Shown: piece after piece, positions 1 to 64,000 of the stretch
Layout of the letters: the number at the start of each line of letters is the position of its first letter
Position numbering within the stretch: position 1 is the first letter of the stretch
The notes under the pieces: generated by a model
Database searches by the model: none
What the model saw: the letters and a program-made list of their open reading frames with translations, nothing else
Told to the model about the DNA's origin: nothing
Assembly: GCA_035516255.1 (NCBI GenBank)
Contig: DATJAL010000001.1
Span: forward strand, 62,001 to 126,000
Direction of reading: 5' to 3'
Length of the DNA stretch: 64,000 bases
Source of the DNA: Chitinivibrionales bacterium
GTDB taxonomy: Bacteria; Fibrobacterota; Chitinivibrionia; Chitinivibrionales; FEN-1185
Position numbers and translations under genes: made by a program

Positions 1-430
1 GGGACAGCCCCATACGCCTGATCTGCTGCAAGAAAAACTCCCCTGTTCCCGAAGCACACTTGTTGCCTGAATGGAGCGATACGATCCCTCCCCGCTCGCC
101 GATTTTATAAACAAGCGTTGTTTCACCGCCAAGCGAGACCACGAGGTTGGGAAATTCCTTATTTTTAAAGTCTTCAAAAAGTGCGGTCTCCAGCGCCTCA
201 GGCTCTGAAACGCCGGTAAGCGCCACATTGTTGCGGAAGCTGCGGCCCGTGACCGCAACAGCGTCTATTTCAAATAAATTCAGACCGGAAAGCAGGTTTT
301 GCAAAATCTGACCGGGATTTCCCTCATGGGCAATCCTGCCGGATTGCTCAATGATTTTAAACTCAGCGTCGCCCTTGACAACCGCATACTGGACGGTCGT
401 GGCGCCAAAGCAGATGCCAAGGGATTTCAT
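1..430 (-). CDS. acyl-CoA dehydratase activase (BadF/HgdC type), N-terminal part
   Basis: The gene runs off the left edge of the window, so only the first 143 codons are visible, read from an ATG at 430 on the minus strand. The translation begins MKSLGICFGATTVQYAVVKG, the phosphate-1 loop of an ASKHA-fold ATPase. Later it has a VSLGGETT phosphate-2-like segment and NKCASGTGEFFLQQI, the cysteine-containing signature of BadF/BadG/HgdC ATPases. Known members are ATP-driven [4Fe-4S] electron donors to 2-hydroxyacyl-CoA or benzoyl-CoA dehydratases/reductases. Many anaerobes also carry a long fused 'activase-related' protein of unknown substrate, and this could be one, because the missing C-terminus would decide. 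It is divergent from purC across about 260 bp. Confidence 0.8.
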   Translation of the reverse strand, partial: MKSLGICFGATTVQYAVVKGDAEFKIIEQSGRIAHEGNPGQILQNLLSGLNLFEIDAVAVTGRSFRNNVALTGVSEPEALETALFEDFKNKEFPNLVVSLGGETTLVYKIGERGGIVSLHSGNKCASGTGEFFLQQIRRMGLS

Positions 431-692
431 GTTGCGATCTCCACGATGAATCCTACAAACCTGTTTTCGAAAAACGGCTGCGAAAGGCACGGCACAGGTA
501 ACCTGAATAGAAGATATATTTTGAAAGCGGCACAAACAAAATGCCATGGAATGAGAATGTAATAATGGTAAAACAACCATTCCATTGCGTGAAGACTGCG
601 CGAATCCCTGTTTCCTTTCCCGCAGAACCCGACATAAACTATTTTGGATCATTATTTTCTGCTTTTTTTTTGGGATCTGAGAGGAACCGGAC

Positions 693-1664
693 ATGATTTC
701 AAAAGATTTCATCGGAAAAAACCTCAATAACTGCCTCGACGACACATCATTTTTGAAATTTCCGAACAGAAAAAAAGGCAAGGTTCGCGACATTTATGAT
801 CTTGGGGACAAATTACTCCTCGTTACCACGGACCGGCAGAGCGCATTCGACCGCATTCTGGCAACCATTCCATTCAAAGGACAGGTTCTTAACCAGGTGA
901 GTTCTTTCTGGTTCAACACGACAAATGATATTGTCGCAAACGCGGTGCTCGACGTTCCCGATCCAAATGCGACCGTTGCGAAAAAATGCAGCGTTTTTCC
1001 CGTTGAATTCGTGGTGCGGGGCTACCTCACAGGCTCCACTGATACGGCGGCATGGACGCAGTATTCAAAAGGCATCCGCAACATCTGCGGAAATGTTCTT
1101 CCCGAAGGCATGGTGAAAAATCAGAAATTCGACAAGCCCATTCTGACGCCGACGACGAAATCCGAACTGCATGACGAGTCAATTTCCGCCGCGGAAATTG
1201 TTCATCGGGGATTGATCAAGGAAGATGTTTGGAAAAATCTTGAAAAAATTGTTTTCGGACTTTTCAAGCGCGGCACCGAAATTGCCGGAAAAAACGGGCT
1301 CATTCTCGTTGACACGAAATATGAACTCGGCATTGACAAGAAGGGCGAAATCCTCCTGATTGACGAAATCCATACGCCCGATTCGTCAAGATATTGGCTC
1401 AAGGCAACCTATGCGGATCGGATTGCCCAAAAATTAGAACCCGAAAATATCGACAAGGAATTCCTTCGATTGTGGTTTAAGGAACATTGCGACCCATACA
1501 ACGATACGGTTCTGCCCAAGGCACCGGACGAACTCGTTACTGAGCTTTCAAGCCGATATATCAGGCTGTTTGAAATGATTACAGGAACTAATTTCGTTGT
1601 TGATACTTCAAAACCTATCAAGGAAAGAATGACGAATAACCTTAAAAAGTATTTAATTAAATAA
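693..1664 (+). CDS. purC: phosphoribosylaminoimidazole-succinocarboxamide (SAICAR) synthase
   Basis: PurC joins CAIR and aspartate using ATP to make SAICAR in cytoplasmic purine biosynthesis. The N-terminal KGKVRDIYDLGDKLLLVTTD segment with the following DRQSAFD is the classical SAICAR-synthetase signature, and FVVRGYLTGST plus KPILTPTTKSELHDE follow. At 323 residues it belongs to the longer, yeast-ADE1-like form rather than the roughly 240-residue enterobacterial form. The ATG at 693 has a GAGAGGA-like ribosome site just upstream. It is followed after 36 bp by glyS on the same strand. The other purine gene in the window, purH, is 28 kb away on the opposite strand, so the pathway is not clustered here. 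Confidence 0.95.
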   Translation: MISKDFIGKNLNNCLDDTSFLKFPNRKKGKVRDIYDLGDKLLLVTTDRQSAFDRILATIPFKGQVLNQVSSFWFNTTNDIVANAVLDVPDPNATVAKKCSVFPVEFVVRGYLTGSTDTAAWTQYSKGIRNICGNVLPEGMVKNQKFDKPILTPTTKSELHDESISAAEIVHRGLIKEDVWKNLEKIVFGLFKRGTEIAGKNGLILVDTKYELGIDKKGEILLIDEIHTPDSSRYWLKATYADRIAQKLEPENIDKEFLRLWFKEHCDPYNDTVLPKAPDELVTELSSRYIRLFEMITGTNFVVDTSKPIKERMTNNLKKYLIK

Positions 1665-1700
1665 TAACGAGTTACCGCTGTCATCTAAAGGAATTAATTA

Positions 1701-3035
1701 ATGACATCAAAGCCTCCGGATTTAATGTCCATCATTGTTTCCCTTTCAAAAAGAAGGGGGTTTGTTTTTCAATCAAGCGAAATTTACGGGGGCCTCACCA
1801 GTTGCTGGGACTATGGCCCGCTCGGCGTTGAGCTCAAGCGTAATGTGAAAGAAGCCTGGTGGAAGGCAATGGTCACCAATCGCCGGGACATTGTCGGGCT
1901 GGACGCCGCTATTCTCATGCATCCCAAGGTGTGGGAAGCGTCGGGCCATCTTGCCGGTTTCACCGACCCGCTGGTGGACTGCAAATCCTGCAAGGAACGT
2001 TTTCGCGCAGATCACCTTACCGATCTTAAAAAATGCCCAAAATGCGGCGGCGAGCTCACCGAGGTACGCAAGTTCAACCTGATGTTCAAAACGTTCATGG
2101 GGCCCGTCGAAGACAGCTCCGCTGTTGTTTTCATGCGGCCCGAAACCGCGCAGGGAATCTTTGTAAACTTTGTCAATGTCCAGCAGGCCTCGCGGCTCAA
2201 GCCTCCGTTCGGGATCGCGCAGATCGGAAAATCGTTCAGGAATGAGATCACGCCCGGTAATTTCACCTACCGCACGCGTGAGTTCGAGCAGATGGAAATG
2301 GAGTTCTTCTGCATGCCGGGTACCGATCATGAATGGTACGATTACTGGCGTAACACGCGGCTCTCATGGTACCACAAGCTCGGCGTCAAGACAGAAAATC
2401 TTCGCCTGCGCGACCACAGCCAGGACGAGCTCGCCCATTACGCAAAGGCATGCTGCGACGTGGAATACCTTTTCCCGTTCGGCTGGAGCGAACTTGAAGG
2501 CATCGCCAACCGCACCGATTTTGACCTCAAGCGCCATTCGGAATTCAGCGGGAAGGACCTCTCCTATTTCGACGAGGAATCGAAACAGCACATTTTTCCC
2601 TATGTGATAGAGCCAGCGGCCGGCGCCGACCGAGCCACGCTGGCGTTCCTGATCGACGCGTATGATGTTGACAAAGAGGATTCGCAGCGCGTGATCATGC
2701 GCTTCCACCCGGCACTCGCGCCTATCAAGGCGGCAGTGCTGCCGCTGGTGAAAAAAGAAGGAATGCCGGAAAAGGCGGAAAAAATCTACAAAGACCTTCT
2801 CGACAATTCCGTGCGCGCGTCCTTTGACCTCAACGCGGCCATCGGCCGTCGCTATGCGCGCCAGGACGAGGCGGGCACGCCCTATTGCCTCACGGTGGAC
2901 GGCCAGACCATGCAGGACGACACCGTTACCGTGCGCGAGCGCGATTCGCGCCAGCAAAACCGCATCGCGGCCGCGCAGGCGGTGGAATTCATCACCAATA
3001 AAATCAAGGAAGCCAATCTATGCCTATCCGCGTAA
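1701..3035 (+). CDS. glyS: glycyl-tRNA synthetase, single-chain class II type
   Basis: This enzyme charges tRNA-Gly. The 444-residue chain is the alpha2 (archaeal/eukaryal/Bacillota-like) type, not the alpha2beta2 GlyQ/GlyS type. The N-terminal [16 protein letters not shown] segment, [12 protein letters not shown], class II motif 2 with FRNE at about residues 179-182 and the anticodon-binding C-terminal domain ([18 protein letters not shown]) are all visible. An inserted zinc-ribbon-like element has cysteines at about residues 94, 97, 112 and 115. The ATG at 1701 is preceded by an AAAGGA site. Its last 16 bases overlap the start of ddl, suggesting translational coupling. Confidence 0.95.
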
Positions 3036-4063
3036 ACGTTGTCATGGGAGGACCGTCGGCGGAACACGAGATTTCGCTGCTCTCGGGCAGAGAAGTGCTC
3101 CTGAACATCAACCGCAGGAAATATTCCGCGCGGGCAGTGGTGATATCCATTGACCAGGAGTTTTACTATTGCGACATAAAAAAACGCGTTCCGGCCATTG
3201 AGGAATTTGCCGAGCCGGGCAAGAGCAGAAATTTCAAGGGGCCGTTCAAGCCGTATGCATCCGAAGCGGTTTGGAAACGCTGCGATGTCGCTTTTCTCGC
3301 GGTTCACGGCTCGTTCGGCGAAGACGGCCTGCTGCAGGGATATCTTGACACCCTGCTTATTCCCTATACCGGCTCAGGCGTTTTTGCCAGCGCCGTTGCA
3401 ATGAACAAAATCGCGACGAAGTTCATTTTTGAGCAAAATGGCATTAAGACTCCTCCCTTCTGTGTTGCAGGTAAAGATCACCCTGAAATCACATGGAATT
3501 ATCTCGCCGAAAAATTCGGCTATCCGATGTTCGTCAAATGCCCGCAATCCGGTTCCAGCAGGCTCATGACGCGCGTCGACTGCGGCGCAGGACTCGGCAC
3601 AAAGCTTGAGGAATACCGGCAGTATTCTCCGGAAATACTTGTCGAAAAAGGAATCGGCGGCCCAGAGTTCAGCTGTCCGGTTCTCGAAATGTCCGACGGC
3701 ACAATCAAGGCCCTTCCTCCCATAGAAATCCGGCCCGTAAAAGGAAACTATTTCAGTTTCAAGGCAAAATATGAAGACGGAGGTTCCGAGGAAATCGTGC
3801 CGGCCCCGCGCAGTAAAAAGCTTCTTGAACAAATCCAAGAGCTGTCGCTTAAATGCCACAGGCTGCTCGGCTGCCGCGGCATATCGCGCACCGACATGAT
3901 TCTCGGCAATGACGGGACTCTCTTCGTGCTTGAGCTGAACTCATTGCCCGGCCTTACCGCGAATTCACTGCTCCCCAAGTCCTTTAAAGCCGCGGGCGGC
4001 ACCTACAAGCAGCTTATCGACATTCTGATCAACGTCGCTTTAAAGAACCCGATTACCCCCTGA
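3020..4063 (+). CDS. ddl: D-alanine--D-alanine ligase
   Basis: Ddl makes the D-Ala-D-Ala dipeptide for peptidoglycan. The protein starts with the family's [19 protein letters not shown] segment, carries the [12 protein letters not shown] motif in the N-terminal domain, and has an ATP-grasp core ending in [12 protein letters not shown] and [10 protein letters not shown], which supply Mg- and substrate-binding residues. The length of 347 residues is normal. The start lies inside the end of glyS (16-base overlap), and its TGA stop shares one base with the ATG of tsaB, so the three genes are very likely one transcript. Start choice is fixed by the motif beginning at about residue 6. Confidence 0.95.
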
Positions 4064-4752
4064 TGAATTACGTGCTCGGCATTGATACTTCGTCAATCGA
4101 GCTCGGCGTAGGCCTCGCCCGCGGCACTGAACCGGTCATGGCGATATCACGCTATCTACGCAATTCGCACGCAGAGCACATCGCGCAGTGCGTGGATTTT
4201 CTCCTCAAAGCAAACAACATATCCGCTGCAGACATCACCTATGCGGGAATCGCCGTGGGCCCCGGCTCATTCACCGGGCTGCGTATAGGAATTGCATTCC
4301 TCAAGGGCTTTTTTTTGGGCCGCGAAACGTCCGTACTGCAGGTTTCGTCGCTTGAAAGCGTTGCCGGGTCATGGCATGTTGACGGAAGAGACATTGTATC
4401 CGCATCTGACGCGCGAAACGGCCAGGTGTTCTGGGCGCGTTTCCATAAAGCCGGCGGCGCAACCGCTCGCCTCACTCCTGACGCGCTTGTTACCGCCCAG
4501 GAATTCAGGTCCGCGGTTAAGGACAGCGACATTGTTCTCACCGACGCGCTCGGTTATGCGAAAAGCGTTGTTTTTAATTTCCTCAAAGACAGGCCGGATG
4601 CATTTTCTGTGGAGGATCATCCCTTGCAGCGGGGGCTGTCCAGTGCCATGCTTGCGGCAAGAAAGATTAAGGACGCCGGCGCTTGGAGAAAAGCGGGCGA
4701 TATTGTGCCGGAATACCTGAGTTCCGTACCGTTTAAAAAGGAAAAAGAATAG
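4063..4752 (+). CDS. tsaB: tRNA threonylcarbamoyladenosine biosynthesis protein TsaB
   Basis: TsaB is the ASKHA-fold partner of TsaD (with TsaE) needed for the universal t6A37 modification of ANN-decoding tRNAs. The sequence opens with YVLGIDTSSIELGVGL, the nucleotide-fold phosphate loop, and has AVGPGSFTGLRIGIAFLKG, the most conserved TsaB segment. The 229-residue length is typical. It overlaps the ddl stop by one base and is followed after 3 bp by an exported-protein gene. No tsaD or tsaE is in the window. Confidence 0.92.
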   Translation: MNYVLGIDTSSIELGVGLARGTEPVMAISRYLRNSHAEHIAQCVDFLLKANNISAADITYAGIAVGPGSFTGLRIGIAFLKGFFLGRETSVLQVSSLESVAGSWHVDGRDIVSASDARNGQVFWARFHKAGGATARLTPDALVTAQEFRSAVKDSDIVLTDALGYAKSVVFNFLKDRPDAFSVEDHPLQRGLSSAMLAARKIKDAGAWRKAGDIVPEYLSSVPFKKEKE

Positions 4753-4755
4753 TTC

Positions 4756-5796
4756 ATGACGTTATTGACTTCTAAATTCATATCCCGATGCTGCTACAGC
4801 ATTATTTCAATCGTGTGCATGACGATTTTTTTAGCCATCGAATTATCGTATGGCCAAGATACTTTACAAATAAAAAAGACTGCCGCAGCCGACACATCGG
4901 CAATCGTAAAAAAGGATTCGGCCACAATCGTAAAGGCAAACGCAGTTGACACAACGAAGCATTTACCATTGCCAGGTGCGATGACAAAAAAAGAAGAAGA
5001 CACAACCTCGCTGTTCCTGAAGACGCAGTATTTTAATTTCGGCGTTGACTGGGACATCGGGTCATATGATATTCTGTCGGAATGGCAGAAAAACTTGCCT
5101 GATTCCGTGCAAAATATCCTTCCTATAAATCCCGACACCCTTGGTTTTACCATCAAGGAACCGGTAAATTCCTATAACGTCATGTTTCCCATTTCGTTCT
5201 CGTATACGCCGTTCGTTTACACCAGGAGTTCGTTGGGATTCGAAGGATCGTTTTCCTATATCGGAAAAACATTGCAGGCCGAATTGATCCGCGACACCAC
5301 CAAGGGCAAAATAGACTACAGCCAGTCCATGACTGCCATGTCGGTTTCGGTTGGGGTGATATACCGGCGAGCGCTTAACGAAAAATATTTCAAAATTGAA
5401 GGCGCCGACCGGACATCGTTTCTCTTCGGCGTTTACGCCCTGCCTATTATCTACATCTCACGGGAGTATTCCCTCAAGCCTTCCGGTGATGTCGGCGATT
5501 CCGTGATGGCTGCGGCAAATAGCAGGATAACAAACCTGTATGCAAGAGGCTTGGGCGCTGCCTGGAGATTGGGCATTTGCTCGCAAAAGGCGCTTTCCCG
5601 CGCTTCCGGCTTCGAAGTTGCAATTTCATATATAGGGCGATACTCCGGATATTTCAGACAAGGCGGCCGGTTGGTTAATAATAAAGACATAAATCCGGCT
5701 GCTGAACATCCGGACGACAAGCTTTCGTTTTTTTCCAATATGGTTGAAATAAAGCTTGAGGTTTTGATAGGGGTAAAGCCGAAGGAGAAGAAATAA
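4756..5796 (+). CDS. predicted outer-membrane beta-barrel protein, function unknown
   Basis: I do not recognise a family. The 346-residue protein has an N-terminal hydrophobic segment (residues about 9-33, ending near SYGQD) that looks like a signal peptide. A polar linker rich in Lys, Asp, Thr and Ala follows (about 35-85), then a C-terminal region of alternating aromatic/hydrophobic residues typical of a beta-barrel (for example VMFPISFSYTPFVYTRSSLG and MVEIKLEVLIGVKP at the end). It starts 3 bp after tsaB and probably ends the glyS-ddl-tsaB transcript. It converges on the acyltransferase gene 30 bp downstream, with no clear terminator hairpin between them. Confidence 0.6.
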   Translation: MTLLTSKFISRCCYSIISIVCMTIFLAIELSYGQDTLQIKKTAAADTSAIVKKDSATIVKANAVDTTKHLPLPGAMTKKEEDTTSLFLKTQYFNFGVDWDIGSYDILSEWQKNLPDSVQNILPINPDTLGFTIKEPVNSYNVMFPISFSYTPFVYTRSSLGFEGSFSYIGKTLQAELIRDTTKGKIDYSQSMTAMSVSVGVIYRRALNEKYFKIEGADRTSFLFGVYALPIIYISREYSLKPSGDVGDSVMAAANSRITNLYARGLGAAWRLGICSQKALSRASGFEVAISYIGRYSGYFRQGGRLVNNKDINPAAEHPDDKLSFFSNMVEIKLEVLIGVKPKEKK

Positions 5797-5825
5797 CGCG
5801 AATTCGATGCATGTTAGCGCCTGTT

Positions 5826-6929
5826 TTATGGAAGGACATATTTCATCAGGGGAATTTTCCTCAGGGCAACCACCGCAAATAGACAAACAGTAAAAGTCAC
5901 TCCAGCCGTTAACGGAATTCCGATGGCGGGATGAACCGTGCATGCCTCAAGCGAAAACCACCGGAGATGGCTTTTCAGTATCTCCAGTACCAGAATATGC
6001 ATCAGATAAATACTGAAGCTCGCCGAACTTGTCATGGTGACAAAATTATTTGCAAATGAAAATATCCCCCTGAATCCTCCCGATAAAGTGTTCCTGAAAA
6101 CCAGAAACAGGCAGACCGCTGCCGCTATGACGTTGGGGCTTAAAAAATCCTCAAAAGTTCCATTATAACCCGCATTGCTGTTAGCCGAAAGATAATAGGT
6201 GGCGATAGCGGTAAATGCCAGACAAGCAAACATCACAAGAATCAAATATTTCACTGCGCTTTTTTTTATCGAAAAATCTCGCAGAAAATTTCCCAGCAGA
6301 AACACGCCCAGAAAACCGCCGGCGACCATTATCGGAATTCCAATTGAAAAACCGGCGTAATGACGGATTAAAGGATAAACAGCGGTTCCAATGAACCATA
6401 AGGTGAGAAGATATGCCTGGTTGGCTCTTGAGGCATATTTAACATATACGCGAAAGACCGGCACGGCAAGGTAAATTCCCATGATCGTATAGATGAACCA
6501 CAAATGATAATATACCGGCCCGGTAATAAATTCCTTCGCAAGTTGTAAAATCGTTGAAAAAGACGTGACCGCATGCGTCTTCCAAAAAAAATAAACAGTA
6601 CCCCACGCTAGAAACGGGACAACTATTCTCAGGAAGCGTTTTCGAAAAAAACTAACGGCGCTTTCTTCTTTATTATGAGCTAGAAGAAGCAGCCCGCTTA
6701 TCATGACAAACAATGCGATGCTCGGCCTCGAAAACGAATACACGGCATTAGCGATCCACCACCAGCTGAGCCGGTACGAGTAAAAATCCTGCGCCACCGG
6801 AGAAGAAACATGGAGAAAAACAATCGCGATTATAGAGACGGCGCGAATGGCGTCAGGATAGAACAGCCTTGTTGAATACGGGGATTTCAATCCGTTTGCC
6901 ATGCTGATAAAATATGATTCTGCGTGCAA
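5826..6929 (-). CDS. acyltransferase 3 family membrane protein (surface-glycan O-acyltransferase-like)
   Basis: A 367-residue polytopic membrane protein. The N-terminal YPDAIRAVSIIAIVFLHVS segment matches the 'D-x-lR-x-iaii-V-l-x-H' first-helix signature of the acyltransferase-3 family (OafA/NodX/WecH), whose conserved histidine is thought to take part in acyl transfer. About ten hydrophobic helices follow. Members acetylate or otherwise acylate O-antigen, Nod factors, peptidoglycan or antibiotics; the substrate here cannot be told. A second in-frame ATG lies at 6902 and neither has a convincing ribosome site. It is divergent from the WbqC-like gene, which may hint at a shared surface-polysaccharide role. 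Confidence 0.8.
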   Translation of the reverse strand: MHAESYFISMANGLKSPYSTRLFYPDAIRAVSIIAIVFLHVSSPVAQDFYSYRLSWWWIANAVYSFSRPSIALFVMISGLLLLAHNKEESAVSFFRKRFLRIVVPFLAWGTVYFFWKTHAVTSFSTILQLAKEFITGPVYYHLWFIYTIMGIYLAVPVFRVYVKYASRANQAYLLTLWFIGTAVYPLIRHYAGFSIGIPIMVAGGFLGVFLLGNFLRDFSIKKSAVKYLILVMFACLAFTAIATYYLSANSNAGYNGTFEDFLSPNVIAAAVCLFLVFRNTLSGGFRGIFSFANNFVTMTSSASFSIYLMHILVLEILKSHLRWFSLEACTVHPAIGIPLTAGVTFTVCLFAVVALRKIPLMKYVLP

Positions 6930-7011
6930 GCCATCCAGTTTGAAATCCCGTAAATAGTGATGCTTCGACTGAGTACTTTCTTTTTCTCTTCCCGTTTTAT
7001 ATACTACTTAC

Positions 7012-7716
7012 ATGAAGCTGGCAATCCATCAACCGCATTACATGCCGGGGCCGGCATACTTCCATAAAATGGCAAGCGCCGACTTTTTCGTGTTTCTCAA
7101 TGACGCACAATTCGAGAAAAATGAATGGCAGCATCGCAACCGCATCAGAAACGCGTCGGGAGCGCAATGGCTCTCGGTTCCCACCACTTACAAATTCCCG
7201 CAGAAAATCAACGAAGTTGAAGTCGATTTCAGCCAGAATTGGCAAAGAAACCATTTTCATTCCATTGAGGCCTGCTATGGAAAAGCGGCGTTTTACTCTA
7301 AATACGCGCCGCTGTTTGCCGAGTTCTTCTGCGCCCCCTGCAGCAAAATAGACCGCATTGACATTGATTCGGTAAAACTCCTCGCCGGCATTCTGGGAAT
7401 CAAAACCGAATACGCCCTGACCTCTGACTATAAATTCAAGGGCGAATCAACCGAGAAGCTTGTTGCCATTTGCAAACATTTCAAGGCCACCTCCTACATC
7501 GCGGACGACGGCAGCGGAGATTATTTGAACATGGAGCTTTTCGAAAAGGCCGGGATCAAGGTGGTATTCCAGCGCTTCAACTATCCCGTTTATGCTCAGC
7601 ACTGGGCAAAGACACCGGATGATTTTATTCCGGGCCTGTCGGCGATCGACCTGCTATTTAATTGCGGCCCCAAAAGCATGGACATTTTAATGCCAAAAAG
7701 TCCCAGCACTTCGTAG
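7012..7716 (+). CDS. WbqC-like family protein
   Basis: The 234-residue sequence starts MKLAIHQPHYMPGPAYFHKM and continues with the FLNDAQFEKNEWQHRNRIR segment, both hallmarks of the WbqC family (named from O-antigen clusters, biochemical role unproven, proposed to act in sugar-nucleotide or acyl-sugar metabolism). The QPHY(L/M)PW-like start fixes the ATG at 7012. There is no Shine-Dalgarno; instead TATACT at 7000-7005 ends six bases before the ATG, raising the possibility of a leaderless message. It stands alone on its strand, 96 bp upstream of the ORF's neighbour region and 116 bp before the MinD-like gene. Confidence 0.82.
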   Translation: MKLAIHQPHYMPGPAYFHKMASADFFVFLNDAQFEKNEWQHRNRIRNASGAQWLSVPTTYKFPQKINEVEVDFSQNWQRNHFHSIEACYGKAAFYSKYAPLFAEFFCAPCSKIDRIDIDSVKLLAGILGIKTEYALTSDYKFKGESTEKLVAICKHFKATSYIADDGSGDYLNMELFEKAGIKVVFQRFNYPVYAQHWAKTPDDFIPGLSAIDLLFNCGPKSMDILMPKSPSTS

Positions 7717-7801
7717 AAGACATTTCTGATTATTTTTTTAGAATATGCCATCTATACAATTATCGCTACTACGAAAAAGGAACAAATACTATTTTTCATC
7801 C

Positions 7802-7819
7802 TTCATTTTTTAAAATGAA
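7802..7819. repeat. AT-rich perfect inverted repeat before MinD-like gene
   Basis: TTCATTTT and AAAATGAA are separated by TT. The repeat sits just upstream of the GAGG ribosome site of the MinD-like gene and could be an operator or a weak leader hairpin. There is no T-run or GC stem to support a terminator. Confidence 0.35.
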
Positions 7820-7832
7820 ATGAGGGCACTTT

Positions 7833-8762
7833 ATGTATTGGGGAGACAAAAACGTTATTGCAGTCGGCAGCGGCAAGGCCGGGATCGGCAAGACCACCTT
7901 TGTCGCCAATCTCGGCGTGTCCATGGCCGCAGCGGGAAAAAACGTCGTGGTGATTGACGCGGACACCGGCGCCACCAACCTCCACACCCTTCTCGGAGTG
8001 ACAACGCCGCAAAAAACGCTCGATGACTTTCTCAACAACCATCAGACCGATCTTTCCACGGTTCTGGCCGATACACCCTATCCCAACCTCATGCTGCTCG
8101 GATCCGCCAGCGGCGTGCTTTCCCTTGCGTCTCCCAACTACAGCGAGCGCCAGCGTCTTTTCCATGCCATTCAGAAGCTAAAGGCGGACGTGATCATTTT
8201 CGACATCGCTGCGGCGCCGCATCAGCGGGCAACCGACTTTTTCTCCCTGGCGCCGGCAGGCATTATTCTTATAGAGCCTGCCGCCGCGACCCTCGACAGC
8301 ACCTTCTCTTTTATCAAGAACCTTCTCGTGCGCGGCCTGGTACGCAGGTTTTATCACGATAAAGAGATAACCGCGTTTATCCAGGAAACGGTTTCGCACA
8401 GCACACAGAACAGCCTGCGCCTTAATGAACTGCTCGCCAAACTCGAGGAAAAAGCGCCGGGAAAAGTAAGCGCCTACCGCCAGCTCTTTCTTGAAGGTGT
8501 TTCAAGCATGTTCATTGTCACCAATTCAGTTAAAAATGTCGATCAGAAAGCCGAAGGGACCAAATTCGCGCGCCGCGTCAAACGGGAACTGGCATTTCAC
8601 ATGGGAGTGTTGGGCTCGCTTCCCTATGAACCGTCGATGAGCGAAACGATCGCCGGCCGCGTTCCGTTCGTGGCAAAGAGCCCTAGAAGCGATTATTCAA
8701 AAAAAATGTCGGCCATTGCGTCGAAAATCATCACGCTCAAACCGCCAGAATCCCCTCAATAA
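7833..8762 (+). CDS. MinD/ParA-superfamily P-loop ATPase (FlhG-like)
   Basis: A 309-residue ATPase with a deviant Walker A motif GSGKAGIGKTT (signature Lys15 and catalytic Lys20) and IDADTGATN at about residues 41-49, the switch region of MinD/FlhG/ParA proteins. Family members dimerise on ATP and position division, flagellar or other machinery, usually at the membrane. The canonical KGGVGKT is altered to KAGIGKT. There is no MinC, MinE, FlhF or chromosome-partition gene beside it, so its cargo is unknown. The C-terminal part (FARRVKRELAFHMGVLGSLP) resembles the regulatory end of FlhG-type proteins. A GAGG ribosome site precedes the ATG. nth follows after 20 bp. Confidence 0.8.
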   Translation: MYWGDKNVIAVGSGKAGIGKTTFVANLGVSMAAAGKNVVVIDADTGATNLHTLLGVTTPQKTLDDFLNNHQTDLSTVLADTPYPNLMLLGSASGVLSLASPNYSERQRLFHAIQKLKADVIIFDIAAAPHQRATDFFSLAPAGIILIEPAAATLDSTFSFIKNLLVRGLVRRFYHDKEITAFIQETVSHSTQNSLRLNELLAKLEEKAPGKVSAYRQLFLEGVSSMFIVTNSVKNVDQKAEGTKFARRVKRELAFHMGVLGSLPYEPSMSETIAGRVPFVAKSPRSDYSKKMSAIASKIITLKPPESPQ

Positions 8763-8782
8763 TCGGCGCATCATCCCCCTCC

Positions 8783-9469
8783 ATGCACAATGCAAAAAAA
8801 AACGTAAACATTAGGGCGGTGTATTCGATCCTTAAAAGGGAATTCGCAAAGTACCGTGTTCCAGTGGTCGACCTCATTGAGATGCAAACCGACGATCCGT
8901 TCAAGGTCCTGGTCACCACCATATTGAGCGCGAGAACAAAAGACGAAACGACCACGCAGGCGTCGCGACGCCTGTTTGCCAAGGTCAAGAAACTCTCTGA
9001 CTTTGTAAAAATTTCCAAGCACGATATTGAAAAGCTCATTTTCCCTGTCGGGTTCTACAGGACAAAGGCCAAACATCTTAAAGAATTGCCTGGTGCAATA
9101 AAAACATTGTTTTCAGGGGCAATTCCGGATTCGGTGGACGAGCTGATAAAGCTTCCCGGTGTCGGACGGAAAACGGCAAACCTGGTCGTTGCCGTCGCCT
9201 TCCACAAGCCCGCGGTTTGCGTTGACGTTCACGTTCACCGGATTTGCAACAGGCTCGGCTATGTGAAAACTAAAACGCCGTTTGAAACCGAAATGAAACT
9301 GCGCGAGGTGCTGCCGGTGGAATTGTGGATGATGTTCAATTCGTATCTCGTCTCCTTTGGCCAGCATTTGTGTTATCCCGTTAACCCTCGATGCGATATC
9401 TGCCCCGTCGCCCGATACTGCAACAGGGTTGGCGTTGTAACAAAATTTTCTTTGAAAAGCTTTTCATAG
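8783..9469 (+). CDS. nth: endonuclease III (DNA glycosylase/AP lyase)
   Basis: Nth removes oxidised pyrimidines and nicks the abasic site in base-excision repair. The helix-hairpin-helix LPGVGRKTANLV carries catalytic Lys130, VDVHVHR carries catalytic Asp148, and the C-terminus has four cysteines (197, 204, 207, 213) spaced C-x6-C-x2-C-x5-C for the [4Fe-4S] cluster. At 228 residues it is of normal length. It follows the MinD-like gene by 20 bp and may be cotranscribed. The proposed ATG has no clear ribosome site, so the exact N-terminus is less certain than the identity. Confidence 0.93.
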   Translation: MHNAKKNVNIRAVYSILKREFAKYRVPVVDLIEMQTDDPFKVLVTTILSARTKDETTTQASRRLFAKVKKLSDFVKISKHDIEKLIFPVGFYRTKAKHLKELPGAIKTLFSGAIPDSVDELIKLPGVGRKTANLVVAVAFHKPAVCVDVHVHRICNRLGYVKTKTPFETEMKLREVLPVELWMMFNSYLVSFGQHLCYPVNPRCDICPVARYCNRVGVVTKFSLKSFS

Positions 9470-9534
9470 CCCCGCAGTTTTTATATTTTGGTAGATAACA
9501 ACAGGCAGGCATATTCCCTGAAAAGGAGGCAACA

Positions 9535-10215
9535 ATGGCCGATTTTCCGAAAAAAGGGTTTTCTCCCTCTGATCCTGACGATGAAATAGACCTTGAAGCG
9601 CTGGTGCAAAAAGCACCTTCTCCCCCTCAGCAGCAGAAAGTGCAGCCGCCCCAGCCGCCTCGGCAGGAAAAACCTGTCCGGGCCGCCTCATCGGAGGAGG
9701 AATTTGATCTGGCCACCGTCGGCAAGGCGCCGAAAAATATTGAAGCACCTTCGAAACCTGCCGCGCCAAAGGACCAGCAGCCCGTTGAAACAGTTAAGCA
9801 TGCGCACGCCGAATCGTACGCCGTTGATGCCGAAACCGAATATGACCATCCTGTTCCAAGAAAAAAAGTTAGAATTCTTCCTGAATTTCCGACACTCATA
9901 CTCATCATCATCGTGTCGATCGTGACCGCGGTGATCACTGGCATCATCGTACGGTATACAATGCCTTCGCTGGAGAACAAAGTGGCAGAGGTTTATTCCA
10001 ATCAGGAAAATACCAGCGTCAAATTGAATGATCTTGAGCAATCGGTTTCCAAACTCCTCGACGAAGTAAAAACCATGCGGGAAAAAGCAAAACCCCAGCC
10101 GCCGGCCTCGTCGGCACCTGCTAAAAAGGTCAAGGCAAAGGCAAAAGCGGCAACGGAACCGGAAGGGGGCCCTGGACTGCAAGGCGAATCCTCTGCACCT
10201 GCCGGAACTGAGTAA
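9535..10215 (+). CDS. single-pass membrane protein with Pro/Ala-rich ends, unknown function
   Basis: No family recognised. The 226-residue protein has an acidic, proline- and glutamine-rich cytoplasmic-looking N-terminal region (residues 1-115), one strongly hydrophobic helix at about 118-142 (LILIIIVSIVTAVITGIIV), a short predicted coiled coil (about 145-185, heptad-like Leu/Val pattern) and a Lys/Ala/Pro-rich tail. The ribosome site AGGAGG lies six bases before the ATG and is one of the strongest in the window, so it is probably well translated. amrS begins 21 bp after its stop. Confidence 0.65.
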   Translation: MADFPKKGFSPSDPDDEIDLEALVQKAPSPPQQQKVQPPQPPRQEKPVRAASSEEEFDLATVGKAPKNIEAPSKPAAPKDQQPVETVKHAHAESYAVDAETEYDHPVPRKKVRILPEFPTLILIIIVSIVTAVITGIIVRYTMPSLENKVAEVYSNQENTSVKLNDLEQSVSKLLDEVKTMREKAKPQPPASSAPAKKVKAKAKAATEPEGGPGLQGESSAPAGTE

Positions 10216-10236
10216 ACGGCGTTCAGCTGCGCCTGC

Positions 10237-11259
10237 ATGAAAAAAGCAGATTACTTCACGGTTGTTTCGTCTGCTGGAAAAAAAATCCGCTGCGAACTCT
10301 GCCCTCACCATTGCCTGCTGACAGACGGTAAAACCGGCATCTGCATGATGCGGAAAAACGAAGGCGGCGTGCTGTACACGCTCACCTACTGCCGCCCGGT
10401 CTCCACCGCCGTAGATCCGGTCGAAAAGAAACCGCTCTACCACTTTTATCCCGGTTCCTCAATTTTCTCAAGCGGTCCGAACGGCTGTACCTTCAAATGC
10501 TGCTTCTGCCAGAACTGCGAAATTTCCCAGATGATCCTTCCCACAAAAGAAATTCCCGCAAAGAAATTTGCCGGCATGATCATCGACAGCGGGACCATCG
10601 GCATCGCATACACCTATTCGGAACCCTATATCTGGTTCGAAACCATCATGGAAGTCGGCGCGATGGTACGGGAAAAAGGCCTTAAAAATGTGATGGTGAC
10701 CAACGGATTCATGGAGGCAGGTCCTCTCAATGAATTGCTTACTCTTGTTGACGCGATGAACATTGATATCAAATCGATGAACCCTGCGTTTTACCGGAGA
10801 TTATGCAAAGCCAGGCTGGAACCAGTGTTGAAAACATGCGAGGCTGTTAAAAAGAAATGCCATCTTGAAATCACCAATCTGCTCATCACCGATGAAAATG
10901 ATTCTGAAAAAGACATTAAAGGACTTGTTGATTATGTCGCGGCCAACCTTGGGAAAGACACGCCGTTACATTTCTCAAGATATTTTCCCCGTTACAAGAT
11001 GTACGCGTCGCCTACGCCTCAAGAATCTTTGCTTATGGCTTATCAAATCGCCAAGGAAAAACTTGATTATGTTTATCTTGGAAATGTTGATTTGAATAAA
11101 GGATCAGACACCCATTGTCCATCGTGCGGAAACTTGCTGGTCCAACGAAGAGGCTATTCTGTTTCGTTCTGTTCCCCTCCGTTAAAAAAGAATCCTTCCA
11201 CGAATACCGCTTTATGCCCGAAATGCGGGTTTCGGACAAACATTGTTATTGCCGGCTGA
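10237..11259 (+). CDS. amrS: AmmeMemoRadiSam-system radical SAM enzyme
   Basis: A 340-residue radical-SAM protein with the cluster motif C84-x3-C88-x2-C91 (GCTFKCCFCQN). A cysteine-rich N-terminal segment (C19, C22, C26, C36; LCPHHC...GICMMR) is typical of AmrS/PflA-like proteins of the AmmeMemoRadiSam group. The VSTAVDPVEKKPLYHF stretch and a C-terminal CPxCG zinc-type pair are also present. The reaction is not established in the family; AmrS, AMMECR1 and Memo homologues co-occur. Neither an AMMECR1 nor a Memo gene is in the window. No clear ribosome site precedes the ATG, which fits coupling to the upstream gene. Confidence 0.88.
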   Translation: MKKADYFTVVSSAGKKIRCELCPHHCLLTDGKTGICMMRKNEGGVLYTLTYCRPVSTAVDPVEKKPLYHFYPGSSIFSSGPNGCTFKCCFCQNCEISQMILPTKEIPAKKFAGMIIDSGTIGIAYTYSEPYIWFETIMEVGAMVREKGLKNVMVTNGFMEAGPLNELLTLVDAMNIDIKSMNPAFYRRLCKARLEPVLKTCEAVKKKCHLEITNLLITDENDSEKDIKGLVDYVAANLGKDTPLHFSRYFPRYKMYASPTPQESLLMAYQIAKEKLDYVYLGNVDLNKGSDTHCPSCGNLLVQRRGYSVSFCSPPLKKNPSTNTALCPKCGFRTNIVIAG

Positions 11260-11341
11260 TTGACGGTTGCTTTGCCGCCGGATGCATGATTTTCGTTATA
11301 ACATCAATCCTGAATTGCAAGATCAGCAAAAGTGCATTATA

Positions 11342-11989
11342 CTAACCGGGCGGTAGGTCAAACCATTTCGCAATCACCCAGAGCGAGGAATTAGTGGGAT
11401 CCCTTTCGAGGTAAAACACCTGCACGTCAATATCGACAATGTATTCATTGATCACGCGGTCGTAATCAGTTTTCAGGTCTATCTCCATGACCCCGCCGCG
11501 TACGATCACCTCCGCGTATTCCGTGCCGTCTGGTCCCTGGAGATACACGATGTTGTTCGTGTCGATGGGCTCAGGCTGAACCTGATAAAAAATCTCGGTC
11601 GCTTGTGAAAACAGGTTGTTGTGGATCTGGATTTCCTCGTCATAGGTCCAGTAATACGCCTGCGTTATTCCCCTTTTCCAGATATATTCAAACGCCGTGT
11701 CGATCGTTTCAACGTCTCTGACCGGTTTTCCGGAATAATCCGGCTGAAACCCTTGGCGGACGTAGAATCTGAAATCCTTGGTCGGCGAAAAAAGATCGCT
11801 GAACAAATTGATCTGACGCGTTTCATAGGCCTGGAACAACTGCATCACCGTGCCGGCGGGCGTTGTTCTGCCCGTGGTGACTCCCTCCGGCTCGCCCGTG
11901 AGAGGAAAAAAGGGGGTGCCGCAGGTGCACAGAAAGGCTGTGACAACCGAGGCGATTATAACGAAGAATGCATTCCGAAAGTTAATCAT
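11342..11989 (-). CDS. lipoprotein with NTF2-like fold (tandem paralogue 2)
   Basis: The 215-residue product starts with a signal sequence ending near AFLCTCG, an imperfect lipobox. The body reads as an alpha/beta-cone (SnoaL/NTF2-like) domain: a helix with QLFQAYETRQINLFSDLFSP followed by KDFRFYV, then several beta strands ending in SLWVIAKWFDLP. The gene directly upstream (12007-12528) encodes a shorter protein with the same order of elements, so the two look like tandem paralogues. It lies 17 bp behind that gene and converges on amrS. Function unknown; lipoproteins of this kind often sit at the inner face of the outer membrane. Confidence 0.6.
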   Translation of the reverse strand: MINFRNAFFVIIASVVTAFLCTCGTPFFPLTGEPEGVTTGRTTPAGTVMQLFQAYETRQINLFSDLFSPTKDFRFYVRQGFQPDYSGKPVRDVETIDTAFEYIWKRGITQAYYWTYDEEIQIHNNLFSQATEIFYQVQPEPIDTNNIVYLQGPDGTEYAEVIVRGGVMEIDLKTDYDRVINEYIVDIDVQVFYLERDPTNSSLWVIAKWFDLPPG

Positions 11990-12006
11990 GAAACACTCGC
12001 CATCCG

Positions 12007-12528
12007 TTAAAAATCAGGAGTAAACAGAGGGTGAAAGATTGACATTCCCTGATATTTGTCCTTCCAGTAACAGATGTTCCAGTTGTTTATTGTCGAATTG
12101 AATATCAATTTAAATTCTGCCTGGTCGCTTATGGTGTAGGTTTTTGGAGGTATGGCGACGGTATCCACCGCCGAGATATGGTAGCTTCGGTAGATGAAAA
12201 AGGTGTCCTGAATGGTCTTGTCGTGCAATGAGTCGTTCCTCCAGGTAATGCTGATTTCATACTGGCGCTGAATGGTATACAGGTGGTCGGTGAACGTTTT
12301 CCGGTCAAACTCGTTCCCATTGATGTCGACATAGATGAAATCGTCGGTGAATAAATCGTTGTAATCCAGTTTGTTGAATTGTTTGTCGGTGTTCCACAAA
12401 AGCGACGCGAAATTGAACGGATCCTCGACCGTCTCGTTGGCCGGGTACTCCACAGGCCTCGGATCAAAAATACCGCAGGAGGCAACCGCCAGTGAAAGCA
12501 CTGCAACGACAAATGTAACTTTACGCAT
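12007..12528 (-). CDS. lipoprotein with NTF2-like fold (tandem paralogue 1)
   Basis: I chose the ATG at 12528 (two bases after the upstream stop) because it gives a clean lipoprotein signal, MRKVTFVVAVLSLAVASCG, with lipobox LAVASC. The 173-residue product then has KLDYNDLFTDDFIYVDINGN and several strand-like segments ending in NNWNICYWKDKY, matching the layout of the neighbouring lipoprotein at 11342-11989. It is the third gene of an apparent rsmA-barrel-lipoprotein-lipoprotein operon. No enzyme motif is visible, so binding or an assembly role for the adjacent barrel is only a guess. Confidence 0.6.
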   Translation of the reverse strand: MRKVTFVVAVLSLAVASCGIFDPRPVEYPANETVEDPFNFASLLWNTDKQFNKLDYNDLFTDDFIYVDINGNEFDRKTFTDHLYTIQRQYEISITWRNDSLHDKTIQDTFFIYRSYHISAVDTVAIPPKTYTISDQAEFKLIFNSTINNWNICYWKDKYQGMSIFHPLFTPDF

Positions 12529-12530
12529 GA

Positions 12531-14501
12531 TTAGAAAACTCCGTTGAGAGAAATATGGATGTCCCAAAATTTATCATGAATATCAAAGACCCTCGTGAAA
12601 GCGGCGTTGAACGCGAGCCGCCGGTCGAGCCGGTATGCAAGCGTGAGAAACGGCGAAACCCGGCTGCCGGCGTTGAAGGTAAGGGCATATTCCCGCGTCA
12701 GGGTGTTGAATTCACGTACGTCAATGTACTCGTACGAACAGCCCGCGCTCCCGGACCAGACGTCAAGCAGCTTTACCGCCGCAGACAGCTTGACTCCATG
12801 CTCCCATGATTTGTCCATGATGGCGTAATATTCTTTGTACGCGGCCGCCTCTTCGGGCGTTTTGAACGTCGTGGAATCGAGGTATTGCCTGCCGTTCCAG
12901 GTGCCGAAGTCCCAATAGGTCTCCTTCCACTCCGTCTTGAGCGTCAGCCACGGGACCACGGCAACGTCGAACAAGGCGAGCGAGGTCCATTGCCTCGAAT
13001 ACGGCGGCGGCTTTCCAATTTTCGTTTCCGGAAACGTGTAGTCGGTTCTTTTGACGTCGGCGCTCATTGCTTCCGATAGGGTGCATCGCTGGCACACCGT
13101 GAAATCTAGCGTGCCGCCGACGCGCAAAAACCAGTCCACCGTGTTGTTGGCGCTCATTTCCTTCCGGATATAACTGGTAATGTTTTTCGAATATTCCAGA
13201 AAAAGCACCGTCTTGCCCCATGACGCCGGTATCGGCACCAAGGAGAATTTCTGCCGGTTGACGATGATGTCGTTGTCAAGCGGCGGATCTGACCTGATGG
13301 TGTCACCGTTTTCGACCAGAAAATTCGGGTAGTCCTTGGAATAGCGCGAGATGTCGGACGTGTATTCGGCGCCCATGCCGTTTTTTAAATATTTCGACAC
13401 GGAATTAATCAGGCCGAAGCGGTAAGCGCGGTAATCATCAAGACTGGCCGTCAGGCTGGCAAGCGGCGATTGGCCGGAATATTTATCCTCGCGCTCCCAG
13501 TCGATGGAAAAACCTCCCTTGTACGAGACAAAAAACTGCGAGTCTGTGGCAAGCAGAAAATTCACAGCATGGTCGGAGTTCTTCCGGCTCCCCCACTCGC
13601 CGGCATAGGACAGCGTGTGCTCGGAATACGAATACACCACACCCGGCTGGAAATAGAACCGCGTTTTTCCCCGGATCCCGGCCATCACCTGGTACGAGCG
13701 TTCGTTCTTTTCCGGGTCGTTGATGAGGTGCGGCTTTCCCTGCGCCTGGCCCAGGAACGCATCTCTTCCGTCTGTCAAGGAGTCGGCGTAATAAGCAAAC
13801 GCGCTGTCGCCGCCGGGCATGCCCAGGTACAACAGCGCCGAACCGGTGCCGGTGGCCAACTTAGAAGTTCCCATCACCCTGCCGTAACTCTTGGCGTTCA
13901 CGATAAGGGGCAGGTACGGAAGCGGCAGCCCCGGATTGCCGAATTCACCTCCGGCATAATATCCCTTGTCCCTGAGTAAAGTGCCGAATTGATTCACGCT
14001 GAGCGCGCCGAGGCTGTCGCTCCACGCCCTTCCGGTTGCGCCGCCGTGGATTTTTACGGGCACGCCGAACGGCGCGATGGAAAGCACGGGACCCACATCG
14101 ACCGAGCCGAGGAGCCCCTGACTCGACGTGCGTTTGTCAAGGATAAGCACCGGCGTCCATTCGAGTCCTACGGTAAGCCGTTGCCAGTGCAGCTTTCTCG
14201 CGTATTCGCCCGACAGATCGTAGGCCTGGTCTTTGGTATCGAACCAGGAATCATTTGTCAATTCGTAATCAACGTTCTGGTTGACCATGCTGTTCGCGGT
14301 ATTGGAAAGCATGCTCAGCGAGTCCCTCACCTTGAAGGTGCGGATATACAGGCTCTGGTCGGAGCCGTACTGGGTGACATTGGAATCGGTTTCCGCAGGC
14401 GGCTGGGGAACGGCGAGCAGAAGCGGCCAATCAACGGCCTGTCCGAACAGCGGCCATGCCCACGTCGCGGCGATCAGAAGAATTCGAATTATATACCGCA
14501 T
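12531..14501 (-). CDS. predicted outer-membrane beta-barrel protein, function unknown
   Basis: A 656-residue exported protein. I place the start at 14501 (MRYIIRILLIAATWAWPLFG, a signal peptide) rather than the upstream ATG at 14525, which would only lengthen the overlap with rsmA. The mature part alternates hydrophobic and polar residues with many aromatic residues and ends in VFDIHDKFWDIHISLNGVF, a terminal strand with C-terminal phenylalanine typical of barrels. No known family is recognised. The start overlaps the end of rsmA by 13 bases, and two lipoprotein genes follow within 2 and 17 bp, so barrel and lipoproteins may form one outer-membrane complex. Confidence 0.6.
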   Translation of the reverse strand: MRYIIRILLIAATWAWPLFGQAVDWPLLLAVPQPPAETDSNVTQYGSDQSLYIRTFKVRDSLSMLSNTANSMVNQNVDYELTNDSWFDTKDQAYDLSGEYARKLHWQRLTVGLEWTPVLILDKRTSSQGLLGSVDVGPVLSIAPFGVPVKIHGGATGRAWSDSLGALSVNQFGTLLRDKGYYAGGEFGNPGLPLPYLPLIVNAKSYGRVMGTSKLATGTGSALLYLGMPGGDSAFAYYADSLTDGRDAFLGQAQGKPHLINDPEKNERSYQVMAGIRGKTRFYFQPGVVYSYSEHTLSYAGEWGSRKNSDHAVNFLLATDSQFFVSYKGGFSIDWEREDKYSGQSPLASLTASLDDYRAYRFGLINSVSKYLKNGMGAEYTSDISRYSKDYPNFLVENGDTIRSDPPLDNDIIVNRQKFSLVPIPASWGKTVLFLEYSKNITSYIRKEMSANNTVDWFLRVGGTLDFTVCQRCTLSEAMSADVKRTDYTFPETKIGKPPPYSRQWTSLALFDVAVVPWLTLKTEWKETYWDFGTWNGRQYLDSTTFKTPEEAAAYKEYYAIMDKSWEHGVKLSAAVKLLDVWSGSAGCSYEYIDVREFNTLTREYALTFNAGSRVSPFLTLAYRLDRRLAFNAAFTRVFDIHDKFWDIHISLNGVF

Positions 14502-15271
14502 GTTTTTTTGTACAATTCCAGCCATTGGTAGGGAGAAAGGTCTTCGGCGCGCGCGCCGTGCCCCATGTTCATTTGTGTCAGGATATCGGTAAAATGCTCC
14601 CTGCCGCCGTCTCGTCCCAGGACGTTCGCGAGCATTTTTCTTCTCATCCTGAAGCCGCTGTCAACAAACTTGAAGAATGCCTCCCATGACTTTCGTGGCA
14701 GCTTGTGCTCCAGGTTCCGTTCCACCACGAGCCTGACCACCGCCGAATCAACCGCGGGCTTTGGAAAAAAAGCGCCCGGCGGCACGGTAAAAAGAATTTC
14801 TGGCGCGCCGAAAAACTGGCAGAATACCGACAGAAATCCCATCTGTTTTGAATGGGGCTTTGCCGCGATCCTCTGCGCCACTTCGCGCTGCACCATAAAC
14901 GTAAACGACAGGATGTCTTCCCCGTAAGAAAGCGTCTTTTTTATGATCATCGCGCCGATGGAATACGGAAGGTTCCCCACCACGTGCAGGGGAAATCCCG
15001 CCGCTGCAAAATCAAACGCGAGCGCGTCGCAACGGTGAAGCGTCCATGTTCCAGGCCCGAGTTCTTCAGCGAGACCGGCGACCAGGTCAGCGTCGACTTC
15101 CACGCAGTGAAAAAAAGGATACAGGGTTTTGAGGTGAACGCTCAGAGCGCCCTTGCCGGGGCCTATCTCAAGAACATTTTCTCCCCGAGAGGCGCCAACG
15201 CTTCTGGCGATTCGCTCCGCGTATGATACCGCGGTAAGAAAATGTTGTCCCAGGTGCTTTTTGGGTCCCAT
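14489..15271 (-). CDS. rsmA: 16S rRNA dimethyladenosine transferase (A1518/A1519)
   Basis: RsmA/KsgA dimethylates two adjacent adenines in helix 45 of 16S rRNA during 30S maturation. The N-terminal KKHLGQHFL, the SAM-binding VLEIGPGKGALSVHL, and the NLPYSIG catalytic motif (N-L/I-P-Y) are all present, and the 260-residue length is normal. It is the first gene of a minus-strand series whose other members encode envelope proteins, an unusual pairing that is probably only positional. Its last 13 bases overlap the barrel gene. Confidence 0.95.
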   Translation of the reverse strand: MGPKKHLGQHFLTAVSYAERIARSVGASRGENVLEIGPGKGALSVHLKTLYPFFHCVEVDADLVAGLAEELGPGTWTLHRCDALAFDFAAAGFPLHVVGNLPYSIGAMIIKKTLSYGEDILSFTFMVQREVAQRIAAKPHSKQMGFLSVFCQFFGAPEILFTVPPGAFFPKPAVDSAVVRLVVERNLEHKLPRKSWEAFFKFVDSGFRMRRKMLANVLGRDGGREHFTDILTQMNMGHGARAEDLSPYQWLELYKKTCGI

Positions 15272-15411
15272 GCTTCAGGACGCAGCTCCGGTTGCATTTT
15301 CCAGGATACGGTTCCGTATAAAAACGGCGTTTCCAGGCAAATGAGATTGACAACGCTCAACAGAAAACGTAATTTCTACCATGTCCGTCCGCATAAAAAA
15401 AGGAGCGTTGC

Positions 15412-15813
15412 GTGAGAAAAAAGGTGTTCATCGTCCTGCTGGCATTGGTCGCCGGCCTTTCTTTCTGCCAGACAAAAAAAACCGTCGAAAAACCAACGCC
15501 ACAGCCCGAGCTTCGAAAGGTAGAATTCGTGCCCCCCGCCGATTCGGTGGTGACCATGGAGCAGATGAAAAAATGGCTCGTGTGCAATTCCTACCTTGAT
15601 TCCCTGAGCGTTATTTATAAGGACTCCTTTTCAGTGAACGACGCCGCCCGCCAGGCGAGATATCAAGAGGATTTCCTCAAGGCCCAGGACAAAATCTGCG
15701 TGCGAGCCGGCCTCACGGGCGGCTATGCAGAGTATTGCTGGATCTTAAAGAGCATCGGCAGCCCGGCGAACAGGAAGATCGTCGATTCGCTCAAATTGAC
15801 AACATACAAATAG
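15412..15813 (+). CDS. small exported protein, possible lipoprotein
   Basis: A 133-residue protein starting MRKKVFIVLLALVAGLSFCQ, a hydrophobic signal with a cysteine in a weak lipobox context (LSFC). The rest is polar and mostly helical, with a segment resembling a short calcium-free repeat (QMKKWLVCNSYLDSLSVIYKDSF). No family recognised. A GGAGCG-type ribosome site precedes the ATG. It sits alone between the divergent rsmA and the convergent Wzi-like gene. Confidence 0.55.
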   Translation: MRKKVFIVLLALVAGLSFCQTKKTVEKPTPQPELRKVEFVPPADSVVTMEQMKKWLVCNSYLDSLSVIYKDSFSVNDAARQARYQEDFLKAQDKICVRAGLTGGYAEYCWILKSIGSPANRKIVDSLKLTTYK

Positions 15814-15820
15814 TACCGTT

Positions 15821-17467
15821 TTAAAAATACAGCCCACCGTAAACCTGAATTAACGATTTTCCCGAAAAATCATAATCGTATTTGACCGCTGCGCGGAACA
15901 CGCCGAGCTGATCGAACTTCCAAAAGGCGCCGATGCGGGAAATCGTTTGGGTGCCTGCTCCCAGAAAATGCTTGATCGGCGAATCGGCATCCGGCTTTGG
16001 AGGATCCTGGAACACGTCACGGATATTGCCCCCGCGGACCGACGAATTGGTCCGCATATTGGTAAAGGTGAGACCGGCGGAGTTTTTAAGCGAGACTCTG
16101 CTTTCACATGATAGAAATAGAAGGTCAGAATTCGGCCCCAGCGGAGCGCCGAGGCAGACGTTGAAGTTGTCGTAGCGGGCGGCACCGCCGAAGAAATGGG
16201 TATAGACCCAGGGTTCGACCCTGCAGTATTCCGCGGTAGCGGTCAAATCGTGCGACAGCAGGCTCGTGAAATACTGGGCGCCGACGTCGAACGCCCATTT
16301 ATTCCCCCAGTCGTCCGAAAGAATGGTCCACGGTGTGGTGAAATCATCAATAAAAATCTCGCAATACCAGCGGAAATCGTCGGGCCACGACAAGTTGAAG
16401 TCAAAGGACAGAGCCTTGTTGTCCCGATCTCCGAGGTAATGCTCCATAAAGGCATAAGGTACAAACGGAATCATATACGCAATTTCCCAGGTCCGGGTAA
16501 CACCGTAGTACTCCGACCGGAGCGCATTGGCGGAATCCGGAGCGGTATGCGGCTCGTTGGTGGTGCTTCCGTTGATGACCACCTCGGTGAGCGCAGCGGT
16601 AAACCGGTTTTTAAACAACGGCACCTGTATTCGGTGTGTGTAAAAATACTTCGGCATGTCCTTGTCGCTTTTCAATTGCCCAAAGGCCTGAATATATTCC
16701 ATGAAGCCGAACGAGAGCTGGCCGCGCAGATACGTTTCGGGCGGGGCGTCCCCGGAGAACGTGAGCGGGCTTGCCAGCGCGGGTCCCTGCTTGATTTTAT
16801 CAACCGCCACGTCGAGGCGGAACGGCGAACCGATATAGACGATACCGCCGCGCAGCAAATCGGACGAGCGCGCGTGGCTGGAATCGGCCCTTGAATACAG
16901 ATTGTAGGGCAGGCCATTGTAGGGCTGATAATCGGATTGATGGTACATGGTGTCTGAACGATAGTCCGTCCACACGTCCATTCCCGAATAAAAGGAGACC
17001 GGACCAAGGCCCGCCTGCAGGGACGGGCTGGCGGTACCGCGCACATAGCCGGCGTCTTTAGCGCCGAAGCTCCCGGCGTTGGTGTCGGCAAGAACGAGCC
17101 GCACGCCGACCTGCGCATCATGTTTCTTGTTTTTCCAATGCAAAAGCGCATTGTCGGGGGAAATTCGCTTCCGTAATTCGCGGATGTCAGCCTTCTCGGC
17201 ATCGGAAAGCCGGACGGAAAGCGAGTCTGCCTTTGAAAGAAACGAAAGCACATCGCACACCGTCATCGGCTGAGTGAAAAATGATGCGGGGAGCGGGAGG
17301 GCATACCGGGTCGCCAGACGGTACATCACGGCATCAACGGCAGGATCAACGGACAATGCGGGACATATTTCGGCGTGCACCTGCGAGCAAAAAAGAAAAG
17401 CGGCGCTGGCCAACGCGGCGACGAAGCCTTTTTTCATATACGATGAAAATAATTCAATGAGGCGCAT
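15821..17467 (-). CDS. Wzi-like outer-membrane beta-barrel (capsule-assembly family)
   Basis: About 548 residues. A signal peptide (MKKGFVAALASAAFLFCSQVHA, which could also be the true start at 17437) is followed by a short helical domain (about 45-110) and a long barrel region with many aromatic girdle residues, closing in VYGGLYF. Segments such as EHYLGDRDNKALSFDF and FRWYCEIFIDDF resemble the Wzi/capsule-assembly barrel family, whose members bind surface polysaccharide at the outer membrane. The family call is by feel of the motifs, so treat it as likely, not certain. The gene converges on the small exported protein, 7 bp away. I took the ATG at 17467 because a GGTGAG-like site lies just before it. 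Confidence 0.55.
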   Translation of the reverse strand: MRLIELFSSYMKKGFVAALASAAFLFCSQVHAEICPALSVDPAVDAVMYRLATRYALPLPASFFTQPMTVCDVLSFLSKADSLSVRLSDAEKADIRELRKRISPDNALLHWKNKKHDAQVGVRLVLADTNAGSFGAKDAGYVRGTASPSLQAGLGPVSFYSGMDVWTDYRSDTMYHQSDYQPYNGLPYNLYSRADSSHARSSDLLRGGIVYIGSPFRLDVAVDKIKQGPALASPLTFSGDAPPETYLRGQLSFGFMEYIQAFGQLKSDKDMPKYFYTHRIQVPLFKNRFTAALTEVVINGSTTNEPHTAPDSANALRSEYYGVTRTWEIAYMIPFVPYAFMEHYLGDRDNKALSFDFNLSWPDDFRWYCEIFIDDFTTPWTILSDDWGNKWAFDVGAQYFTSLLSHDLTATAEYCRVEPWVYTHFFGGAARYDNFNVCLGAPLGPNSDLLFLSCESRVSLKNSAGLTFTNMRTNSSVRGGNIRDVFQDPPKPDADSPIKHFLGAGTQTISRIGAFWKFDQLGVFRAAVKYDYDFSGKSLIQVYGGLYF

Positions 17468-17522
17468 GTTTCTCACCGCTTGTCCAAAAAGACTTCACTT
17501 TCCATATACCCCGAGCGTTGCA

Positions 17523-18536
17523 TCATTTGGAATACTTTTTTTGAATTTCCACTATAAATTTAAGGTGTTTTTTAACATAGGGAATCTGCGAATACGGTTC
17601 CGGCACCGGGCGGGCAAGCGCTTTTTTGCATACGGCGAGACACTCGTTTCTGCCGCCGAGATTGTCGTAGCTCGATGCCATGATCTGGTATCCTGAAAGT
17701 AAATCGGACCAGTTTACCGGAATCCGGTTTTCAGAACTCGCGACCAGTTTTTTGGCCCAGCCGATGGCGTCGGGCCACAGGTGTTTCCATAAGGCAATCC
17801 GCGCCTTGAGCCGGAGAAAAATGGTGTTTGAGGGCAGCTCTGCGAGTACCGTGGACGCTACCGAGTCGGCGACGTCGTACTGGTTCCTTTCGAGCAGCAT
17901 CCAGCACAGCGAGTTTTTTGCGACGTAGGAATACGGGAAAGCGGCCTTCGTTGACAGCCACACCTGATCGAGCCCCTCTTTTCTCCGGTCGCCGAAAAAA
18001 GGAAGCCATTTGAGGTGCTGGCTGATGTAATAATTAAAAATTCCTAGACCCAGGTACGCAGGATAGAAATCCGGGTCGCTTTTTATGACCCGTTTGAAAA
18101 CGCCCAGCGAGTTCATTCCGTACCGGACCGCCGAAGGCCAGTTTCCGACCTTTGCCTGGATGATGCTTATGCCGCCCTGTAGGTTGCCGACATAAAAAAG
18201 GCACGACAGTGAATCGCGCCCTGTCTTGCCGGGCAGGTCTTTATTCAAGGTCTGGATCGCGGCGCACGCTTTTTTAAAAAAAGAATCGACCTCAAGGTTA
18301 TAGGATTCGTAATCGAGTATCCTGGTTTGTATCGAAGCGACAACGAGGTAAGACGCATCGGCGTTGTCAGGATCCATGGAAAGAAGAAGATTTGAAAAAT
18401 ATTCGGATTTGTCGTAGCGCTGGTGAACCAGGTAGAATTTTGCGGAATCTAGGAAGTTTGCCGATGAGTCCTGCTGGCAAGAAGCGCTCAAATAAAAAAT
18501 ATAGAGCGGATAAAAAACAATGGGAAAGCGCTTCAT
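17523..18536 (-). CDS. TPR-containing lipoprotein
   Basis: The ATG at 18536 gives a lipoprotein signal MKRFPIVFYPLYIFYLSASCQ (lipobox LSASC). The 337-residue mature chain reads as helix pairs of the TPR type (for example DSAKFYLVHQRYDKSEYFSN and YPAYLGLGIFNYYISQHL), so it is probably a periplasmic scaffold. The segment around YLGLGIFNYYISQ resembles TPR proteins that sit beside exported enzymes in FCB bacteria, but no precise match is known to me. It is 55 bp upstream of the Wzi-like gene on the same strand and may be cotranscribed with it. Confidence 0.7.
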   Translation of the reverse strand: MKRFPIVFYPLYIFYLSASCQQDSSANFLDSAKFYLVHQRYDKSEYFSNLLLSMDPDNADASYLVVASIQTRILDYESYNLEVDSFFKKACAAIQTLNKDLPGKTGRDSLSCLFYVGNLQGGISIIQAKVGNWPSAVRYGMNSLGVFKRVIKSDPDFYPAYLGLGIFNYYISQHLKWLPFFGDRRKEGLDQVWLSTKAAFPYSYVAKNSLCWMLLERNQYDVADSVASTVLAELPSNTIFLRLKARIALWKHLWPDAIGWAKKLVASSENRIPVNWSDLLSGYQIMASSYDNLGGRNECLAVCKKALARPVPEPYSQIPYVKKHLKFIVEIQKKYSK

Positions 18537-18872
18537 GCAAAATCCAAGAATTTTAAACCGACAAATTATGAAAAAAAAACAAAAAACACTTTTAAAAGCG
18601 CGAAAAAGCATTTACCTTTTAAATATACAACCGAATCATCGCTTGGGGTGTTTTCTGATGTAAAATCATGGCATGATTGATAAAAAAATGGCAATCATTA
18701 ATAATTATTTTTTTTTTGCAGTTACAGAACTATATTTATTACATACTAATTTTCGTGATGGTACTTCTATCAAATTTTCATGTTGTTGAAATAGCTGGCA
18801 AAGTGCCATTAAACCGATAAAATACGGGAATCATCCTTTGACCCCCACACTTAAATGAAAAGGAACTCCCCT
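18537..18872. other. AT-rich divergent intergenic region
   Basis: This 336-bp spacer separates the TPR lipoprotein (minus) from the PorV-like barrel gene (plus). It is strongly AT-rich with poly-A/T runs and holds a short inverted repeat at 18664-18678. Promoters for both genes are expected here, but I cannot assign hexamers with confidence. No ORF or RNA gene is visible. Confidence 0.5.
18664..18678. promoter_or_regulatory. inverted repeat, possible operator
   Basis: AATCAT and ATGATT flank GGC in the divergent spacer before the barrel/TPR gene. The symmetry suits a dimeric regulator, but no regulator gene is adjacent and the match may be chance in AT-rich DNA. Confidence 0.25.
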
Positions 18873-21242
18873 ATGGGAATGAAAGACTCGTCGTCACATC
18901 GGATCAAAGCAGCAATTTTTCTTCTTTCCACCATCTCTTGTGTTTTTTCCGTGTTTGCAGACGGATTGCCCGGCGAATACCTCATTACGCAGCGTTGGCG
19001 CGACCTGTTTTCTCGTTATTCGCCCTCCACCAATCCCGCTTTCATAACCGAAGCAAATTACATTGACCTTCGCGCATGCCAGGGATTTGTGTTGGACGGA
19101 TGGTCTCAGCTTACGGAACTCGGCGCTACTTTTCCCGTGGGATTGTACGAATCGTGGGGTGTTTCCTACTTCACCGAAGGCGCGGGCGATATTTCGGCAA
19201 ACGGATGGGACCAGGTGAACGGCGTCGTGGTTGATTCGGGAAAGGTCTCAAACCGGAACAATCTGCTCATGGCCACCTACGCCAACAATATCTGGGGCGG
19301 GCTCAGCATCGGCGTGAACCTGGGACTTTCGATGAACACGAACTTCGCGCATACCATGGCCGACTGGCTTTATAACCTGAGCGGCGACGTGGGGCTCACC
19401 TACCGGCTCGCGATGCACCCGGTGTACGGCGAGCATATCATCGGCATTTCGTTCCAAAACATTTTAGAACCGATCCTCGATAATTTACATTTGCCATCTA
19501 ACATGAGCGTTGCGAGTTATACAAACAATATCAAATTCTCATGGCTTGCGTATTTTCTTGAGAAACAGATCGAGGCAGGGCTTGACATAAGCACGAAAAA
19601 TCTTTACGAGGCCCTCGCTAACGGTTCACCACCGAAATTAATTAACGGTACCGATACGGTGACGAGTAAAAACGTTATCGAATACGACTACAACTTCCGC
19701 TTGGGCGGCTGGCTCATGCGCATGCTCAACGTTTATTTCCTCATGGGAAACATCCGGCAGTCCAACGAATATTACGGGTTCGCCATAGGCGTCAACTTTC
19801 CACACTTTAACGAGGGAAGGGACCTGCAGTTCCTGTACCAGTTCATCGGCATGACCCAGGAGGACCAGGTGTCAACCCATTCGGTGTATATCCGCGGCGA
19901 TGTCGGAATGCACCGAGAAGAAATGTACGCCCGGCGCATGGCGCGCGCGCTCGACCTCGCTCCCAACGAGCTGTACAACAGGGCCTGCAAGCTGTATTAC
20001 GAAGGCAAATACTGGGACGCCTTTTTCCTGTTCAGCCAGATACTGGTCCAGTTCCCCAACTTCTTCAAAAACGACTGGGTGCAGTACTACCGCGGTGCGT
20101 GTCTGGAGAAGCTTGACATGAGGGAGCTCTCGGCGCAGAATTACCGCGACGCGAAAAAGGACTACCCCAAGAGCTCGATCATCCCCTATGCGGACCTCGG
20201 GCTCATGCGTATCGCTTACCGCGACAACAACACCGCCGGCGTGAGCGAGCAGTTCTCATTGCTCAATTCTAACGCGGTCCCGGACTCGCTTAAATATCAC
20301 GCGTATTATCTCATGGCCGAACAGGACATGCGGGACAAGAACTATCAGCCCGGCATTCAGCTCTTCACGGCCATCCCCGAAACGCACCCCGAGTATCCGT
20401 TTGCCCAGCACTCGGCAGCGGTTTCGTATGTCCTCACTTACAACATGGAAGACGCGCTCAACGCGCTCGGCAACGCCATCGAGGCAAAGGCGCAGACCAA
20501 CGAACAGCATGAAATCGTCAATCGTTCGTACCTGTTTCTCGGCTACATGTTTTACGAACAACTGGCGCTTTCCAAGGCGATCACCGCATTGCGCATGGTC
20601 CCTAAGCAGAGCTATTATTATGAGGATGCGCTCCTGGGAATGTGCTGGACCGCACTCCGCGCCCGGCAGTGGAACGACTGTATCACCAACGGCCAGGCGC
20701 TCCAGAAGCTGTCGGCCAAGCCGTCGCTCCAGTGCGAGGGCAGCCTCATCGAGGCATACGCACACCTGATGCAGAAGAATTACGACGCCGCTCTCTCGGT
20801 GCTTTCGGCGGCGTCACAGAAGGCGGCTGCGCTCAAGGCGCCGCCGGCCGACACGCTCGAAGCCGAGCAGGTGAAATACCGCGTGAACCGAAAGACCTAC
20901 GAGGTGCTCGCGTTCGACGTGAACAAGCTTTCGCTCGAGCTTCCCTCCTCCACCGTCCTGCACCAGACCGACAGTCTGCGCAAGGTCCAGACCGAGGACA
21001 AGGACAAACTTGACAAATTCGAGGTCTTTGCCGACGAGTTCTACCGATCCACTTTCTTCTCGCGCAACATCGCCGATATCAAGAACGACATCGACTACGC
21101 GCTCGCCATAGTGCAGAAAATATCGCACCAGACCGACAAGACCGATACGCAGCAGAAGATGGAGGAGAAGCAAAAGGAACTCGACCAGGAAATCCAGAAA
21201 CTCAAACAGCAGATGGAGAATGGTCCCGAAAAGAAGAAATAA
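18873..21242 (+). CDS. PorV/FadL-like outer-membrane barrel fused to TPR domain
   Basis: The ATG at 18873 follows an AAGGA site; the ATG six codons upstream (18855) has none. The 789-residue product has a signal peptide, then a barrel-like region (about 30-340) that begins with an NPAF-type segment (YSPSTNPAFITEANYIDL) and GVSYFTEGAGDISANGWDQ, as in PorV/PorQ/UPF0164 proteins. From about 360 onward there are ten or so TPR-like helix pairs (ELYNRACKLYYEGKYWDAFF and similar), and a charged coiled-coil tail ends at EKKK. PorV-type proteins shuttle or anchor type IX-secretion cargo in Bacteroidota. A fusion to a long periplasmic TPR domain suggests docking of other envelope proteins. Followed by a terminator. 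Confidence 0.65.
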   Translation: MGMKDSSSHRIKAAIFLLSTISCVFSVFADGLPGEYLITQRWRDLFSRYSPSTNPAFITEANYIDLRACQGFVLDGWSQLTELGATFPVGLYESWGVSYFTEGAGDISANGWDQVNGVVVDSGKVSNRNNLLMATYANNIWGGLSIGVNLGLSMNTNFAHTMADWLYNLSGDVGLTYRLAMHPVYGEHIIGISFQNILEPILDNLHLPSNMSVASYTNNIKFSWLAYFLEKQIEAGLDISTKNLYEALANGSPPKLINGTDTVTSKNVIEYDYNFRLGGWLMRMLNVYFLMGNIRQSNEYYGFAIGVNFPHFNEGRDLQFLYQFIGMTQEDQVSTHSVYIRGDVGMHREEMYARRMARALDLAPNELYNRACKLYYEGKYWDAFFLFSQILVQFPNFFKNDWVQYYRGACLEKLDMRELSAQNYRDAKKDYPKSSIIPYADLGLMRIAYRDNNTAGVSEQFSLLNSNAVPDSLKYHAYYLMAEQDMRDKNYQPGIQLFTAIPETHPEYPFAQHSAAVSYVLTYNMEDALNALGNAIEAKAQTNEQHEIVNRSYLFLGYMFYEQLALSKAITALRMVPKQSYYYEDALLGMCWTALRARQWNDCITNGQALQKLSAKPSLQCEGSLIEAYAHLMQKNYDAALSVLSAASQKAAALKAPPADTLEAEQVKYRVNRKTYEVLAFDVNKLSLELPSSTVLHQTDSLRKVQTEDKDKLDKFEVFADEFYRSTFFSRNIADIKNDIDYALAIVQKISHQTDKTDTQQKMEEKQKELDQEIQKLKQQMENGPEKKK

Positions 21243-21261
21243 AGTATCCGACTAAAGCGTG

Positions 21262-21303
21262 AGCGGCCTGCCGGGTGGTTTCCCCGCGGGCCGCTTCTTT
21301 TTA
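21262..21303 (+). terminator. Rho-independent terminator
   Basis: A GC-rich hairpin (AGCGGCC...GGCCGCT with an inner CGGG/CCCG pair) is followed by TCTTTTT, 20 bp after the barrel/TPR stop codon. It lies between two convergent genes and its T-tract serves the plus strand. Confidence 0.8.
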
Positions 21304-21307
21304 AAAG

Positions 21308-22054
21308 TTATTTGCCCAGCTTTTCCTTAGCTGCCTTTGCCTCGGGAGAATCAGGGCAGGTGGAGATGAGTTTCTGCCAGACCAGCTTTCTTTTTTCCAG
21401 CGCCTTTTTTATCTCAAAAACGAGGCCGAGCTTGTACAGCGAGGCGCACACCTTTTTCCCGTCGCGGTATTTCCTGAGGTAGTCGGTGTAGAGCTGCTCC
21501 GCCTTTTCGTACTCCTTCTTGCCGAAGAAACATTCGGCATACCAGTATGCCGCTTCGTCGGCGGTCGGTGATTCCGGGTACTGGTTCACGAGGTCGAGAA
21601 AGCCGTTGGCCGCTAGGTCGAAGCGTCCCGCATTGAAATCGCCGCAGGCAATCTGGTACAGTTTGTCAACCTGCGTCTTCTTCTGCGTCGCGTCGGCGGA
21701 ATCGGCCGCTGCCTTTGCCTTCCACTGTTCCTGCATCTCCTGCGTCTTCTTGTCGATCATCGAAAGCTTGTATTTGCTTTCCGAAAGGCTGCCCTCGAGC
21801 GACGAGACCTTCTGGCCGAGCTCCTCGAAGCGCACCTGCATGTCGGCACGGATGAGCCGCAGCAGCTCGTTCTGGTTCTTCTGCTCCTTCTGGAGAAGGG
21901 TGTCGCGCGACGCCATTTCGGTCCTGAGTGAATCAACGCGCGCCTCTACTTCCTTTAGCTCCTGGATGCGCAGCAGGGTGATGGAGGAGCATCCGGAAAA
22001 AAGCGAAAGGAACATGCCGGACAAGATAATGATAATTTTGGAGGTCTTCGCCAT
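21308..22054 (-). CDS. cpoB: Tol-system cell-division coordinator CpoB/YbgF-like lipoprotein
   Basis: The ATG at 22054 follows an AAGGA site and gives a lipoprotein-type signal (lipobox LFSGC). Residues about 30-125 form a trimer-type coiled coil rich in Leu, Glu and Gln, and about 140-248 form TPRs (ADEAAYWYAECFFGKKEYEKA), the layout of YbgF/CpoB. CpoB links the Tol machine to peptidoglycan synthesis during constriction. Enterobacterial CpoB is periplasmic and soluble; here the cysteine suggests lipid anchoring. It ends the tolQ-tolR-tolA-tolB series, where pal would normally precede it; 93 bp without a gene separate it from tolB. Confidence 0.85.
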   Translation of the reverse strand: MAKTSKIIIILSGMFLSLFSGCSSITLLRIQELKEVEARVDSLRTEMASRDTLLQKEQKNQNELLRLIRADMQVRFEELGQKVSSLEGSLSESKYKLSMIDKKTQEMQEQWKAKAAADSADATQKKTQVDKLYQIACGDFNAGRFDLAANGFLDLVNQYPESPTADEAAYWYAECFFGKKEYEKAEQLYTDYLRKYRDGKKVCASLYKLGLVFEIKKALEKRKLVWQKLISTCPDSPEAKAAKEKLGK

Positions 22055-22147
22055 AAAGTCCTTCCCACGTGGAATAGTGGACACATCGCTGATATATAAA
22101 ATTATGATTGCGGAAACGATGAAGCAAATGCAAAAATGCCGCGGGGA

Positions 22148-23392
22148 TTAAAAATTCGACCAGTCCGGCATCTTTGCGGTTCCCGTGCTGGTGAGCCGGA
22201 TCAGGCGCGTGCCGTCTGATTTTGCCGCGTACAAGTCGGATTTAGGTCCGCGTTTGCTCGAAAAAACAATGTGCATTCCGTCAGCCGCCCAGGCAGGGTA
22301 TTCGTTTTCGCCGGGGCAGCTGGTGACTTGGAAGACGCCCGAGCCGTCGGTTTTCGCGGTCCAGATTTCGAACTTGCCGTTTGTCAAACACTGGTAGGCG
22401 ATCCTGTCCCCCTTCGGCGACCAGGCAGGCGAGTCCTGGTATCCGCCCTCGAACGTGAGCTGGTGCACGCTGGAGCCGTCCGCGTCCATGATGAAAATCC
22501 GCGGCCCTCCCACCCGGTCGGACGTAAATGCGATCTGATACCCGTTGGGCGACCAGCACGGCGAGGTGTTGATCGCCTTGGTTTTGGTGAGCCGTTTAAC
22601 GTCAGTCCCGTCGAGGTCGCAGGTGTAAATCTCCATGGTGCCGTCGCGGGAGGAGGTGAAAACCACTTTTCCGGTGATGGGAGAATACGCCGGCGAGGAC
22701 TCGACGAAACGGTTGTTCATGAGCGCCCCGCCCTTCCCGCCGAAGGTCGCCTTGTAGATGCTCGGGTGGCCGCGGATGAACGAGGTCCATAAAAACATGG
22801 TTGAATCGACGAACACCGGGAAAATGTTGACCGTTGCCGCCGCTATGAGCTGGTGCATGTTTTCGCCGTCCCAGTCCATGATCATGATGTCCTTTTCCCT
22901 AGCGCCTTCGTCCTTGACAAACAGCATCCTGCTTTCGAAAATGCCTTTGTCGCCGAACAGCGTGGAAACGAGCATGTCGGCAAAGCGGTGCGCCATCATG
23001 CCCGTCTGGCCCATTTCGCCTTCGTATTTTTTCTCCAGCAGGGCATCCGAGGTTTTCGCATCGCGCAGCGTGAACTCCACGCGCACGTATTTGCCGAACA
23101 CCTCGTATTCGCCGTCGATGTACAGCGGCACGTTGCTCTTCGCAAGCTCGGCGGGATCTGCCTTGAGGACGCGCAACACGTTTACCCGTCCGGAAAATTC
23201 AAGGTCGGCGGCGAGCACCTTCCACGGTTCGTTTTTTGTGACAGCGGTTTCGCCTGAATTTTTTAAAGGAAGGAGGGCGATGGAGATGGAATCGAGGTTG
23301 GAGGCATAGGATTCAAGGGTGATGCGCTCGGCGAGCGGAGCGTTTATGCCTAAGATGACAGCAAAGGATATCAGAACAAGGGTGCGCATCAT
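22148..23392 (-). CDS. tolB: Tol-Pal system beta-propeller protein TolB
   Basis: TolB is a periplasmic protein that binds Pal and TolA. The 414-residue chain has a signal peptide, an N-terminal alpha/beta domain (about 25-170), and a six-bladed propeller with repeats of the form W/Y-SP-dG-x-x-I-a-F-x-S-x-r (for example SPCWSPNGYQIAFTSDR, SPAWSPKGDRIAY, YPAWAADGMHIVFSSKR). The ATG at 23392 has GGAGG eight bases upstream; a TTG five codons earlier is disfavoured because it would overlap that site. It follows tolA by 27 bp. Confidence 0.92.
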   Translation of the reverse strand: MMRTLVLISFAVILGINAPLAERITLESYASNLDSISIALLPLKNSGETAVTKNEPWKVLAADLEFSGRVNVLRVLKADPAELAKSNVPLYIDGEYEVFGKYVRVEFTLRDAKTSDALLEKKYEGEMGQTGMMAHRFADMLVSTLFGDKGIFESRMLFVKDEGAREKDIMIMDWDGENMHQLIAAATVNIFPVFVDSTMFLWTSFIRGHPSIYKATFGGKGGALMNNRFVESSPAYSPITGKVVFTSSRDGTMEIYTCDLDGTDVKRLTKTKAINTSPCWSPNGYQIAFTSDRVGGPRIFIMDADGSSVHQLTFEGGYQDSPAWSPKGDRIAYQCLTNGKFEIWTAKTDGSGVFQVTSCPGENEYPAWAADGMHIVFSSKRGPKSDLYAAKSDGTRLIRLTSTGTAKMPDWSNF

Positions 23393-23419
23393 CGCTGATA
23401 CCTCCAATCGTCTTGCGGG

Positions 23420-24088
23420 TTATTGCTTGACGCAGTGTAAAATATATTTGAGATCAAGCCTGTTTCCGGACCAGCCGGGCGGAAGCTTGCCGAACGGCGC
23501 CGCCATCGTGACGGCCCTTACCGCCAGGTTGTCGAGCGTGGATATCCCCGACGACTCTTTCACCACAACCGGTGAAATATCTCCGCCGGGAAAAATGGTG
23601 AAAAACACCGTGACTGCAGCGTCTTTTTTTTGCGTTATGCCGCTTGGAGGTTTCCAATTTTCCTCGACTTTCGAAATAACGCTGTTGATATACCACGCAT
23701 ATTTGAATGACTGACCTGCAGTGATTTCCGAAACGCTGGCGGGGATTGCGTCGAGCAGTTCCTCCAGCTGGTCTGTATTCTCCTTTGTATTTTCTTCCTT
23801 CTTGGACGCTTGTTTCGACTTTTTCTTCGCCGGTATTGGATTGGCCGTCTTTGGCTTTTTGACCGCCTGCGCAATTTTCTGCTGGATCGCGGTCTTGGGC
23901 ATGCTCACCAGGGTGAATGTTTTAGGACGCTCATATTTTTCGGAGTGGTAAAACAGCGTGGCAAGCAGCGGTATTCCGATCAAAATCACGGCATGAAAAA
24001 TCGCGGAGATGACAACCACGGGCGCGAATGAATCTTCATCCGCCTTGCTGCTTACGCGCGGCAAAACGGCAGCCGCAGACGCGACCAT
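23420..24088 (-). CDS. TolA/TonB-like energy transducer
   Basis: A 222-residue protein with an N-terminal cytoplasmic stretch, one transmembrane helix (VVISAIFHAVILIGIPLLATLF), a Lys/Ala/Pro-rich periplasmic linker, and a C-terminal TonB-type domain (VTVFFTIFPGGDISPVVVKESSG...LDNLAVRAVTMAAPFGKLPPG). It couples the TolQ/TolR proton channel to the outer membrane. Its place between tolR and tolB argues for the TolA role, although the domain is closer to TonB. Its start shares a base with the tolR stop. Confidence 0.85.
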   Translation of the reverse strand: MVASAAAVLPRVSSKADEDSFAPVVVISAIFHAVILIGIPLLATLFYHSEKYERPKTFTLVSMPKTAIQQKIAQAVKKPKTANPIPAKKKSKQASKKEENTKENTDQLEELLDAIPASVSEITAGQSFKYAWYINSVISKVEENWKPPSGITQKKDAAVTVFFTIFPGGDISPVVVKESSGISTLDNLAVRAVTMAAPFGKLPPGWSGNRLDLKYILHCVKQ

Positions 24089-24504
24089 CAGGAGCCACCA
24101 GCTTCCTCTTTGGCCGGCAGCGTGAGAAACCCGAGCTTGACCACGCCGGCATTCTGCACATCGGCGATGACGCGGATCACCAGGCCGTAGGGCACCTTCT
24201 TGTCCGCGTTGATGAACACCGGCGTCTTCACGCGTCCGGCGAACACCTCCTTGAAGCGCTTCTTGAAGTCGCCGAGGTTGATGCGCTCCTGGTCAATGAA
24301 TATTTCGCTGCGGCTGTTGATGGAAATTTGAATGAAGTCGTTGACTTCCACGTTTTCGGCGTCGGCCTTGGGGAGGTCGACCTGAACGCCCTGGGTCATC
24401 ATGGGCGCGGTGATCATGAAGATGATGAGCAGCGTGAAAACGACATCGACGAGGTTCGTGATGTTGAGGTCCGCTATCGCTTTTCTTCTTTTGCCCGATT
24501 TCAT
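24088..24504 (-). CDS. tolR: TolR/ExbD biopolymer-transport protein
   Basis: A 138-residue one-helix protein. The N-terminal KAIADLNITNLVDVVFTLLIIFMITAP holds the family's membrane helix with the proton-path aspartate (LVDVV). A periplasmic domain with FINADKKVPYGLVIRVIADVQNAG follows. It works with TolQ as a proton-driven motor. The stop overlaps the next gene by one base, and tolQ ends 16 bp upstream. Confidence 0.92.
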   Translation of the reverse strand: MKSGKRRKAIADLNITNLVDVVFTLLIIFMITAPMMTQGVQVDLPKADAENVEVNDFIQISINSRSEIFIDQERINLGDFKKRFKEVFAGRVKTPVFINADKKVPYGLVIRVIADVQNAGVVKLGFLTLPAKEEAGGS

Positions 24505-24520
24505 TGCGGCGCTCTTTCCT

Positions 24521-25249
24521 TCAGGCGGCCGGCTTTCCCGGATGTTTGTCGCGGTACAGCACGCTTAGAATATCCCTTTTCAAATGGGAAAACATGAGGT
24601 TCTTGTATTCGGAAAGCTCGTTTTCCACCCTGTCAACCTGGTGGACGAAGTAGTTGTAGAACAGCACGGCAGGGATCGCGACCCCGAGGCCCACGAGCGT
24701 GACCACAAGCGCCTCGGCGATGCCGGGCGCCACCACGGGCAGGCTCGCCGAGCCCTGGTTTCCGATCTCGTAAAAAGAGTCCATGATCCCCCACACCGTT
24801 CCGAGCAGCCCGAGAAACGGGCACACGCTGCTGGAAATCGCCAGCAGGATGAGGCCCGTGTCAAGCTTCCTCGAGATTTCGGAAAAAAGCGTGTCGATGC
24901 GTTCGAGCGCAATCGCAAACTGGTTCTGCAAAAAGAAAGACCAGTCGCTGACCCCGCTGTGCGATTTGGAATCGTCGATGATGCGCCGGAACTCGCCCGC
25001 GCCCTTTGCGCCGAGCTGTCCCATGGGCGATTTGAGGAGCTGTGCGTCCGCTTTTTCGACATCGGTCAATGCCGTCATAGCCAGATATTTTTTAAAAAAA
25101 AGCCTGCTTCGCTTTGACACCCGTCCGAGGTAATAGAACCTGTTGAAAATCACGGCCCAGGTGACTATGGAAAAAATCCCGAGCAATACCAGGATCGAGC
25201 GCGCCACCCAGCCTGACCTGAGTATCATGTCAACAATGGGAATGTTCAT
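24521..25249 (-). CDS. tolQ: TolQ/ExbB proton-channel protein
   Basis: A 242-residue inner-membrane protein with one N-terminal helix (GWVARSILVLLGIFSIVTWAVIF), a cytoplasmic loop, and two C-terminal helices with the family motif LGLLGTVWGIMDSFYEIG and APGIAEALVVTLVGLGVAIPAVLFYN. The ATG at 25249 has an AAGGA site; the upstream alternative at 25264 does not. A perfect 8-bp hairpin lies in its leader (25269-25288). First gene of the Tol series. Confidence 0.93.
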   Translation of the reverse strand: MNIPIVDMILRSGWVARSILVLLGIFSIVTWAVIFNRFYYLGRVSKRSRLFFKKYLAMTALTDVEKADAQLLKSPMGQLGAKGAGEFRRIIDDSKSHSGVSDWSFFLQNQFAIALERIDTLFSEISRKLDTGLILLAISSSVCPFLGLLGTVWGIMDSFYEIGNQGSASLPVVAPGIAEALVVTLVGLGVAIPAVLFYNYFVHQVDRVENELSEYKNLMFSHLKRDILSVLYRDKHPGKPAA

Positions 25250-25268
25250 GCAGTATCCTTTCAAGGGC

Positions 25269-25288
25269 GCCGGAAAGAGTTTTCCGGC
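25269..25288 (-). promoter_or_regulatory. perfect hairpin in tolQ leader
   Basis: GCCGGAAA and TTTCCGGC enclose a four-base loop, 19 bp upstream of the tolQ ATG and close to its ribosome site. No T-run follows on either strand, so it is not a standard terminator. It may be an operator or a translation-modulating leader hairpin. Confidence 0.45.
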
Positions 25289-25358
25289 ATGATGTACTCA
25301 TCATAAAATATAATTTTTAAAAAATATTGAGAGGACAAGAATTGCTGATATCGCCGAT

Positions 25359-26684
25359 TTAGTCTCCTTTGTCTGCGGCTCGAATCCATGTCTTCATATC
25401 GTCGATCGCGCGATGGCACAATTGCATTTGGCGTTCTTTTTTTGGCAGTTTGCGCGAAGTATCGGAAAGCGCTGGCAGCAGGCCGAAGTGAAAACTTGAG
25501 GGAGAAAATGGTTTTAATTTCGAACCGGTCACATAATGCAACAGCGAACCGAGGGCGGTTGTTTCAGGAGGATTGTTGACATGGTTCTCCCGGATCCTTC
25601 CCAGAACGAATTTTGCGGCGGCATGTCCGGTCGCGATGCTTTCAACATACCCTTCATTGCCGCACAATTGGCCGGCGCAAAAAAGCGACGGCATTGATTT
25701 AAAGGAAAGGTCGGGCGCCAGAAGCGAAGGTGAATCGAGGTAGGTATTGCGGTGACATGAACCGAACCGCAGGAATTCGGCATTCTCGAGACCGGGGATC
25801 ATCCTGAAAACCCGCTTCTGTTCCGCCTGGGTGAGCCTGGTCTGGCACGCGACAAGGCTGAAACTGCTTCCCGCCGCGTCTTCGCGACGCAACTGGCACA
25901 GCGCAAACGGCCGTTTTCCGGTGGACGGATCGGAAAACCCCACGGGTTTGAGCGGTCCATAGGCCATTGCAAGCGGGCCGCGACGTGCAATGATATCGAG
26001 GGGAAGGCACGCTTCGAAAAAACGCTCCTCCTCGCCCGCATGCGGAGAAACGGTTTGTGCAGATTTCAGCGCCCCGTGAAACCGTTCATATTCTTCCCGT
26101 GTAAACGGGCAATTGCAGTAATCGTCCCGATCCAGCCGCCAGCGCGAGCCGAAAAACGCTTTTTTAAAATCAATCGATTCCCTGCTGACAATCGGCGCGA
26201 TGGCGTCGTAAAAATATAATGAGTCGGCCGGAAATGTTTTTTGCAGCCATTCAGCCATCGGCAATGAAGTAAGAGGACCTGTTGCCAGTATAACGGCATC
26301 GTGACCCGCGGGAGGCTCGCGGGCTTCGGCGGTCTGCAAGGAAATGCCGGGTGATGCTTTCAATTCTTTCATCACTTCTTCGGAAAACGCTTTTCTGTCA
26401 ACGGCCAGGGCTTTCCCCGCAGGTAGTGACGTTTTTTTCGCGCTGGAAAGCAGCGGGCTGCCAAGCAGCGCGAGCTCTTCCTTGAGCAGCGCCAGCGCGG
26501 CGGGAAGTTCTTGGGATTTAAACGAGTTTGAGCATACCAGTTCCGCAGGGAGTGCGGTGGCATGCGCCGCAGTAGTTTTAGCGGGACGCATTTCGTAAAG
26601 GGTGACGGCAATGCCGCGGCGTACGAGCACAAGCGCCGCTTCGCATCCGGCAAGGCCGGCGCCGATAATGCCGATTGATGGCAT
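25359..26684 (-). CDS. trmFO: methylenetetrahydrofolate--tRNA-(uracil-5-)-methyltransferase TrmFO
   Basis: TrmFO uses FAD and methylene-tetrahydrofolate to form m5U54 in the tRNA T-loop. The protein starts with an FAD-binding GIIGAGLAGCEAALVL, has AELVCSNSFKSQ near residue 55, FYDAIAPIVSRESIDFKKAF, and a C-terminal GNEGYVESIATGHAAAKFVLG segment, all typical. The 441-residue length is normal. I fix the start at 26684, which has AAGGA eight bases upstream; the open frame continues into the palindromic repeat further upstream, but those codons are repeat sequence and not protein. A 109-bp gap separates it from tolQ. Confidence 0.94.
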   Translation of the reverse strand: MPSIGIIGAGLAGCEAALVLVRRGIAVTLYEMRPAKTTAAHATALPAELVCSNSFKSQELPAALALLKEELALLGSPLLSSAKKTSLPAGKALAVDRKAFSEEVMKELKASPGISLQTAEAREPPAGHDAVILATGPLTSLPMAEWLQKTFPADSLYFYDAIAPIVSRESIDFKKAFFGSRWRLDRDDYCNCPFTREEYERFHGALKSAQTVSPHAGEEERFFEACLPLDIIARRGPLAMAYGPLKPVGFSDPSTGKRPFALCQLRREDAAGSSFSLVACQTRLTQAEQKRVFRMIPGLENAEFLRFGSCHRNTYLDSPSLLAPDLSFKSMPSLFCAGQLCGNEGYVESIATGHAAAKFVLGRIRENHVNNPPETTALGSLLHYVTGSKLKPFSPSSFHFGLLPALSDTSRKLPKKERQMQLCHRAIDDMKTWIRAADKGD

Positions 26685-26706
26685 TGAAAGCTTCCTTAAA
26701 AAAATA

Positions 26707-26854
26707 GCCACAGATACACAGAGAGCACAGAGAAAGTTAAAATATAGTTGGAAGTTGAAGGTTGAAAGTTGAAAGCAAGAACACAAAACGCCTTCAACTT
26801 TCAAGTCCCAACTTAAACTACATGTTTTCTCTGTGTCCTCTGTGTCTCTGTGGC
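26707..26854. repeat. nested palindromic repeat with CACAGAG arms
   Basis: The outer arms (26707-26736 and 26825-26854) begin GCCACAGA and match in 27 of 30 positions when one is reverse-complemented. Each is built of degenerate ACACAGAG units. Inside lies a second, looser pair of GTTGAAAGTTGAA-type arms. It fills the spacer between topA and trmFO without disturbing either. Similar CACAGAG palindromes are, from memory, scattered in intergenic DNA of many unrelated bacteria, so it is best read as a small mobile or REP-like unit. Confidence 0.75.
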
Positions 26855-26863
26855 AACTCTTTT

Positions 26864-29125
26864 TTACCCTTCCACCTGCGCGGGTTCCCCCGTTGCGCCG
26901 GGAACGGGGAATTCCGCCCTGCAATTCGGACACCGGTGATAAACGCCTTTACGCTTTGTGTCTTTATAAACAAGAATGCCGAAACCGCATTGCGGGCATT
27001 TCTGCGCAACGGGCCTGTCCCAGGTGGCGAAATTGCATTTTGGATAGTTGCTGCACCCGAAGAAAAGACGCTGCCGCTTCGTTTTCCGCTCGATGATCTG
27101 GCCGCCGCATCCCTCGCGCGGGCAGGTGACGCCGGTGGATATCGATTTGGTGTTTCTGCACTCGGGATAGCGCGAGCAGCCGAGAAACCGGTTCCCGTTG
27201 ATGTTGAGCACCACCATGGGAGAGCCGCACTTGTCGCATAGTTCGGAGGACTTGACCGGCGCCGGTTTCTCGAGCGGCTCGGTGTAACGGCACGCGGGAA
27301 ATCCCTGGCAGGCGAGAAAACGCCCGTTCCTGCTCCACTTAATGACAAGCGGGAATTTCTTGCATTCGGGGCAGGTGCGCCCGGTCACGGTCTGGTTGGC
27401 CGCCTTGAGGTCGCGGATGTTCGATTTGACGCCCTCGAGCCGCTTGGAAAACGGCCCGTAGAAGTCCTTGAGAACCGAAACCCACTCGGCCTCGCCAAGC
27501 TCTATTTTGTCAAGAGAATTCTCCATGGTCGCGGTGAAGCCGACGTCGAACACGTTTGAAAATTGCTTGACGAGAATGTCCTTCACCATGAACCCCACCT
27601 CGGTGGGCGCGAACCGCTTGTTTTCGACATTGACGTACTTCCGGCGCTTGAGCGTGTCGATGATCTGCGCGTAAGTGCTCGGCCTGCCGATGCCCTTGTC
27701 CTCGAGTTCCCGCACGAGCGTTGCCTCGGAATAGCGCGGCGACGGCTGTGTAAAATGCTGTTTATCAAGGAGCTTCAGGAGGCCTATCGTATCGTTTGCC
27801 TTCACCTCGGGAAGGTTATCGTTCACGTCCTCGCCGTTTTCCTGCGTTTCCTCGGCGCTTTCGTCGTACAGCGTGAGGAAACCGTCGAATTTCAGTATCG
27901 ACCCTGTCGCCCGGAACACGCACCCGCCGGCCGTGATATCGATCCTCGTTGAATCAAACAGAGCATTCTCCATCTGCGACGCAAGAAACCGCTTCCAAAC
28001 GAGGTCGTACAGCCGGTGCTGGTCCTTGCTTAAAAACTGCCTCATCTTATCAGGGGAAAAATCCATTGACACCTGCGATGGCCTGATGGCTTCGTGCGCA
28101 TCTTGGGCGTTCTTGTTTTTCGCATAGGTGCGCGGGCCCTCGGGCAGGTATTTGGCGCCGAACTGCGAACCGATAAGGGAACGCGCACTTACAATGGCTT
28201 CCTGGGCAATGCGGGTCGAATCGGTGCGCATGTAGGTGATGAGCCCCATACTGCCGAGCGAACCCAGTTCGAGACCTTCATACAATTGCTGCGCGATGAT
28301 CATGGTTTTTGTTGCCGAATAGTTGAGTTTTCGCGCCGCCTCCTGCTGGAGCGTGCTGGTAATGAATGGCGCATAGGGCTTTCTCATTTTTTCAACGCGT
28401 TGCACGTCGTTCACCACAAACGGCTTGTCCTGCACCCGATCCATGATTGTTTTTACGGAAGCCTCGTTGGGAAGAACGGGTTTTGCACCGTCGACGGCGG
28501 CGAGCTTCGCCCAGAACCCGGTGCCTGAATGTTCAAGTTGCGCGTGTAAAGACCAGAATTCTTCCTTTACGAATTTTTTTATTTCTTCTTCACGCTCACA
28601 GATGAGGCGCAGCGCCACCGACTGCACGCGCCCCGCCGAAAGGCCGCGGAACACCGTTCGCCACAGAATCGGCGACACCTGATATCCCACGATGCGGTCG
28701 AGTATCCGGCGCGCCTGCTGCGCGTTGACCTTGTTCATGTCTATTTCACCCGGCTTTTCAATGGCCGAAAGCACGGCGGGCTTTGTTATTTCGTTGAAGA
28801 GCACGCGCTTCACGTTCGCATTCGATTTTGCGATGTACTGTGCGACATGCCAGGCGATTGCCTCCCCTTCGCGGTCCGGGTCGGGCGCCAGATATACGAC
28901 GTCGGAGTGCGCCGCGTCGTCCTTGAGGGTTTTCAGGATGCGGTTCTTTCCCTTGGCAACGGTGTATTTGGGCTTGAAATCGTTCGCTATATCAACGCCG
29001 AATTCCTTTCCCGGCAGGTCGATGATATGACCCATGGTCGCCCGAACGGAATAATTCTTGCCGAGGTACTTGGAAATGGTTTTGCATTTTGCAGGAGACT
29101 CAACAATAACCAGATGCTTGGGCAT
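26864..29125 (-). CDS. topA: DNA topoisomerase I
   Basis: TopA relaxes negative supercoils through a transient 5'-phosphotyrosine. The toprim domain is seen in LVIVESPAKCKTISKYLG and APDPDREGEAIAWH, and the active-site tyrosine in GLITYMRTDSTRIA. Three or four C-terminal zinc-ribbon repeats follow (CPECKKFPLVIKW, CDKCGSPMVVL, CPREGCGGQIIERKTK, CPQCGFGILVYKDTK), of which the cysteine spacing varies. The length of 753 residues is normal. AAAGGA precedes the ATG. It follows purH by 49 bp. Confidence 0.96.
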   Translation of the reverse strand: MPKHLVIVESPAKCKTISKYLGKNYSVRATMGHIIDLPGKEFGVDIANDFKPKYTVAKGKNRILKTLKDDAAHSDVVYLAPDPDREGEAIAWHVAQYIAKSNANVKRVLFNEITKPAVLSAIEKPGEIDMNKVNAQQARRILDRIVGYQVSPILWRTVFRGLSAGRVQSVALRLICEREEEIKKFVKEEFWSLHAQLEHSGTGFWAKLAAVDGAKPVLPNEASVKTIMDRVQDKPFVVNDVQRVEKMRKPYAPFITSTLQQEAARKLNYSATKTMIIAQQLYEGLELGSLGSMGLITYMRTDSTRIAQEAIVSARSLIGSQFGAKYLPEGPRTYAKNKNAQDAHEAIRPSQVSMDFSPDKMRQFLSKDQHRLYDLVWKRFLASQMENALFDSTRIDITAGGCVFRATGSILKFDGFLTLYDESAEETQENGEDVNDNLPEVKANDTIGLLKLLDKQHFTQPSPRYSEATLVRELEDKGIGRPSTYAQIIDTLKRRKYVNVENKRFAPTEVGFMVKDILVKQFSNVFDVGFTATMENSLDKIELGEAEWVSVLKDFYGPFSKRLEGVKSNIRDLKAANQTVTGRTCPECKKFPLVIKWSRNGRFLACQGFPACRYTEPLEKPAPVKSSELCDKCGSPMVVLNINGNRFLGCSRYPECRNTKSISTGVTCPREGCGGQIIERKTKRQRLFFGCSNYPKCNFATWDRPVAQKCPQCGFGILVYKDTKRKGVYHRCPNCRAEFPVPGATGEPAQVEG

Positions 29126-29174
29126 ACTTTAACGTGTTCCTTTATTTGTAAATGTTGCTGCCTATGTTCAATTA

Positions 29175-30782
29175 TCAATGTCTGAAATGCCTGGTTCCGG
29201 TGAACACCATCGCGATCCCGAACTTGTTGCACGCCTCAATCACTTCATTGTCCCGCTTGGAGCCGCCCGGCTCGACAATATAACGGATGCCGGCCTTGTT
29301 TGCCTCTTCGATGTTGTCGGGAAACGGAAAATAAGCGTCTGAGGCGAGCACCAGCTCAGAAAATTCCTTTGTGAAATCGCCCGCGATTGTCTTCTGCTCA
29401 GCGGCGAAATTCTCCCTTGCCTTGGTGATTGAAAGCTTTCTCAGCGAATCGACGCGGTTGGGCTGGCCAGCGCCCATGCCCACCACGCGGTATACGCCAA
29501 GACCGTATTCCTGCGCCAGCACGATGGCGTTTGACTTCGTGTGCTTGCATGCCTTCCACGCGAACTTGGCGAGCGGCGCCTTGCTTTCGGGGAACTGCGC
29601 CTTGGTCACCGTGTCCCATTTCTCGCATTCCACCACGTCGCGGTCCTGCTTCAGCATTGCGCCGATGACATGTTTATAGACAAACCGCTCCTCTTTTTTA
29701 TCATTGAGCTCCCCAACCTTGAGAATGCGGAGCTGTGAACTTTTATCTTTTAAATAGACAAGCGCTTCAGGAGAAAAATCAGGGGCTATAAGTATTTCCA
29801 CGAATCGTCCTGCAAGAACCTTTGCCGCGGCCAGATCCACGGGCTGAGAAACCGCAATGACGCTTCCGTACGCAGATATCGGATCACCCGACCATGCGGC
29901 CGAAAGCGCCTCCGCAAGTGTTTTTCCCGTAGCATAACCGCACGGATTGGTGTGTTTGATCACTGCTGCCGCGGGAACATCGGCAAGTTCCTTTACGGCC
30001 TCCAGAGCCGCGTCACCGTCAACGATGTTGTTATACGAAAGTTCCTTGCCGTGAAGCTGGACGGCGGTTGCCATGCTCGGCTCGGTGCATTCCCTTGACT
30101 TATAAAACACTGCTGATTGGTGCGGATTTTCGCCGTAGCGCAGTTCGGTGCCGTTCCTGAAATTAAGCCGCAGCACTTCCTCATTAAGGTATTTTCTCGA
30201 AAAGTAAACGTCGATTGCGGAATCGTAATCCGCGGTATGGCCAAAGGCCTTTACGGCAAGGAACTTCCGCAGGTCATGGGGAACGCCGCCGCCCTGTATC
30301 GCGCCGGCGACCGCGGCGTAGTCCGCGGGATCGACCACCACGGTCACATACGCGTGGTTTTTCGCGGCGCTGCGTATCATTGCCGGCCCGCCGATGTCGA
30401 TGTTCTCGATCGCCTCCTCCACGGTGACGCCGGGTTTTTCAATGGTCACCTTGAAGGGATACAGGTTCACCACGACAAGGTCAATGGGCACGATCCCGTT
30501 CTTTTTCATCTGTTCGAGGTGTCCGGGATTGTCGCGCACCGCCAGAAGGCCGCCATGGATCTTCGGGTGCAGGGTTTTCACCCTGCCGTCCATTATTTCC
30601 GGGAAACCCGTATGGGAATCAACGGTCTTCACCGGCACGTTGTTTTCGGAAAGGATCCGGGCGGTCCCGCCGGTTGACAGTATCTCCACGCCGTTTTGGG
30701 CAAGGGTGCGGGCAAGCTCCACGATCCCTGTTTTATCCGAAACACTGATGAGGGCCCTGGCGATCTTTAGCTTGTCCGTCAT
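29175..30782 (-). CDS. purH: bifunctional AICAR transformylase/IMP cyclohydrolase
   Basis: PurH carries out the last two steps of IMP synthesis. The N-terminal cyclohydrolase domain has ALISVSDKTGIVELA, STGGTARIL and PEIMDGRVKTLHPKIHGG, and the transformylase domain has the KHTNPCGYA motif and ends in the family's AMVFTGTRHFRH. The 535-residue length is typical. It lies first in a minus-strand run purH-topA-trmFO. Confidence 0.96.
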   Translation of the reverse strand: MTDKLKIARALISVSDKTGIVELARTLAQNGVEILSTGGTARILSENNVPVKTVDSHTGFPEIMDGRVKTLHPKIHGGLLAVRDNPGHLEQMKKNGIVPIDLVVVNLYPFKVTIEKPGVTVEEAIENIDIGGPAMIRSAAKNHAYVTVVVDPADYAAVAGAIQGGGVPHDLRKFLAVKAFGHTADYDSAIDVYFSRKYLNEEVLRLNFRNGTELRYGENPHQSAVFYKSRECTEPSMATAVQLHGKELSYNNIVDGDAALEAVKELADVPAAAVIKHTNPCGYATGKTLAEALSAAWSGDPISAYGSVIAVSQPVDLAAAKVLAGRFVEILIAPDFSPEALVYLKDKSSQLRILKVGELNDKKEERFVYKHVIGAMLKQDRDVVECEKWDTVTKAQFPESKAPLAKFAWKACKHTKSNAIVLAQEYGLGVYRVVGMGAGQPNRVDSLRKLSITKARENFAAEQKTIAGDFTKEFSELVLASDAYFPFPDNIEEANKAGIRYIVEPGGSKRDNEVIEACNKFGIAMVFTGTRHFRH

Positions 30783-31036
30783 ACACCTGCTCCCGGAAAT
30801 GAACGGTTTTTAATTGAAAGACCATAGAAAATGGTTGATTCTACTGGAAAATGCAAAATTGTTTGAAAAACAAAAAAATCATCATATTTATATTCTGGCA
30901 AATTTAATAAGGAAAATGATTCAAAATTTCCATATTATAAGGAAAGAAATTATCTTGACATGGCAAGATTGAGGGAAAGAATTGCTCCCGGATTGCGTAT
31001 CACCATAAGAGCCTATTAATCCATCAGCATATTTTT

Positions 31037-31810
31037 CTATGGCAAGACAAGGCCTATCCTCTCCGGTCGAATTCCATTTTCAATCGAAAACGAAAAATAA
31101 ACCTGCCTTGCCTTGCCAAGCAATTCGGTGAGCGGTATGGGTCCATAATGACGCGAATCATCGGAGTGGCCGGCATTATCGCCAAGCGCGAATACATGTC
31201 CATGCGGAACAATAATTACATTTCCCTCGAGCTTGAGCGTGTCACCGGGCAATCCGCCTATCCTTTTTATGAATAATTTGCTCCTGTCGTCAGGATAGCG
31301 GAAGAGAATGACATCGCCTTTTTTCGGCGCATGATGCTTGTAATACGTTTTGTCCACAATCACATAATCCCCCGGAACCACCGCCGGCGTCATTGATGCG
31401 GTGACGATCCTGCAGAATTGCACGATGCCGTCCGACACGTACGAAAACGCTGCCGAGGAAATGAAAACCGAGCACAGCATCCACATTGCGGTGTAGAAAT
31501 ACCACCGGTTAAACCACTTCACCATGAACCCTTTTCCCCTGCGTGATGCCGCAAGCCACGCCTCAATGCTGAAAACGATGTAAATGGCCAGGCTGAGCAG
31601 CGCCACCATGCCTATACCGAGCATCAGAGACGCATTGGGAAACATCATCACGATCCGGAGTCCCGCGATTACGGTCATGAGGAACAGGCCGAAAAAGCAG
31701 AGCCCTTTTGTCAATTCTCCGTTGTACATCTGCCCCAGGCCCGGCAGAATGAGCCCGGCTACAAGCGCGCTAATTTTTTTCCTGTCCTTGATCTGCGCAG
31801 CCGAATCCAT
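31037..31810 (-). CDS. lepB: signal peptidase I with an extra N-terminal membrane module
   Basis: The ATG at 31810 has GGAGG just upstream. Residues about 12-125 form a multi-helix membrane region that begins GLILPGLGQMYNGELTKG, a motif typical of small TM2/DUF-type membrane proteins and not of LepB. The peptidase part follows: catalytic Ser139 (TASMTPAVVPGDYV) and Lys182 (KLFIKRIGGLPGD), then FALGDNAGHSDDSRHYGPI, the S26 signature. The peptidase core is about 120 residues, short but complete. It is last in an operon with an ECF sigma factor and a 71-residue membrane protein, and may serve special substrates and not bulk secretion. Confidence 0.85.
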   Translation of the reverse strand: MDSAAQIKDRKKISALVAGLILPGLGQMYNGELTKGLCFFGLFLMTVIAGLRIVMMFPNASLMLGIGMVALLSLAIYIVFSIEAWLAASRRGKGFMVKWFNRWYFYTAMWMLCSVFISSAAFSYVSDGIVQFCRIVTASMTPAVVPGDYVIVDKTYYKHHAPKKGDVILFRYPDDRSKLFIKRIGGLPGDTLKLEGNVIIVPHGHVFALGDNAGHSDDSRHYGPIPLTELLGKARQVYFSFSIENGIRPERIGLVLP

Positions 31811-31826
31811 GCAGCACCTCCGTTTA

Positions 31827-32042
31827 TTATCGTGACAGCACTGGAGCAAATACGGTGTAATATAATCGGATAAAATTGATAATCGCGATTCCGCAGCCGG
31901 CGAGAACCGCACCCGTCTGCAGAAAGGCCGCCGCAAGACCTTTGATTGATATTACGGAACGCCTTGCCTTGCGCGCCTCATAAGCGAGGACCGCTTCCAT
32001 CGTCCTTTCGACAAACCGGTCAGAAGGTACGAAATTATTCAT
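31827..32042 (-). CDS. 71-residue membrane protein, candidate anti-sigma partner
   Basis: The ATG overlaps the sigma-factor stop in an ATGA junction, so translation is coupled. Residues 1-32 are polar (RFVERTMEAVLAYEARKARRS) and residues about 34-65 are a hydrophobic helix or helical hairpin. Position suggests an anti-sigma factor, but the zinc anti-sigma signature (H-x3-C-x2-C) is absent and the cytoplasmic part is very short. It could instead be a truncated or minimal anti-sigma protein, or simply a small membrane protein. lepB follows after 16 bp. Confidence 0.55.
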   Translation of the reverse strand: MNNFVPSDRFVERTMEAVLAYEARKARRSVISIKGLAAAFLQTGAVLAGCGIAIINFIRLYYTVFAPVLSR

Positions 32043-32605
32043 AGCAAACCACCTCCGCCATGCGTATTTAAAATGGCTTTTAATTTCTCACGGGCCCTGA
32101 ACAGTCTTGTTTTTACCGTATTTCGCGGCAGTTTCCCTCTACTGGATATTTCATCTATACTCATTCCTTCAATACTGCTCAAAATTGTCGACCTGAACGG
32201 CTCATCCAACACGGCAAGCGCCGCTTCAAGCGACTTTCTTCGTTCCTTCTGTTCCAGCAGGATGCCGGGATTTCCTTCATGTCCCGTTATTGTTTCATCC
32301 TCAGGCAGAGATATTTCTTTTCGCTTTTTCATTTTCCTTATTTCAGAAATGCACCGGTTACGCGCAATCGTAAACAGCCACACTGAAAAAGGCACACCCC
32401 GCTTTTCATCAAAATTTCCAATTGACTGATACACGCTGAGAAAAACTTCCTGCCCGATGTCCTCAACAATTCCTTTTTCATGCACGGTATGGTAAATGAA
32501 ATTGAGCAAATTCCGGTGATACCGCTCCACTAAAACAGAGAAGGAGCCGGCATCTCCGTTTTTTACAAGCTTGATAATTTCGAGATCTTCCACGGTGCAA
32601 TCCAA
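32039..32605 (-). CDS. ECF-type RNA polymerase sigma factor
   Basis: A 188-residue sigma-70-family protein with region 2 (FSVLVERYHRNLLNFIYHTV...DIGQEVFLSVYQSIGNFDEKR and FSVWLFTIARNRCISEIRK) and region 4 (SIEGMSIDEISSRGKLPRNTVKTRLFRAREKLK). I use a TTG start at 32605 with a GAGG only three bases before it; a GTG four codons downstream is an alternative. The gene is the first of the sigma/membrane-protein/lepB operon. Confidence 0.9.
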   Translation of the reverse strand: MDCTVEDLEIIKLVKNGDAGSFSVLVERYHRNLLNFIYHTVHEKGIVEDIGQEVFLSVYQSIGNFDEKRGVPFSVWLFTIARNRCISEIRKMKKRKEISLPEDETITGHEGNPGILLEQKERRKSLEAALAVLDEPFRSTILSSIEGMSIDEISSRGKLPRNTVKTRLFRAREKLKAILNTHGGGGLL

Positions 32606-32805
32606 TGACCTCTTTTACCTGTTCGTTAACACCATAAAATACGCAATATGCCGGAAATGGTTCCCGTAAATAGTGTTTTTATCCGGCAAAAGCCCATTAA
32701 TTATTTTTTTTCCACGTCGTTTCAGGTTTGATGCCGCACTTATTTCATGTATTTTATTGCAATTACGGCAATTGATGATATTTTTTCTTCAAGGATGGTT
32801 GATGT

Positions 32806-34140
32806 ATGGTGGGATGTCATTTCGGACGCTTCTTTCAGGCAACCGTTGCGGGCGGCTCGTATCAGGAAGGGCTGACCGCCGTGGTGCAAGGCGTTCCGCC
32901 CGGACTTCTCCTTTCCGAAGAGGAAATCTACGCGGACCTTCTTCTGCGCAAGCCCGGCGCGGACGAGCTGTCGTCGCCGCGCAAGGAACCTGATCTGCCC
33001 ATCATCTTTACAGGCGTGAATCCCGCCGACACCATTGAGAACGCGGGAAACAAAAACCATACCAACGGAACGCCCGTTACCGTGCTCATTCCCAACCTCG
33101 ACCGGCATTTTGTCCATGTCAAGCAGTATCAGGACACCAACCGCACGCCGCGTCCGGGCCATGCGTCGTATGCCTCCTTCATCAAATACGGTCCGGACGA
33201 CGACGCGGTGGGCGCCGGCATTTTTTCCGGCCGTTACACCGCGACCATTGTTGCCGCGGGCAGCATCGCCAAAAAGGTGCTGGCGAAATGCGGCATAAAG
33301 ATATTCGCATATGTCAAAGAAGCCGCCGGCGTCCGCTGCCCCGATCTCGACATCGCGACCATCGATCGCCGCACGAACTCATACAAGAAAATGCGTCGCG
33401 ATTTCGACCCGTTTTACCAGGAGGTGTATCGCAAGCGGCGCATTACGCCCGACATGCGCTTTCTGGAAAAAGCCGCCGTGTTTGCCGAGATAGAAAACGA
33501 AATCGACGCGATACGCGAGCGCGGGCGCGTTGCCGAGCCGGGCGAGGTGCGCAAAACCTACGACGCACACCCGGTCATCAACTGTCCCGACCTCGATGCG
33601 GCGCAGGCCATGGTCGACGCCGTCAGCAAAATCACCGCAAATGGCGATTCAAGCGGCGGCGTGGTTGAAATCGTGGCGACCGGCCTGCCCGTGGGGCTCG
33701 GCGAGCCGGTGTTCGGCAAGCTCGACGCTGAGCTCGGGAAAATGCTCGGCATCGGCGCGGTCAAGGGCGTCGAGGTCGGCGCGGGGTTCGGCGTAAAGGA
33801 CATGACCGGCATCCAGAGCAACGACCAGATGCACTCGGAAAAAGGGAAGGTCGTTTTCGACACCAACCAGGCAGGCGGCGTCACGGGCGGCCTTGCCAAC
33901 GGCGCGCCGCTCGTGGTGCGGCTCGCGGTCAAGCCAACGCCCACGATCGCAAAGCAGCAGCACACCATCGACAAATATACCCTCGAGAACAAGGAGCTTG
34001 CCGCGATAACCAGGCGCGACCCGACCATTGTGGCCCGCGTGTGGCCGGTGGCGGAAAATTACACGGCGATGGTGTTGCTTGACAATTTGCTGATGCATTA
34101 CGGCTATCAGAAATTGCGGGAAATAATTGACAATAAATAG
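32806..34140 (+). CDS. chorismate-synthase-family protein with altered active site
   Basis: The fold is clear: SEEEIYADLLLRKPG, SPRKEPDLPIIFTGV, RPGHASYASFIKYG with His119, AAGSIAKKVL, VVEIVATGLPVGLGEPVFGKLDAELG, KGVEVGAGFG and VVRLAVKPTPTIAKQQ. AroC makes chorismate from EPSP using reduced FMN. However, the catalytic GESHG near the N-terminus has become GGSYQEG (residues 16-22), so the first invariant histidine is Tyr19 plus a two-residue insertion. GRSSARET has become GIFSGRYTAT, and GRHDP has become TRRDP. The 444 residues exceed the usual 360-400, with inserts around 70-85 and 185-230. It may be a diverged AroC or a relative with another substrate. ATG at 32806 has AAGGA upstream. Confidence 0.85.
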   Translation: MVGCHFGRFFQATVAGGSYQEGLTAVVQGVPPGLLLSEEEIYADLLLRKPGADELSSPRKEPDLPIIFTGVNPADTIENAGNKNHTNGTPVTVLIPNLDRHFVHVKQYQDTNRTPRPGHASYASFIKYGPDDDAVGAGIFSGRYTATIVAAGSIAKKVLAKCGIKIFAYVKEAAGVRCPDLDIATIDRRTNSYKKMRRDFDPFYQEVYRKRRITPDMRFLEKAAVFAEIENEIDAIRERGRVAEPGEVRKTYDAHPVINCPDLDAAQAMVDAVSKITANGDSSGGVVEIVATGLPVGLGEPVFGKLDAELGKMLGIGAVKGVEVGAGFGVKDMTGIQSNDQMHSEKGKVVFDTNQAGGVTGGLANGAPLVVRLAVKPTPTIAKQQHTIDKYTLENKELAAITRRDPTIVARVWPVAENYTAMVLLDNLLMHYGYQKLREIIDNK

Positions 34141-34217
34141 AGAAGAAATAATAATGATTGATTTGACACGTCCCACCAACCAAAGAATGCCTTTTTGATT
34201 CATACCGGGGTTTTTTA

Positions 34218-35723
34218 ATGAAATATCTTTTCTCGATGTATTCGATCCTGCTTATCACGCTTTCCGCCGGTGCTTTCGATATCAAAGTGCCCGTCCACTA
34301 CGACACGCTCCAAAACGGACTTAAAATCATCGTGGTCCCCGATTCCAACGTCGCGGTCGTCTCGTGCAGGCTCTATTATTTCGTGGGGTCCATGTACGAG
34401 CAGTTCAGCAGGTCGGGCCTGTCCCACATGTACGAGCACATGATGTTCAAGGGAACGCGGCGGCTGAATACAAAGAATTTTGCCAAGGAATCGGTGTGGC
34501 TTGCGAAAATAGATTCGGTCGATAAAATCATCTACGCCCTGAAGAACCGGGGAATACCCGATACCTCGGCCGAGCGGACGAGCTTGCGGAGGGAAATCGT
34601 CGGGTACATGGACAAAGAACGTGAATACGTCAAAAAAGATGAGATATGGGAATTATATATGGGCGCCGGCGGCACGCATCTGAACGCGTGGACCGCGGAT
34701 GACATGACCGGCTACATCGTAACGCTTCCCAAAAACAAGGTGGAACTGTTTTACTGGATAGAATCCGACCGCATGGCCAACCCCGTGTTCAGGGAATTCT
34801 ACAGCGAGCGCGAGGTGGTGCTCGAGGAACGGCGGATGCGCTATGAAAACCAGCCGGCCAACCGTTTTGATGAATATCTCAATGCTTTGTTCTATATGGC
34901 CCACCCGTACCGGCTTCCCACCATCGGCTGGAAATCGGACATCCAGAACTACACGATCCAGGATCTTGCCAACCACGTCAAACGGTTCTATACGCCCGAC
35001 AACGCTTTGATCGTGCTCGTCGGAAACATCGACCCGGGTAAGGCGGTTTCCGATATCAGGAGATATTTCGGCGGCATTCCGCGTGCCGCGGTGCCCAAAC
35101 AGGAAGTTGTCACCCGAGAACCGCAGCCCATCGGCGAAACGAGATTCACCGTGCGCGACGAGGCTGAACCGATGATCGACATCCTGTTTCACACCCCCGG
35201 CTACAGTAATGACGATCTCTATAAACTTGACATAGTGGAATCAATTTTCTCGGGCCGCAGCGGACGCCTCTACGACCGGCTGGTCAACCGCGAGGAGCTC
35301 TGCACCAATGCCGAGGCCAGCAATGCGTTCAGGCTCGACAACGGATACTTCGAGATCACGGCGACCCTTAAAAGAGGAGTCGATCCTTTAAAAGTTGAAC
35401 GCATTATCAGGGAGGAAGTGGGCACTTTGGTCAAAAAGCCCCCCTCGCCCCGCGAGATGGAAAGAATTAAAAACTCAATACGGATGAATTTTGTGTGGAA
35501 CCTCAAAAGTCTTGAAGGGCTGTCCGACCGGCTCGCATGGTTCCAGCGGTTGGGCTCATGGAAAGACCTTCTTACCTATCCCGACAAAATCGCGGCGGTA
35601 AAATCGGAAGATGTGCCTGCGATCGTTGAAAAATATTTTGATTTTGACAAGGCCACTATCGGGCTTCTGTTGGAGAAAAGCGACAACGATGCAAAGAAAC
35701 AAAAAGACAAAGCGACAAAGTAA
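34218..35723 (+). CDS. M16-family zinc peptidase, active subunit
   Basis: A signal peptide (first 20 residues) precedes a 501-residue M16 (insulinase/MPP-like) protein. The inverted zinc motif HMYEH is at residues 70-74 (H70, E73, H74), and the distal glutamate is in EREVVLEERR (about 199-204). Family members are periplasmic or exported proteases of small unfolded peptides. The C-terminal domain has VNREELCTNAEA where a partner subunit would normally contribute substrate-binding R and Y. The next gene encodes an M16 protein without the zinc motif, so the two probably form an obligate heterodimer. An expected ribosome site is weak. Confidence 0.9.
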   Translation: MKYLFSMYSILLITLSAGAFDIKVPVHYDTLQNGLKIIVVPDSNVAVVSCRLYYFVGSMYEQFSRSGLSHMYEHMMFKGTRRLNTKNFAKESVWLAKIDSVDKIIYALKNRGIPDTSAERTSLRREIVGYMDKEREYVKKDEIWELYMGAGGTHLNAWTADDMTGYIVTLPKNKVELFYWIESDRMANPVFREFYSEREVVLEERRMRYENQPANRFDEYLNALFYMAHPYRLPTIGWKSDIQNYTIQDLANHVKRFYTPDNALIVLVGNIDPGKAVSDIRRYFGGIPRAAVPKQEVVTREPQPIGETRFTVRDEAEPMIDILFHTPGYSNDDLYKLDIVESIFSGRSGRLYDRLVNREELCTNAEASNAFRLDNGYFEITATLKRGVDPLKVERIIREEVGTLVKKPPSPREMERIKNSIRMNFVWNLKSLEGLSDRLAWFQRLGSWKDLLTYPDKIAAVKSEDVPAIVEKYFDFDKATIGLLLEKSDNDAKKQKDKATK

Positions 35724-35745
35724 AAAGAGAGAAACCGTAAACAGT

Positions 35746-37206
35746 ATGGAAGATTTCACTAAACTCCTGATTTTCGCAGTGTCCACATTTCTTCTGGTGT
35801 CAAACCTGTCTGCCCAGGTCCCTGATTCTCCAAGGAAAATCGTCTACCCGGCGCTCGACTGGAAAGTGCCGCTCGGTACGCCGTACCGGCAAGTGCTCAG
35901 TAATGGGCTTGTCGCATATATCGCCGAGGAACACTCGCTTCCCTATTTCAAGCTTTCGGGTTATGTGCGGTACGGGTCCATTTGCGATCCGGCGGGCAAG
36001 GAAGGCATCTCATCGCTGATGGCGACCCTCATGCGCACCGGCGGGACGCAAACCTACCAATCGGACACGCTCGACTATCTCATCGACCAGTATGCGCTCA
36101 GGATTTCCGTCTCCGTCTCTGAAACGCAGGTGAATTTTTCCTGCGCAAGCCTTTCGGAATACGCGGACACCTGCCTGTTCATGCTTTCGCAGATCCTGTT
36201 CCATCCGTCGTTTGAGGACAAAAAAATAAAAAAACAGACATCCCTTTTCCTCGAATCCATTGCGCACCGGTTTGACAATCCCGACCCGATTCTGGACGCC
36301 GCGTACGAAAAGGCAATGTATAATGACGGACAGAACAGCAGGCTTCCGACCGCGGCAAGCGTGGCGCGGATCAGCAAAAAGGACATTGTCGCCCTGCACA
36401 AAAACATCTTCAAAACCGAAAATATGATCATCGCGGTATCGGGGGATTTTTCCAAAAAAGCAATGGAACAGAAACTGTGCGCGCTGTTTCCGAAGGCCGG
36501 AGCCGCGGCCGTGGATTCTCTTTTTCCGCACATCAGCGTCAAGCCGACGGCGAAATCCGTTATCGTCAACAAAGCCATCACGCAGAGTTACATCCGCATG
36601 GGGCTTCCGCTGTTCAAGCGGCCGCATGACGATTACTATGCGGTGCAGGTGCTCAACCTCATTCTCGGCGGCGAAGGATTCACCTCGCGCCTCGGCAGCA
36701 AGGTGCGCTCGGACGAGGGACTCGCCTATGTCGTCTACTCGAGCGCGGGCTCGAATTATTTCTACCCCTCAACCTTTTTCATAGAATTCCACACAAAAAA
36801 CGAGACGGCGGCCAAGGCCATGGCGCTTTCATACAATGAGGTCACCCGCATACGGACGTCGGGCGTCACTGCCGAAGAACTTTCACACGCAAAGAAAGTG
36901 CTCATTGATGCGTTGCCCTCGATGTTCCGAACGGCCGATGACATCGTTGACAATTACGCAGGCAATGAATACCTTAAACAGCCTCCCGATCATTTTACCG
37001 CATACCCCGACAAAATAAACGCGCTTACCCAGGCGGATATCGCGGCGGCGGCAAAGAAGTATCTTGACCCTGCGGCAATCACGTATACCGTCGTGGGCGA
37101 TACCGCGGTGATTTTTAAAAACGACACGATATCGGGCTTTTCTTTCCGTTCGCAGAAGCCGATTGTTGCGGTGAATAATCCGGATTCGCTCCCGGAAATG
37201 AAATGA
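35746..37206 (+). CDS. M16-family protein, inactive partner subunit
   Basis: The ATG at 35746 starts a 486-residue exported protein (signal ending near LSAQ). The M16 fold is evident from LSNGLVAYIAEEHSLPYFKLSGYVRYGS and GGEGFTSRLGSKVRSDEGLAYVVYS. The HxxEH motif is missing: the position reads GISSLMATLM. The R...Y pair in KVRSDEGLAY, which binds substrate in active/inactive M16 pairs, is kept here and lost in the upstream partner. It begins 22 bp after the first M16 gene. Confidence 0.88.
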   Translation: MEDFTKLLIFAVSTFLLVSNLSAQVPDSPRKIVYPALDWKVPLGTPYRQVLSNGLVAYIAEEHSLPYFKLSGYVRYGSICDPAGKEGISSLMATLMRTGGTQTYQSDTLDYLIDQYALRISVSVSETQVNFSCASLSEYADTCLFMLSQILFHPSFEDKKIKKQTSLFLESIAHRFDNPDPILDAAYEKAMYNDGQNSRLPTAASVARISKKDIVALHKNIFKTENMIIAVSGDFSKKAMEQKLCALFPKAGAAAVDSLFPHISVKPTAKSVIVNKAITQSYIRMGLPLFKRPHDDYYAVQVLNLILGGEGFTSRLGSKVRSDEGLAYVVYSSAGSNYFYPSTFFIEFHTKNETAAKAMALSYNEVTRIRTSGVTAEELSHAKKVLIDALPSMFRTADDIVDNYAGNEYLKQPPDHFTAYPDKINALTQADIAAAAKKYLDPAAITYTVVGDTAVIFKNDTISGFSFRSQKPIVAVNNPDSLPEMK

Positions 37207-37222
37207 GCAAGGAGGATTTCCA

Positions 37223-37696
37223 ATGAAAATCGGCATCTTCGTTCATTCACAATCGGGAAACACCGCGCGCCTTGCGCTTGCGGTCACTCACGCGCTTCGT
37301 GAAAAAGGCCATGAGGTTGACGTGGAGCTGCTTCGGCCGGTGGGAAAGGTAAACCCGGGAATGCGGCATGTCGAATTAAAAAATGTTCCCGAATTGGAAG
37401 GCTATGACCTCGTGATGTTTGCCGGTCCCGTATGGGCATGGAATGCCTCGCCGGTGATCATTTCGCTGCTGCACCAAGTCACCGGCCTCAAAGGGAAAAA
37501 AGCGATGTTCTTCCTCACCTCAGGATTTCCCCAACTCATTTCAGGCTGGAGCCGAGCGCATAAAAAAGTCAGGGCGCTGCTCGAGGATTCAGACGCGACG
37601 GTCATCGAGGGCGAGTCGTTGTTCTGGGGAATCTGGTGCAGCAAGAAGAGGTTGGATGCAGCGGTGGATAGAATTTGTAAAAAAGTGTTGGGATGA
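37223..37696 (+). CDS. flavodoxin-family protein
   Basis: 157 residues starting MKIGIFVHSQSGNTARLALA, the FMN phosphate loop (S-x-S/T-G-N-T). AGPVWAWNASPVIISLL and MFFLTSGFPQ are in the positions of the isoalloxazine-binding loops. Likely a short flavodoxin or NAD(P)H-oxidoreductase subunit. A strong AAGGAGG site lies 17 bp after the M16 stop, so it is probably cotranscribed with the two proteases. Its electron partner is not evident; chorismate synthase, two genes upstream, needs reduced FMN, but a link is speculation. Confidence 0.85.
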   Translation: MKIGIFVHSQSGNTARLALAVTHALREKGHEVDVELLRPVGKVNPGMRHVELKNVPELEGYDLVMFAGPVWAWNASPVIISLLHQVTGLKGKKAMFFLTSGFPQLISGWSRAHKKVRALLEDSDATVIEGESLFWGIWCSKKRLDAAVDRICKKVLG

Positions 37697-37770
37697 TTCT
37701 ACTTTTATTGCGATTGTTTTTGGATTGCACAAGAGAAATATCAATCCTGGCGTTCTTTGCGAGAACTTTT

Positions 37771-39087
37771 TTATAGAATATTCGCCGCTAGCTCCGACAG
37801 CACCGACCGTTCACCTTTTGTCAATGTAATATGCGCCGCGATCTCCTGCGTCTTGAACTTTTCCACCACATACGTGAGTCCGTTGCTTGACGAATCGATG
37901 TAGGGGTTGTCGATCTGGTAGGGATCGCCGGTGAGCACGATCTTGGTGCCGTCGCCCACCCTCGTGATGATGGTTTTTATCTCGTGCGGCGTGAGGTTCT
38001 GCGCCTCGTCCACGATAAGGTACTGGTTGTGGATCGAACGGCCGCGGATATAGGTGAGCGGCTCGATCACGAGGATGCCTGTGTCCATGAGTTCCTTGAA
38101 TCCGCGGATATGCCGCCGCGCCTTGGCCTCGGAGCGCAGCAGCAAGTCCACATTGTCAACAATGGGATACATCCACGGCGTGAGCTTTTCCTCCACGGTG
38201 CCCGGCAAAAAGCCGATGTCCTTGCCCATGGGCAGCGTCGGCCTCGACACCAGGATGCGCGAAAAAAGGTTTTCGTCGACCGTCTTGTTCAAGCTCGCGG
38301 CAACCGCAAGGAGCGTTTTGCCCGTACCGGCCTTTCCCACAAGGGTCACGAGCTGGATGGCGTCGTTGAGGAGCGCGTCCATGGTGAAAAGCTGCTCCCG
38401 GTTCCGCGGCTTAATCCTGAACATGCCTTCCCTGCCTTCGGAAATCAGGCGCACCATCCTTTTTTCTTTGCTGTCGTAGCGGCCAAGGGCAAAATGCAAT
38501 GGATCGGTGCCGTCAACGAGCGTCACATACTGGTTGGGAAACCACGGCTCGTCCATATCAAGAATGCCTTTTTCCTTGAACGCGTCAACAGCCGCCTTGT
38601 CCGTCTTTTTTTCAATGTAACCGGAATACAGCTCCTCAATATCAACCTTGTCTGATTCATAATCCTCTACCACCACGCCCAGCGCGTCGGCCTTGATGCG
38701 CAGGTTGATGTCCTTGCTCACGAATACCGTGGGCATGGCGCCTGCCTTTTCCTTTACATCGAAGAGGATGGCAAGGATCATGCTGTCGCGCGGTTTTTCC
38801 TGGAACTCGTGCGGGATCCTCCTTACTGCGTCACCGACGGAAAGTTTCACAAACAACGTCCCCCCGCCATCGAGTTTCACTCCTTTGGTAAGTGAGCCTT
38901 TGTTCCTGAGCGCGTCAAGATAGCGCGACGTCTGGCGGGCGTTGCGGCCGGTCTCGCTGAGGTCCTTTTTAAAATGGTCAATGTCCTCGATCACCGTGAT
39001 CGGGATGATGACGTTGTTTTCTTCGAACTTGAAAAGCGCCTGAGCATCATACAAAAGAATGGTTGTGTCGAGAATAAAGTTTTTCAT
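37771..39087 (-). CDS. PhoH-family ATPase with N-terminal PIN domain
   Basis: 438 residues. An N-terminal PIN nuclease-like domain (FILDTTILLYDAQALFKF, VIEDIDHF, about 1-145) is followed by a PhoH ATPase with Walker A GKAGTGKT at 251-258 and Walker B LIVDEAQNLTPHEIKTII. This is the PhoH2/YlaK type, known as an RNA helicase/RNase in other bacteria. The N-terminal region keeps acidic residues expected for metal binding. It stands alone and is divergent from the small duplicated protein at 39392. Confidence 0.9.
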   Translation of the reverse strand: MKNFILDTTILLYDAQALFKFEENNVIIPITVIEDIDHFKKDLSETGRNARQTSRYLDALRNKGSLTKGVKLDGGGTLFVKLSVGDAVRRIPHEFQEKPRDSMILAILFDVKEKAGAMPTVFVSKDINLRIKADALGVVVEDYESDKVDIEELYSGYIEKKTDKAAVDAFKEKGILDMDEPWFPNQYVTLVDGTDPLHFALGRYDSKEKRMVRLISEGREGMFRIKPRNREQLFTMDALLNDAIQLVTLVGKAGTGKTLLAVAASLNKTVDENLFSRILVSRPTLPMGKDIGFLPGTVEEKLTPWMYPIVDNVDLLLRSEAKARRHIRGFKELMDTGILVIEPLTYIRGRSIHNQYLIVDEAQNLTPHEIKTIITRVGDGTKIVLTGDPYQIDNPYIDSSSNGLTYVVEKFKTQEIAAHITLTKGERSVLSELAANIL

Positions 39088-39391
39088 GGAATTTATCCGA
39101 TCAAATGTGTGAAAATGGCGTCGACTATTAAAATAAATGATTCTTATAAGAAAAAAAGTCGTTCTATTGCAAACGCCGAACGATCAAGTCGTGATATTGC
39201 AACCGGCGCTTCTCGTTTGATTCAAACAGAAATGTGTTTTTTATGAAAAATACCAAACAAAATATTTTTTCAGGATTGGCATAACGTTTGAATTAAAGTA
39301 ATTGCGAGCAGATACCCGGGAAAAAAGCTTTACGCTGCTCACACCTGATAAACTGTTCTTTCAACCACATTCAAAACAAAAGGAGTTAGTC
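39088..39391. other. AT-rich divergent intergenic region
   Basis: This 304-bp spacer lies between the PhoH gene (minus) and the duplicated-domain gene (plus). It holds poly-A/T runs and AAGGAG at 39381 serving the plus gene. Promoter elements are likely, but no hexamer pair stands out. No RNA or ORF supported. Confidence 0.45.
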
Positions 39392-39910
39392 ATGGGTTCA
39401 GCAATTTTCACTAACGGTAACAATGCATATCAGGTTGCCAACATCATGTATGCAGGTTCTGTTTCCGAAGTTCCGGAAAACCGCCGTCAAAACGGCACCA
39501 CGCATTCGTTCAAAATGATCACGGGCCTCGGCACCGTTTTCTCCTACTACAAAAACGAGGAGTTTGCCAGGAAATCCCGCGGTGCGTTGGCTGCGATGCT
39601 GGATACGGTCAAGCCAAAGGCCTTTAAACATGGAGGGGAATTCATTGACCCTTCACACATTGTTTGTTTCAGCAATGTGATCCAGTTTAAAAAGCCTGTT
39701 GGCCCGTACACGCACGGGCTTGTTCTGACGATGGACACGGCAGAGGAAAAAAGCCAGGAAATCTGGCTCAGGTACAAATCGGAAGACCATGCCCAGAAGG
39801 CCAGAAAAGCCCTTTGGGCAACGGTGCACAGCGTTAACGGCATGTCCAACCAGACGGAAAAGCCGCCTGTGGCGGAACACGCCGCTTCAACAAGCGCTTT
39901 ACCCTTCTGA
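39392..39910 (+). CDS. small protein with internal tandem duplication, unknown function
   Basis: The ATG at 39392 has AAGGAG seven bases upstream. The 172-residue protein has no signal peptide or known motif. It looks like two copies of one fold: unit A (about 1-75) ends FSYYKNEEFARKSRGALAAML and unit B (about 85-155) ends IWLRYKSEDHAQKARKALWATV, each with strands before a final helix (FTNGNNAYQVANIM and DPSHIVCFSNVIQF begin the units). It has a strong ribosome site and a perfect terminator, so it is probably abundantly expressed alone. No function can be proposed. Confidence 0.7.
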   Translation: MGSAIFTNGNNAYQVANIMYAGSVSEVPENRRQNGTTHSFKMITGLGTVFSYYKNEEFARKSRGALAAMLDTVKPKAFKHGGEFIDPSHIVCFSNVIQFKKPVGPYTHGLVLTMDTAEEKSQEIWLRYKSEDHAQKARKALWATVHSVNGMSNQTEKPPVAEHAASTSALPF

Positions 39911-40265
39911 TCCGTATTTACTTCTGCTAAAAGAACCGTTCGAACAAGGTGCCGCCTTTCCATGGAAGGCGGCACTTTCATTTTGTGGTTTTCCATATCC
40001 CTTTATTTGCAAGTTTACAACGTACGCCACATGATGTTTGCTGTTAGCACGGTGTCAAGAATTTGCAAACAGGGATCCAGTTTCTTCTTTTCGTTTCCGT
40101 GTGGAAACTAAGACAAAAAAATGCTTACTTCGAAGACACTGGAGCACAAAAAAAATTACCATGTAATAAATTGAATAATGACCTTAAAATCAAATCAGAC
40201 AAATCTTGGCACGCTATTAAATACAACATTTCCTTTGAAAAAACGGACAAGATTAACGAGGGAAA
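39911..40265. other. intergenic region after the duplicated-domain gene
   Basis: Holds the terminator at 39949-39984 and then about 280 bp of AT-rich DNA up to the end of the BNR-repeat gene. A small open frame (40063-40290) lacks a ribosome site and overlaps that gene, so I do not call it. Nothing else is visible. Confidence 0.5.
39949..39984 (+). terminator. Rho-independent terminator, perfect stem
   Basis: GTGCCGCCTT and AAGGCGGCAC pair perfectly across TCCATGG, followed by TTTCATTTT. It ends the short transcript of the duplicated-domain gene. Confidence 0.85.
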
Positions 40266-41687
40266 TTACCGGATTATTGTAAACCGTTGATTTATGCTCT
40301 TATCGACAGCATTAAGCCGGACGAAATACACGCCTGAGGGTATTTCTCTTATACTTTTAGAAAAGGAATGCCTGCCTTTTTGCAGGAAAGAGGAAAGAAT
40401 GGTATTGATTTTTTTACCTTGTGCATTATAGAGACACAAGGTAGTATAGGAAGCGGTCGGCAAGGAAAAATCAATCCTTAATTCATGATTATTTGAGAGC
40501 GATACTACCTGAAGAAGGCAAGATTTATTAATGCCGTAGTGCAAGAGAATTGGAGAATTCGAGGCATTTGAGGTAGTGGCGCTTCTGTAAACTCCTCCTG
40601 AATCGGATAGAGAATAGAATTCCCCTGCCGCGATAAAGACACGACTATTTGAATTAAAGGCAAGGTCAAATGGAAAAACCGCTGTCGGCATTCTGTAATT
40701 ATTAATTTTGTTCCAATTAATAAATACCGAATCCCAACCATTGCCTTTAATAAAATAAATATCTCTAGAAGGGCTTTCTCTTAAAGGCTCTGCACTTGTA
40801 CCAAAAAACATCCCATTAGGGTCTGCAAAAGAAAAAATACTATTCCATGTGCTTCCGTTGTCTTGCGAACGGATAATGTAGTCTTTCATGCCAGAACCAT
40901 CATAAATGCAGGGGTAACCCGTATAACATGTTACTTTTTGTGTATCACAGACAAGAGCTAATACGTAATCCTGTTTTGTAATTATTATCGGTCCAATCCT
41001 CCACTTGTTAGGAACTATTGATAATTTTTGCCATGTATCGCCTGCATCTATGGAACGATATGTTTCTGCCCAACTCCCAATAATAACTTCATTGGCTGGT
41101 CCTGTTGCTATATTCCATCGTGGAGTAATCCCTTCATAGTAAAAACCCCCTACTTGAAAATCTGTTATTTTTTTCCATGTATCGCCGTTATTCCCAGACC
41201 TGTATTTCCCCGCAAACACCGTATCATAAGAATTTATCGCGATATTAAATACCTGATCGGTATCATTCATATTGTTGGTAATATTTTGCCAGTTTTCTCC
41301 GTTGTCAGTAGATCTGAAAACATTTGTTTTAACATTGGAAAATATGCCTCCTTTAACGCTACTAATGAAAATATGCCCCTTTGAATTTATTGCCAGTGAA
41401 AGAATCTTCAACGAATCTGTAATGCCGTTGTTTATCCTCACCCAATTATCCCCGCTGTCATCCGACCTGAACATGCCGCTGTCCGTTGCGGCGAATATCT
41501 GGTCCTGCTTGTTTACGGCAATCCTGTTTGTCTTAACGTATAGCCCGCCGATTTTGGGCCCTCCGGTCTGCTCAAAGTAGTTTGTTTGTGCAAACGCGGT
41601 AAAAACAAAACAAAGAGCAATGCCTAAGACTTCTGCAAGACGGAGATCGGGAAAATGACCCTTGGTTTTCAAAGATTTGTAATCCAT
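40266..41687 (-). CDS. exported BNR/propeller-repeat protein with C-terminal sorting-like domain
   Basis: 473 residues with a signal peptide (AEVLGIALCFVFTAFAQ). The middle is a multi-bladed propeller of BNR/Asp-box type repeats (SDDSGDNWVRINNG, STDNGENWQNIT, SIDAGDTWQKLS, SQDNGSTWNSIF). The last about 80 residues (ELRIDFSLPTASYTTLCLYNAQGKKI...KSIREIPSGVYFVRLNA) resemble the type A sorting domain of type IX secretion substrates. Known roles of such propellers include ligand binding and cell-surface display. AT-rich DNA and the neighbouring sorting-domain gene point to one surface-protein locus. Confidence 0.75.
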   Translation of the reverse strand: MDYKSLKTKGHFPDLRLAEVLGIALCFVFTAFAQTNYFEQTGGPKIGGLYVKTNRIAVNKQDQIFAATDSGMFRSDDSGDNWVRINNGITDSLKILSLAINSKGHIFISSVKGGIFSNVKTNVFRSTDNGENWQNITNNMNDTDQVFNIAINSYDTVFAGKYRSGNNGDTWKKITDFQVGGFYYEGITPRWNIATGPANEVIIGSWAETYRSIDAGDTWQKLSIVPNKWRIGPIIITKQDYVLALVCDTQKVTCYTGYPCIYDGSGMKDYIIRSQDNGSTWNSIFSFADPNGMFFGTSAEPLRESPSRDIYFIKGNGWDSVFINWNKINNYRMPTAVFPFDLAFNSNSRVFIAAGEFYSLSDSGGVYRSATTSNASNSPILLHYGINKSCLLQVVSLSNNHELRIDFSLPTASYTTLCLYNAQGKKINTILSSFLQKGRHSFSKSIREIPSGVYFVRLNAVDKSINQRFTIIR

Positions 41688-41756
41688 GGTAAATCACTTT
41701 TCGTGAAAAGTTTCTTAAGATCTTTGTTCAACGTCCAGGAAACATGAGCCAGCGAA

Positions 41757-43157
41757 TCATTTCATTATCAAAACCTTCTTGTAATATTGTTCCCTGCCTA
41801 TTGACAACACTGCAAAGTAATTCCCGCTGGAAATCTCTTTTCCCGCGCCGCAGTTCCATTGCAACTGGTGCCTGCCCGAAGACGCGGACATGTCCCTGTG
41901 CTCCCAAATGGTCCGGCCTGAGTTGTCGATGATTTTCACAAAATATCCGTCAGATTTGTCCAGATACACGTTGAAAAGCACACCGGCTTTCGAAAGAGTC
42001 AAAAAGATCGGGGTGCGGTTGTCAAGGGCCAGGCCGCGTGCTGAAATCCCCACAACCGGTTGCACGGTAACCACAAGATACCTCGTGTCCGAGGCAGCGG
42101 TGTCTTTTGCAAGCCTGAAGGCCAGCGTATCCACACCGGCTTCAACCGGCATACCGAACACGCTGTCGGGACGTATAACATTGACCCAGGAAGGGTTTGC
42201 TGTGTCGGAAACGACAAAGACGTCCGCCACGCCGCTGGGATTGCAGATGGGAAATTTATACCTAAAGGAATCGCCCAGCGTCACAGTGATGGGAATGTAT
42301 TGTGCGGGACAGGGTTGGTTGTAACCTTTATAAGAATAGGCCGTCGAGGTAATACTGCAAAAACGCGGGGTAATGACAGCGCAACCGGACGGATTTCCGA
42401 TGCATGAATGTGCGCTGATATCGGTGATGGATGAAATGACAACGGAATGCGTGTCCAATGAGCTTGATTCGAGGAAGATGCCGGTGGCGGGATTGCCTGG
42501 GGGGCGTCCAAAATAACAGGAATCCCTCAAGCCAGCACCTTCTATTATATTGGATGAATCAATTTTCAATATACTGTAATTTGCATAAATCCCGTCTCCG
42601 CCATAACCATATGAAGTAAAAATGAAAGGGTTCACACAAGAGTAACCGCTGGATGTGTACCATGTAATCTCACCACATACAGGATTAATGCAATAACGAT
42701 GTCTTCCGCCATAAATAACGCTTTTTATTATATCTATATGACTACAAAAGGTTAAAATTGGCGTGCCAGCTTTATTTGTATCCACATTAATACAATACGA
42801 ATCTGAAAAAGGAATGGAATCCCAGCAATAAGGAGTGGCATCCAGTTTTCCTATCACCTGTAAATCTCTCAGCACAAGGGTGGAATTCTTTGCAAGGATA
42901 ACGCCCTTTATTTTTGCCTGTGTTGCGCCCCCCTCGCCAAAGATATTGAGGCTTTTATTGGCAACATAGGTTGACTCGGCTATGCTATCGGTAACAAAAA
43001 TAGTGTCGCCTAAAGCCGCAATATTCACAGCAGATTGCAGCGACTTGTATCGCTGCTGGGGGCCCACATGAAGAATCGCCGAAAAGCCCGGCGCAGCGAA
43101 AAGAAACAGGGTAATATTTATTGCACCTATAAAACCGGAAATAATAAAAGGTTTCAT
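41757..43157 (-). CDS. exported beta-helix (PbH1-type) protein with C-terminal sorting-like domain
   Basis: The ATG at 43157 (AAGGA upstream) gives a signal peptide and a 466-residue protein. LHVGPQQRYKSLQSAVNIAALGDTIFV is the entry strand of a right-handed parallel beta-helix (pectate-lyase-like). A short Ig/Calx-like stretch follows, then a C-terminal domain (FVKIIDNSGRTIWEHRDM...GKEISSGNYFAVLSI) of the same sorting type as the adjacent gene. Catalytic residues for a pectate lyase are not evident, so it may be an adhesin or glycan-binding protein. The BNR gene follows after 69 bp. Confidence 0.7.
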   Translation of the reverse strand: MKPFIISGFIGAINITLFLFAAPGFSAILHVGPQQRYKSLQSAVNIAALGDTIFVTDSIAESTYVANKSLNIFGEGGATQAKIKGVILAKNSTLVLRDLQVIGKLDATPYCWDSIPFSDSYCINVDTNKAGTPILTFCSHIDIIKSVIYGGRHRYCINPVCGEITWYTSSGYSCVNPFIFTSYGYGGDGIYANYSILKIDSSNIIEGAGLRDSCYFGRPPGNPATGIFLESSSLDTHSVVISSITDISAHSCIGNPSGCAVITPRFCSITSTAYSYKGYNQPCPAQYIPITVTLGDSFRYKFPICNPSGVADVFVVSDTANPSWVNVIRPDSVFGMPVEAGVDTLAFRLAKDTAASDTRYLVVTVQPVVGISARGLALDNRTPIFLTLSKAGVLFNVYLDKSDGYFVKIIDNSGRTIWEHRDMSASSGRHQLQWNCGAGKEISSGNYFAVLSIGREQYYKKVLIMK

Positions 43158-43539
43158 AGCATTTTCCTTGTTAAAGGATACTTTTTCCCGCATATTCAAA
43201 CCATAGATCGGCATTTTATAATTTGGCTTTATCCTTATTATACACCCTTCCAGCCTCAATTACAAGCCTTCTGGAAAAAAGTGTTTTCTGGCAGAAATTC
43301 CTGTTATAGCAGGAGAGAGATACTATACAGTAGATACTCAATAAGATTACAATTAAACTACCGCAAAAGGCAGAATGAATGTGCAGCGGAATTGCCCTTG
43401 GAATATCAAAAAGGGTATATTATGAAATCTGCGAAGACAGCCGTAATTTGCGCAAATTAATTTACTTTTTTTACACCTGTTGATTGTAACTAATTAATTA
43501 TTGTTTGTGGTTGCAGGCAGGAGATTATATACTATATCC
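43158..43539. other. AT-rich divergent intergenic region
   Basis: A 382-bp spacer between the beta-helix gene (minus) and the first TPR/C39-like membrane protein (plus). No ORF with a ribosome site, RNA gene or clear hairpin is seen. Promoters for both directions are probably here. A GGAG lies 17 bp before the plus-strand ATG, too far to be a good ribosome site. Confidence 0.45.
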
Positions 43540-46200
43540 ATGCTTCAAAAGCCTTCGCTGCCGCGATTATATCCCTGGTATGTGCTCTGCGTACTAGGTT
43601 TTCTTTTAAGTCCATACGTGCCATGGATACTGGTAGCTTATTCCCTATGGCAAAACACCCGGACAAAGGCTTTTTCCGCTGCTGTACTTCTCAATCTTGC
43701 CGCGTCAGCACTTATTTATCTGTTTTGCAGGTACGCTGCATTACCTTGGTGTGATCTGGCTGTTTTTCTCATTCTGCTGAATATTACATGGTCTTTGGCA
43801 GCCGCACTCTTTCAGCGATGGACATTAGGGCCTGCAGCTCCGTTCTTCAAGCACCTCGCTTCACGCCATTTTTTCGGGCACATGGTCATTTCACTATGGG
43901 TTGCCCTGCTCATGGTTTGTTGCATCGGATTCACGGTTTCTCTGTTCACCATGTTCAGCGAATCCGCAGTTCTTGCCGAAAAAGGATTCGACAGGATTTC
44001 AATTCTCTGGGGGGCGTTTCATGGCGTTCTTCTGGCAATACCGTTCGGCATCATTGCCGTGTTCGGCGTGGCCGGCATGGGCAAGAAATTGCGGCCGTTG
44101 GATCTTATAACGGCAATCGCAGGCTGCGCCTGTTCCTTTGGCGTCATTTTTCTGGCAGTATATGGTTTCAACGCCCTTGTGTCGGGCGACTTTGTCCCCG
44201 CCGGAATAAGCCTGGAACAGATCATTCCCCGCGGCGATATTTCTCCCATGCGATGGCTGCTGGAGTACGATACCATAGAACTGTGGTGCCTTATCGTGGT
44301 TCTTGCGCTCTTCTTTTGCGGCATCGCATCTTTTAGCCAGTTTTTTAAGCGGCTTGGGATTGTTTTCATAAGCCTTTTCTGGCTCTTTCCGACATTTTAT
44401 GCAGAGCCGTCGTTTTCTCCACAGCTTCAGAAACGGATTGTTTCGGACTTGTCAAATCCGGATAAAAAAGTTCGGGTGGAGGCAAACCGGGCGCTTGGAC
44501 GATTCCTCTCCGTTTATCCAGGGCATTCACATTGGTGCGCTCTTGCCCTGCGCAATGCGGATTTGTGGTATGAAGCCGGCCGTTTGGACCGGGCAAGGGA
44601 GATGTGGCAAAAAATAATCGCAAAAGGAAATCCAAAGGGTAAAGACGCGAAACAGGTTTGTCTTGCGGCAGAAGCTCTTGCCGGCACTGCCGGCAGCGCG
44701 CCGGCTGATTCATTCGTCATCAGCGTTCCGCTCATCGGCTACGAAGAATACCTGGATGAAACCTGGATGGCGTTCATGAACATCATCCAGTACTGGGAGC
44801 ATTCGACGCTGGGCGAATCGAAAACAAAGCTGAGGCTCAAGCCCTTTTCCGAAAAAGACAATTCCATCTCCCTTGCAAAAAGCCCTTCATCGGCAGTGCT
44901 TGACGATATTGCGCGATCATGGGGATACCGGGTTTCATATATTCCCGTATCGTCAATGTCAGTGAAAGCAGTGATCCGCGAGAAATTTCCCTTGCTATAC
45001 CCGGTGTTTTCCGTGCCTGCCCTCTGTTTCGGTTACGAGGAGCGGCGCTCCCGGCTTTATACCTACGGATTCTCGCGGCTTTCCCGGCAGTCGCGCTTGA
45101 AAGAGCCCAGCGCCGGCGACATCATGGCTCCCGATTCGCTTAAAGCAAATCGTTCCCAGCGCCTTCTCCGGGTGGCGCTCGAATGCAGGAACGACAGGAA
45201 CCTGCGCCAGCTTGATTCGCTTGTCAACGGTTATTCGGAACCGGTGGCCATGGTCATCCATCCGGATTCTCTTCACGATGCGCTCGCGCGCTGCTGCGGA
45301 ATGAGGCCGGAAAGGCTCGATTCAATCAGCGAAGGTTTCCGCTCAATCCTCATCGGGCTCGATTATCTCGACAAAGACAATCCCCAAAAGGCGCTGTCAT
45401 GGTTCGGCCGCGCGCGCTCTTATGACCCGGGACCGTTTGCCCGCTTCGGAGAATATCTTTGCTATTTGCAGTGGAAAGATCAGCGCGCAGCCGTCCTCGG
45501 AAACCTCAGGCTCGACAAATATTTCGCACCGCTCGCGAGATACAACGATGCTTTTTCCTCTTCAAGGATGAAGCGGCATCTTGATTCGTGCGGTGTGCTT
45601 TTTGAAAAAACGCGCATCGGCGGATATCTTCCCGGCCCTATCAGCGGACGCTATCTTGAAACCATCCACCTCAGTTCCGGCCCCGAGCGCCGTGCGGGGA
45701 TCGCATGGGTCCAGCGCGAACTCGCGCTGAACCCCGGGAATACGGCGCGGTGGAGCTGGCTCAACGAAGCTGCCGCATGGGAGGGCGACAGCGCCCTGCA
45801 GGTGAAAGCGTGCAGCAGCTTTGTAAACCTCGATCCCGACAATGTGCAAATGCGCCTTACACTCGCAAGGCTCCTGGTGCGGCTCGGAGACATTGACAAG
45901 GCGGACAAGGTCATCGTCTCCATAGGAGCCGATTCGGTCATCGCAAACCCCGATTACCTCTTCTGCCTCGGCGCCGTTGCCGAGCACAAGGGATCATTCA
46001 AGGAAGCGGAACGCCTGTACAAGACCTGCTGCGACATGCGGCGTTACGACGCGCAGAATTTCATCGCGCATGCCCGCGTTTTTACCAAACTCGGCAAGGC
46101 CGAGGAAGCCAAAAAAGACCTTGCCTGGGCGGAAATCATATCTCCCGCGGCCGCGCAGTCGCCCGCAGCTGAGGAACCGGATGAGCAAACAGGAAAATAA
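43540..46200 (+). CDS. membrane/TPR protein with degenerate C39-peptidase-like domain
   Basis: 886 residues. About eight transmembrane helices (residues 10-290) are followed by TPRs (about 290-385), then a region (about 392-510) that lines up with the C39 domain of the next protein: VPLIGYEEYLDETWMAFMNIIQYW, DDIARSWGYRVSYIPV and ALCFGYEERRSRLYTYG. The catalytic cysteine position is about Glu407 and the histidine position Pro493, so it should be inactive. More TPRs fill 560-880. The last 20 bases overlap the next gene, in the same order of domains. I start at the ATG 43540; a TTG at 43501 would extend it. Likely a pseudo-enzyme partner. Confidence 0.7.
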   Translation: MLQKPSLPRLYPWYVLCVLGFLLSPYVPWILVAYSLWQNTRTKAFSAAVLLNLAASALIYLFCRYAALPWCDLAVFLILLNITWSLAAALFQRWTLGPAAPFFKHLASRHFFGHMVISLWVALLMVCCIGFTVSLFTMFSESAVLAEKGFDRISILWGAFHGVLLAIPFGIIAVFGVAGMGKKLRPLDLITAIAGCACSFGVIFLAVYGFNALVSGDFVPAGISLEQIIPRGDISPMRWLLEYDTIELWCLIVVLALFFCGIASFSQFFKRLGIVFISLFWLFPTFYAEPSFSPQLQKRIVSDLSNPDKKVRVEANRALGRFLSVYPGHSHWCALALRNADLWYEAGRLDRAREMWQKIIAKGNPKGKDAKQVCLAAEALAGTAGSAPADSFVISVPLIGYEEYLDETWMAFMNIIQYWEHSTLGESKTKLRLKPFSEKDNSISLAKSPSSAVLDDIARSWGYRVSYIPVSSMSVKAVIREKFPLLYPVFSVPALCFGYEERRSRLYTYGFSRLSRQSRLKEPSAGDIMAPDSLKANRSQRLLRVALECRNDRNLRQLDSLVNGYSEPVAMVIHPDSLHDALARCCGMRPERLDSISEGFRSILIGLDYLDKDNPQKALSWFGRARSYDPGPFARFGEYLCYLQWKDQRAAVLGNLRLDKYFAPLARYNDAFSSSRMKRHLDSCGVLFEKTRIGGYLPGPISGRYLETIHLSSGPERRAGIAWVQRELALNPGNTARWSWLNEAAAWEGDSALQVKACSSFVNLDPDNVQMRLTLARLLVRLGDIDKADKVIVSIGADSVIANPDYLFCLGAVAEHKGSFKEAERLYKTCCDMRRYDAQNFIAHARVFTKLGKAEEAKKDLAWAEIISPAAAQSPAAEEPDEQTGK

Positions 46201-48706
46201 CACGCTGTTCAGCCGGGGATGGCTCATCCCGCTTTCACTCCTTGCCGGCACCGCCTGCGCAGGAGGGGCGGCATCGCTTTTTCTGATCAGATACTCGTTG
46301 AAGAAAAAAGCAATTTCCGTCGCGCTGGCATCGTTCCTTTTTGAGGCCGTGTTCCTCGGCTTCATCCTTTTCTGGAGCGTGAAATGGTATTGGGCCGCGA
46401 TCACGGTGTATGCCGTGCACGCCTGCACCGGCCTTGCCCTTCTGGGCCTGGTGCGCGCTTGGTCTAAGGAAGCATCAGCCGGAGTAAAAATGCATCCCTT
46501 TGCCAGGCCCGGTCTGCAAAAGGAGTTTATCGGCGCACTCGGCGGCCTGGTAATCGTGGGCGCCGTTGCGCCCGCCGTCGTGGCCATGTACTTGCTGCTC
46601 GCCGACCGGCTTTTTGCCGAATACTTGCCCATTGGCATTGACAATTCAGACATGCTGACCTGGGTCTTTTTTCTTATCGGTTCCGCCATGCTCTCGGGCG
46701 CAGCCGGCGGGTTCATTTACATACGGGTAAAGCCCTCCATGTCCATACGCCAGATGTTCATCGGCCTTGCCTCGTTTCTTTTTTCGTTCATGACGTTCTG
46801 GTTCTGGCTTGAGCTGTTCATCGCCGTTCCCTCGTTCCAGGCCGCCGCCACGCAGGGACACAGCGGCGCTTCGGGCGTGGGGACCATCACGCTTCTGCAA
46901 TGGCTGCTAGGTTCCTGGCTGTCCATCATCGTCACGGTGTACATGACCGGGCCGCACTGCGGCCTTGCCCAGGCCGCACGGTGGGCGCAGGTGTTTGTCC
47001 TGCACATGCTGACCGCGCTCATCATCTGCCTTTCGTGGGGGTTTTCGGCCGACCTTTTTCTTGCCTTGGGCATATCCTTTGAGCGACACGCGGCCGTCAA
47101 GCTTGCCCTCGCCTGCTATGAGCGCGGGCTCACTAAAAAACCCGACAAGCAGGCCGCGTCATGGCTCCAGTACCGCGTGGCGCTGCTGTACCGTAAAAGC
47201 GGCGACATCAACCGCGCCCAGGAAGGGTTCAGGCGCGTCGTCGCCACGTATCACGAAGACCCCGAGCTCGTTAAGCAGGCCGGCTACTTTGTCAAGCGGC
47301 TCGACGAATTCCCGCAGAAAAAACGCGTCGTGCTCCCGGGGGTGGAAACGCGCACGCTGTACCGCGGCACGTACTGCGTACCCAATTCCATGGCGCTTGT
47401 CATGCGCTATTGGGGTAAAAAGATCAGCGCGCGGCGCATCGGCACCGCCATCACCGGCCTGAGCTCCGGCACCTATCCGGTCGATCAGGCATGGTTCGCC
47501 TACGACCTCGGCATGCGGCACGATTTTCTGCCCCTCGCGACGCTCGACGACATCAAACGCTGCATCGACGCGGGGTTCCCGGTGCTCGTGTATGTTCCTT
47601 CCCACGCGCTGGTGCTGTTCGGCTACGATGATGCGCTCTCGACGTTCGTCACCTACGACGTGGCCACCAACGAAATCTGGACCGACTACATCCAGCGCGA
47701 TTTCGTTCGCTCCTGGAAACGCCAGGCTTCCACGCTCGTGCTCATCTATCCCCCGGAGGCGTCCGCCAAACTGCCGGTTGACATCCGGGAGCGATGCCGG
47801 CGGGCGAGCGGCGAATACATCCATTACCAGGTGCAGTTCTTCGACACGCTCCAGCCGCCCCATACCATTGCGCACCTACGTGCGGCTGCGGGAAAAAAAG
47901 GCGAGTTTTTTCTCCCCGCCGCCACCTTGTACATCGATTATCCCGGGCTGCGCGATTCCCTGTCTCATTGGTTCGATTCGAGCGTCGTCGCATCGAACAT
48001 TTATAATTTTTTCAGCCGCGACTACGACGAGGGGGTTCACTTGTGGGGGCATATCCACGAAGAGAATTGGGCAATGCCCGACTGGGCGTTCCGCTACGGC
48101 GTCCGCTACCTTCTCGCGCATAACATGTATGCCAATGCCGAGAGCCTCGTCACGGCAATAGAAAACAAGGGTACCGTGAGCGCCATGATGCGCTCAACGG
48201 CCGCGATCGCCGAGTTCGCACAAGGAAAAATCGCCGCCGGAATCGAGAGCCTCGAACGGAGCAACAGTCCCGCCTACTGCCTGTACCACGGCCTTGCCTG
48301 CGAAAAACTCCGTAAAAAAACCGAGTCGTTGAAATATTACCGGCTCGCGGTGCAGGAATCATTCAGCACTGATTTCGAGGAGGACGCCGAATACGACTAC
48401 AGTGGCTACAATTATACCAACAAGGAAAACAACGTTGACGATCTCGGCTACCCTGCCATTTTCATCGCGAGCGACCGCTTGTGCGAGCTTGCCGACCCCG
48501 CCTCCATCGGAGAAAACCTGGTAAAAACCTGGGAATCGTGGACGCGCGACATGCCCTACGATACCGCGGTGACCTCAATGCTCGTCGGTGTTTACAACAG
48601 GCACATCGCAAAGCTGGCGAAAAAAGACGAGCCGTATGTTTATGCGAACCTGGTGGAGAAGAGGGATTTGATGGTGAAGAGGCTATTGCAATACAGAAAA
48701 AAGTAA
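46181..48706 (+). CDS. membrane/TPR protein with C39-family peptidase domain
   Basis: The ATG at 46181 has GAGG upstream and overlaps the previous gene by 20 bases. The 841-residue protein has about eight transmembrane helices (10-295), TPRs (about 300-375), a C39 (papain-like) peptidase domain (about 383-525) with Cys399 (GTYCVPNSMALVMRYWG), His475 (VPSHALVLFGY) and Asp493 (TYDVATNE), and TPRs again to the end. C39 peptidases usually cleave double-glycine leaders while exporting bacteriocins; here no ABC transporter or precursor gene is nearby, so the substrate is unknown. It mirrors its upstream neighbour throughout. Confidence 0.8.
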   Translation: MSKQENNTLFSRGWLIPLSLLAGTACAGGAASLFLIRYSLKKKAISVALASFLFEAVFLGFILFWSVKWYWAAITVYAVHACTGLALLGLVRAWSKEASAGVKMHPFARPGLQKEFIGALGGLVIVGAVAPAVVAMYLLLADRLFAEYLPIGIDNSDMLTWVFFLIGSAMLSGAAGGFIYIRVKPSMSIRQMFIGLASFLFSFMTFWFWLELFIAVPSFQAAATQGHSGASGVGTITLLQWLLGSWLSIIVTVYMTGPHCGLAQAARWAQVFVLHMLTALIICLSWGFSADLFLALGISFERHAAVKLALACYERGLTKKPDKQAASWLQYRVALLYRKSGDINRAQEGFRRVVATYHEDPELVKQAGYFVKRLDEFPQKKRVVLPGVETRTLYRGTYCVPNSMALVMRYWGKKISARRIGTAITGLSSGTYPVDQAWFAYDLGMRHDFLPLATLDDIKRCIDAGFPVLVYVPSHALVLFGYDDALSTFVTYDVATNEIWTDYIQRDFVRSWKRQASTLVLIYPPEASAKLPVDIRERCRRASGEYIHYQVQFFDTLQPPHTIAHLRAAAGKKGEFFLPAATLYIDYPGLRDSLSHWFDSSVVASNIYNFFSRDYDEGVHLWGHIHEENWAMPDWAFRYGVRYLLAHNMYANAESLVTAIENKGTVSAMMRSTAAIAEFAQGKIAAGIESLERSNSPAYCLYHGLACEKLRKKTESLKYYRLAVQESFSTDFEEDAEYDYSGYNYTNKENNVDDLGYPAIFIASDRLCELADPASIGENLVKTWESWTRDMPYDTAVTSMLVGVYNRHIAKLAKKDEPYVYANLVEKRDLMVKRLLQYRKK

Positions 48707-48782
48707 CCTACCTATTTTTTTTATTTCATATTTTTTTTCATGCAAGGGAAGGCTCTCTCCCTGGAAATCATTTCAACCATAG

Positions 48783-49295
48783 ATGAATTCCCTTTTCTAT
48801 TCAAGATTATGCCTTTTGTCAATAATGCCTTTGCTTTTCCAGTGCAATAGATATTGGGGTAGCTATAGCCTTGGCGATGAAGCGACCTTATTATCTTCGC
48901 AAGGAACAAAATTAGTTGCAGATAGAGGAAGCCATTATAACCTTGATGTGCGGGTTTCATTAAAAGGCCCATTGAAGGCCATAATTTTAAATGACTCAAT
49001 GCTTGCAGACAATAATAGGGCAAAACGTACAGGTTTCTACAGATATCGTATTTTGACTTTTCATAAAATAGCAAGTGGCTCAACCGAACTTCTCATTACT
49101 TGGCACGACAAAACTTTGTCTTTACCTCTTATTTTTGCTGATTCCAGCGTACAAACAGGCGATGCTTATGTGAAAAGGCGCAGATATTCCACCGAACTTT
49201 CCTTTCTTGAATACCTTTTTTTTCCACCCGTCATTTCAGAAATACCGCAAGAGATTTTTGTAAGAATGCTCTGGAAGACAACAAGTAAAGGTTAA
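48783..49295 (+). CDS. small lipoprotein of unknown function
   Basis: 170 residues with a signal ending in LLSIMPLLFQCNRY (lipobox LLFQC is weak). The rest is beta-rich and unrecognised. Its DNA is distinctly AT-rich compared with the TPR/C39 genes before it, and the ribosome site is poor, so it may be a recent arrival. It lies 76 bp after the C39 gene and runs up to a GC-rich hairpin block. Confidence 0.5.
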   Translation: MNSLFYSRLCLLSIMPLLFQCNRYWGSYSLGDEATLLSSQGTKLVADRGSHYNLDVRVSLKGPLKAIILNDSMLADNNRAKRTGFYRYRILTFHKIASGSTELLITWHDKTLSLPLIFADSSVQTGDAYVKRRRYSTELSFLEYLFFPPVISEIPQEIFVRMLWKTTSKG

Positions 49296-49402
49296 CAAAA
49301 ATCCACTTTTATTGTCCCTTCCATTGGCAACTCATGCATTTGCACGTTCCGATTCAATGTCCGATCGGCGCCACAAACGCTCGTTGACTAACTGGAATTT
49401 CG

Positions 49403-49548
49403 CCGCCGCGTTAGGCGGACTGGAGTGGTGCGATAGAGCGCATTGTCGGCCGACCCTGGCCGAAGGCCATCGAGCGGCCCGGCAACGAGGCGGACAGCCG
49501 AGCCCGGAAGGAGGCCGACCTCCGGTTGCGTTTCAACGCAATCGGAGG
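49403..49548. other. GC-rich multi-hairpin block
   Basis: A sharp GC-rich patch in AT-rich flanks between a lipoprotein stop (49295) and the serine-hydrolase stop (49574). It contains hairpins CCGCC/GGCGG (49403-49418), TGGCC/GGCCA (49457-49469), GGAGG/CCTCC (49510-49523), and a 12-bp stem CCTCCGGTTGCG/CGCAATCGGAGG (49519-49548). The last two share the CCTCC at 49519-49523 and cannot form together. No T-run follows, so a plain terminator is unlikely. It may be a REP-like mobile unit or a structured RNA. Confidence 0.5.
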
Positions 49549-49573
49549 TAACGCCCAATAAATTTAAAATTAT

Positions 49574-51097
49574 TTAACGAGAACCGGATTTTGCCGGCAC
49601 GTCCCAGGTCCTCACAAACCTATATTCCAGCGGATCAACACAATCTTCCCTTACCTTAACAGTAAACGCCCTTGCATTTCCGCCGCTGTCAAACTCAAAA
49701 ACCGGATAGCTCTTGCCGAAATACCGGTCGCGCCAGGTGCACACCATGGTGTCGGCCCTGAGGCACATGAGCGGGCCCTGAAGGCCCAGGTGCGCCTTCA
49801 GGTGCATGATGCATTCGCGTCCCGACTTGAAAATCGCGGCCGCGCCGTACAGGTCGTTGTAATAGCTCCCGTAAAGGCGTTCCGGTTTCGCAATCATGGT
49901 GATCGGGTGGCCTTTCGATCGTTCCGGGCGCTGCTCGGCTTTCCATTGCTCATGGAGGATCGAGCTCCAGTCGCGCGACGGTATGTTCAGATAACCGTCG
50001 AGGATTTCGTAGAAGAGCGCATCATGGAGCTTGTGGTTGTCAAGGTTCGAAAGCACGACGATGCCGAGCCGCTCGTCGGGGACGAAGCCGATGCGGCACA
50101 GCATGCCGTCCACCCCGCCGCCGTGGTACACGAGCAGCCGCCCGTAATAATCCTCGAGCATCCAGCCGAGTCCGTAGGCCGTGAAATTCGTGCCTGCGAA
50201 AAGGTCCTTGTCCCGTCCCGTGCGCGGCATGAGCATCTGCGGCGTTCTGGTTTCCAGGATTACGGTTGAGTCAACGACCACTGCTCCGCTGCGACGGCCG
50301 TGGTTGAGCTGCATCAGCAGCCACCGTGCGAGGTCGTCCGCGGACGCGATGATGGCGCCGGCGGCGCCGATGTTGTCGAGCATCCGGTAGGTGATCGGGG
50401 AAACCCGCGAATCGAACACGGTGTGCGGATCCGCGACATTGTACAGCCCCGAAAGCTCCCGCACCGACGTCTTCGCGTGCGACATGCCCAGCGGTTCGAA
50501 AAACCGTTTTTTCACCAGCACGCTCCACGGCGTCTGCGTGACGGTCGAAGCTACCTTGCCCGCAACCAGGTACATGAGATTTGAATATCCGAAGGTACTG
50601 CGCAGCGGCCACGCGGGCCTGAGAAACCGCAGCCTCGCGATGATGGTGTCGTCGCCGTACTGCGAGCCGTACCATAATAGGTCGCCGTTCCATTGTCCAA
50701 AGCCGCAGCGGTGGCACAGCAGGTCGCGCACCGTGACGCCGCGCGTGGCGCACTCGTCATAAAGCTTGAACGCGGGCAGCAGCTTCGACACCGTGTCGTC
50801 CCACGAAAGTTTCCCCTCTTTGACAAGGGTCCCGATGACTGCGGCCGTGAACGCCTTGGTGGCCGAGCCGATGGCGAACACCGTGACCCCGTTGACCGGC
50901 CGGCTCTCCCCCTCCCGGCACACGCCGTATCCACGGCACGTCACGACTGAATCGTCCTTGACAATAGCTATTGCAACACCGGGGACCTTCCACTCCTCCA
51001 TGCACGCCTTGACGCAGGAATCCAGCGAAAACGGCAGCGGGGAGGCAAAGGAAGCCTGGCAGCAGAGGACAAGGACCGGCAGCAGAAGCTTCCGCAT
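49574..51097 (-). CDS. beta-lactamase-fold serine hydrolase
   Basis: 507 residues with a signal peptide (MRKLLLPVLVLCCQASFASP). The S-x-x-K motif is SATK (Ser78, Lys81), the Y-x-N motif is YSN (171-173), and HGG (325-327) stands in the third-motif position, as in class C beta-lactamase/PBP4*-like and esterase-type hydrolases. The C-terminal about 130 residues form a separate beta domain (ERLYGSYYNDLYGAAAIF). Substrate could be peptidoglycan, an ester or a D-peptide. I chose 51097; 51112 is an in-frame ATG five codons earlier with no better ribosome site. Confidence 0.88.
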   Translation of the reverse strand: MRKLLLPVLVLCCQASFASPLPFSLDSCVKACMEEWKVPGVAIAIVKDDSVVTCRGYGVCREGESRPVNGVTVFAIGSATKAFTAAVIGTLVKEGKLSWDDTVSKLLPAFKLYDECATRGVTVRDLLCHRCGFGQWNGDLLWYGSQYGDDTIIARLRFLRPAWPLRSTFGYSNLMYLVAGKVASTVTQTPWSVLVKKRFFEPLGMSHAKTSVRELSGLYNVADPHTVFDSRVSPITYRMLDNIGAAGAIIASADDLARWLLMQLNHGRRSGAVVVDSTVILETRTPQMLMPRTGRDKDLFAGTNFTAYGLGWMLEDYYGRLLVYHGGGVDGMLCRIGFVPDERLGIVVLSNLDNHKLHDALFYEILDGYLNIPSRDWSSILHEQWKAEQRPERSKGHPITMIAKPERLYGSYYNDLYGAAAIFKSGRECIMHLKAHLGLQGPLMCLRADTMVCTWRDRYFGKSYPVFEFDSGGNARAFTVKVREDCVDPLEYRFVRTWDVPAKSGSR

Positions 51098-51199
51098 CAG
51101 GGTACCATCCATGATTTATCTTTTGTCGTTACACGCACCATTACAAAATAGTAAAAGAACCGGCTTCTTTACAGCGTATTTAACAACGGAGCATTGTCC

Positions 51200-52717
51200 A
51201 TGAGGCGCCTGCTGTTCCTTGTATCGGCGGTCCTGTTTGTGTCCTGCGCATTTTACAAGGCGCAGCTGCCCGGTCGCATCAATGCCGAAAACCGCCTCTA
51301 TATTAACGAGAATGCCGGATTCATGCTCACCCTGCCGCCTGAATGGAACGTGGGGACCGACCCCAAATCCGCTCCGAAGGAATTCAAAACCCTGTTCAAG
51401 ACGCTCCAGACCAATTCCACAGAAGCGCTGCTCCTCGGCTCGAGCGAGGGCCAGCGCGCCTTTGTGCGCTGCCTTGCGGAAGCGTGTGATTCATCGCTGG
51501 AATCGTATTTCAAGCTGTTGGTCGAGGCCGGCAAAAACGAGCTCACGCCGCTACGCGCCGATTATTACCGGGGCGCGGGCAGGGAACTCATTATCTGGAG
51601 CTACCTGGTGAGAAACGGCAGGATGTCCTTCAAGATGATCGAATATGTTTTCGATCTGGGCGGATTGAAATGCCGTTTGAGCTTCTGGACCCTGCCAGGG
51701 CTCACCGATGACTTCCGGCAAACGTTTGATGACGTGGCGCGCTCCATCTGCGTCTTCGACACCGCAGGCGACAGCGCGGACGATACCGCGGCAGGATGCA
51801 CCAGGGCATGGATCGCCAAAGACAGCGCCCGTGAAAGCAGGCCGCTCCCCTATGCCTGTGACAAGAAGGAACTTGACGCTTCAAATTTGTCCGATGATCC
51901 GTGCACTGGTCCGCCGCATTTGTGTTTGTGGAAGGTGACCGGTCCCTCATCGGTATGCTACCTGCTCGGCTCGATTCACCTTGCAAAACCGGAAATGTAC
52001 CCGCTCAACCCGGTTGTGGAGCGCGCGTTCGATTCGAGCGGCTGTCTTACGGTCGAGGTGAACGCAGCGTCGCCGGAATTCCAGGAGAAGGCGAAAGGGC
52101 TCGTGCAGGGGGCGGTGTACCGCGACGGCACCCAGCTCAAGGACCACCTTTCCCCCGCTTTGGAAAAGAGACTCGAAGCGTATTGCGCCGAAAAAGGAAT
52201 TCCCGTCACGCTGGTCGCCCGGTTCAAGCCGTGGTTTGTCGTGCTTTTCCTCACCGACCTCCAGATGAAATCGCTGGGGCTGTCGCCGGAGAACGGCATC
52301 GACATGCACTTTCTCGACAAGTCCGGCTCGAAACGCGTCCTGGAGCTCGAGACCTTCGAGCAGCAGGAAAAACTGCTCGTCTCGCTCAACGGCGAATCGT
52401 TCCTCAGTTATACCCTCGCCGACCTTGATTCATCGGAAAAAAACATTAACCGCATGATCAAGGCATGGTCGTGCGGCAACATCGCCGCGCTGGAGGACAT
52501 GCTTTTTAAGGACCTTGTCGGCCGGAACAGCGCGGAATTTTCAGATATCCTCGAGAACTTTTTCTTTTCGAGAAACAAGGCGATGGCGGCAAAAATCGCC
52601 GGCTATCTTAAGGAAGGCAAAAAATGCTTTGTAGTGGTTGGGGCAGGACATCTGATCGGAAAGAAAAGCGTGGTTGATTTGCTGCAACAGGCGGGGTATA
52701 AGGTGGAGCAGGAGTAG
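51200..52717 (+). CDS. TraB/GumN-family protein, lipoprotein-like
   Basis: The ATG at 51200 follows a GGAG site. The 505-residue product has a signal with cysteine (LFVSC), an N-terminal beta domain (about 25-190, ENAGFMLTLPPEWNV) of unknown type, and a C-terminal TraB/GumN domain (about 245-505) with LLGSIHLAKPEMYPL near its start and FVVVGAGHLIGKKSVVDLL near its end. The family includes the Tiki metalloprotease-like proteins and is thought to act as a membrane-associated peptidase, with GSIH and GAGH histidines as metal ligands. It is divergent from the serine hydrolase. Confidence 0.85.
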   Translation: MRRLLFLVSAVLFVSCAFYKAQLPGRINAENRLYINENAGFMLTLPPEWNVGTDPKSAPKEFKTLFKTLQTNSTEALLLGSSEGQRAFVRCLAEACDSSLESYFKLLVEAGKNELTPLRADYYRGAGRELIIWSYLVRNGRMSFKMIEYVFDLGGLKCRLSFWTLPGLTDDFRQTFDDVARSICVFDTAGDSADDTAAGCTRAWIAKDSARESRPLPYACDKKELDASNLSDDPCTGPPHLCLWKVTGPSSVCYLLGSIHLAKPEMYPLNPVVERAFDSSGCLTVEVNAASPEFQEKAKGLVQGAVYRDGTQLKDHLSPALEKRLEAYCAEKGIPVTLVARFKPWFVVLFLTDLQMKSLGLSPENGIDMHFLDKSGSKRVLELETFEQQEKLLVSLNGESFLSYTLADLDSSEKNINRMIKAWSCGNIAALEDMLFKDLVGRNSAEFSDILENFFFSRNKAMAAKIAGYLKEGKKCFVVVGAGHLIGKKSVVDLLQQAGYKVEQE

Positions 52718-52808
52718 CGCACAGACGGTATAACCTTACAGACAATCACCCCCCGGGACATTTGCTCTCAAGGTACTCTTTGTCAATAAAGTCAAGCTGA
52801 TATTTTTT

Positions 52809-55598
52809 CTACTGCGCCCCACCTTTTTTCCGGATCTTATACGCGTTTTCCACCATTTCCCTGAGCTGCTTGAAATCGTCGCCCTTCATGTAATGCTTCA
52901 GCGCCCCTTCCACGCGCTTGAACTCCGCATAGGCTGCTTCGATTTTGTTGTCCCTCATGAAGCTGTTGATCTGCTCGATGTCTTCTTCTTCGCGCGAAAC
53001 CGGCGCCTTTGTGGCCGGTGCGGCAGCGGCCGCGGATCCCGGTTTGGGCTGCGCATCCATGGCGGCCTGCGCAATGCTCTGCTCCAGGGTGTTAAAGACC
53101 TGAACATCAACATATTGGGCAATGAACTTTCTGTTGTCCTTGAATTTCGCCAGAGCAGCCGCGTTCTGGTTCTGGTCCATGAGATTATAAAGTTCCATCA
53201 CCTCGTCCTGCGCCTTTTTCTGGTTGTCCCTCATGGACTGCAGGTAGTCTCTCACCGCCTTGGCCGTTTCCTGCTGCTTGGCAAGCGATTGCTTGTTCAG
53301 CTCTTCCTCGCCCTGGTGTGAAATGTAGGTGCCGGCTGCCGGCGGGGGCGCCGCGTTCGCCAGTTCCTGCTGTTTCTGTTTTTCGGCTTCCTGCTTGGCC
53401 TTCTCCTGCTGAGCGAGGAGCTGCTTCTGGCGCTCCTGCTGCTTCGCAAGCGCATCAAGGCTGTCTTTGCGCGCTTTTTCCTGTTGCGCAAGCAACTGCC
53501 GCTGCTTTGCGGCCGCCTCGATGCTGTCTTTGCGCGCCTTCTCCTGCTGGGCGGCAAGCTGACGCTGGCGTTCCTGCTCCTGCTTCCGTGCAAGCGCGTC
53601 AAGGCTGTCTTTCCGCGCCTTTTCCTGCTGCGCAAGCAGCTGCCGCTTCTGTTCCTGTTCCTGCCGTTTTGCCAATGCGTCAAGGCTGTCTTTGCGGACT
53701 TTTTCCTGCTGTGCGAGCTGCCGTTGCCGCTCCTCTTCGGCCTTCGCCTGCAGTTCCTGCTGGCGCTTGCGTTCTGCCTCGGCTTTTGCCTGCTGTTCCC
53801 GCTGCTTTGCCGCCGCCTCGATGCTGTCTTTGCGCGCCTTTTCCTGCTGAGCGGCCAGTTGCTGGTTGCGGTGGTCTTCTTCTTTTTTAGCAAGCTTGTC
53901 TTTTTCTTTCTGTATCAGCTCGTCATGATGCTTTCTGTCCGCTTCAAGCCTCGCCTTCAACCCCTCCTGGAACTTTGCCAGCGCTTCCAGGCTGTCTTTG
54001 CGCGATTTTTCCTGCTGCGTGGCCGCCTGCTGCTGCCGCTCCGCTTCGGTTTTGGCCTGATGTTCCTGTTCCTCTTGCTGATGCTTTCGTTCTTCATCAG
54101 CCTTTGCCACGGTCTCCTGACGCTTCGCCGCCGCGTCGATGCTGTCTTGACGCACTTTCGAAAGCGCCTCATGCTGCTGACGCTGCCGTTCTTCTTCGGC
54201 GCGGGCCTGCCGATCTTTTTCTTTCTGCTGCTCGCTCATCTCGCGGCGCCGTTCTTCATCGGCCTTTGCCTGGGCCTCCCGCCGTTTTGCCAAAGCGTCA
54301 AGGCTGTCTTTGCGCGCCTTTTCTTTTTGCGCGGCCAGCTGTTCCTGCTGACGCTTCCGTTCTTCCTCGGCCCTTGCCAGCGCCTCACGCTTTTTTGCTA
54401 TCGCATCAAGGCTGTCGGCGCGGGCCTTTTCCCGCTGCGCCGCAAGAAGCTCCTGCTGATGCCGGCGCTCCTCCTCGGCCTTTGCCGCGGCCGCCTGACG
54501 CTTCGCAGTCGCGTCGATGCTGTCTTGACGGGCCTTTTCCTTTTGCGCCAAAATCAGCGCCTGCTGCTTGTTGTATGCATCGATACTGTCTTTGCGCGCC
54601 TTCTCTTTCTGCGCGGCCAGCTGTTCCTGACGCTTGTTGTATGCGTCAATGCTGTCCTTGCGCGTCTTCTCCCGCTGGGCCTCGAGCAGTTCCTGCTGGC
54701 GCTTCCGTTCTTCCTCGGCCTTTGCCTGGGCCTCCTCCTTTTTCCGCTGCGCCTCGATGCTGTCCTTGTGCGCCTTTTCCTGCTGCGCCAGAAGCAGTTT
54801 CTGCCGTTCCTCCTCTGCCTTACGCTTTTTTTCTTCCTCGGCCTTTAATTTCGCCTGGCGCTCCTCTTCCAGCTTCTTTTCCTTGAGTTCCTTTTCCATG
54901 CGCGCGCGCTCGGCCTTTTCCTTCTCCTCCATTTCCTTTCGTGCTTTTGCATCTTGTACGGCCTTCACGCTGTCCTCGCGCGCCTTGATCATGCGCTGCG
55001 CGGTACGCACGATGTAGGGGTCGGTTGTGGGATCGGGCTGCTGCCCGGCTTCGAGTGCCTTGAGCGTTTTCGCCAGCGCCTCGCGTTCCTGGGCCTGTTT
55101 GATGGCCGGCGCTTCGGTAAGAACGGTCTGCTCCACCGTTTCGATTTTTTTTACCGAAACACCGTAGGCCCGCAAATCGGCCTGTATGAACTCGAGCGCC
55201 TGGTCAGGGCCCTCGGTATGCAGGATTTCAACGGTATGTTTTACCAAAGAGTCTTCCTTGGCGGTAAGCGTTGCGATGACCTTGTCTATTTTCGTCCGTG
55301 TGGCCACCACTTGCGTTTGGGAAAGGTCGCCCTTTATCTGTTTGAATGTGTACTCGGCCAGGTCGATGGATCCCCTTGCGTTCTGCAACTTGATTTGTGA
55401 AATAAAGTCAATTGCGTCATTGCAATCCTTGTCTATTTTCTCTTTCTCTTTGGCGATGTCCTTTTTGAAAAAATCCCTTGATTCGTCGGCAGACGCCGCG
55501 GATGCGACGAACGCGGACATGATCATCGCCAGCGCCAAAATGCAGACCGGTAGATGGAATGAATTCTTACGCTTGATTGCAATGGCAGGGGTCATCAT
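52809..55598 (-). CDS. exported coiled-coil protein with 13 K-x-x-KDS-type repeats
   Basis: 929 residues with a signal peptide (MSAFVASAASA). The N-terminal third has a helical domain with ITAKEDSLVKH-like segments. From about residue 230 to 720 there are 13 copies of an RKDS(I/L)(D/E)A unit embedded in Gln/Glu/Lys/Arg-rich helices, for example AQQEKARKDSIEAAAKQ. The C-terminal about 150 residues form two similar helical modules (MDQNQNAAALAKFKDN and MRDNKIEAAYAEFKRV). It resembles TolA-like rods but has no TonB domain. It is last in an apparent operon with a kinase and a barrel, so phosphorylation of the serine in the repeats is a testable idea, not shown. Confidence 0.7.
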   Translation of the reverse strand: MMTPAIAIKRKNSFHLPVCILALAMIMSAFVASAASADESRDFFKKDIAKEKEKIDKDCNDAIDFISQIKLQNARGSIDLAEYTFKQIKGDLSQTQVVATRTKIDKVIATLTAKEDSLVKHTVEILHTEGPDQALEFIQADLRAYGVSVKKIETVEQTVLTEAPAIKQAQEREALAKTLKALEAGQQPDPTTDPYIVRTAQRMIKAREDSVKAVQDAKARKEMEEKEKAERARMEKELKEKKLEEERQAKLKAEEEKKRKAEEERQKLLLAQQEKAHKDSIEAQRKKEEAQAKAEEERKRQQELLEAQREKTRKDSIDAYNKRQEQLAAQKEKARKDSIDAYNKQQALILAQKEKARQDSIDATAKRQAAAAKAEEERRHQQELLAAQREKARADSLDAIAKKREALARAEEERKRQQEQLAAQKEKARKDSLDALAKRREAQAKADEERRREMSEQQKEKDRQARAEEERQRQQHEALSKVRQDSIDAAAKRQETVAKADEERKHQQEEQEHQAKTEAERQQQAATQQEKSRKDSLEALAKFQEGLKARLEADRKHHDELIQKEKDKLAKKEEDHRNQQLAAQQEKARKDSIEAAAKQREQQAKAEAERKRQQELQAKAEEERQRQLAQQEKVRKDSLDALAKRQEQEQKRQLLAQQEKARKDSLDALARKQEQERQRQLAAQQEKARKDSIEAAAKQRQLLAQQEKARKDSLDALAKQQERQKQLLAQQEKAKQEAEKQKQQELANAAPPPAAGTYISHQGEEELNKQSLAKQQETAKAVRDYLQSMRDNQKKAQDEVMELYNLMDQNQNAAALAKFKDNRKFIAQYVDVQVFNTLEQSIAQAAMDAQPKPGSAAAAAPATKAPVSREEEDIEQINSFMRDNKIEAAYAEFKRVEGALKHYMKGDDFKQLREMVENAYKIRKKGGAQ

Positions 55599-55687
55599 AG
55601 TTAATGCTCCTCTTCGTCCTCTTCTGCGCCGTCAATGCCGTTAAAAATCAAATCTTAGTAAAAATAACCAAAGTAGTGTTATAATTT

Positions 55688-57310
55688 TCAGTTTTTTTCA
55701 AGTTTGACCTTAATTCTTTCAACCATGTCCTTTTTAATCTCAACGGTCATTTCCTTCCGCGCGTAGCCGTTTTCCGAAATGGTGAGCGTGTGCTTTCCCG
55801 TATTGACGTCAACGGGTGACTCTATCGGCGTTTTGCCGAGCGATTTTCCGTCAAGATATACCTCTGCCCTAGGAAACGACATCACGCACAGGCCGCCGGT
55901 GCCCGTTGATTTCGGCACGTCAGCAGGCTTGGATTGCCCAGGTATGGTGTCATGCGTGACGGCATGCGGTCGCGAAACCGCCGTATCGTTTGGCGCAGTT
56001 TGTAAACCGGCCGGAGCCGCAGCGGCTTTTTCTGGAACAACAGGTTTCGGAGCAACAACGGGGGCGCCGGCATGAAGAGAAACCGCATACACATGCCGTG
56101 GCATTTTTACAGGTTTGATATCCGAAGCTTTTGCCGGACTTTCGATTGACTTTTGTTCCCCAATGTCATCATTTGCTTTTACCGGTGTTTGCGCCGTTTC
56201 GCCCTGTTTTGCGGGCACCGCGGTCGTTTGCTTCTGGATCAGGGAAGGCGGTGATGAATTCCTGAACCTTGCAGTGGCGAGATACAATACGCCCGCCACC
56301 AGAAAAACCGCTGCCACCGCAACGATATTGACCCAAACCTTGCGGCGCGCCTCATTTGCCTCGAAAGCCGCCACGTTCAACTCTTTTTCCTCGCTTTGTT
56401 CCACTTTTGTCAACATCCGGCCCGTGGTAAGGTTGGTTTCCTCCGGATGCATCTTCGCGATGGCCGCCGCGATCGTCTCTCCCGGGTCTGTTATTCCCTT
56501 GCTGTAAACCAATTCCTGCAGCGCGTCGATGAGCGGCTTCAACGAATCGAGCCTTTTTTCCCGGTCCTTTACAAGGCTCTTTTCGACGGTGTGCACCAGT
56601 TTTTTGGGAAGCTTGCGTGCGTAAAGTGAAAGGTCCCTCTCCTTGGTGTGCACGATGTTGTACGCGATCGTGGGAAGCGTGTCGCCCTCAAAGGGCAGTT
56701 TTCCCGTGATCACGCGGTACAGCACGACGCCGGCTGCCCACACGTCAACGCGGCTGTCGCGCCGCGGGTCCAGATTGAGCTGTTCGGGCGCCATGTAATG
56801 CGGCGTGCCCACCACCGCGCCGGTGCGCGTAAACCGCGACGACTGGGCCGCCGCGAAGGCGAGACCGAAATCCGCGACCTTCACCCGGCCCGTTGTTGAC
56901 ACGAGTATGTTGGCCGGCTTCACGTCGCGGTGGACGATGCCGTGCAGGTGCGAATAATGCAGCCCGCGCAGCGCGAGCAAAACGATCATAAGCCCGATTT
57001 CCCGGGGGAAATCCTGGCGGTGAAGAAGCTCATCGAGATCATGCCCTTCAACGTATTCCATGGCAATGTAGAAGGTGGCTTTGTCGACGCCGTAGTCGTA
57101 GATGCGGATGACGTTGTCGTGCTCGAGCGACGCGGCCGCCCGCGCCTCGTTTTCGAAACGCCGGTTCCAGTCCGGTTCCTCGGCGTTCGGCGTCATTTCC
57201 TTGATGACCACCGGCCGGTCAAGCGATGTCTGCACCGCGCGGTACAGCTTGCCCATGCCGCCGCGGCGCAGCTCGGTGATATTGGAGTAGTCACTGAGGG
57301 AGAATGCCAT
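55688..57310 (-). CDS. membrane Ser/Thr protein kinase with PEGA domain
   Basis: 540 residues. The kinase domain (1-270) has GGMGKLYRA as a modified glycine loop, Lys37 in VVIKEM, HRDVKPANIL (catalytic Asp129) and DFG at 147-149. One transmembrane helix lies at about 326-345, and the external C-terminus carries a PEGA domain (about 470-540: AEVYLDGKSLGKTP and KHTLTISENGYA) likely to bind cell-wall material. The barrel gene begins 19 bp upstream and the repeat coiled-coil gene follows 89 bp downstream. Targets are unknown. Confidence 0.93.
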   Translation of the reverse strand: MAFSLSDYSNITELRRGGMGKLYRAVQTSLDRPVVIKEMTPNAEEPDWNRRFENEARAAASLEHDNVIRIYDYGVDKATFYIAMEYVEGHDLDELLHRQDFPREIGLMIVLLALRGLHYSHLHGIVHRDVKPANILVSTTGRVKVADFGLAFAAAQSSRFTRTGAVVGTPHYMAPEQLNLDPRRDSRVDVWAAGVVLYRVITGKLPFEGDTLPTIAYNIVHTKERDLSLYARKLPKKLVHTVEKSLVKDREKRLDSLKPLIDALQELVYSKGITDPGETIAAAIAKMHPEETNLTTGRMLTKVEQSEEKELNVAAFEANEARRKVWVNIVAVAAVFLVAGVLYLATARFRNSSPPSLIQKQTTAVPAKQGETAQTPVKANDDIGEQKSIESPAKASDIKPVKMPRHVYAVSLHAGAPVVAPKPVVPEKAAAAPAGLQTAPNDTAVSRPHAVTHDTIPGQSKPADVPKSTGTGGLCVMSFPRAEVYLDGKSLGKTPIESPVDVNTGKHTLTISENGYARKEMTVEIKKDMVERIKVKLEKN

Positions 57311-57329
57311 TGCAATGCCTGCCCCGGGG

Positions 57330-58025
57330 TCAGCGGCGCGCCGTGTTGAAATTGACGTAAAATGAAATGCCGTATTTCAAGGCGCGCTGGTAAACATTGT
57401 AATCGGAGCTCGTCTGGCTTTTATTTTCGTACACATCGATGAAGCCGTAATAATAACCGCAATAGAGACTCAGGCCGGATGACCAGCCGATCGGAAGATC
57501 GTAGCCGACCAGGCCGCTGATGCCGAAATCCACAGGGCCGGTAACCGAATCGGCATTGACGATAAGGGACGCATTGTTGTTGTAATAGCGATAGACAACC
57601 TCCGATTCGATTTTAACGCCAAGCTCGGGACCCGCGCAGATAAAAACGCTGCCTGGAATCATGAGGGGAAGCATGCCTTTTAAATAAAGCGGTATCTGAA
57701 AATAGCGGTAATTGAATTCTATTTCGCCGCTGCCGACCGTGAAGGCTCCCCATTGGATGTTCCCTACCTTGGTGCCGCCTCGCTTTTCAAACGCGATTCC
57801 CAGGCTGGCGCCGAAATACTCGTTCACATCCAGTTCTCCATCCATGCCGAAATTGAAGTATCCGGCCCATTTCGAATCATTGATGGCAAGCCCCTGCGGT
57901 AGTTTCGTCACATCAATAAATGATTCGGTGCCGCCGAGATTGAAGGCGAGCCGGCACTGCGGAGCTGAAAACACCATGAGCGAAGAAAACAGCACGATCA
58001 AAAACGTGGTATTTCTTTTCATCAA
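57330..58025 (-). CDS. outer-membrane beta-barrel protein (PorT/OmpW-like fold)
   Basis: 231 residues with a signal peptide (FLIVLFSSLMVFSAPQC) and strands such as FQIPLYLKGMLPLMIPGSVFICAGPELGV, characteristic of the 'porin family outer-membrane beta-barrel' group common in FCB bacteria. It closes in FYVNFNTARR. No specific transport role is evident. It is first in the kinase operon. Confidence 0.75.
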   Translation of the reverse strand: MMKRNTTFLIVLFSSLMVFSAPQCRLAFNLGGTESFIDVTKLPQGLAINDSKWAGYFNFGMDGELDVNEYFGASLGIAFEKRGGTKVGNIQWGAFTVGSGEIEFNYRYFQIPLYLKGMLPLMIPGSVFICAGPELGVKIESEVVYRYYNNNASLIVNADSVTGPVDFGISGLVGYDLPIGWSSGLSLYCGYYYGFIDVYENKSQTSSDYNVYQRALKYGISFYVNFNTARR

Positions 58026-58192
58026 GACTCCTTCTGATCCGGTATTTTCAACCGGCGTTTTATAATAAAAAAATAGGTGGGGATTTGGTGATAAAGCAAG
58101 GACAAGGCGCCCTCTTCTATTTCACCTGCGCATAACGTATAATATTCTCGGCTGACGAATCCCAGGCAATCAAGTCCTATCGGCAGATTTTT

Positions 58193-59590
58193 ATGCGAAT
58201 CAGATACATTCCCATCGTATGTTTCCTTTGCGCCGTCGCCTGCGCGCCGCCCAAAGTGCAGACAAAACCCGAGCTCCCATCCGAACTCAAGCCGGTCGCG
58301 ACATTCACACCGGTTCCCTCGGTCATCAACGTTCCCATAGAGCTCAAAACGTGGTATATTGAAAAAATGCTCAACGAGCAGCTCGCGCCCCTTCTTTACG
58401 AATGCGATACGCTTACCATCGCGGGCATAAAGCCGGTGAAGATGAAGGTATGGAAGAAGGATTCCATCAGGATTGCTCTTGAGGGCAACGAGATGGCGTA
58501 CAAGGTGCCGCTCAAGATATGGCTCCAGTTCTCGTTCACCATCGGCGCGCTGGGAATTTCCCATACTGAATACCAGGACGTGGAGGCAGAGATCGCGCTC
58601 AAGCTGCGCTCGAAGTTTTCGGTCAAGAACAACTGGAAGGTGGTCACCCAGACCAGTTCCGACGGTTACGAATGGCTGTCGGAGCCGGTGATCAAGGTGC
58701 GTTTCATTTCCATCCCCATCAAGCCCGTGGTCGACATCATCCTTTCATCGCAGCAGGCTTCGTTCGGCGGCCTGGTTGATTCCGCGGTGTGCAATTCGCT
58801 CGACATAAAAAAAATGCTGCGTCCGCTCTGGAACCGCATCCAAGCGCCCATATTGCTTTCCAGCGCGCCCGACAGCATCTGGCTGCGGCTTTCCCCCACG
58901 TCCGTGTACATGACCCAGCTCACCGGCAATAACGGGATTATAAAAGGATCGCTCGGGATAAAATCAGTTGCGGAAACATTTTTCGGCGGGCAACCCGAGA
59001 CAAAAGCCTTTGATTCGCTCCCCGAATTCATTGTCCCCGAGCGGCTCGACTCGTCGTTCGTGATAAACCTCTACACCGAGCTGCCGTTTTCCAGCGCCAG
59101 TCAGATCCTCCAGGGGTTCTTGTTGGGAAAGGCGTTTTCCACCGCCGGCAAGGAAGTGATCATCCAGGACGTCAACATTTACGGACTGGAAGGGTATGCC
59201 GTGGTGTCGATCGATTTTACCGGCTCGTTCAGGGGAAAAGTTTACGTGATAGGACACGTCAAATACGACGAAGCCGAAGCCACCGCCTCGATCGAAGATC
59301 TGGATTTTGACCTCTCCACGAAAAACGCCCTGCATTCAACCGCCGAATGGCTCCTGCACGGCATCATTCTCGCCAAAGTAAAGCCGTATCTCCACTTCCC
59401 GTTGCGTGAACGCCTGCTCGAGGCGCAGCTCATGGTACAGAAAATGCTTTCGCATAAGGAGATCTCCAAAAACGTCTTTATCACCGGCGCCATTGACTCG
59501 CTCAGCATCGGGGGCGTCACGATCACGGACAAGGCGATCAAGGCGATCCTGCTGGCAAAAGGGACGCTGAATGTGCTGGCGCATGATTAA
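58193..59590 (+). CDS. DUF4403-like lipoprotein
   Basis: 465 residues with a lipoprotein signal (FLCAVACAPP). The body has two similar beta-rich lobes, for example VPSVINVPIELKTWYIEKMLNEQL and VPERLDSSFVINLYTELPF, as in DUF4403 proteins of unknown function, which may bind lipids like other BPI/SMP-like folds. A good ribosome site is lacking. Divergent from the kinase operon. Confidence 0.7.
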   Translation: MRIRYIPIVCFLCAVACAPPKVQTKPELPSELKPVATFTPVPSVINVPIELKTWYIEKMLNEQLAPLLYECDTLTIAGIKPVKMKVWKKDSIRIALEGNEMAYKVPLKIWLQFSFTIGALGISHTEYQDVEAEIALKLRSKFSVKNNWKVVTQTSSDGYEWLSEPVIKVRFISIPIKPVVDIILSSQQASFGGLVDSAVCNSLDIKKMLRPLWNRIQAPILLSSAPDSIWLRLSPTSVYMTQLTGNNGIIKGSLGIKSVAETFFGGQPETKAFDSLPEFIVPERLDSSFVINLYTELPFSSASQILQGFLLGKAFSTAGKEVIIQDVNIYGLEGYAVVSIDFTGSFRGKVYVIGHVKYDEAEATASIEDLDFDLSTKNALHSTAEWLLHGIILAKVKPYLHFPLRERLLEAQLMVQKMLSHKEISKNVFITGAIDSLSIGGVTITDKAIKAILLAKGTLNVLAHD

Positions 59591-59647
59591 ATGAATACAG
59601 GACTTGGCAACTTCCGCTGACCGGTGGCGACTCGATTCATTTTACAC

Positions 59648-60613
59648 TTAACATGCAATAATATCATTTTGTCCAGTAGGAAATTTATATTTTTCAATCA
59701 GTCCAAGCATATCTTCAGGTATCGCCGCTTTTAAAAACATTTCATTGTTAGTGACCGGATGAACAAATTTCAAGCTTCTGCAATGCAACGCCTGCCGCGG
59801 GAATTCCAATAATAAAGCATGTCCTTCAGGATCGCTGCGCCATGCCAGGTAATCACTTTCTTTCATTCCATACAGCTTGTCGCCCATCACCGGGCATCCG
59901 ATCGCGGCAAGGTGGATGCGCACCTGGTGTGTCCTGCCGGTGACCGGAATCGCGCGCACGAGCGAATATGACTCACCCGCGCAGAGAGTTTCAACAAAAG
60001 TGACGGCCTCTTTTCCGTTTTTTGCGTCCACGCGGAATTTGTACGTCACGCCTGAAGCAGTATCCTGCCCGATTGCCAGGTCAACCTTCATCTCCTTTTC
60101 TTTAGGGACATTGCGTACAACGGCAAGATATTCCTTTGCCACGGTCTTAGCAGCGAATTCCTTGTGCAATTTTTTAAGGCATTGCAAGTCCTTTGCAAAC
60201 AGCACAATGCCCGAGGTTTCGCGGTCGAGCCTGCTCACCGCATGCGCAGAAGCATAGACGGGATTGTTTGACGCGTGCCGTAAAAGAAAGACAAGGTTTT
60301 TGGTGATGTTCCTGCCCGCCTTATGCACGAGCAGGTTGCCGGGCTTGTTCACGGCAAATAACCATTCATCCTCATAGATGACGGAATAATTTGTGTCCGC
60401 GGCGGGCTCGGGCAAATCGGGAAAATCGTACGAAACAATATCGCCGGTGCCGAGCTTGACATCCGGAAGTGCCGGTGCGTCATTGACCGACACCTGGTTC
60501 CCGGCAATTCGCTCGCGCCATTCTTCTCTGTCAAGATAGGTGAAGCGATGCGAAAGGTATTCAATCAAGCTTGATGAGGCATACTTTTGCGTAATGTATG
60601 ATGTCAATTTCAT
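59648..60613 (-). CDS. RluA-family 23S rRNA/tRNA pseudouridine synthase
   Basis: 321 residues. An S4-like RNA-binding start (1-60) precedes the catalytic domain with HAVSRLDRETSG (catalytic Asp130), NKPGNLLVHKAG and the TGRTHQVRIHLAAIGCPVMGDKLYG motif. Members isomerise specific uridines in rRNA or tRNA; RluA, RluC and RluD cannot be told apart from sequence alone. Its ATG overlaps the response-regulator stop by four bases, so the two are cotranscribed. Confidence 0.92.
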   Translation of the reverse strand: MKLTSYITQKYASSSLIEYLSHRFTYLDREEWRERIAGNQVSVNDAPALPDVKLGTGDIVSYDFPDLPEPAADTNYSVIYEDEWLFAVNKPGNLLVHKAGRNITKNLVFLLRHASNNPVYASAHAVSRLDRETSGIVLFAKDLQCLKKLHKEFAAKTVAKEYLAVVRNVPKEKEMKVDLAIGQDTASGVTYKFRVDAKNGKEAVTFVETLCAGESYSLVRAIPVTGRTHQVRIHLAAIGCPVMGDKLYGMKESDYLAWRSDPEGHALLLEFPRQALHCRSLKFVHPVTNNEMFLKAAIPEDMLGLIEKYKFPTGQNDIIAC

Positions 60614-61545
60614 ATTTCATTGATGTGCAAGGGCTTGTAGCCGTGATAGGTCTTGGAATAATAGTTGATGATATTCACCTCGGTGCGCTTGTTTGCGTCG
60701 ATGTTCACGATGAGCCGGTCGATATATTCACGCGCGATGTAAAATCCCCGGCCGTGGGTGTCATAGATGCCCACGGGCACGCCGGCTTCGTCGCGCGTGG
60801 TCTGCCGGTTGATCCAGTAGAGAACGTCGGATTTCTTGAGCCTTCCTCCTTTGTCAAGCACCGAAATGCCGTATTTCTCCGCGTCGGCAAGCAAGGTGAC
60901 AAAAATCACCTCGGCGTCGGTGAGCTCGAAATCGTAATTCCATTCGTCCTTGTTGTCGCCCTTTTCCCTGCGCACCCCGTAAAAAACGGCGTTGGCGAGC
61001 AATTCGATGAGCACGAGTTCCACCTTCTTCGCCCGGGCCGTGTCGGGAACATGCCGCATGATTTCGCTTGCGTAGGCGTCGAGCTTGTTCCCTTTTTTTA
61101 TTTCGAACGTTTTTTCCAGCACCGGCCGGTCAAAATACTTCGAGAGCCCGAAGATGTCGCCGGTCAAAAGGTTTTCCAGGATCTGCGAAAGCTCGCTGAA
61201 ATTGAACGGCGTCGACTTGACGAAAATATTTCCCACGTCGTGCTTCAGGGCGAGTTCGAGGTAATCTTCTACGTTGTACGCCGTGATGAGCACCCGCTTC
61301 ACCGAGGGATATTTTTCGCGCACTTCCTTGAGAAGTTCGAATCCCCTCATGACCGGCATGTTGATGTCGGAGAGCACGAGGTCGACATGGTGCTGACGCA
61401 GGCATTTGTCAAGCGCTTCCCTGCCGTTTTCGGCGGTAAGGACGGCATACCCTTCGCCGTCGAGATAGTCCGCGATCATCTCGCGCATTTCTTTTTCATC
61501 GTCAACCACGAGGATGCAGGCGTTTTTCGGTTCAATGCCGGTCAT
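60610..61545 (-). CDS. response regulator fused to histidine-kinase-like ATPase domain
   Basis: 311 residues. A receiver domain (1-125) has Asp15/Asp16, phospho-acceptor Asp60 (LVLSDINMP), Thr88 and Lys110. The C-terminal half (about 145-290) has an N-box (ELLANA, 181-186), a D-x-G-x-G box (VLDKGGRL, 229-236) and a G2-like box (HGRGFYIARE, 264-273), the features of RsbW/anti-sigma-type HATPase domains. This architecture suggests phosphorylation-dependent control of an anti-sigma kinase-like output. No histidine kinase or sigma partner is adjacent. Four-base overlap with the pseudouridine synthase. Confidence 0.9.
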   Translation of the reverse strand: MTGIEPKNACILVVDDEKEMREMIADYLDGEGYAVLTAENGREALDKCLRQHHVDLVLSDINMPVMRGFELLKEVREKYPSVKRVLITAYNVEDYLELALKHDVGNIFVKSTPFNFSELSQILENLLTGDIFGLSKYFDRPVLEKTFEIKKGNKLDAYASEIMRHVPDTARAKKVELVLIELLANAVFYGVRREKGDNKDEWNYDFELTDAEVIFVTLLADAEKYGISVLDKGGRLKKSDVLYWINRQTTRDEAGVPVGIYDTHGRGFYIAREYIDRLIVNIDANKRTEVNIINYYSKTYHGYKPLHINEI

Positions 61546-61611
61546 GATGGCTCTGGTAAAAAGGAAACAGGTTTTATGCGGATAACGTGAGGCCTGTGTT
61601 TTATTTTATCT

Positions 61612-63825
61612 ATGGACATGATGCACAAAAAAATTTTTGCATGGTTTCCCCTGCTTGATGAATGGGCCCGGTTTCCCGGTTTTACCGGCTGGATCGGGCT
61701 TTCAGCCGGAATCGCGTGCGGAGCGCTGTTGCAGCCTTTCCTGAGTTTTTCCTCGATATTTTATAATGAAGTTCTTATCGTTGCAATCATTTTGTCGCTG
61801 GTGCCGGCCATTATCTGCGCGTCGGCCCGTTTCCGCATGCTGTGGTTTTTCGCTGCAGGCGCCGCCCTTGTTTGCCAGTGTTATTGTCAACAGCGAATCG
61901 AATATTCCGGATTGGGCTCCCGTATTTGCGCGGACAGGCACGCCCGCCTCAGCGGTGTCATCATCTCAGCACCGGAGCAATCGTCCGGCAGGTTCATGTT
62001 CCTGGTCAAATGCGATTCGGTTTTCTCCCTTGGAAAGCCCGGCGCTCTCAAAGGCAGGCACGTCACCTGTTATTGCAACCAAAAGCCGCCGTTTTCCGGG
62101 GGATTTTCGGGAATAGGGCGGTTCACGCCGCCGCGTCCTGCGGCAAATCCCGGCGGATTTGATGAATACCTGTTTTCCCTGTCAAACAACATTTGGGGAA
62201 AGTTTTACTGTGATTCCATCATCCTGACCACTGAAAGCCGATCCCCCTGGCACGATATCGCCGCTTTTGCCCGCACTACCGTTTTCAAGGCGGCGTCGGC
62301 CATGAAAAACAGCGATGCGCGCGCCGTTCTCGTCGCGTCGTTCATAAACGACCGGAGCGACCTTACCGACAGCGTCAAGGGCCTCTTTTTCAGGGCTGGC
62401 ATTTTCCATCTTCTGGCACTTTCCGGATTCAACCTCACGATACTGGCAGGCGCTATTTACGCTTTGCTGCTGTTTTTTCCTCTTGGCCGCGAAGTGAAAT
62501 GCGCCATAGTGCTCGTCTGTATCTGGGCATACCTTTTCTTTATCGGTCCTATTCCATCGCTGGCGCGCGCCGTGATCATGACCAGCGTGGTTTTAATTTC
62601 GTTTTTTTTCCAGCGCAAACCATACCTTCTCAACTCGCTCGGGATAGCCGGCACTGTCTGGCTGATATTCTCCCCCTTGTCACTTTTTACGCCGGGATAC
62701 CAATTGTCATTTGGCGCAACGTTCGGCCTGGCCGCCTTGTACCCGGCCTTGTCCGGCGCTTTTACCTTTCACGGGCAGCGGGTGTCACTCATTAAAAAGG
62801 CCTCAGCGCCGCTTATGACCGCGCTGCTCGTCTCCTTTTCCGCGTTTTTGACCACTGCGCCAATCCTCGCCTACCATTTCGGAACCTTGTCTCTTTCAGG
62901 AATCATCGTGAATCTGTTTGCAATTTTCCTCATGTCGCTGTCCATGTGGATAGCGCTTGCCGGTTTTTTTCTTCAGGTTGTCTTCCCGCCTTTTGTCCCG
63001 TTCTGCATGCGCGCCGCCGAATCCAGTATACTCCTCATGCTCAAATGCGCCGGAGTTGTTTCAATGATGCCGATGTCAATGTTTCAGCTTCCCCGTTTTT
63101 TTCCTGCCGTCTATGGCTTCTCTGCGCTTTTCATTGTCGGACTCTGCACGGCAAAACGCGGCCTTGTCAAGCGGTATCTGCTGTTTGCGGGAACCGGGTT
63201 TGTACTGGCGATTGCCGTTTTACTGGTGATCCAGCGTAATGCCGCCGCATCGCAGGCAGTTTCATTTTTAATAAAAAAATCAAACATTACCGGCATCCGC
63301 TGGCCAAACGGCAAAGTCTGGCTTGCCGGTCTGGGGGAAAAGGCTCCCCAATCCGTTTTTTCGCAGGTTATCGCCCCATGGATGCGCTTGTCGCCCGGGG
63401 CTTCGGTTCAAACAGTGATCCTGGCCGGCGATCCGTGCAACGCCGTCCAATCCCTGGAGCCGGTATTAACAAGCGGGAACGGCATACAGGTTTTATCATG
63501 CGACAGCGTGGCCGGCCCGTGCCCTGACTTTATTGCGTTCCTCAATGAATATCACGCGAATTTCGCCGTGATTAAATCAAAACGGTATTTTTTTCCTTCG
63601 CCCCGATGCACGCTTGAGGTGAGCCCATCCGTCGGCATCCAGGGAGAAAACGAATGCCGATGTACCGTTTCCCTCTTCGGTTCACGGTATGAATTTCCCG
63701 ACACGCTCCCTATGCCGACCGATGACAAAGGCGCAATGATCTTTACTTTCAGGAACGGTAGGCCCCCCGCCATCATCTCGGCAATTCCCGCGTGGCATCC
63801 GCTGAATGCCTTAAAGCGGCCATAG
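61612..63825 (+). CDS. comEC: ComEC/Rec2 competence-type membrane channel, C-terminal nuclease-like domain decayed
   Basis: 737 residues with an N-terminal OB-like domain, a competence domain (about 230-520) with FHLLALSGFNLTILAGAIYALLLFFP, GPIPSLARAVIMTSVVL and SPLSLFTPGYQLSFGATFGLA, and about ten transmembrane helices. ComEC takes up single-stranded DNA. The C-terminal part lines up with the usual metallo-beta-lactamase domain (WLAGLGEKAPQSVFSQVIAPWMR) but the H-x-D-x-D-H metal motif reads AGDPCNAVQSL, so the domain is probably structural only. Starts 66 bp after the divergent regulator. Confidence 0.88.
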   Translation: MDMMHKKIFAWFPLLDEWARFPGFTGWIGLSAGIACGALLQPFLSFSSIFYNEVLIVAIILSLVPAIICASARFRMLWFFAAGAALVCQCYCQQRIEYSGLGSRICADRHARLSGVIISAPEQSSGRFMFLVKCDSVFSLGKPGALKGRHVTCYCNQKPPFSGGFSGIGRFTPPRPAANPGGFDEYLFSLSNNIWGKFYCDSIILTTESRSPWHDIAAFARTTVFKAASAMKNSDARAVLVASFINDRSDLTDSVKGLFFRAGIFHLLALSGFNLTILAGAIYALLLFFPLGREVKCAIVLVCIWAYLFFIGPIPSLARAVIMTSVVLISFFFQRKPYLLNSLGIAGTVWLIFSPLSLFTPGYQLSFGATFGLAALYPALSGAFTFHGQRVSLIKKASAPLMTALLVSFSAFLTTAPILAYHFGTLSLSGIIVNLFAIFLMSLSMWIALAGFFLQVVFPPFVPFCMRAAESSILLMLKCAGVVSMMPMSMFQLPRFFPAVYGFSALFIVGLCTAKRGLVKRYLLFAGTGFVLAIAVLLVIQRNAAASQAVSFLIKKSNITGIRWPNGKVWLAGLGEKAPQSVFSQVIAPWMRLSPGASVQTVILAGDPCNAVQSLEPVLTSGNGIQVLSCDSVAGPCPDFIAFLNEYHANFAVIKSKRYFFPSPRCTLEVSPSVGIQGENECRCTVSLFGSRYEFPDTLPMPTDDKGAMIFTFRNGRPPAIISAIPAWHPLNALKRP

Positions 63826-63925
63826 ATTCGCACGGTGGTCCAGTGTTGCCTTGTCGCATGTTTAAAGCTTCGAGAATGTATTTTTACGTTTGGCTTCATC
63901 ACGCGTAATCAGGACATCTTCTCAC

Positions 63926-64000
63926 ATGCTTCCTTACGATTTTCAGCGCGACAAATCCAATATCCTTATTACCTGTCCAAAGGGCCTCGCTCCTTATTTA
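63926..64000 (+). CDS. RNA methyltransferase, THUMP-type N-terminus (partial)
   Basis: Only the first 25 codons are in the window. They read NILITCPKGLAPYL near the start, the THUMP-domain entry of RlmL/Trm14-like 'putative RNA methyltransferase' proteins. Start and family are tentative until the rest is seen. Confidence 0.6.
   Translation, partial: MLPYDFQRDKSNILITCPKGLAPYL

Follow-up and report, generated by a model that had tools for sequence, protein, structure and literature searches.

In the stretch of 64,000 nucleotides analyzed here (the window), an ECF sigma factor gene is followed by two further genes, one encoding a small membrane protein and the other a type I signal peptidase (SPase), and this order recurs in every genome in which the sigma factor family was found. 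Gene order, a common promoter motif, conservation of the trio, replacement of one peptidase type by another, and a helix in the small protein like those of anti-sigma factors were established by computation. We read the trio as one autoregulated operon that would adjust SPase capacity, with the small protein acting as a membrane anti-sigma factor, and put the chance of this reading at about even. The first-pass annotation had proposed a compact envelope- or secretion-stress circuit made of a sigma factor, a minimal anti-sigma partner, and a dedicated peptidase, an interpretation that, taken as a whole, is partly supported.

SPase is an essential enzyme and a drug target. To our knowledge, it is unsettled how bacteria match the amount of SPase to the load of exported protein, and the trio would make this question of supply testable in a very small system. 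The trio is undescribed in titles and abstracts among the matches listed in a literature search, outside of which most subscription journals lay.

Organization of the Locus

The trio, the module within its SPase, and its promoter occupy the following positions in the window:

32605-32039, minus strand: ECF sigma factor gene, 188 amino acids from a TTG start; Pfam Sigma70_r2 and r4_2
32042-31827, minus strand: small membrane protein gene, 71 amino acids; proposed minimal anti-sigma factor
31810-31037, minus strand: type I SPase gene, 257 amino acids; Pfam Peptidase_S26
31541..31780, minus strand: N-terminal module of the SPase, approximately residues 11-90; helices in the model, PGLGQMYNGE conserved
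32640..32664, minus strand: ECF-type promoter GGAAC-N15-GCGTA (GGAACCATTTCCGGCATATTGCGTA), 34 nt upstream of the sigma TTG

The three genes are coupled as originally described: the sigma and small-protein genes share an ATGA overlap, and a 16-nt gap containing a GGAGG ribosome site separates the small-protein gene from the SPase gene. The start of the sigma gene is ambiguous. An in-frame GTG at 32593 fits the starts of relatives better than the TTG, whereas the TTG has the better placed ribosome site and, judged by most relatives, the better promoter distance. The encoded protein contains regions 2 (Sigma70_r2, PF04542, residues 25-93, E=1.2e-17) and 4.2 (r4_2, PF08281, residues 126-175, E=4.6e-9), both scoring above the cut-off, and nothing else, as expected of an ECF sigma factor. 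Its identity to aligned relatives is 37-49%.

On one side, the trio is flanked by purH (identified by Pfam) and then by a topA-like gene, which we take to be topA from its sequence. A chorismate synthase gene and two M16 peptidase genes (Pfam) lie on the other side. In a genome of the same genus (G001), purH and topA are present and the trio is absent beside them. The GC content of the trio is 0.487 vs. 0.522 (sd 0.044), and a plasmid comparison gave no record covering 80% of the window SPase. The absence from G001, the GC content, and the occurrence of the family in just one of 167 genomes of the phylum bear on a possible horizontal gain in the window's lineage, against which the deepest, weakly supported position of the window sigma factor in its clade can be set.

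Distribution and Evolution of the Trio

Whole-genome profile searches were run with the SPase and with the sigma factor as query. The sigma profile, applied to three groups, located the family in 19 of 833 genomes. Within the window's phylum, it is present in one of 167 genomes, that of the window itself (G000, E=6.2e-82; next match, 6.4e-36). The class of G167 contributes 15 of 277 genomes under a limit of 1e-35, every one of them at E<=4.1e-73. For the class of G168, 389 genomes taken from a larger group were searched, with at most eight candidates scored per genome; three have matches at E<=1.4e-77 (next match, 4.5e-37). A small membrane protein gene and an SPase gene follow the sigma gene, in order, in 19 of the 19 family members, which argues that the trio is not a product of chance; conservation in related genomes, a check proposed by the first-pass annotation, is thereby borne out.

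The SPase of the trio exists in two architectures. Nine trios (type A: G000, G167, G168, G169, G297, G353, G356, G358, and G713) encode a two-domain SPase, and ten (type B: G314, G329, G357, G370, G373, G376, G392, G395, G406, and G429) encode an ordinary LepB of ~215 amino acids. Type A trios were first found through the SPase and then recovered by the sigma profile. The first type B trio (G370) was found via the promoter motif and the remaining nine via the sigma profile; therefore, an SPase neighbor was not selected for in this type. The SPase frame is split in G356, and a run of N lies between the small gene and the SPase in G297. A candidate fusion of small protein and SPase at the latter locus (L076) was rejected because the shared frame runs across the N stretch. 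In G642, a type A SPase sits at a contig end, with the upstream genes beyond the contig. Three further sets that are more distant and possibly related (type C: G531, G550, and G555), found through their SPase, combine a sigma factor, an 83-84-amino-acid membrane protein, and an SPase of the GLGHIYCG type. A protein scan of named genomes confirmed 19 loci, mostly module-only matches, with the whole trio at two of them (L037, a Geobacteraceae MAG, and L038, a Desulfobacterales MAG). At 62 other listed ECF loci, a number that includes repeats of one place, no SPase was found in the flank examined (~1500 nt, in some cases shorter); outside the 19 trios, only the three type C loci have one.

Types A and B group together in the sigma tree (support 100/98), and type B forms one clade (98/99); the trios thus reflect few evolutionary events, which weighs against the proposed circuit. 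The window sigma factor is the deepest branch of its clade, with weak support. Because the tree joins the two types, with type B as one clade, the simplest reading is that one SPase architecture was swapped once for another while the sigma factor, the small protein, and the promoter were retained. The replacement of the SPase type in an otherwise constant setting suggests that the SPase as such, rather than its module, is central to the circuit. This is the strongest hint as to what the circuit is about, and it comes from one event. The same exchange of a two-domain SPase for an ordinary LepB lends weight to the earlier proposal that the peptidase is a dedicated one. Two ECF sigma factors of another family from the window's phylum (L206 and L207) are placed by the tree close to the type A/B clade, and the flank examined contains no SPase for either; the protein behind the L207 sigma factor matches the small-protein helix at E=0.12.

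Promoter and Regulon

The promoter motif GGAAC-N15-GCGTA, with identical spacing throughout, precedes the sigma start by 54-73 nt in 19 of the 19 type A and B trios, which also have further promoter positions (TTT and C) in common. It is absent from the three type C loci examined (3/3). Its presence in all 19 trios makes autoregulation of the operon by its own sigma factor likely.

The extent of the regulon was estimated with the strict pattern GGAACY-N14-GCGTA alone. Across 11 genomes, this pattern has 1-9 copies per genome vs. 3-10 in the reversed control; the window genome has five vs. five, and only G370 exceeds its control (nine vs. eight). That the strict pattern is no commoner than in the reversed control argues for a very small regulon, and a large one was rejected within the scope of this pattern and these 11 genomes. 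A second promoter-like copy lies between the small gene and the SPase gene in G358, where it is exact, and in G713, where it is imperfect. In G353, a strong copy stands 81 nt before the gene for a 319-amino-acid, lipoprotein-like Peptidase_MA_2 protein (E=9.3e-9; L145:1539-2579). This gene is possibly a second target of the sigma factor, and the extra site suggests that the regulon is not always confined to the operon. Besides its intact type B trio, G370 carries a broken type A remnant (L148; G370:C46, ~64.9-65.8 kb) that consists of the promoter, a broken sigma start, and a truncated SPase, with an opposite-strand ORF in between. This remnant and the G353 site, like the type B trio of G370, came to light through the strict pattern.

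Signal Peptidases of the Trio

Judged by its motifs, the window protein is a type I SPase with an intact catalytic apparatus: it matches Peptidase_S26 (E=2.8e-31) and contains Ser139, Lys182, and the box E sequence GDNAGHSDDSR. The best Foldseek match of its model (mean pLDDT 73, moderate) is E. coli LepB (1t7d, E=3.9e-9), with which it shares the fold, the Ser-Lys dyad, and box E. Unlike LepB, it has an extra N-terminal membrane module, and the insert that separates motifs D and E is short, with S26 profile positions 94-129 unmatched; its S26 domain is short. The moderate-confidence model places helices of the module at residues 12-21, 25-29, 33-55, and 59-90, and PGLGQMYNGE is invariant across six aligned sequences, including that of the window. 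The membrane module described earlier as foreign to LepB is real, matching DUF5683 at E=0.0024 and DUF6677 at E=0.02, both weakly and below the curated cut-offs, but it is not unique to this setting. In the two classes searched, it is common for an SPase to carry a GLGQ/GLGH module where the flank examined has no sigma factor, and ten trios lack the module, so it was rejected as a hallmark of the circuit.

The catalytic motifs of type A SPases are intact in the window, G169, and G713. Ser and Lys are kept and box E is lost in G168 and G297, whereas Arg replaces the catalytic Lys in four of the nine (G167, G353, G356, and G358); the Ser of the G356 enzyme sits in the other frame. In the type C set of G531, Asn replaces Ser. 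The losses of Lys or box E indicate that SPase activity was not kept in all lineages, and in six of nine type A SPases they may represent decay. Type B LepBs have intact active-site motifs in ten of ten cases, and each of these ten genomes has another full-length S26 match elsewhere, as judged by profile match. The trio SPase therefore looks like an extra, switchable copy. The window genome likewise holds an ordinary lepB with all ordinary SPase motifs (C34:28080-28568, 219-amino-acid frame), the second gene that the first-pass annotation had suggested looking for, together with further S26 matches besides the trio SPase.

The intact active sites of the type B LepBs and the second full-length S26 match in every type B genome would also fit an ordinary sigma/anti-sigma envelope-stress switch, in which the SPase is a mere reserve output that does not act back and an unlinked protease or lipid signal frees the sigma factor. 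The promoter common to the trios and the conserved output gene agree with such a switch. It would be strange, however, for an enzyme that is purely an output to have lost its catalytic Lys, as four of the nine type A SPases have, and the small protein has no periplasmic sensor domain. We regard this alternative as somewhat unlikely, though worth serious consideration.

Of 27 two-domain-kind SPases that have no sigma neighbor, 24 show the GLGQ/GLGH pattern itself, and the catalytic Ser is replaced by Ala, Thr, Asn, or Gly in eight (L087, L090, L092, L095, L101, L106, L108, and L112). From these sequences, the two-domain SPase family seems prone to turning non-catalytic. In G167, a candidate ordinary lepB (L066; G167:C155:838-1359) was rejected because Ala replaces its Ser and Ser replaces its Lys; it is a probable pseudo-signal peptidase. 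Beside L066, its contig carries another S26 piece, a partial one (C155:103-243), and partial S26 pieces are present elsewhere in this genome. In G429, a lipoprotein signal peptidase gene (PF01252, E=2.6e-31; L165:2942-3451) directly follows the trio lepB.

The Small Membrane Protein

The small protein of the window comprises an N-terminal helix (PSDRFVERTMEAV), a single C-terminal membrane helix, and the tail TVFAPVLSR. Its model, based on three sequences, is one long helix (residues 8-70, mean pLDDT 74). Identity to nine aligned relatives is only 19-37%; P6, F10, and M15 are invariant in the ten aligned members, and the consensus E-x-x-P-S-x-D-F-V-x-(K/R)-V-M-x-x-V precedes the membrane helix. 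As previously noted for this protein, the zinc motif of anti-sigma factors is missing: neither HxxxCxxC nor an anti-sigma zinc domain is present in the window sequence, for which Pfam and NCBIfam searches gave nothing at E<=1. Of ten aligned relatives, two match DUF2275 weakly, one at E=0.01 and the other at E=0.074, short of the cut-off.

A profile of the small protein was run over 9227 ORFs of the collected loci. At E<=2, seven of eight out-of-family matches lie directly downstream of unrelated ECF sigma factors, vs. 146 of 9197 other ORFs (Fisher 2e-12). The corresponding counts are 10 of 14 vs. 143 of 9191 at E<=10 and 12 of 21 vs. 141 of 9184 at E<=20. In a reversed-sequence control, none of three, seven, and nine matches, respectively, lies behind an ECF sigma factor. 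When only gene-like ORFs are considered, all six matches at E<=2 are behind ECF sigma factors, vs. 43 of 863. Each match is non-significant alone and counts only as part of the set; in addition, the ORFs are non-independent and the loci are ECF-rich, for which the background counts correct only roughly. HxxxCxxC is present in four of the 12 downstream matches (L037, L191, L193, and L201) and in none of the other eight. In these four, the matched helix starts 26-27 residues after HxxxCxxC. The helix of the small protein thus resembles a stretch of four proteins behind ECF sigma factors that have the zinc motif of class I (zf-HC2) anti-sigma factors, e.g., at L037:6845-7966, whereas the zinc domain itself is wholly missing from the small protein.

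The lack of a zinc domain, together with the matches behind ECF sigma factors, leads us to read the small protein as a reduced anti-sigma factor. It looks like one cut down to a juxtamembrane helix, the stretch that would link an anti-sigma domain to the membrane, and a membrane anchor, with position after the sigma gene and a membrane helix both present and homology represented by sub-threshold matches taken as a set. The minimal anti-sigma partner of the first-pass annotation gains sequence support in that the profile points to downstream partners of other ECF sigma factors, each match being below significance.

Class II minimal anti-sigma factors, of the CnrY type, embrace the sigma factor from outside. 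The four PDB matches of the small-protein profile at E<=1 include no CnrY chain. A short N-terminal cytoplasmic part followed by one membrane helix is likewise reported for the CnrY-CnrH and AabA-SigAb systems, and AabA is encoded after its sigma factor, as the small protein is (PMC12153292, PMC8103513). Unlike AabA-SigAb, the trio has no third sensor protein such as AabB and has an SPase instead. The trio suggests which part of an anti-sigma factor is dispensable.

A Proposed Circuit for Signal Peptidase Supply

In the proposed circuit, the sigma factor would read the promoter before its own gene, so that sigma factor, small protein, and SPase are all made. The N-terminal amphipathic helix of the small protein would hold the sigma factor at the membrane, and the single C-terminal membrane helix would leave almost no periplasmic part. 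When SPase capacity falls short, the small protein would release the sigma factor or be degraded, and the free sigma factor would drive production of more SPase. As no sensor domain is built into the small protein, the likely signal is the condition of the membrane or of the neighboring SPase; feedback by SPase is suggested by this absence together with the constancy of the SPase partner. Transcription as an operon, binding of the sigma factor, the mechanism of its release, the signal, and SPase feedback are the parts of the circuit that we infer. Such a three-gene circuit would make do with an anti-sigma factor of ~60-70 residues that lacks a periplasmic sensor, its partner being the peptidase itself.

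In E. coli, the rpoE-rseABC genes followed by lepA-lepB also place an ECF sigma operon near lepB. However, RseA has full anti-sigma and periplasmic domains, and lepB is not known to be its dedicated partner. Closer parallels are found in the Bacillus group, in which SPases are reported to act on the anti-sigma factors RsiV and RsiP (PMC8844934). SigP-RsiP-SipP of Bacillus thuringiensis and SigV-RsiV-SipS/SipT likewise connect an ECF sigma factor, a membrane anti-sigma factor, and an SPase in one chain (PMC8844934). Unlike in those systems, the SPase of the trio is the third gene of a putative operon. Moreover, RsiP and RsiV have an extracellular part and are cleaved by SPase, whereas the small protein has no periplasmic domain and, in type A, has Pro at P1'. 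The trio would extend the RsiV/RsiP-type link between SPase and anti-sigma factor beyond the Bacillus group.

The tails of the small proteins differ between the two types. Type A proteins extend ~ten alignment columns beyond type B, with V/F/A-F/L-A/S-P, and all nine tails contain V/F/A-x-A/S-Pro. Type B proteins stop within the membrane helix and follow the rule AGGGTxxGI(F/L)K..PVF; Pro is present in nine of ten tails, and the preceding residue is Ala in four of ten and Val in six of ten. If the SPase were the site-1 protease of the small protein, cleavage of the tail would start degradation and free the sigma factor, as in the SipP/RsiP and SipS/SipT/RsiV pairs. SPase cleavage of anti-sigma factors is on record, with RsiP cut at VQS near its membrane helix (PMC8844934), and five of the nine type A tails have V-F-A or V-L-S just past the membrane helix. 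By sequence, however, no cleavable SPase site follows the membrane helix, since Pro comes next after V-F-A, as it does after the corresponding residues in nine of nine type A tails; Pro at this position is reported to prevent SPase cleavage (PMC4704075). Type B proteins, in turn, end three residues past the corresponding place, with Val at P1 in six of ten, and the catalytic Lys is missing in four of nine type A SPases. Taken together, we consider cleavage by the trio SPase quite improbable.

Within the preferred reading of an operon that adjusts SPase capacity, the tail could instead be an uncleavable mimic of a signal peptide that senses SPase occupancy, a speculative addition that we hold to be distinctly unlikely. 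The mimic would comprise the membrane helix, V/F/A at P3, Ala or Ser at P1, and Pro at P1' (9/9 type A). Free SPase would bind the tail and keep the anti-sigma factor in place. Once SPase is busy with exports or inhibited, the tail would be freed, the anti-sigma factor would fail, and the sigma factor would make SPase. SPases without Lys would retain the binding cleft as a pure sensor. If true, the number of free SPases would be read by the circuit directly. Against this stand the type B tails, which fit less well, the Phe at P3 in three type A tails, which is unusual, and the possibility that the six type A SPases without Lys or box E are decaying. In type B trios, with their shorter tails, what is read might be the membrane helix and not the cleft. 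A precedent for the uncleaved state is a signal-peptide-like peptide with Pro at P1', which is described as sitting uncleaved in the SpsB cleft (PMC4704075).

Other Possible Partners

The SPase might also be a special-cargo peptidase, for pilins or surface proteins, that is co-regulated by the sigma factor; the small protein would then help to assemble the peptidase instead of acting as an anti-sigma factor. SipA of Streptococcus pyogenes, which is described as needed for pili despite lacking Ser and Lys (PMC4049620), would be a model for such a role, and the replaced Ser in eight of 27 two-domain-kind SPases without a sigma neighbor and the recurrence of an M16 peptidase pair close to the trios of the window, G353, and G356 are compatible with it. 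Nevertheless, no pilin-like or other cargo family recurs beside the trios when the loci, most of ~3.5 kb, are surveyed by eye, and the N-terminal helix of the small protein resembles anti-sigma partners. This alternative appears highly improbable.

The window proteins of the M16 pair have no match in the other 16 trio loci, most of which span only ~3.5 kb. The pair lies behind the chorismate synthase gene in the window (34218-37206), and behind the SPase on the opposite strand in G353 and G356 (L150:5615-8659 and L151, ~5.9-8.8 kb). Its recurrence suggests that the SPase is perhaps not the sole partner; the M16 neighbors may be a second functional link, or may be there by chance. The M16 proteins are 33-36% identical in their best pieces.

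Follow-up and report, generated by a model that had tools for sequence, protein, structure and literature searches.

Tyrosine in place of the catalytic His10: a derived branch of chorismate synthase that is probably the working enzyme of its hosts

The 64,000-nucleotide stretch of DNA analysed here (the window) carries a gene for a homologue of chorismate synthase (AroC). Chorismate is the precursor of the aromatic amino acids, and the enzyme that makes it is a drug target and a classic puzzle, being a flavin enzyme that works without net redox change. The gene is accompanied by purH and by genes for a signal peptidase, a sigma-70-family factor and two M16 peptidases; as the preliminary description of this DNA had stated, we found no other shikimate gene among the open reading frames (ORFs) scanned in the window. 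The features of the gene are given below, with active-site residues numbered as in the Streptococcus pneumoniae enzyme (PDB 1QXO), whose His10 has its counterpart in Tyr19 of the window protein.

32806–34140, + strand: Tyr10-type (long-form) chorismate synthase gene, ATG start, 444 amino acids, the sole PF01264 gene of the genome
32851–32865, + strand: GGSYQ at the GESHG site, residues 16–20; Tyr19 for His10 and Gly17 for Glu8
33022–33054, + strand: insertion 1, approximately residues 73–83 (..ADTIENAGNKN..), found in none of the 27 His-type sequences compared
33151–33168, + strand: RPGHAS, residues 116–121; R107 and H110 kept, Ser121 for the invariant D112
33217–33240, + strand: GIFSGRYT, residues 138–145; S132 and R134 retained between altered flanking residues
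33352–33549, + strand: insertion 2, approximately residues 183–248 (..MRRDFDPFYQEVY..), boundaries approximate
34009–34023, + strand: TRRDP, residues 402–406; R337 and D339 kept, Arg at position 338

The product of the ORF matched the whole of the PF01264 profile (positions 1–327) with 319 bits (cut-off 27) and TIGR00033 with 320 bits (cut-off 212); against PRK05382, the tighter NCBI equivalog, it scored 321.5 bits, half a bit above the cut-off of 321. When we searched the PDB with an AlphaFold model of the protein (mean pLDDT 78.5, with values below 50 in several active-site loops; pTM 0.85), the significant matches were chorismate synthases only (E values from 1e-21 to 1e-12). Because profiles and structures agree, the AroC fold is not in doubt, and the homology recognised in the preliminary description is confirmed. 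The ORF showed no frame damage, and we reject the reading of the gene as a pseudogene. Comparison with the nearest relative gave a dN/dS of 0.056, which indicates strong purifying selection. Sequencing error and contamination were ruled out by this value and by 58 relatives with the same residues. The preliminary description had advised looking for a canonical aroC outside the window; in the genome, which measures 4.28 Mb and is 96.6% complete, this search revealed no second PF01264 gene.

We aligned 35 Tyr-type sequences with 27 diverse His-type AroC sequences, seven of which were PDB entries transcribed from printed alignments (1QXO, 1Q1L, 5z9a, 4lj2, 1sq1, 1um0 and 7rca), the remainder coming from plasmid, Planctomycetota, Spirochaetota and Fibrobacterota records. 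At columns conserved in at least 90% of the His-type sequences, the window protein differed by E8G, H10Y, D112S and one glycine beside an insertion. The residues of the EPSP and FMN core were kept: R39, R107, H110, S132, R134, K311, R337 and D339, common to the window protein and to the AroC (EC 4.2.3.5) of S. pneumoniae and Pseudomonas aeruginosa (5z9a), as well as K254. In the window protein, H119 and D405 correspond to H110 and D339, and Arg48, Arg116, Arg143, Arg403 and Lys376 are likewise retained. Across all sequences compared, residue 10 was tyrosine in 59/59 long and 17/17 short Tyr-type sequences (the short family is described below) and histidine in 56/56 others. Position 112 was Asp in 56/56 His-type sequences and never Asp in the Tyr forms, which had Ser (long) or Glu or Asn (short). 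Arginine occupied position 338 in all Tyr-type sequences with this region present and in 0/56 His-type sequences. We also considered His101 and His104 as stand-ins for His10 and do not favour them: although neither varies among long-form sequences, the short-form sequence L201 has nothing equivalent to His101, and the alignment of this loop is uncertain.

The preliminary description had read three AroC motifs as rewritten, and each reading needs adjustment. The change from GESHG to GGSYQEG is real in its exchange of His for Tyr, but it involves no insertion, since GGSYQ aligns residue for residue (16–20 against 7–11 of 1QXO). The replacement of GRSSARET by GIFSGRYT leaves the invariant S132 and R134 in place, and a similar motif, HFSGRLT, occurs naturally in enzymes that keep His10 (that of Collinsella, L180, with related forms in L181, L182 and L209). 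The replacement of GRHDP by TRRDP spares the catalytic R337 and D339, and position 338 is not invariant in ordinary AroC, being Ser in S. pneumoniae (1QXO) and Thr in Aquifex (1Q1L), which are of the Bacilli/Aquifex type. Because position 338 varies and FSGR occurs together with His10, two of the three changes are less radical than they look. The second histidine, in RPGHA, is intact as described, although the replacement of the nearby D112 by Ser had been missed. The extra length (444 residues against 363–388) also proved real, and it comes from the two insertions.

With each species represented by a single genome, our scan yielded 65 loci, from which we aligned 59 full-length sequences, including that of the window. 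The relatives were 68–87% identical to the window protein over 437–444 residues and came from Fibrobacterota, Planctomycetota (mostly Phycisphaerae), Lentisphaerae (including an assembly of Victivallis vadensis), Spirochaetota, Omnitrophota, Auribacterota, Ratteibacteria and Raymondbacteria. All 59 contained G[GA]SYQ and RPGHAS, and 58/59 contained FSGRYT; TRRD and the two insertions are also characteristic of this long form, in which the flavin-side residues H119 and D405 are invariant. Identity to the window protein was about 73% whatever the phylum, whereas for EPSP synthase, compared between these same pairs of genomes, it was about 44%, suggesting that the long form probably moved between phyla by horizontal transfer. 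Within the window's own order, the corresponding values were about 70–75% for the Tyr-type AroC and about 56–62% for EPSP synthase.

An even draw of Phycisphaerae genomes contained L201, a Tyr-type AroC of ordinary length with the motifs GESYG, RPGHAN and AITRRD, and a wider search of 347 genomes brought this short family to 17 genes, all from Phycisphaerae, in which the other 16 (within L220–L236) were 63–70% identical to L201. Like the long form, the short family has Tyr10, a residue other than Asp at 112, and ITRRD; it differs in keeping Glu8 and R[AS]SGRE and in being free of the long-form insertions. GESYG, GR[AS]SGRE and TRRDI were present in 17/17, and RPG or RPA was followed by HAE in 16/17 and by HAN in 1/17. 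Most members (L222–L236) have an insertion of about ten residues directly after GESYG, beside the active-site tyrosine (for example, GESYGWHATAEDAGYGG). Owing to this insertion, residue 10 is misplaced by forced-length alignment, and we read it directly.

Phylogenetic analysis joined the two Tyr-type families. In the last tree, which included 30 His-type rows, the long and short forms together occupied one side of a branch with support of 100/99, and each formed one group (100/100 for the long form and 100/97 for the short form). The proposal of a novel AroC subclass is thus borne out by a clade supported at 100/100 and a sister clade that is also Tyr type. When the distant Bacilli/Actinobacteria/Aquifex type was included, the long form was nested among His-type sequences, which indicates that tyrosine is the derived state. 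As the Tyr forms make up one clade, the co-occurrence of Tyr10 with a residue other than Asp at 112 counts as one evolutionary association rather than many independent ones. The distribution of residues suggests that Tyr10, the loss of Asp112 and Arg338 came first, followed in the long form by Gly8, Gln11, FSGRYT and the two insertions. A first tree, which carried a long-branch warning, hinted at kinship with the HFSGRLT group of Collinsella and Fusobacterium; a later tree, built without the most divergent rows, with L201 added and with L180 and L209 present, did not uphold it. That His-type group (L180, L181 from Subdoligranulum, L182 from Fusobacterium, and L209), in which FSGR[LI] replaces SSARE, shares FSGR with the Tyr type but keeps His10 and Asp112 and is not its sister in the later tree; its own long branches make its place unsure.

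If the Tyr type makes chorismate, it should stand where the pathway has a gap. The window's genome encodes an EPSP synthase (376.9 bits, cut-off 287), a chorismate-using PF00425 enzyme of the anthranilate synthase type (324 bits) and a prephenate dehydratase (204 bits). These genes indicate that the cell produces EPSP and consumes chorismate, and the window protein is the only known candidate for the step between. Among the 50 genomes behind the relatives, 38 had a single PF01264 gene, of the long Tyr type, and 12 had two; in two of the latter (G172 and G215) both copies appeared, by score and length, to be Tyr type. A PF00425 enzyme was found in all 38 Tyr-only genomes and an EPSP synthase above the cut-off in 30, with fragments in two more; the other six, which are draft assemblies, had no convincing EPSP synthase. 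One Tyr-only genome (L028/G192) is a 5.06-Mb record labelled a chromosome, in which aroA directly precedes the Tyr-type gene. All seven genomes checked for the short family had no AroC besides it. Aromatic amino acid prototrophy has been predicted for single gut genomes of Lentisphaerae and Planctomycetes (PMC9026213), which agrees with this assignment without testing it.

We next turn to genomes that had not been selected for a Tyr-type gene, in which AroC types were distinguished by match score and length together with the length of the open frame. Motifs were read in the genes whose DNA was fetched, and the remaining 'other' genes were assumed to be His type. Of 101 Phycisphaerae genomes, 18 had the long form only, four had it with another AroC, 76 had another AroC only (short Tyr type in seven) and three had none (Fisher p = 2e-13 for exclusion between the long form and other AroC; p = 2e-16 for both Tyr families against the rest). 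In the class of the Lentisphaerae genome G185 (n = 99), the long form was alone in six genomes and accompanied by fragments of another AroC in one; 87 had other AroC only and five had none (p = 3e-6). For Fibrobacterota, whose classes were set by E value and number of matches and are therefore approximate, the counts were 13 long only, about eight both, 136 other and 11 none (p = 3e-8). These p values are overstated, since related genomes were treated as independent, yet the direction was the same in three lineages. The best reading is that the long form displaced ordinary AroC in its hosts. About 20 genomes across the surveyed sets had both types, and in these a second role of the Tyr type is possible.

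Gene order points to the same pathway step. An EPSP synthase gene lay directly upstream of the long-form gene, on the same strand and within 200 bases, at 18 loci; at four more (L013, L031, L041 and L062) it lay beyond one fused shikimate kinase/His-type AroC (aroK–aroC) gene, and at seven it was farther upstream. These loci belong to Planctomycetota, Omnitrophota or Ratteibacteria; in Fibrobacterota (the window included), Spirochaetota and Lentisphaerae the long-form gene stands apart from EPSP synthase, and in Fibrobacterota it has no shikimate gene next to it. Short-form genes had EPSP synthase upstream at at least 10 of 17 loci. In the loci with larger gaps between aroA and the Tyr-type gene we found no remnants of a His-type aroC, the ORFs there being unrelated. 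The fused Phycisphaerae proteins (L013:4068–5858, L031:2917–4596 and L041:4141–5820) are of the same family as the Tyr type but have an N-terminal shikimate kinase domain (PF01202), GESHG, RPGHAD and GRHDP, and are without the insertions; their genes sit between those for EPSP synthase and the Tyr type, so that both AroC types share one cluster.

Two other functions must be weighed against these data. The preliminary description had offered an enzyme for another EPSP-like substrate, in which case the chorismate of these cells would come from elsewhere. The changed residues do lie at the substrate side, and some genomes have both types, even in one operon (L013, L031, L041 and L062); but the Tyr type is the sole AroC in most carriers, alongside EPSP synthase and chorismate users, it and other AroC are nearly mutually exclusive, linkage to aroA is frequent, and the EPSP and FMN core is kept in full. 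We regard this reading as improbable. Still less probable, and in our view very remote, is an inactive or regulatory Tyr type that partners an ordinary AroC: tandem pairs in some Phycisphaerae would suit such a role, but most carriers have no ordinary AroC, and the catalytic Asp and the second His are invariant.

We conclude, with a probability of about 0.8, that the window gene encodes the cell's working chorismate synthase, belonging to a derived Tyr10 branch in which the phosphate side of the active site has been rebuilt. That the protein makes chorismate is strongly indicated by its conservation, its occurrence as the only AroC, the genes for the steps before and after, gene linkage and the clade. 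It would thus convert EPSP to chorismate and phosphate with reduced FMN as a required cofactor, in a branch where the change of His10 to Tyr was accompanied by those at 112 and 338.

In the known enzyme, H110 protonates reduced FMN at N1 and D339 primes flavin N5, C3–O cleavage precedes C6–H loss, and in Neurospora crassa activity fell 300–600 fold on changing the Asp equivalent to D339 and about 20-fold on changing H110 to Ala (PMC3509576). His10, which corresponds to His17 in N. crassa and His11 in Mycobacterium tuberculosis, has been described as present in all known species and was proposed to protonate the leaving phosphate (PMC2386126). For the flavin part, we find no support for the different FMN mechanism that had been suggested: H110 and D339 are invariant, and only the phosphate-side histidine and its surroundings have changed. 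Reduced FMN would be bound and activated as in ordinary AroC, with H119 near flavin N1 and D405 priming N5. Whether a Tyr-type enzyme also has the NAD(P)H:FMN reductase activity of bifunctional AroC is not predictable from sequence or structure (PMC2386126).

On the phosphate side, Tyr19, or an arginine cluster enlarged by Arg404, may take over from His10 the task of stabilising or protonating the phosphate as it leaves; the simplest reading is an unchanged reaction in an arginine-rich pocket that Arg404 would make more positive, with Tyr19 as a hydrogen-bond or proton donor. As a hypothesis, Tyr19 as the proton donor has about even odds, arginine or water being the alternatives. A chorismate synthase without any side-chain acid, in which Tyr19 is structural only and solvent and the arginines, Arg404 included, are enough, is a tentative alternative that deserves serious attention. 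Arginines close to the phosphate remain candidate proton donors according to PMC12697075, and the strict association of Arg338 with the Tyr type would fit; against it, the invariance of Tyr19 in all long and short forms is beyond what a filler residue needs. The sequence cannot separate these two readings. Their joint change suggests that positions 10, 112 and 338 may be in contact and belong to one site. That the branch uses a chemically distinct phosphate-side route, via Tyr or an arginine pair, with 112 as a second, previously unrecognised coupled residue, seems to us a balanced proposition.

Judged from sequence comparison, the Tyr10 branch is most likely a real, widespread and functionally constrained variant of a known enzyme, and a working chorismate synthase. 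Our search of the open literature (subscription papers lay outside it) revealed no description of a Tyr10 AroC, and no homologue with Tyr10 came to light that had been characterised or had its structure solved; the refuting case named in the preliminary description, a place in the tree inside normal AroC among biochemically proven homologues with the same motif changes, did not arise. A natural branch, seemingly the sole chorismate synthase of many bacteria, is thus always without a histidine held to be universal and catalytic, so that the role of His10 can be tested directly by a Tyr/His swap; it is an experiment already run by nature on how an unusual flavin enzyme works. For annotators, it adds a subclass that lies close to one NCBIfam cut-off and should not be dismissed as inactive.

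We made three further observations. Five long ORFs of the window (12534–14525, 15824–17476, 17526–18611, 18855–21239 and 52812–55598) had no Pfam match at 1e-6. Alongside its Tyr-type gene, the Spirochaetes genome G180 encodes a very divergent His-type AroC of 350 residues (L155), with Asn at the position of Arg39 in a forced alignment. The two adjacent M16 peptidase genes that follow aroC in the window (34218–37203) overlap by about 110 bases as called, probably because the second start was called too early.
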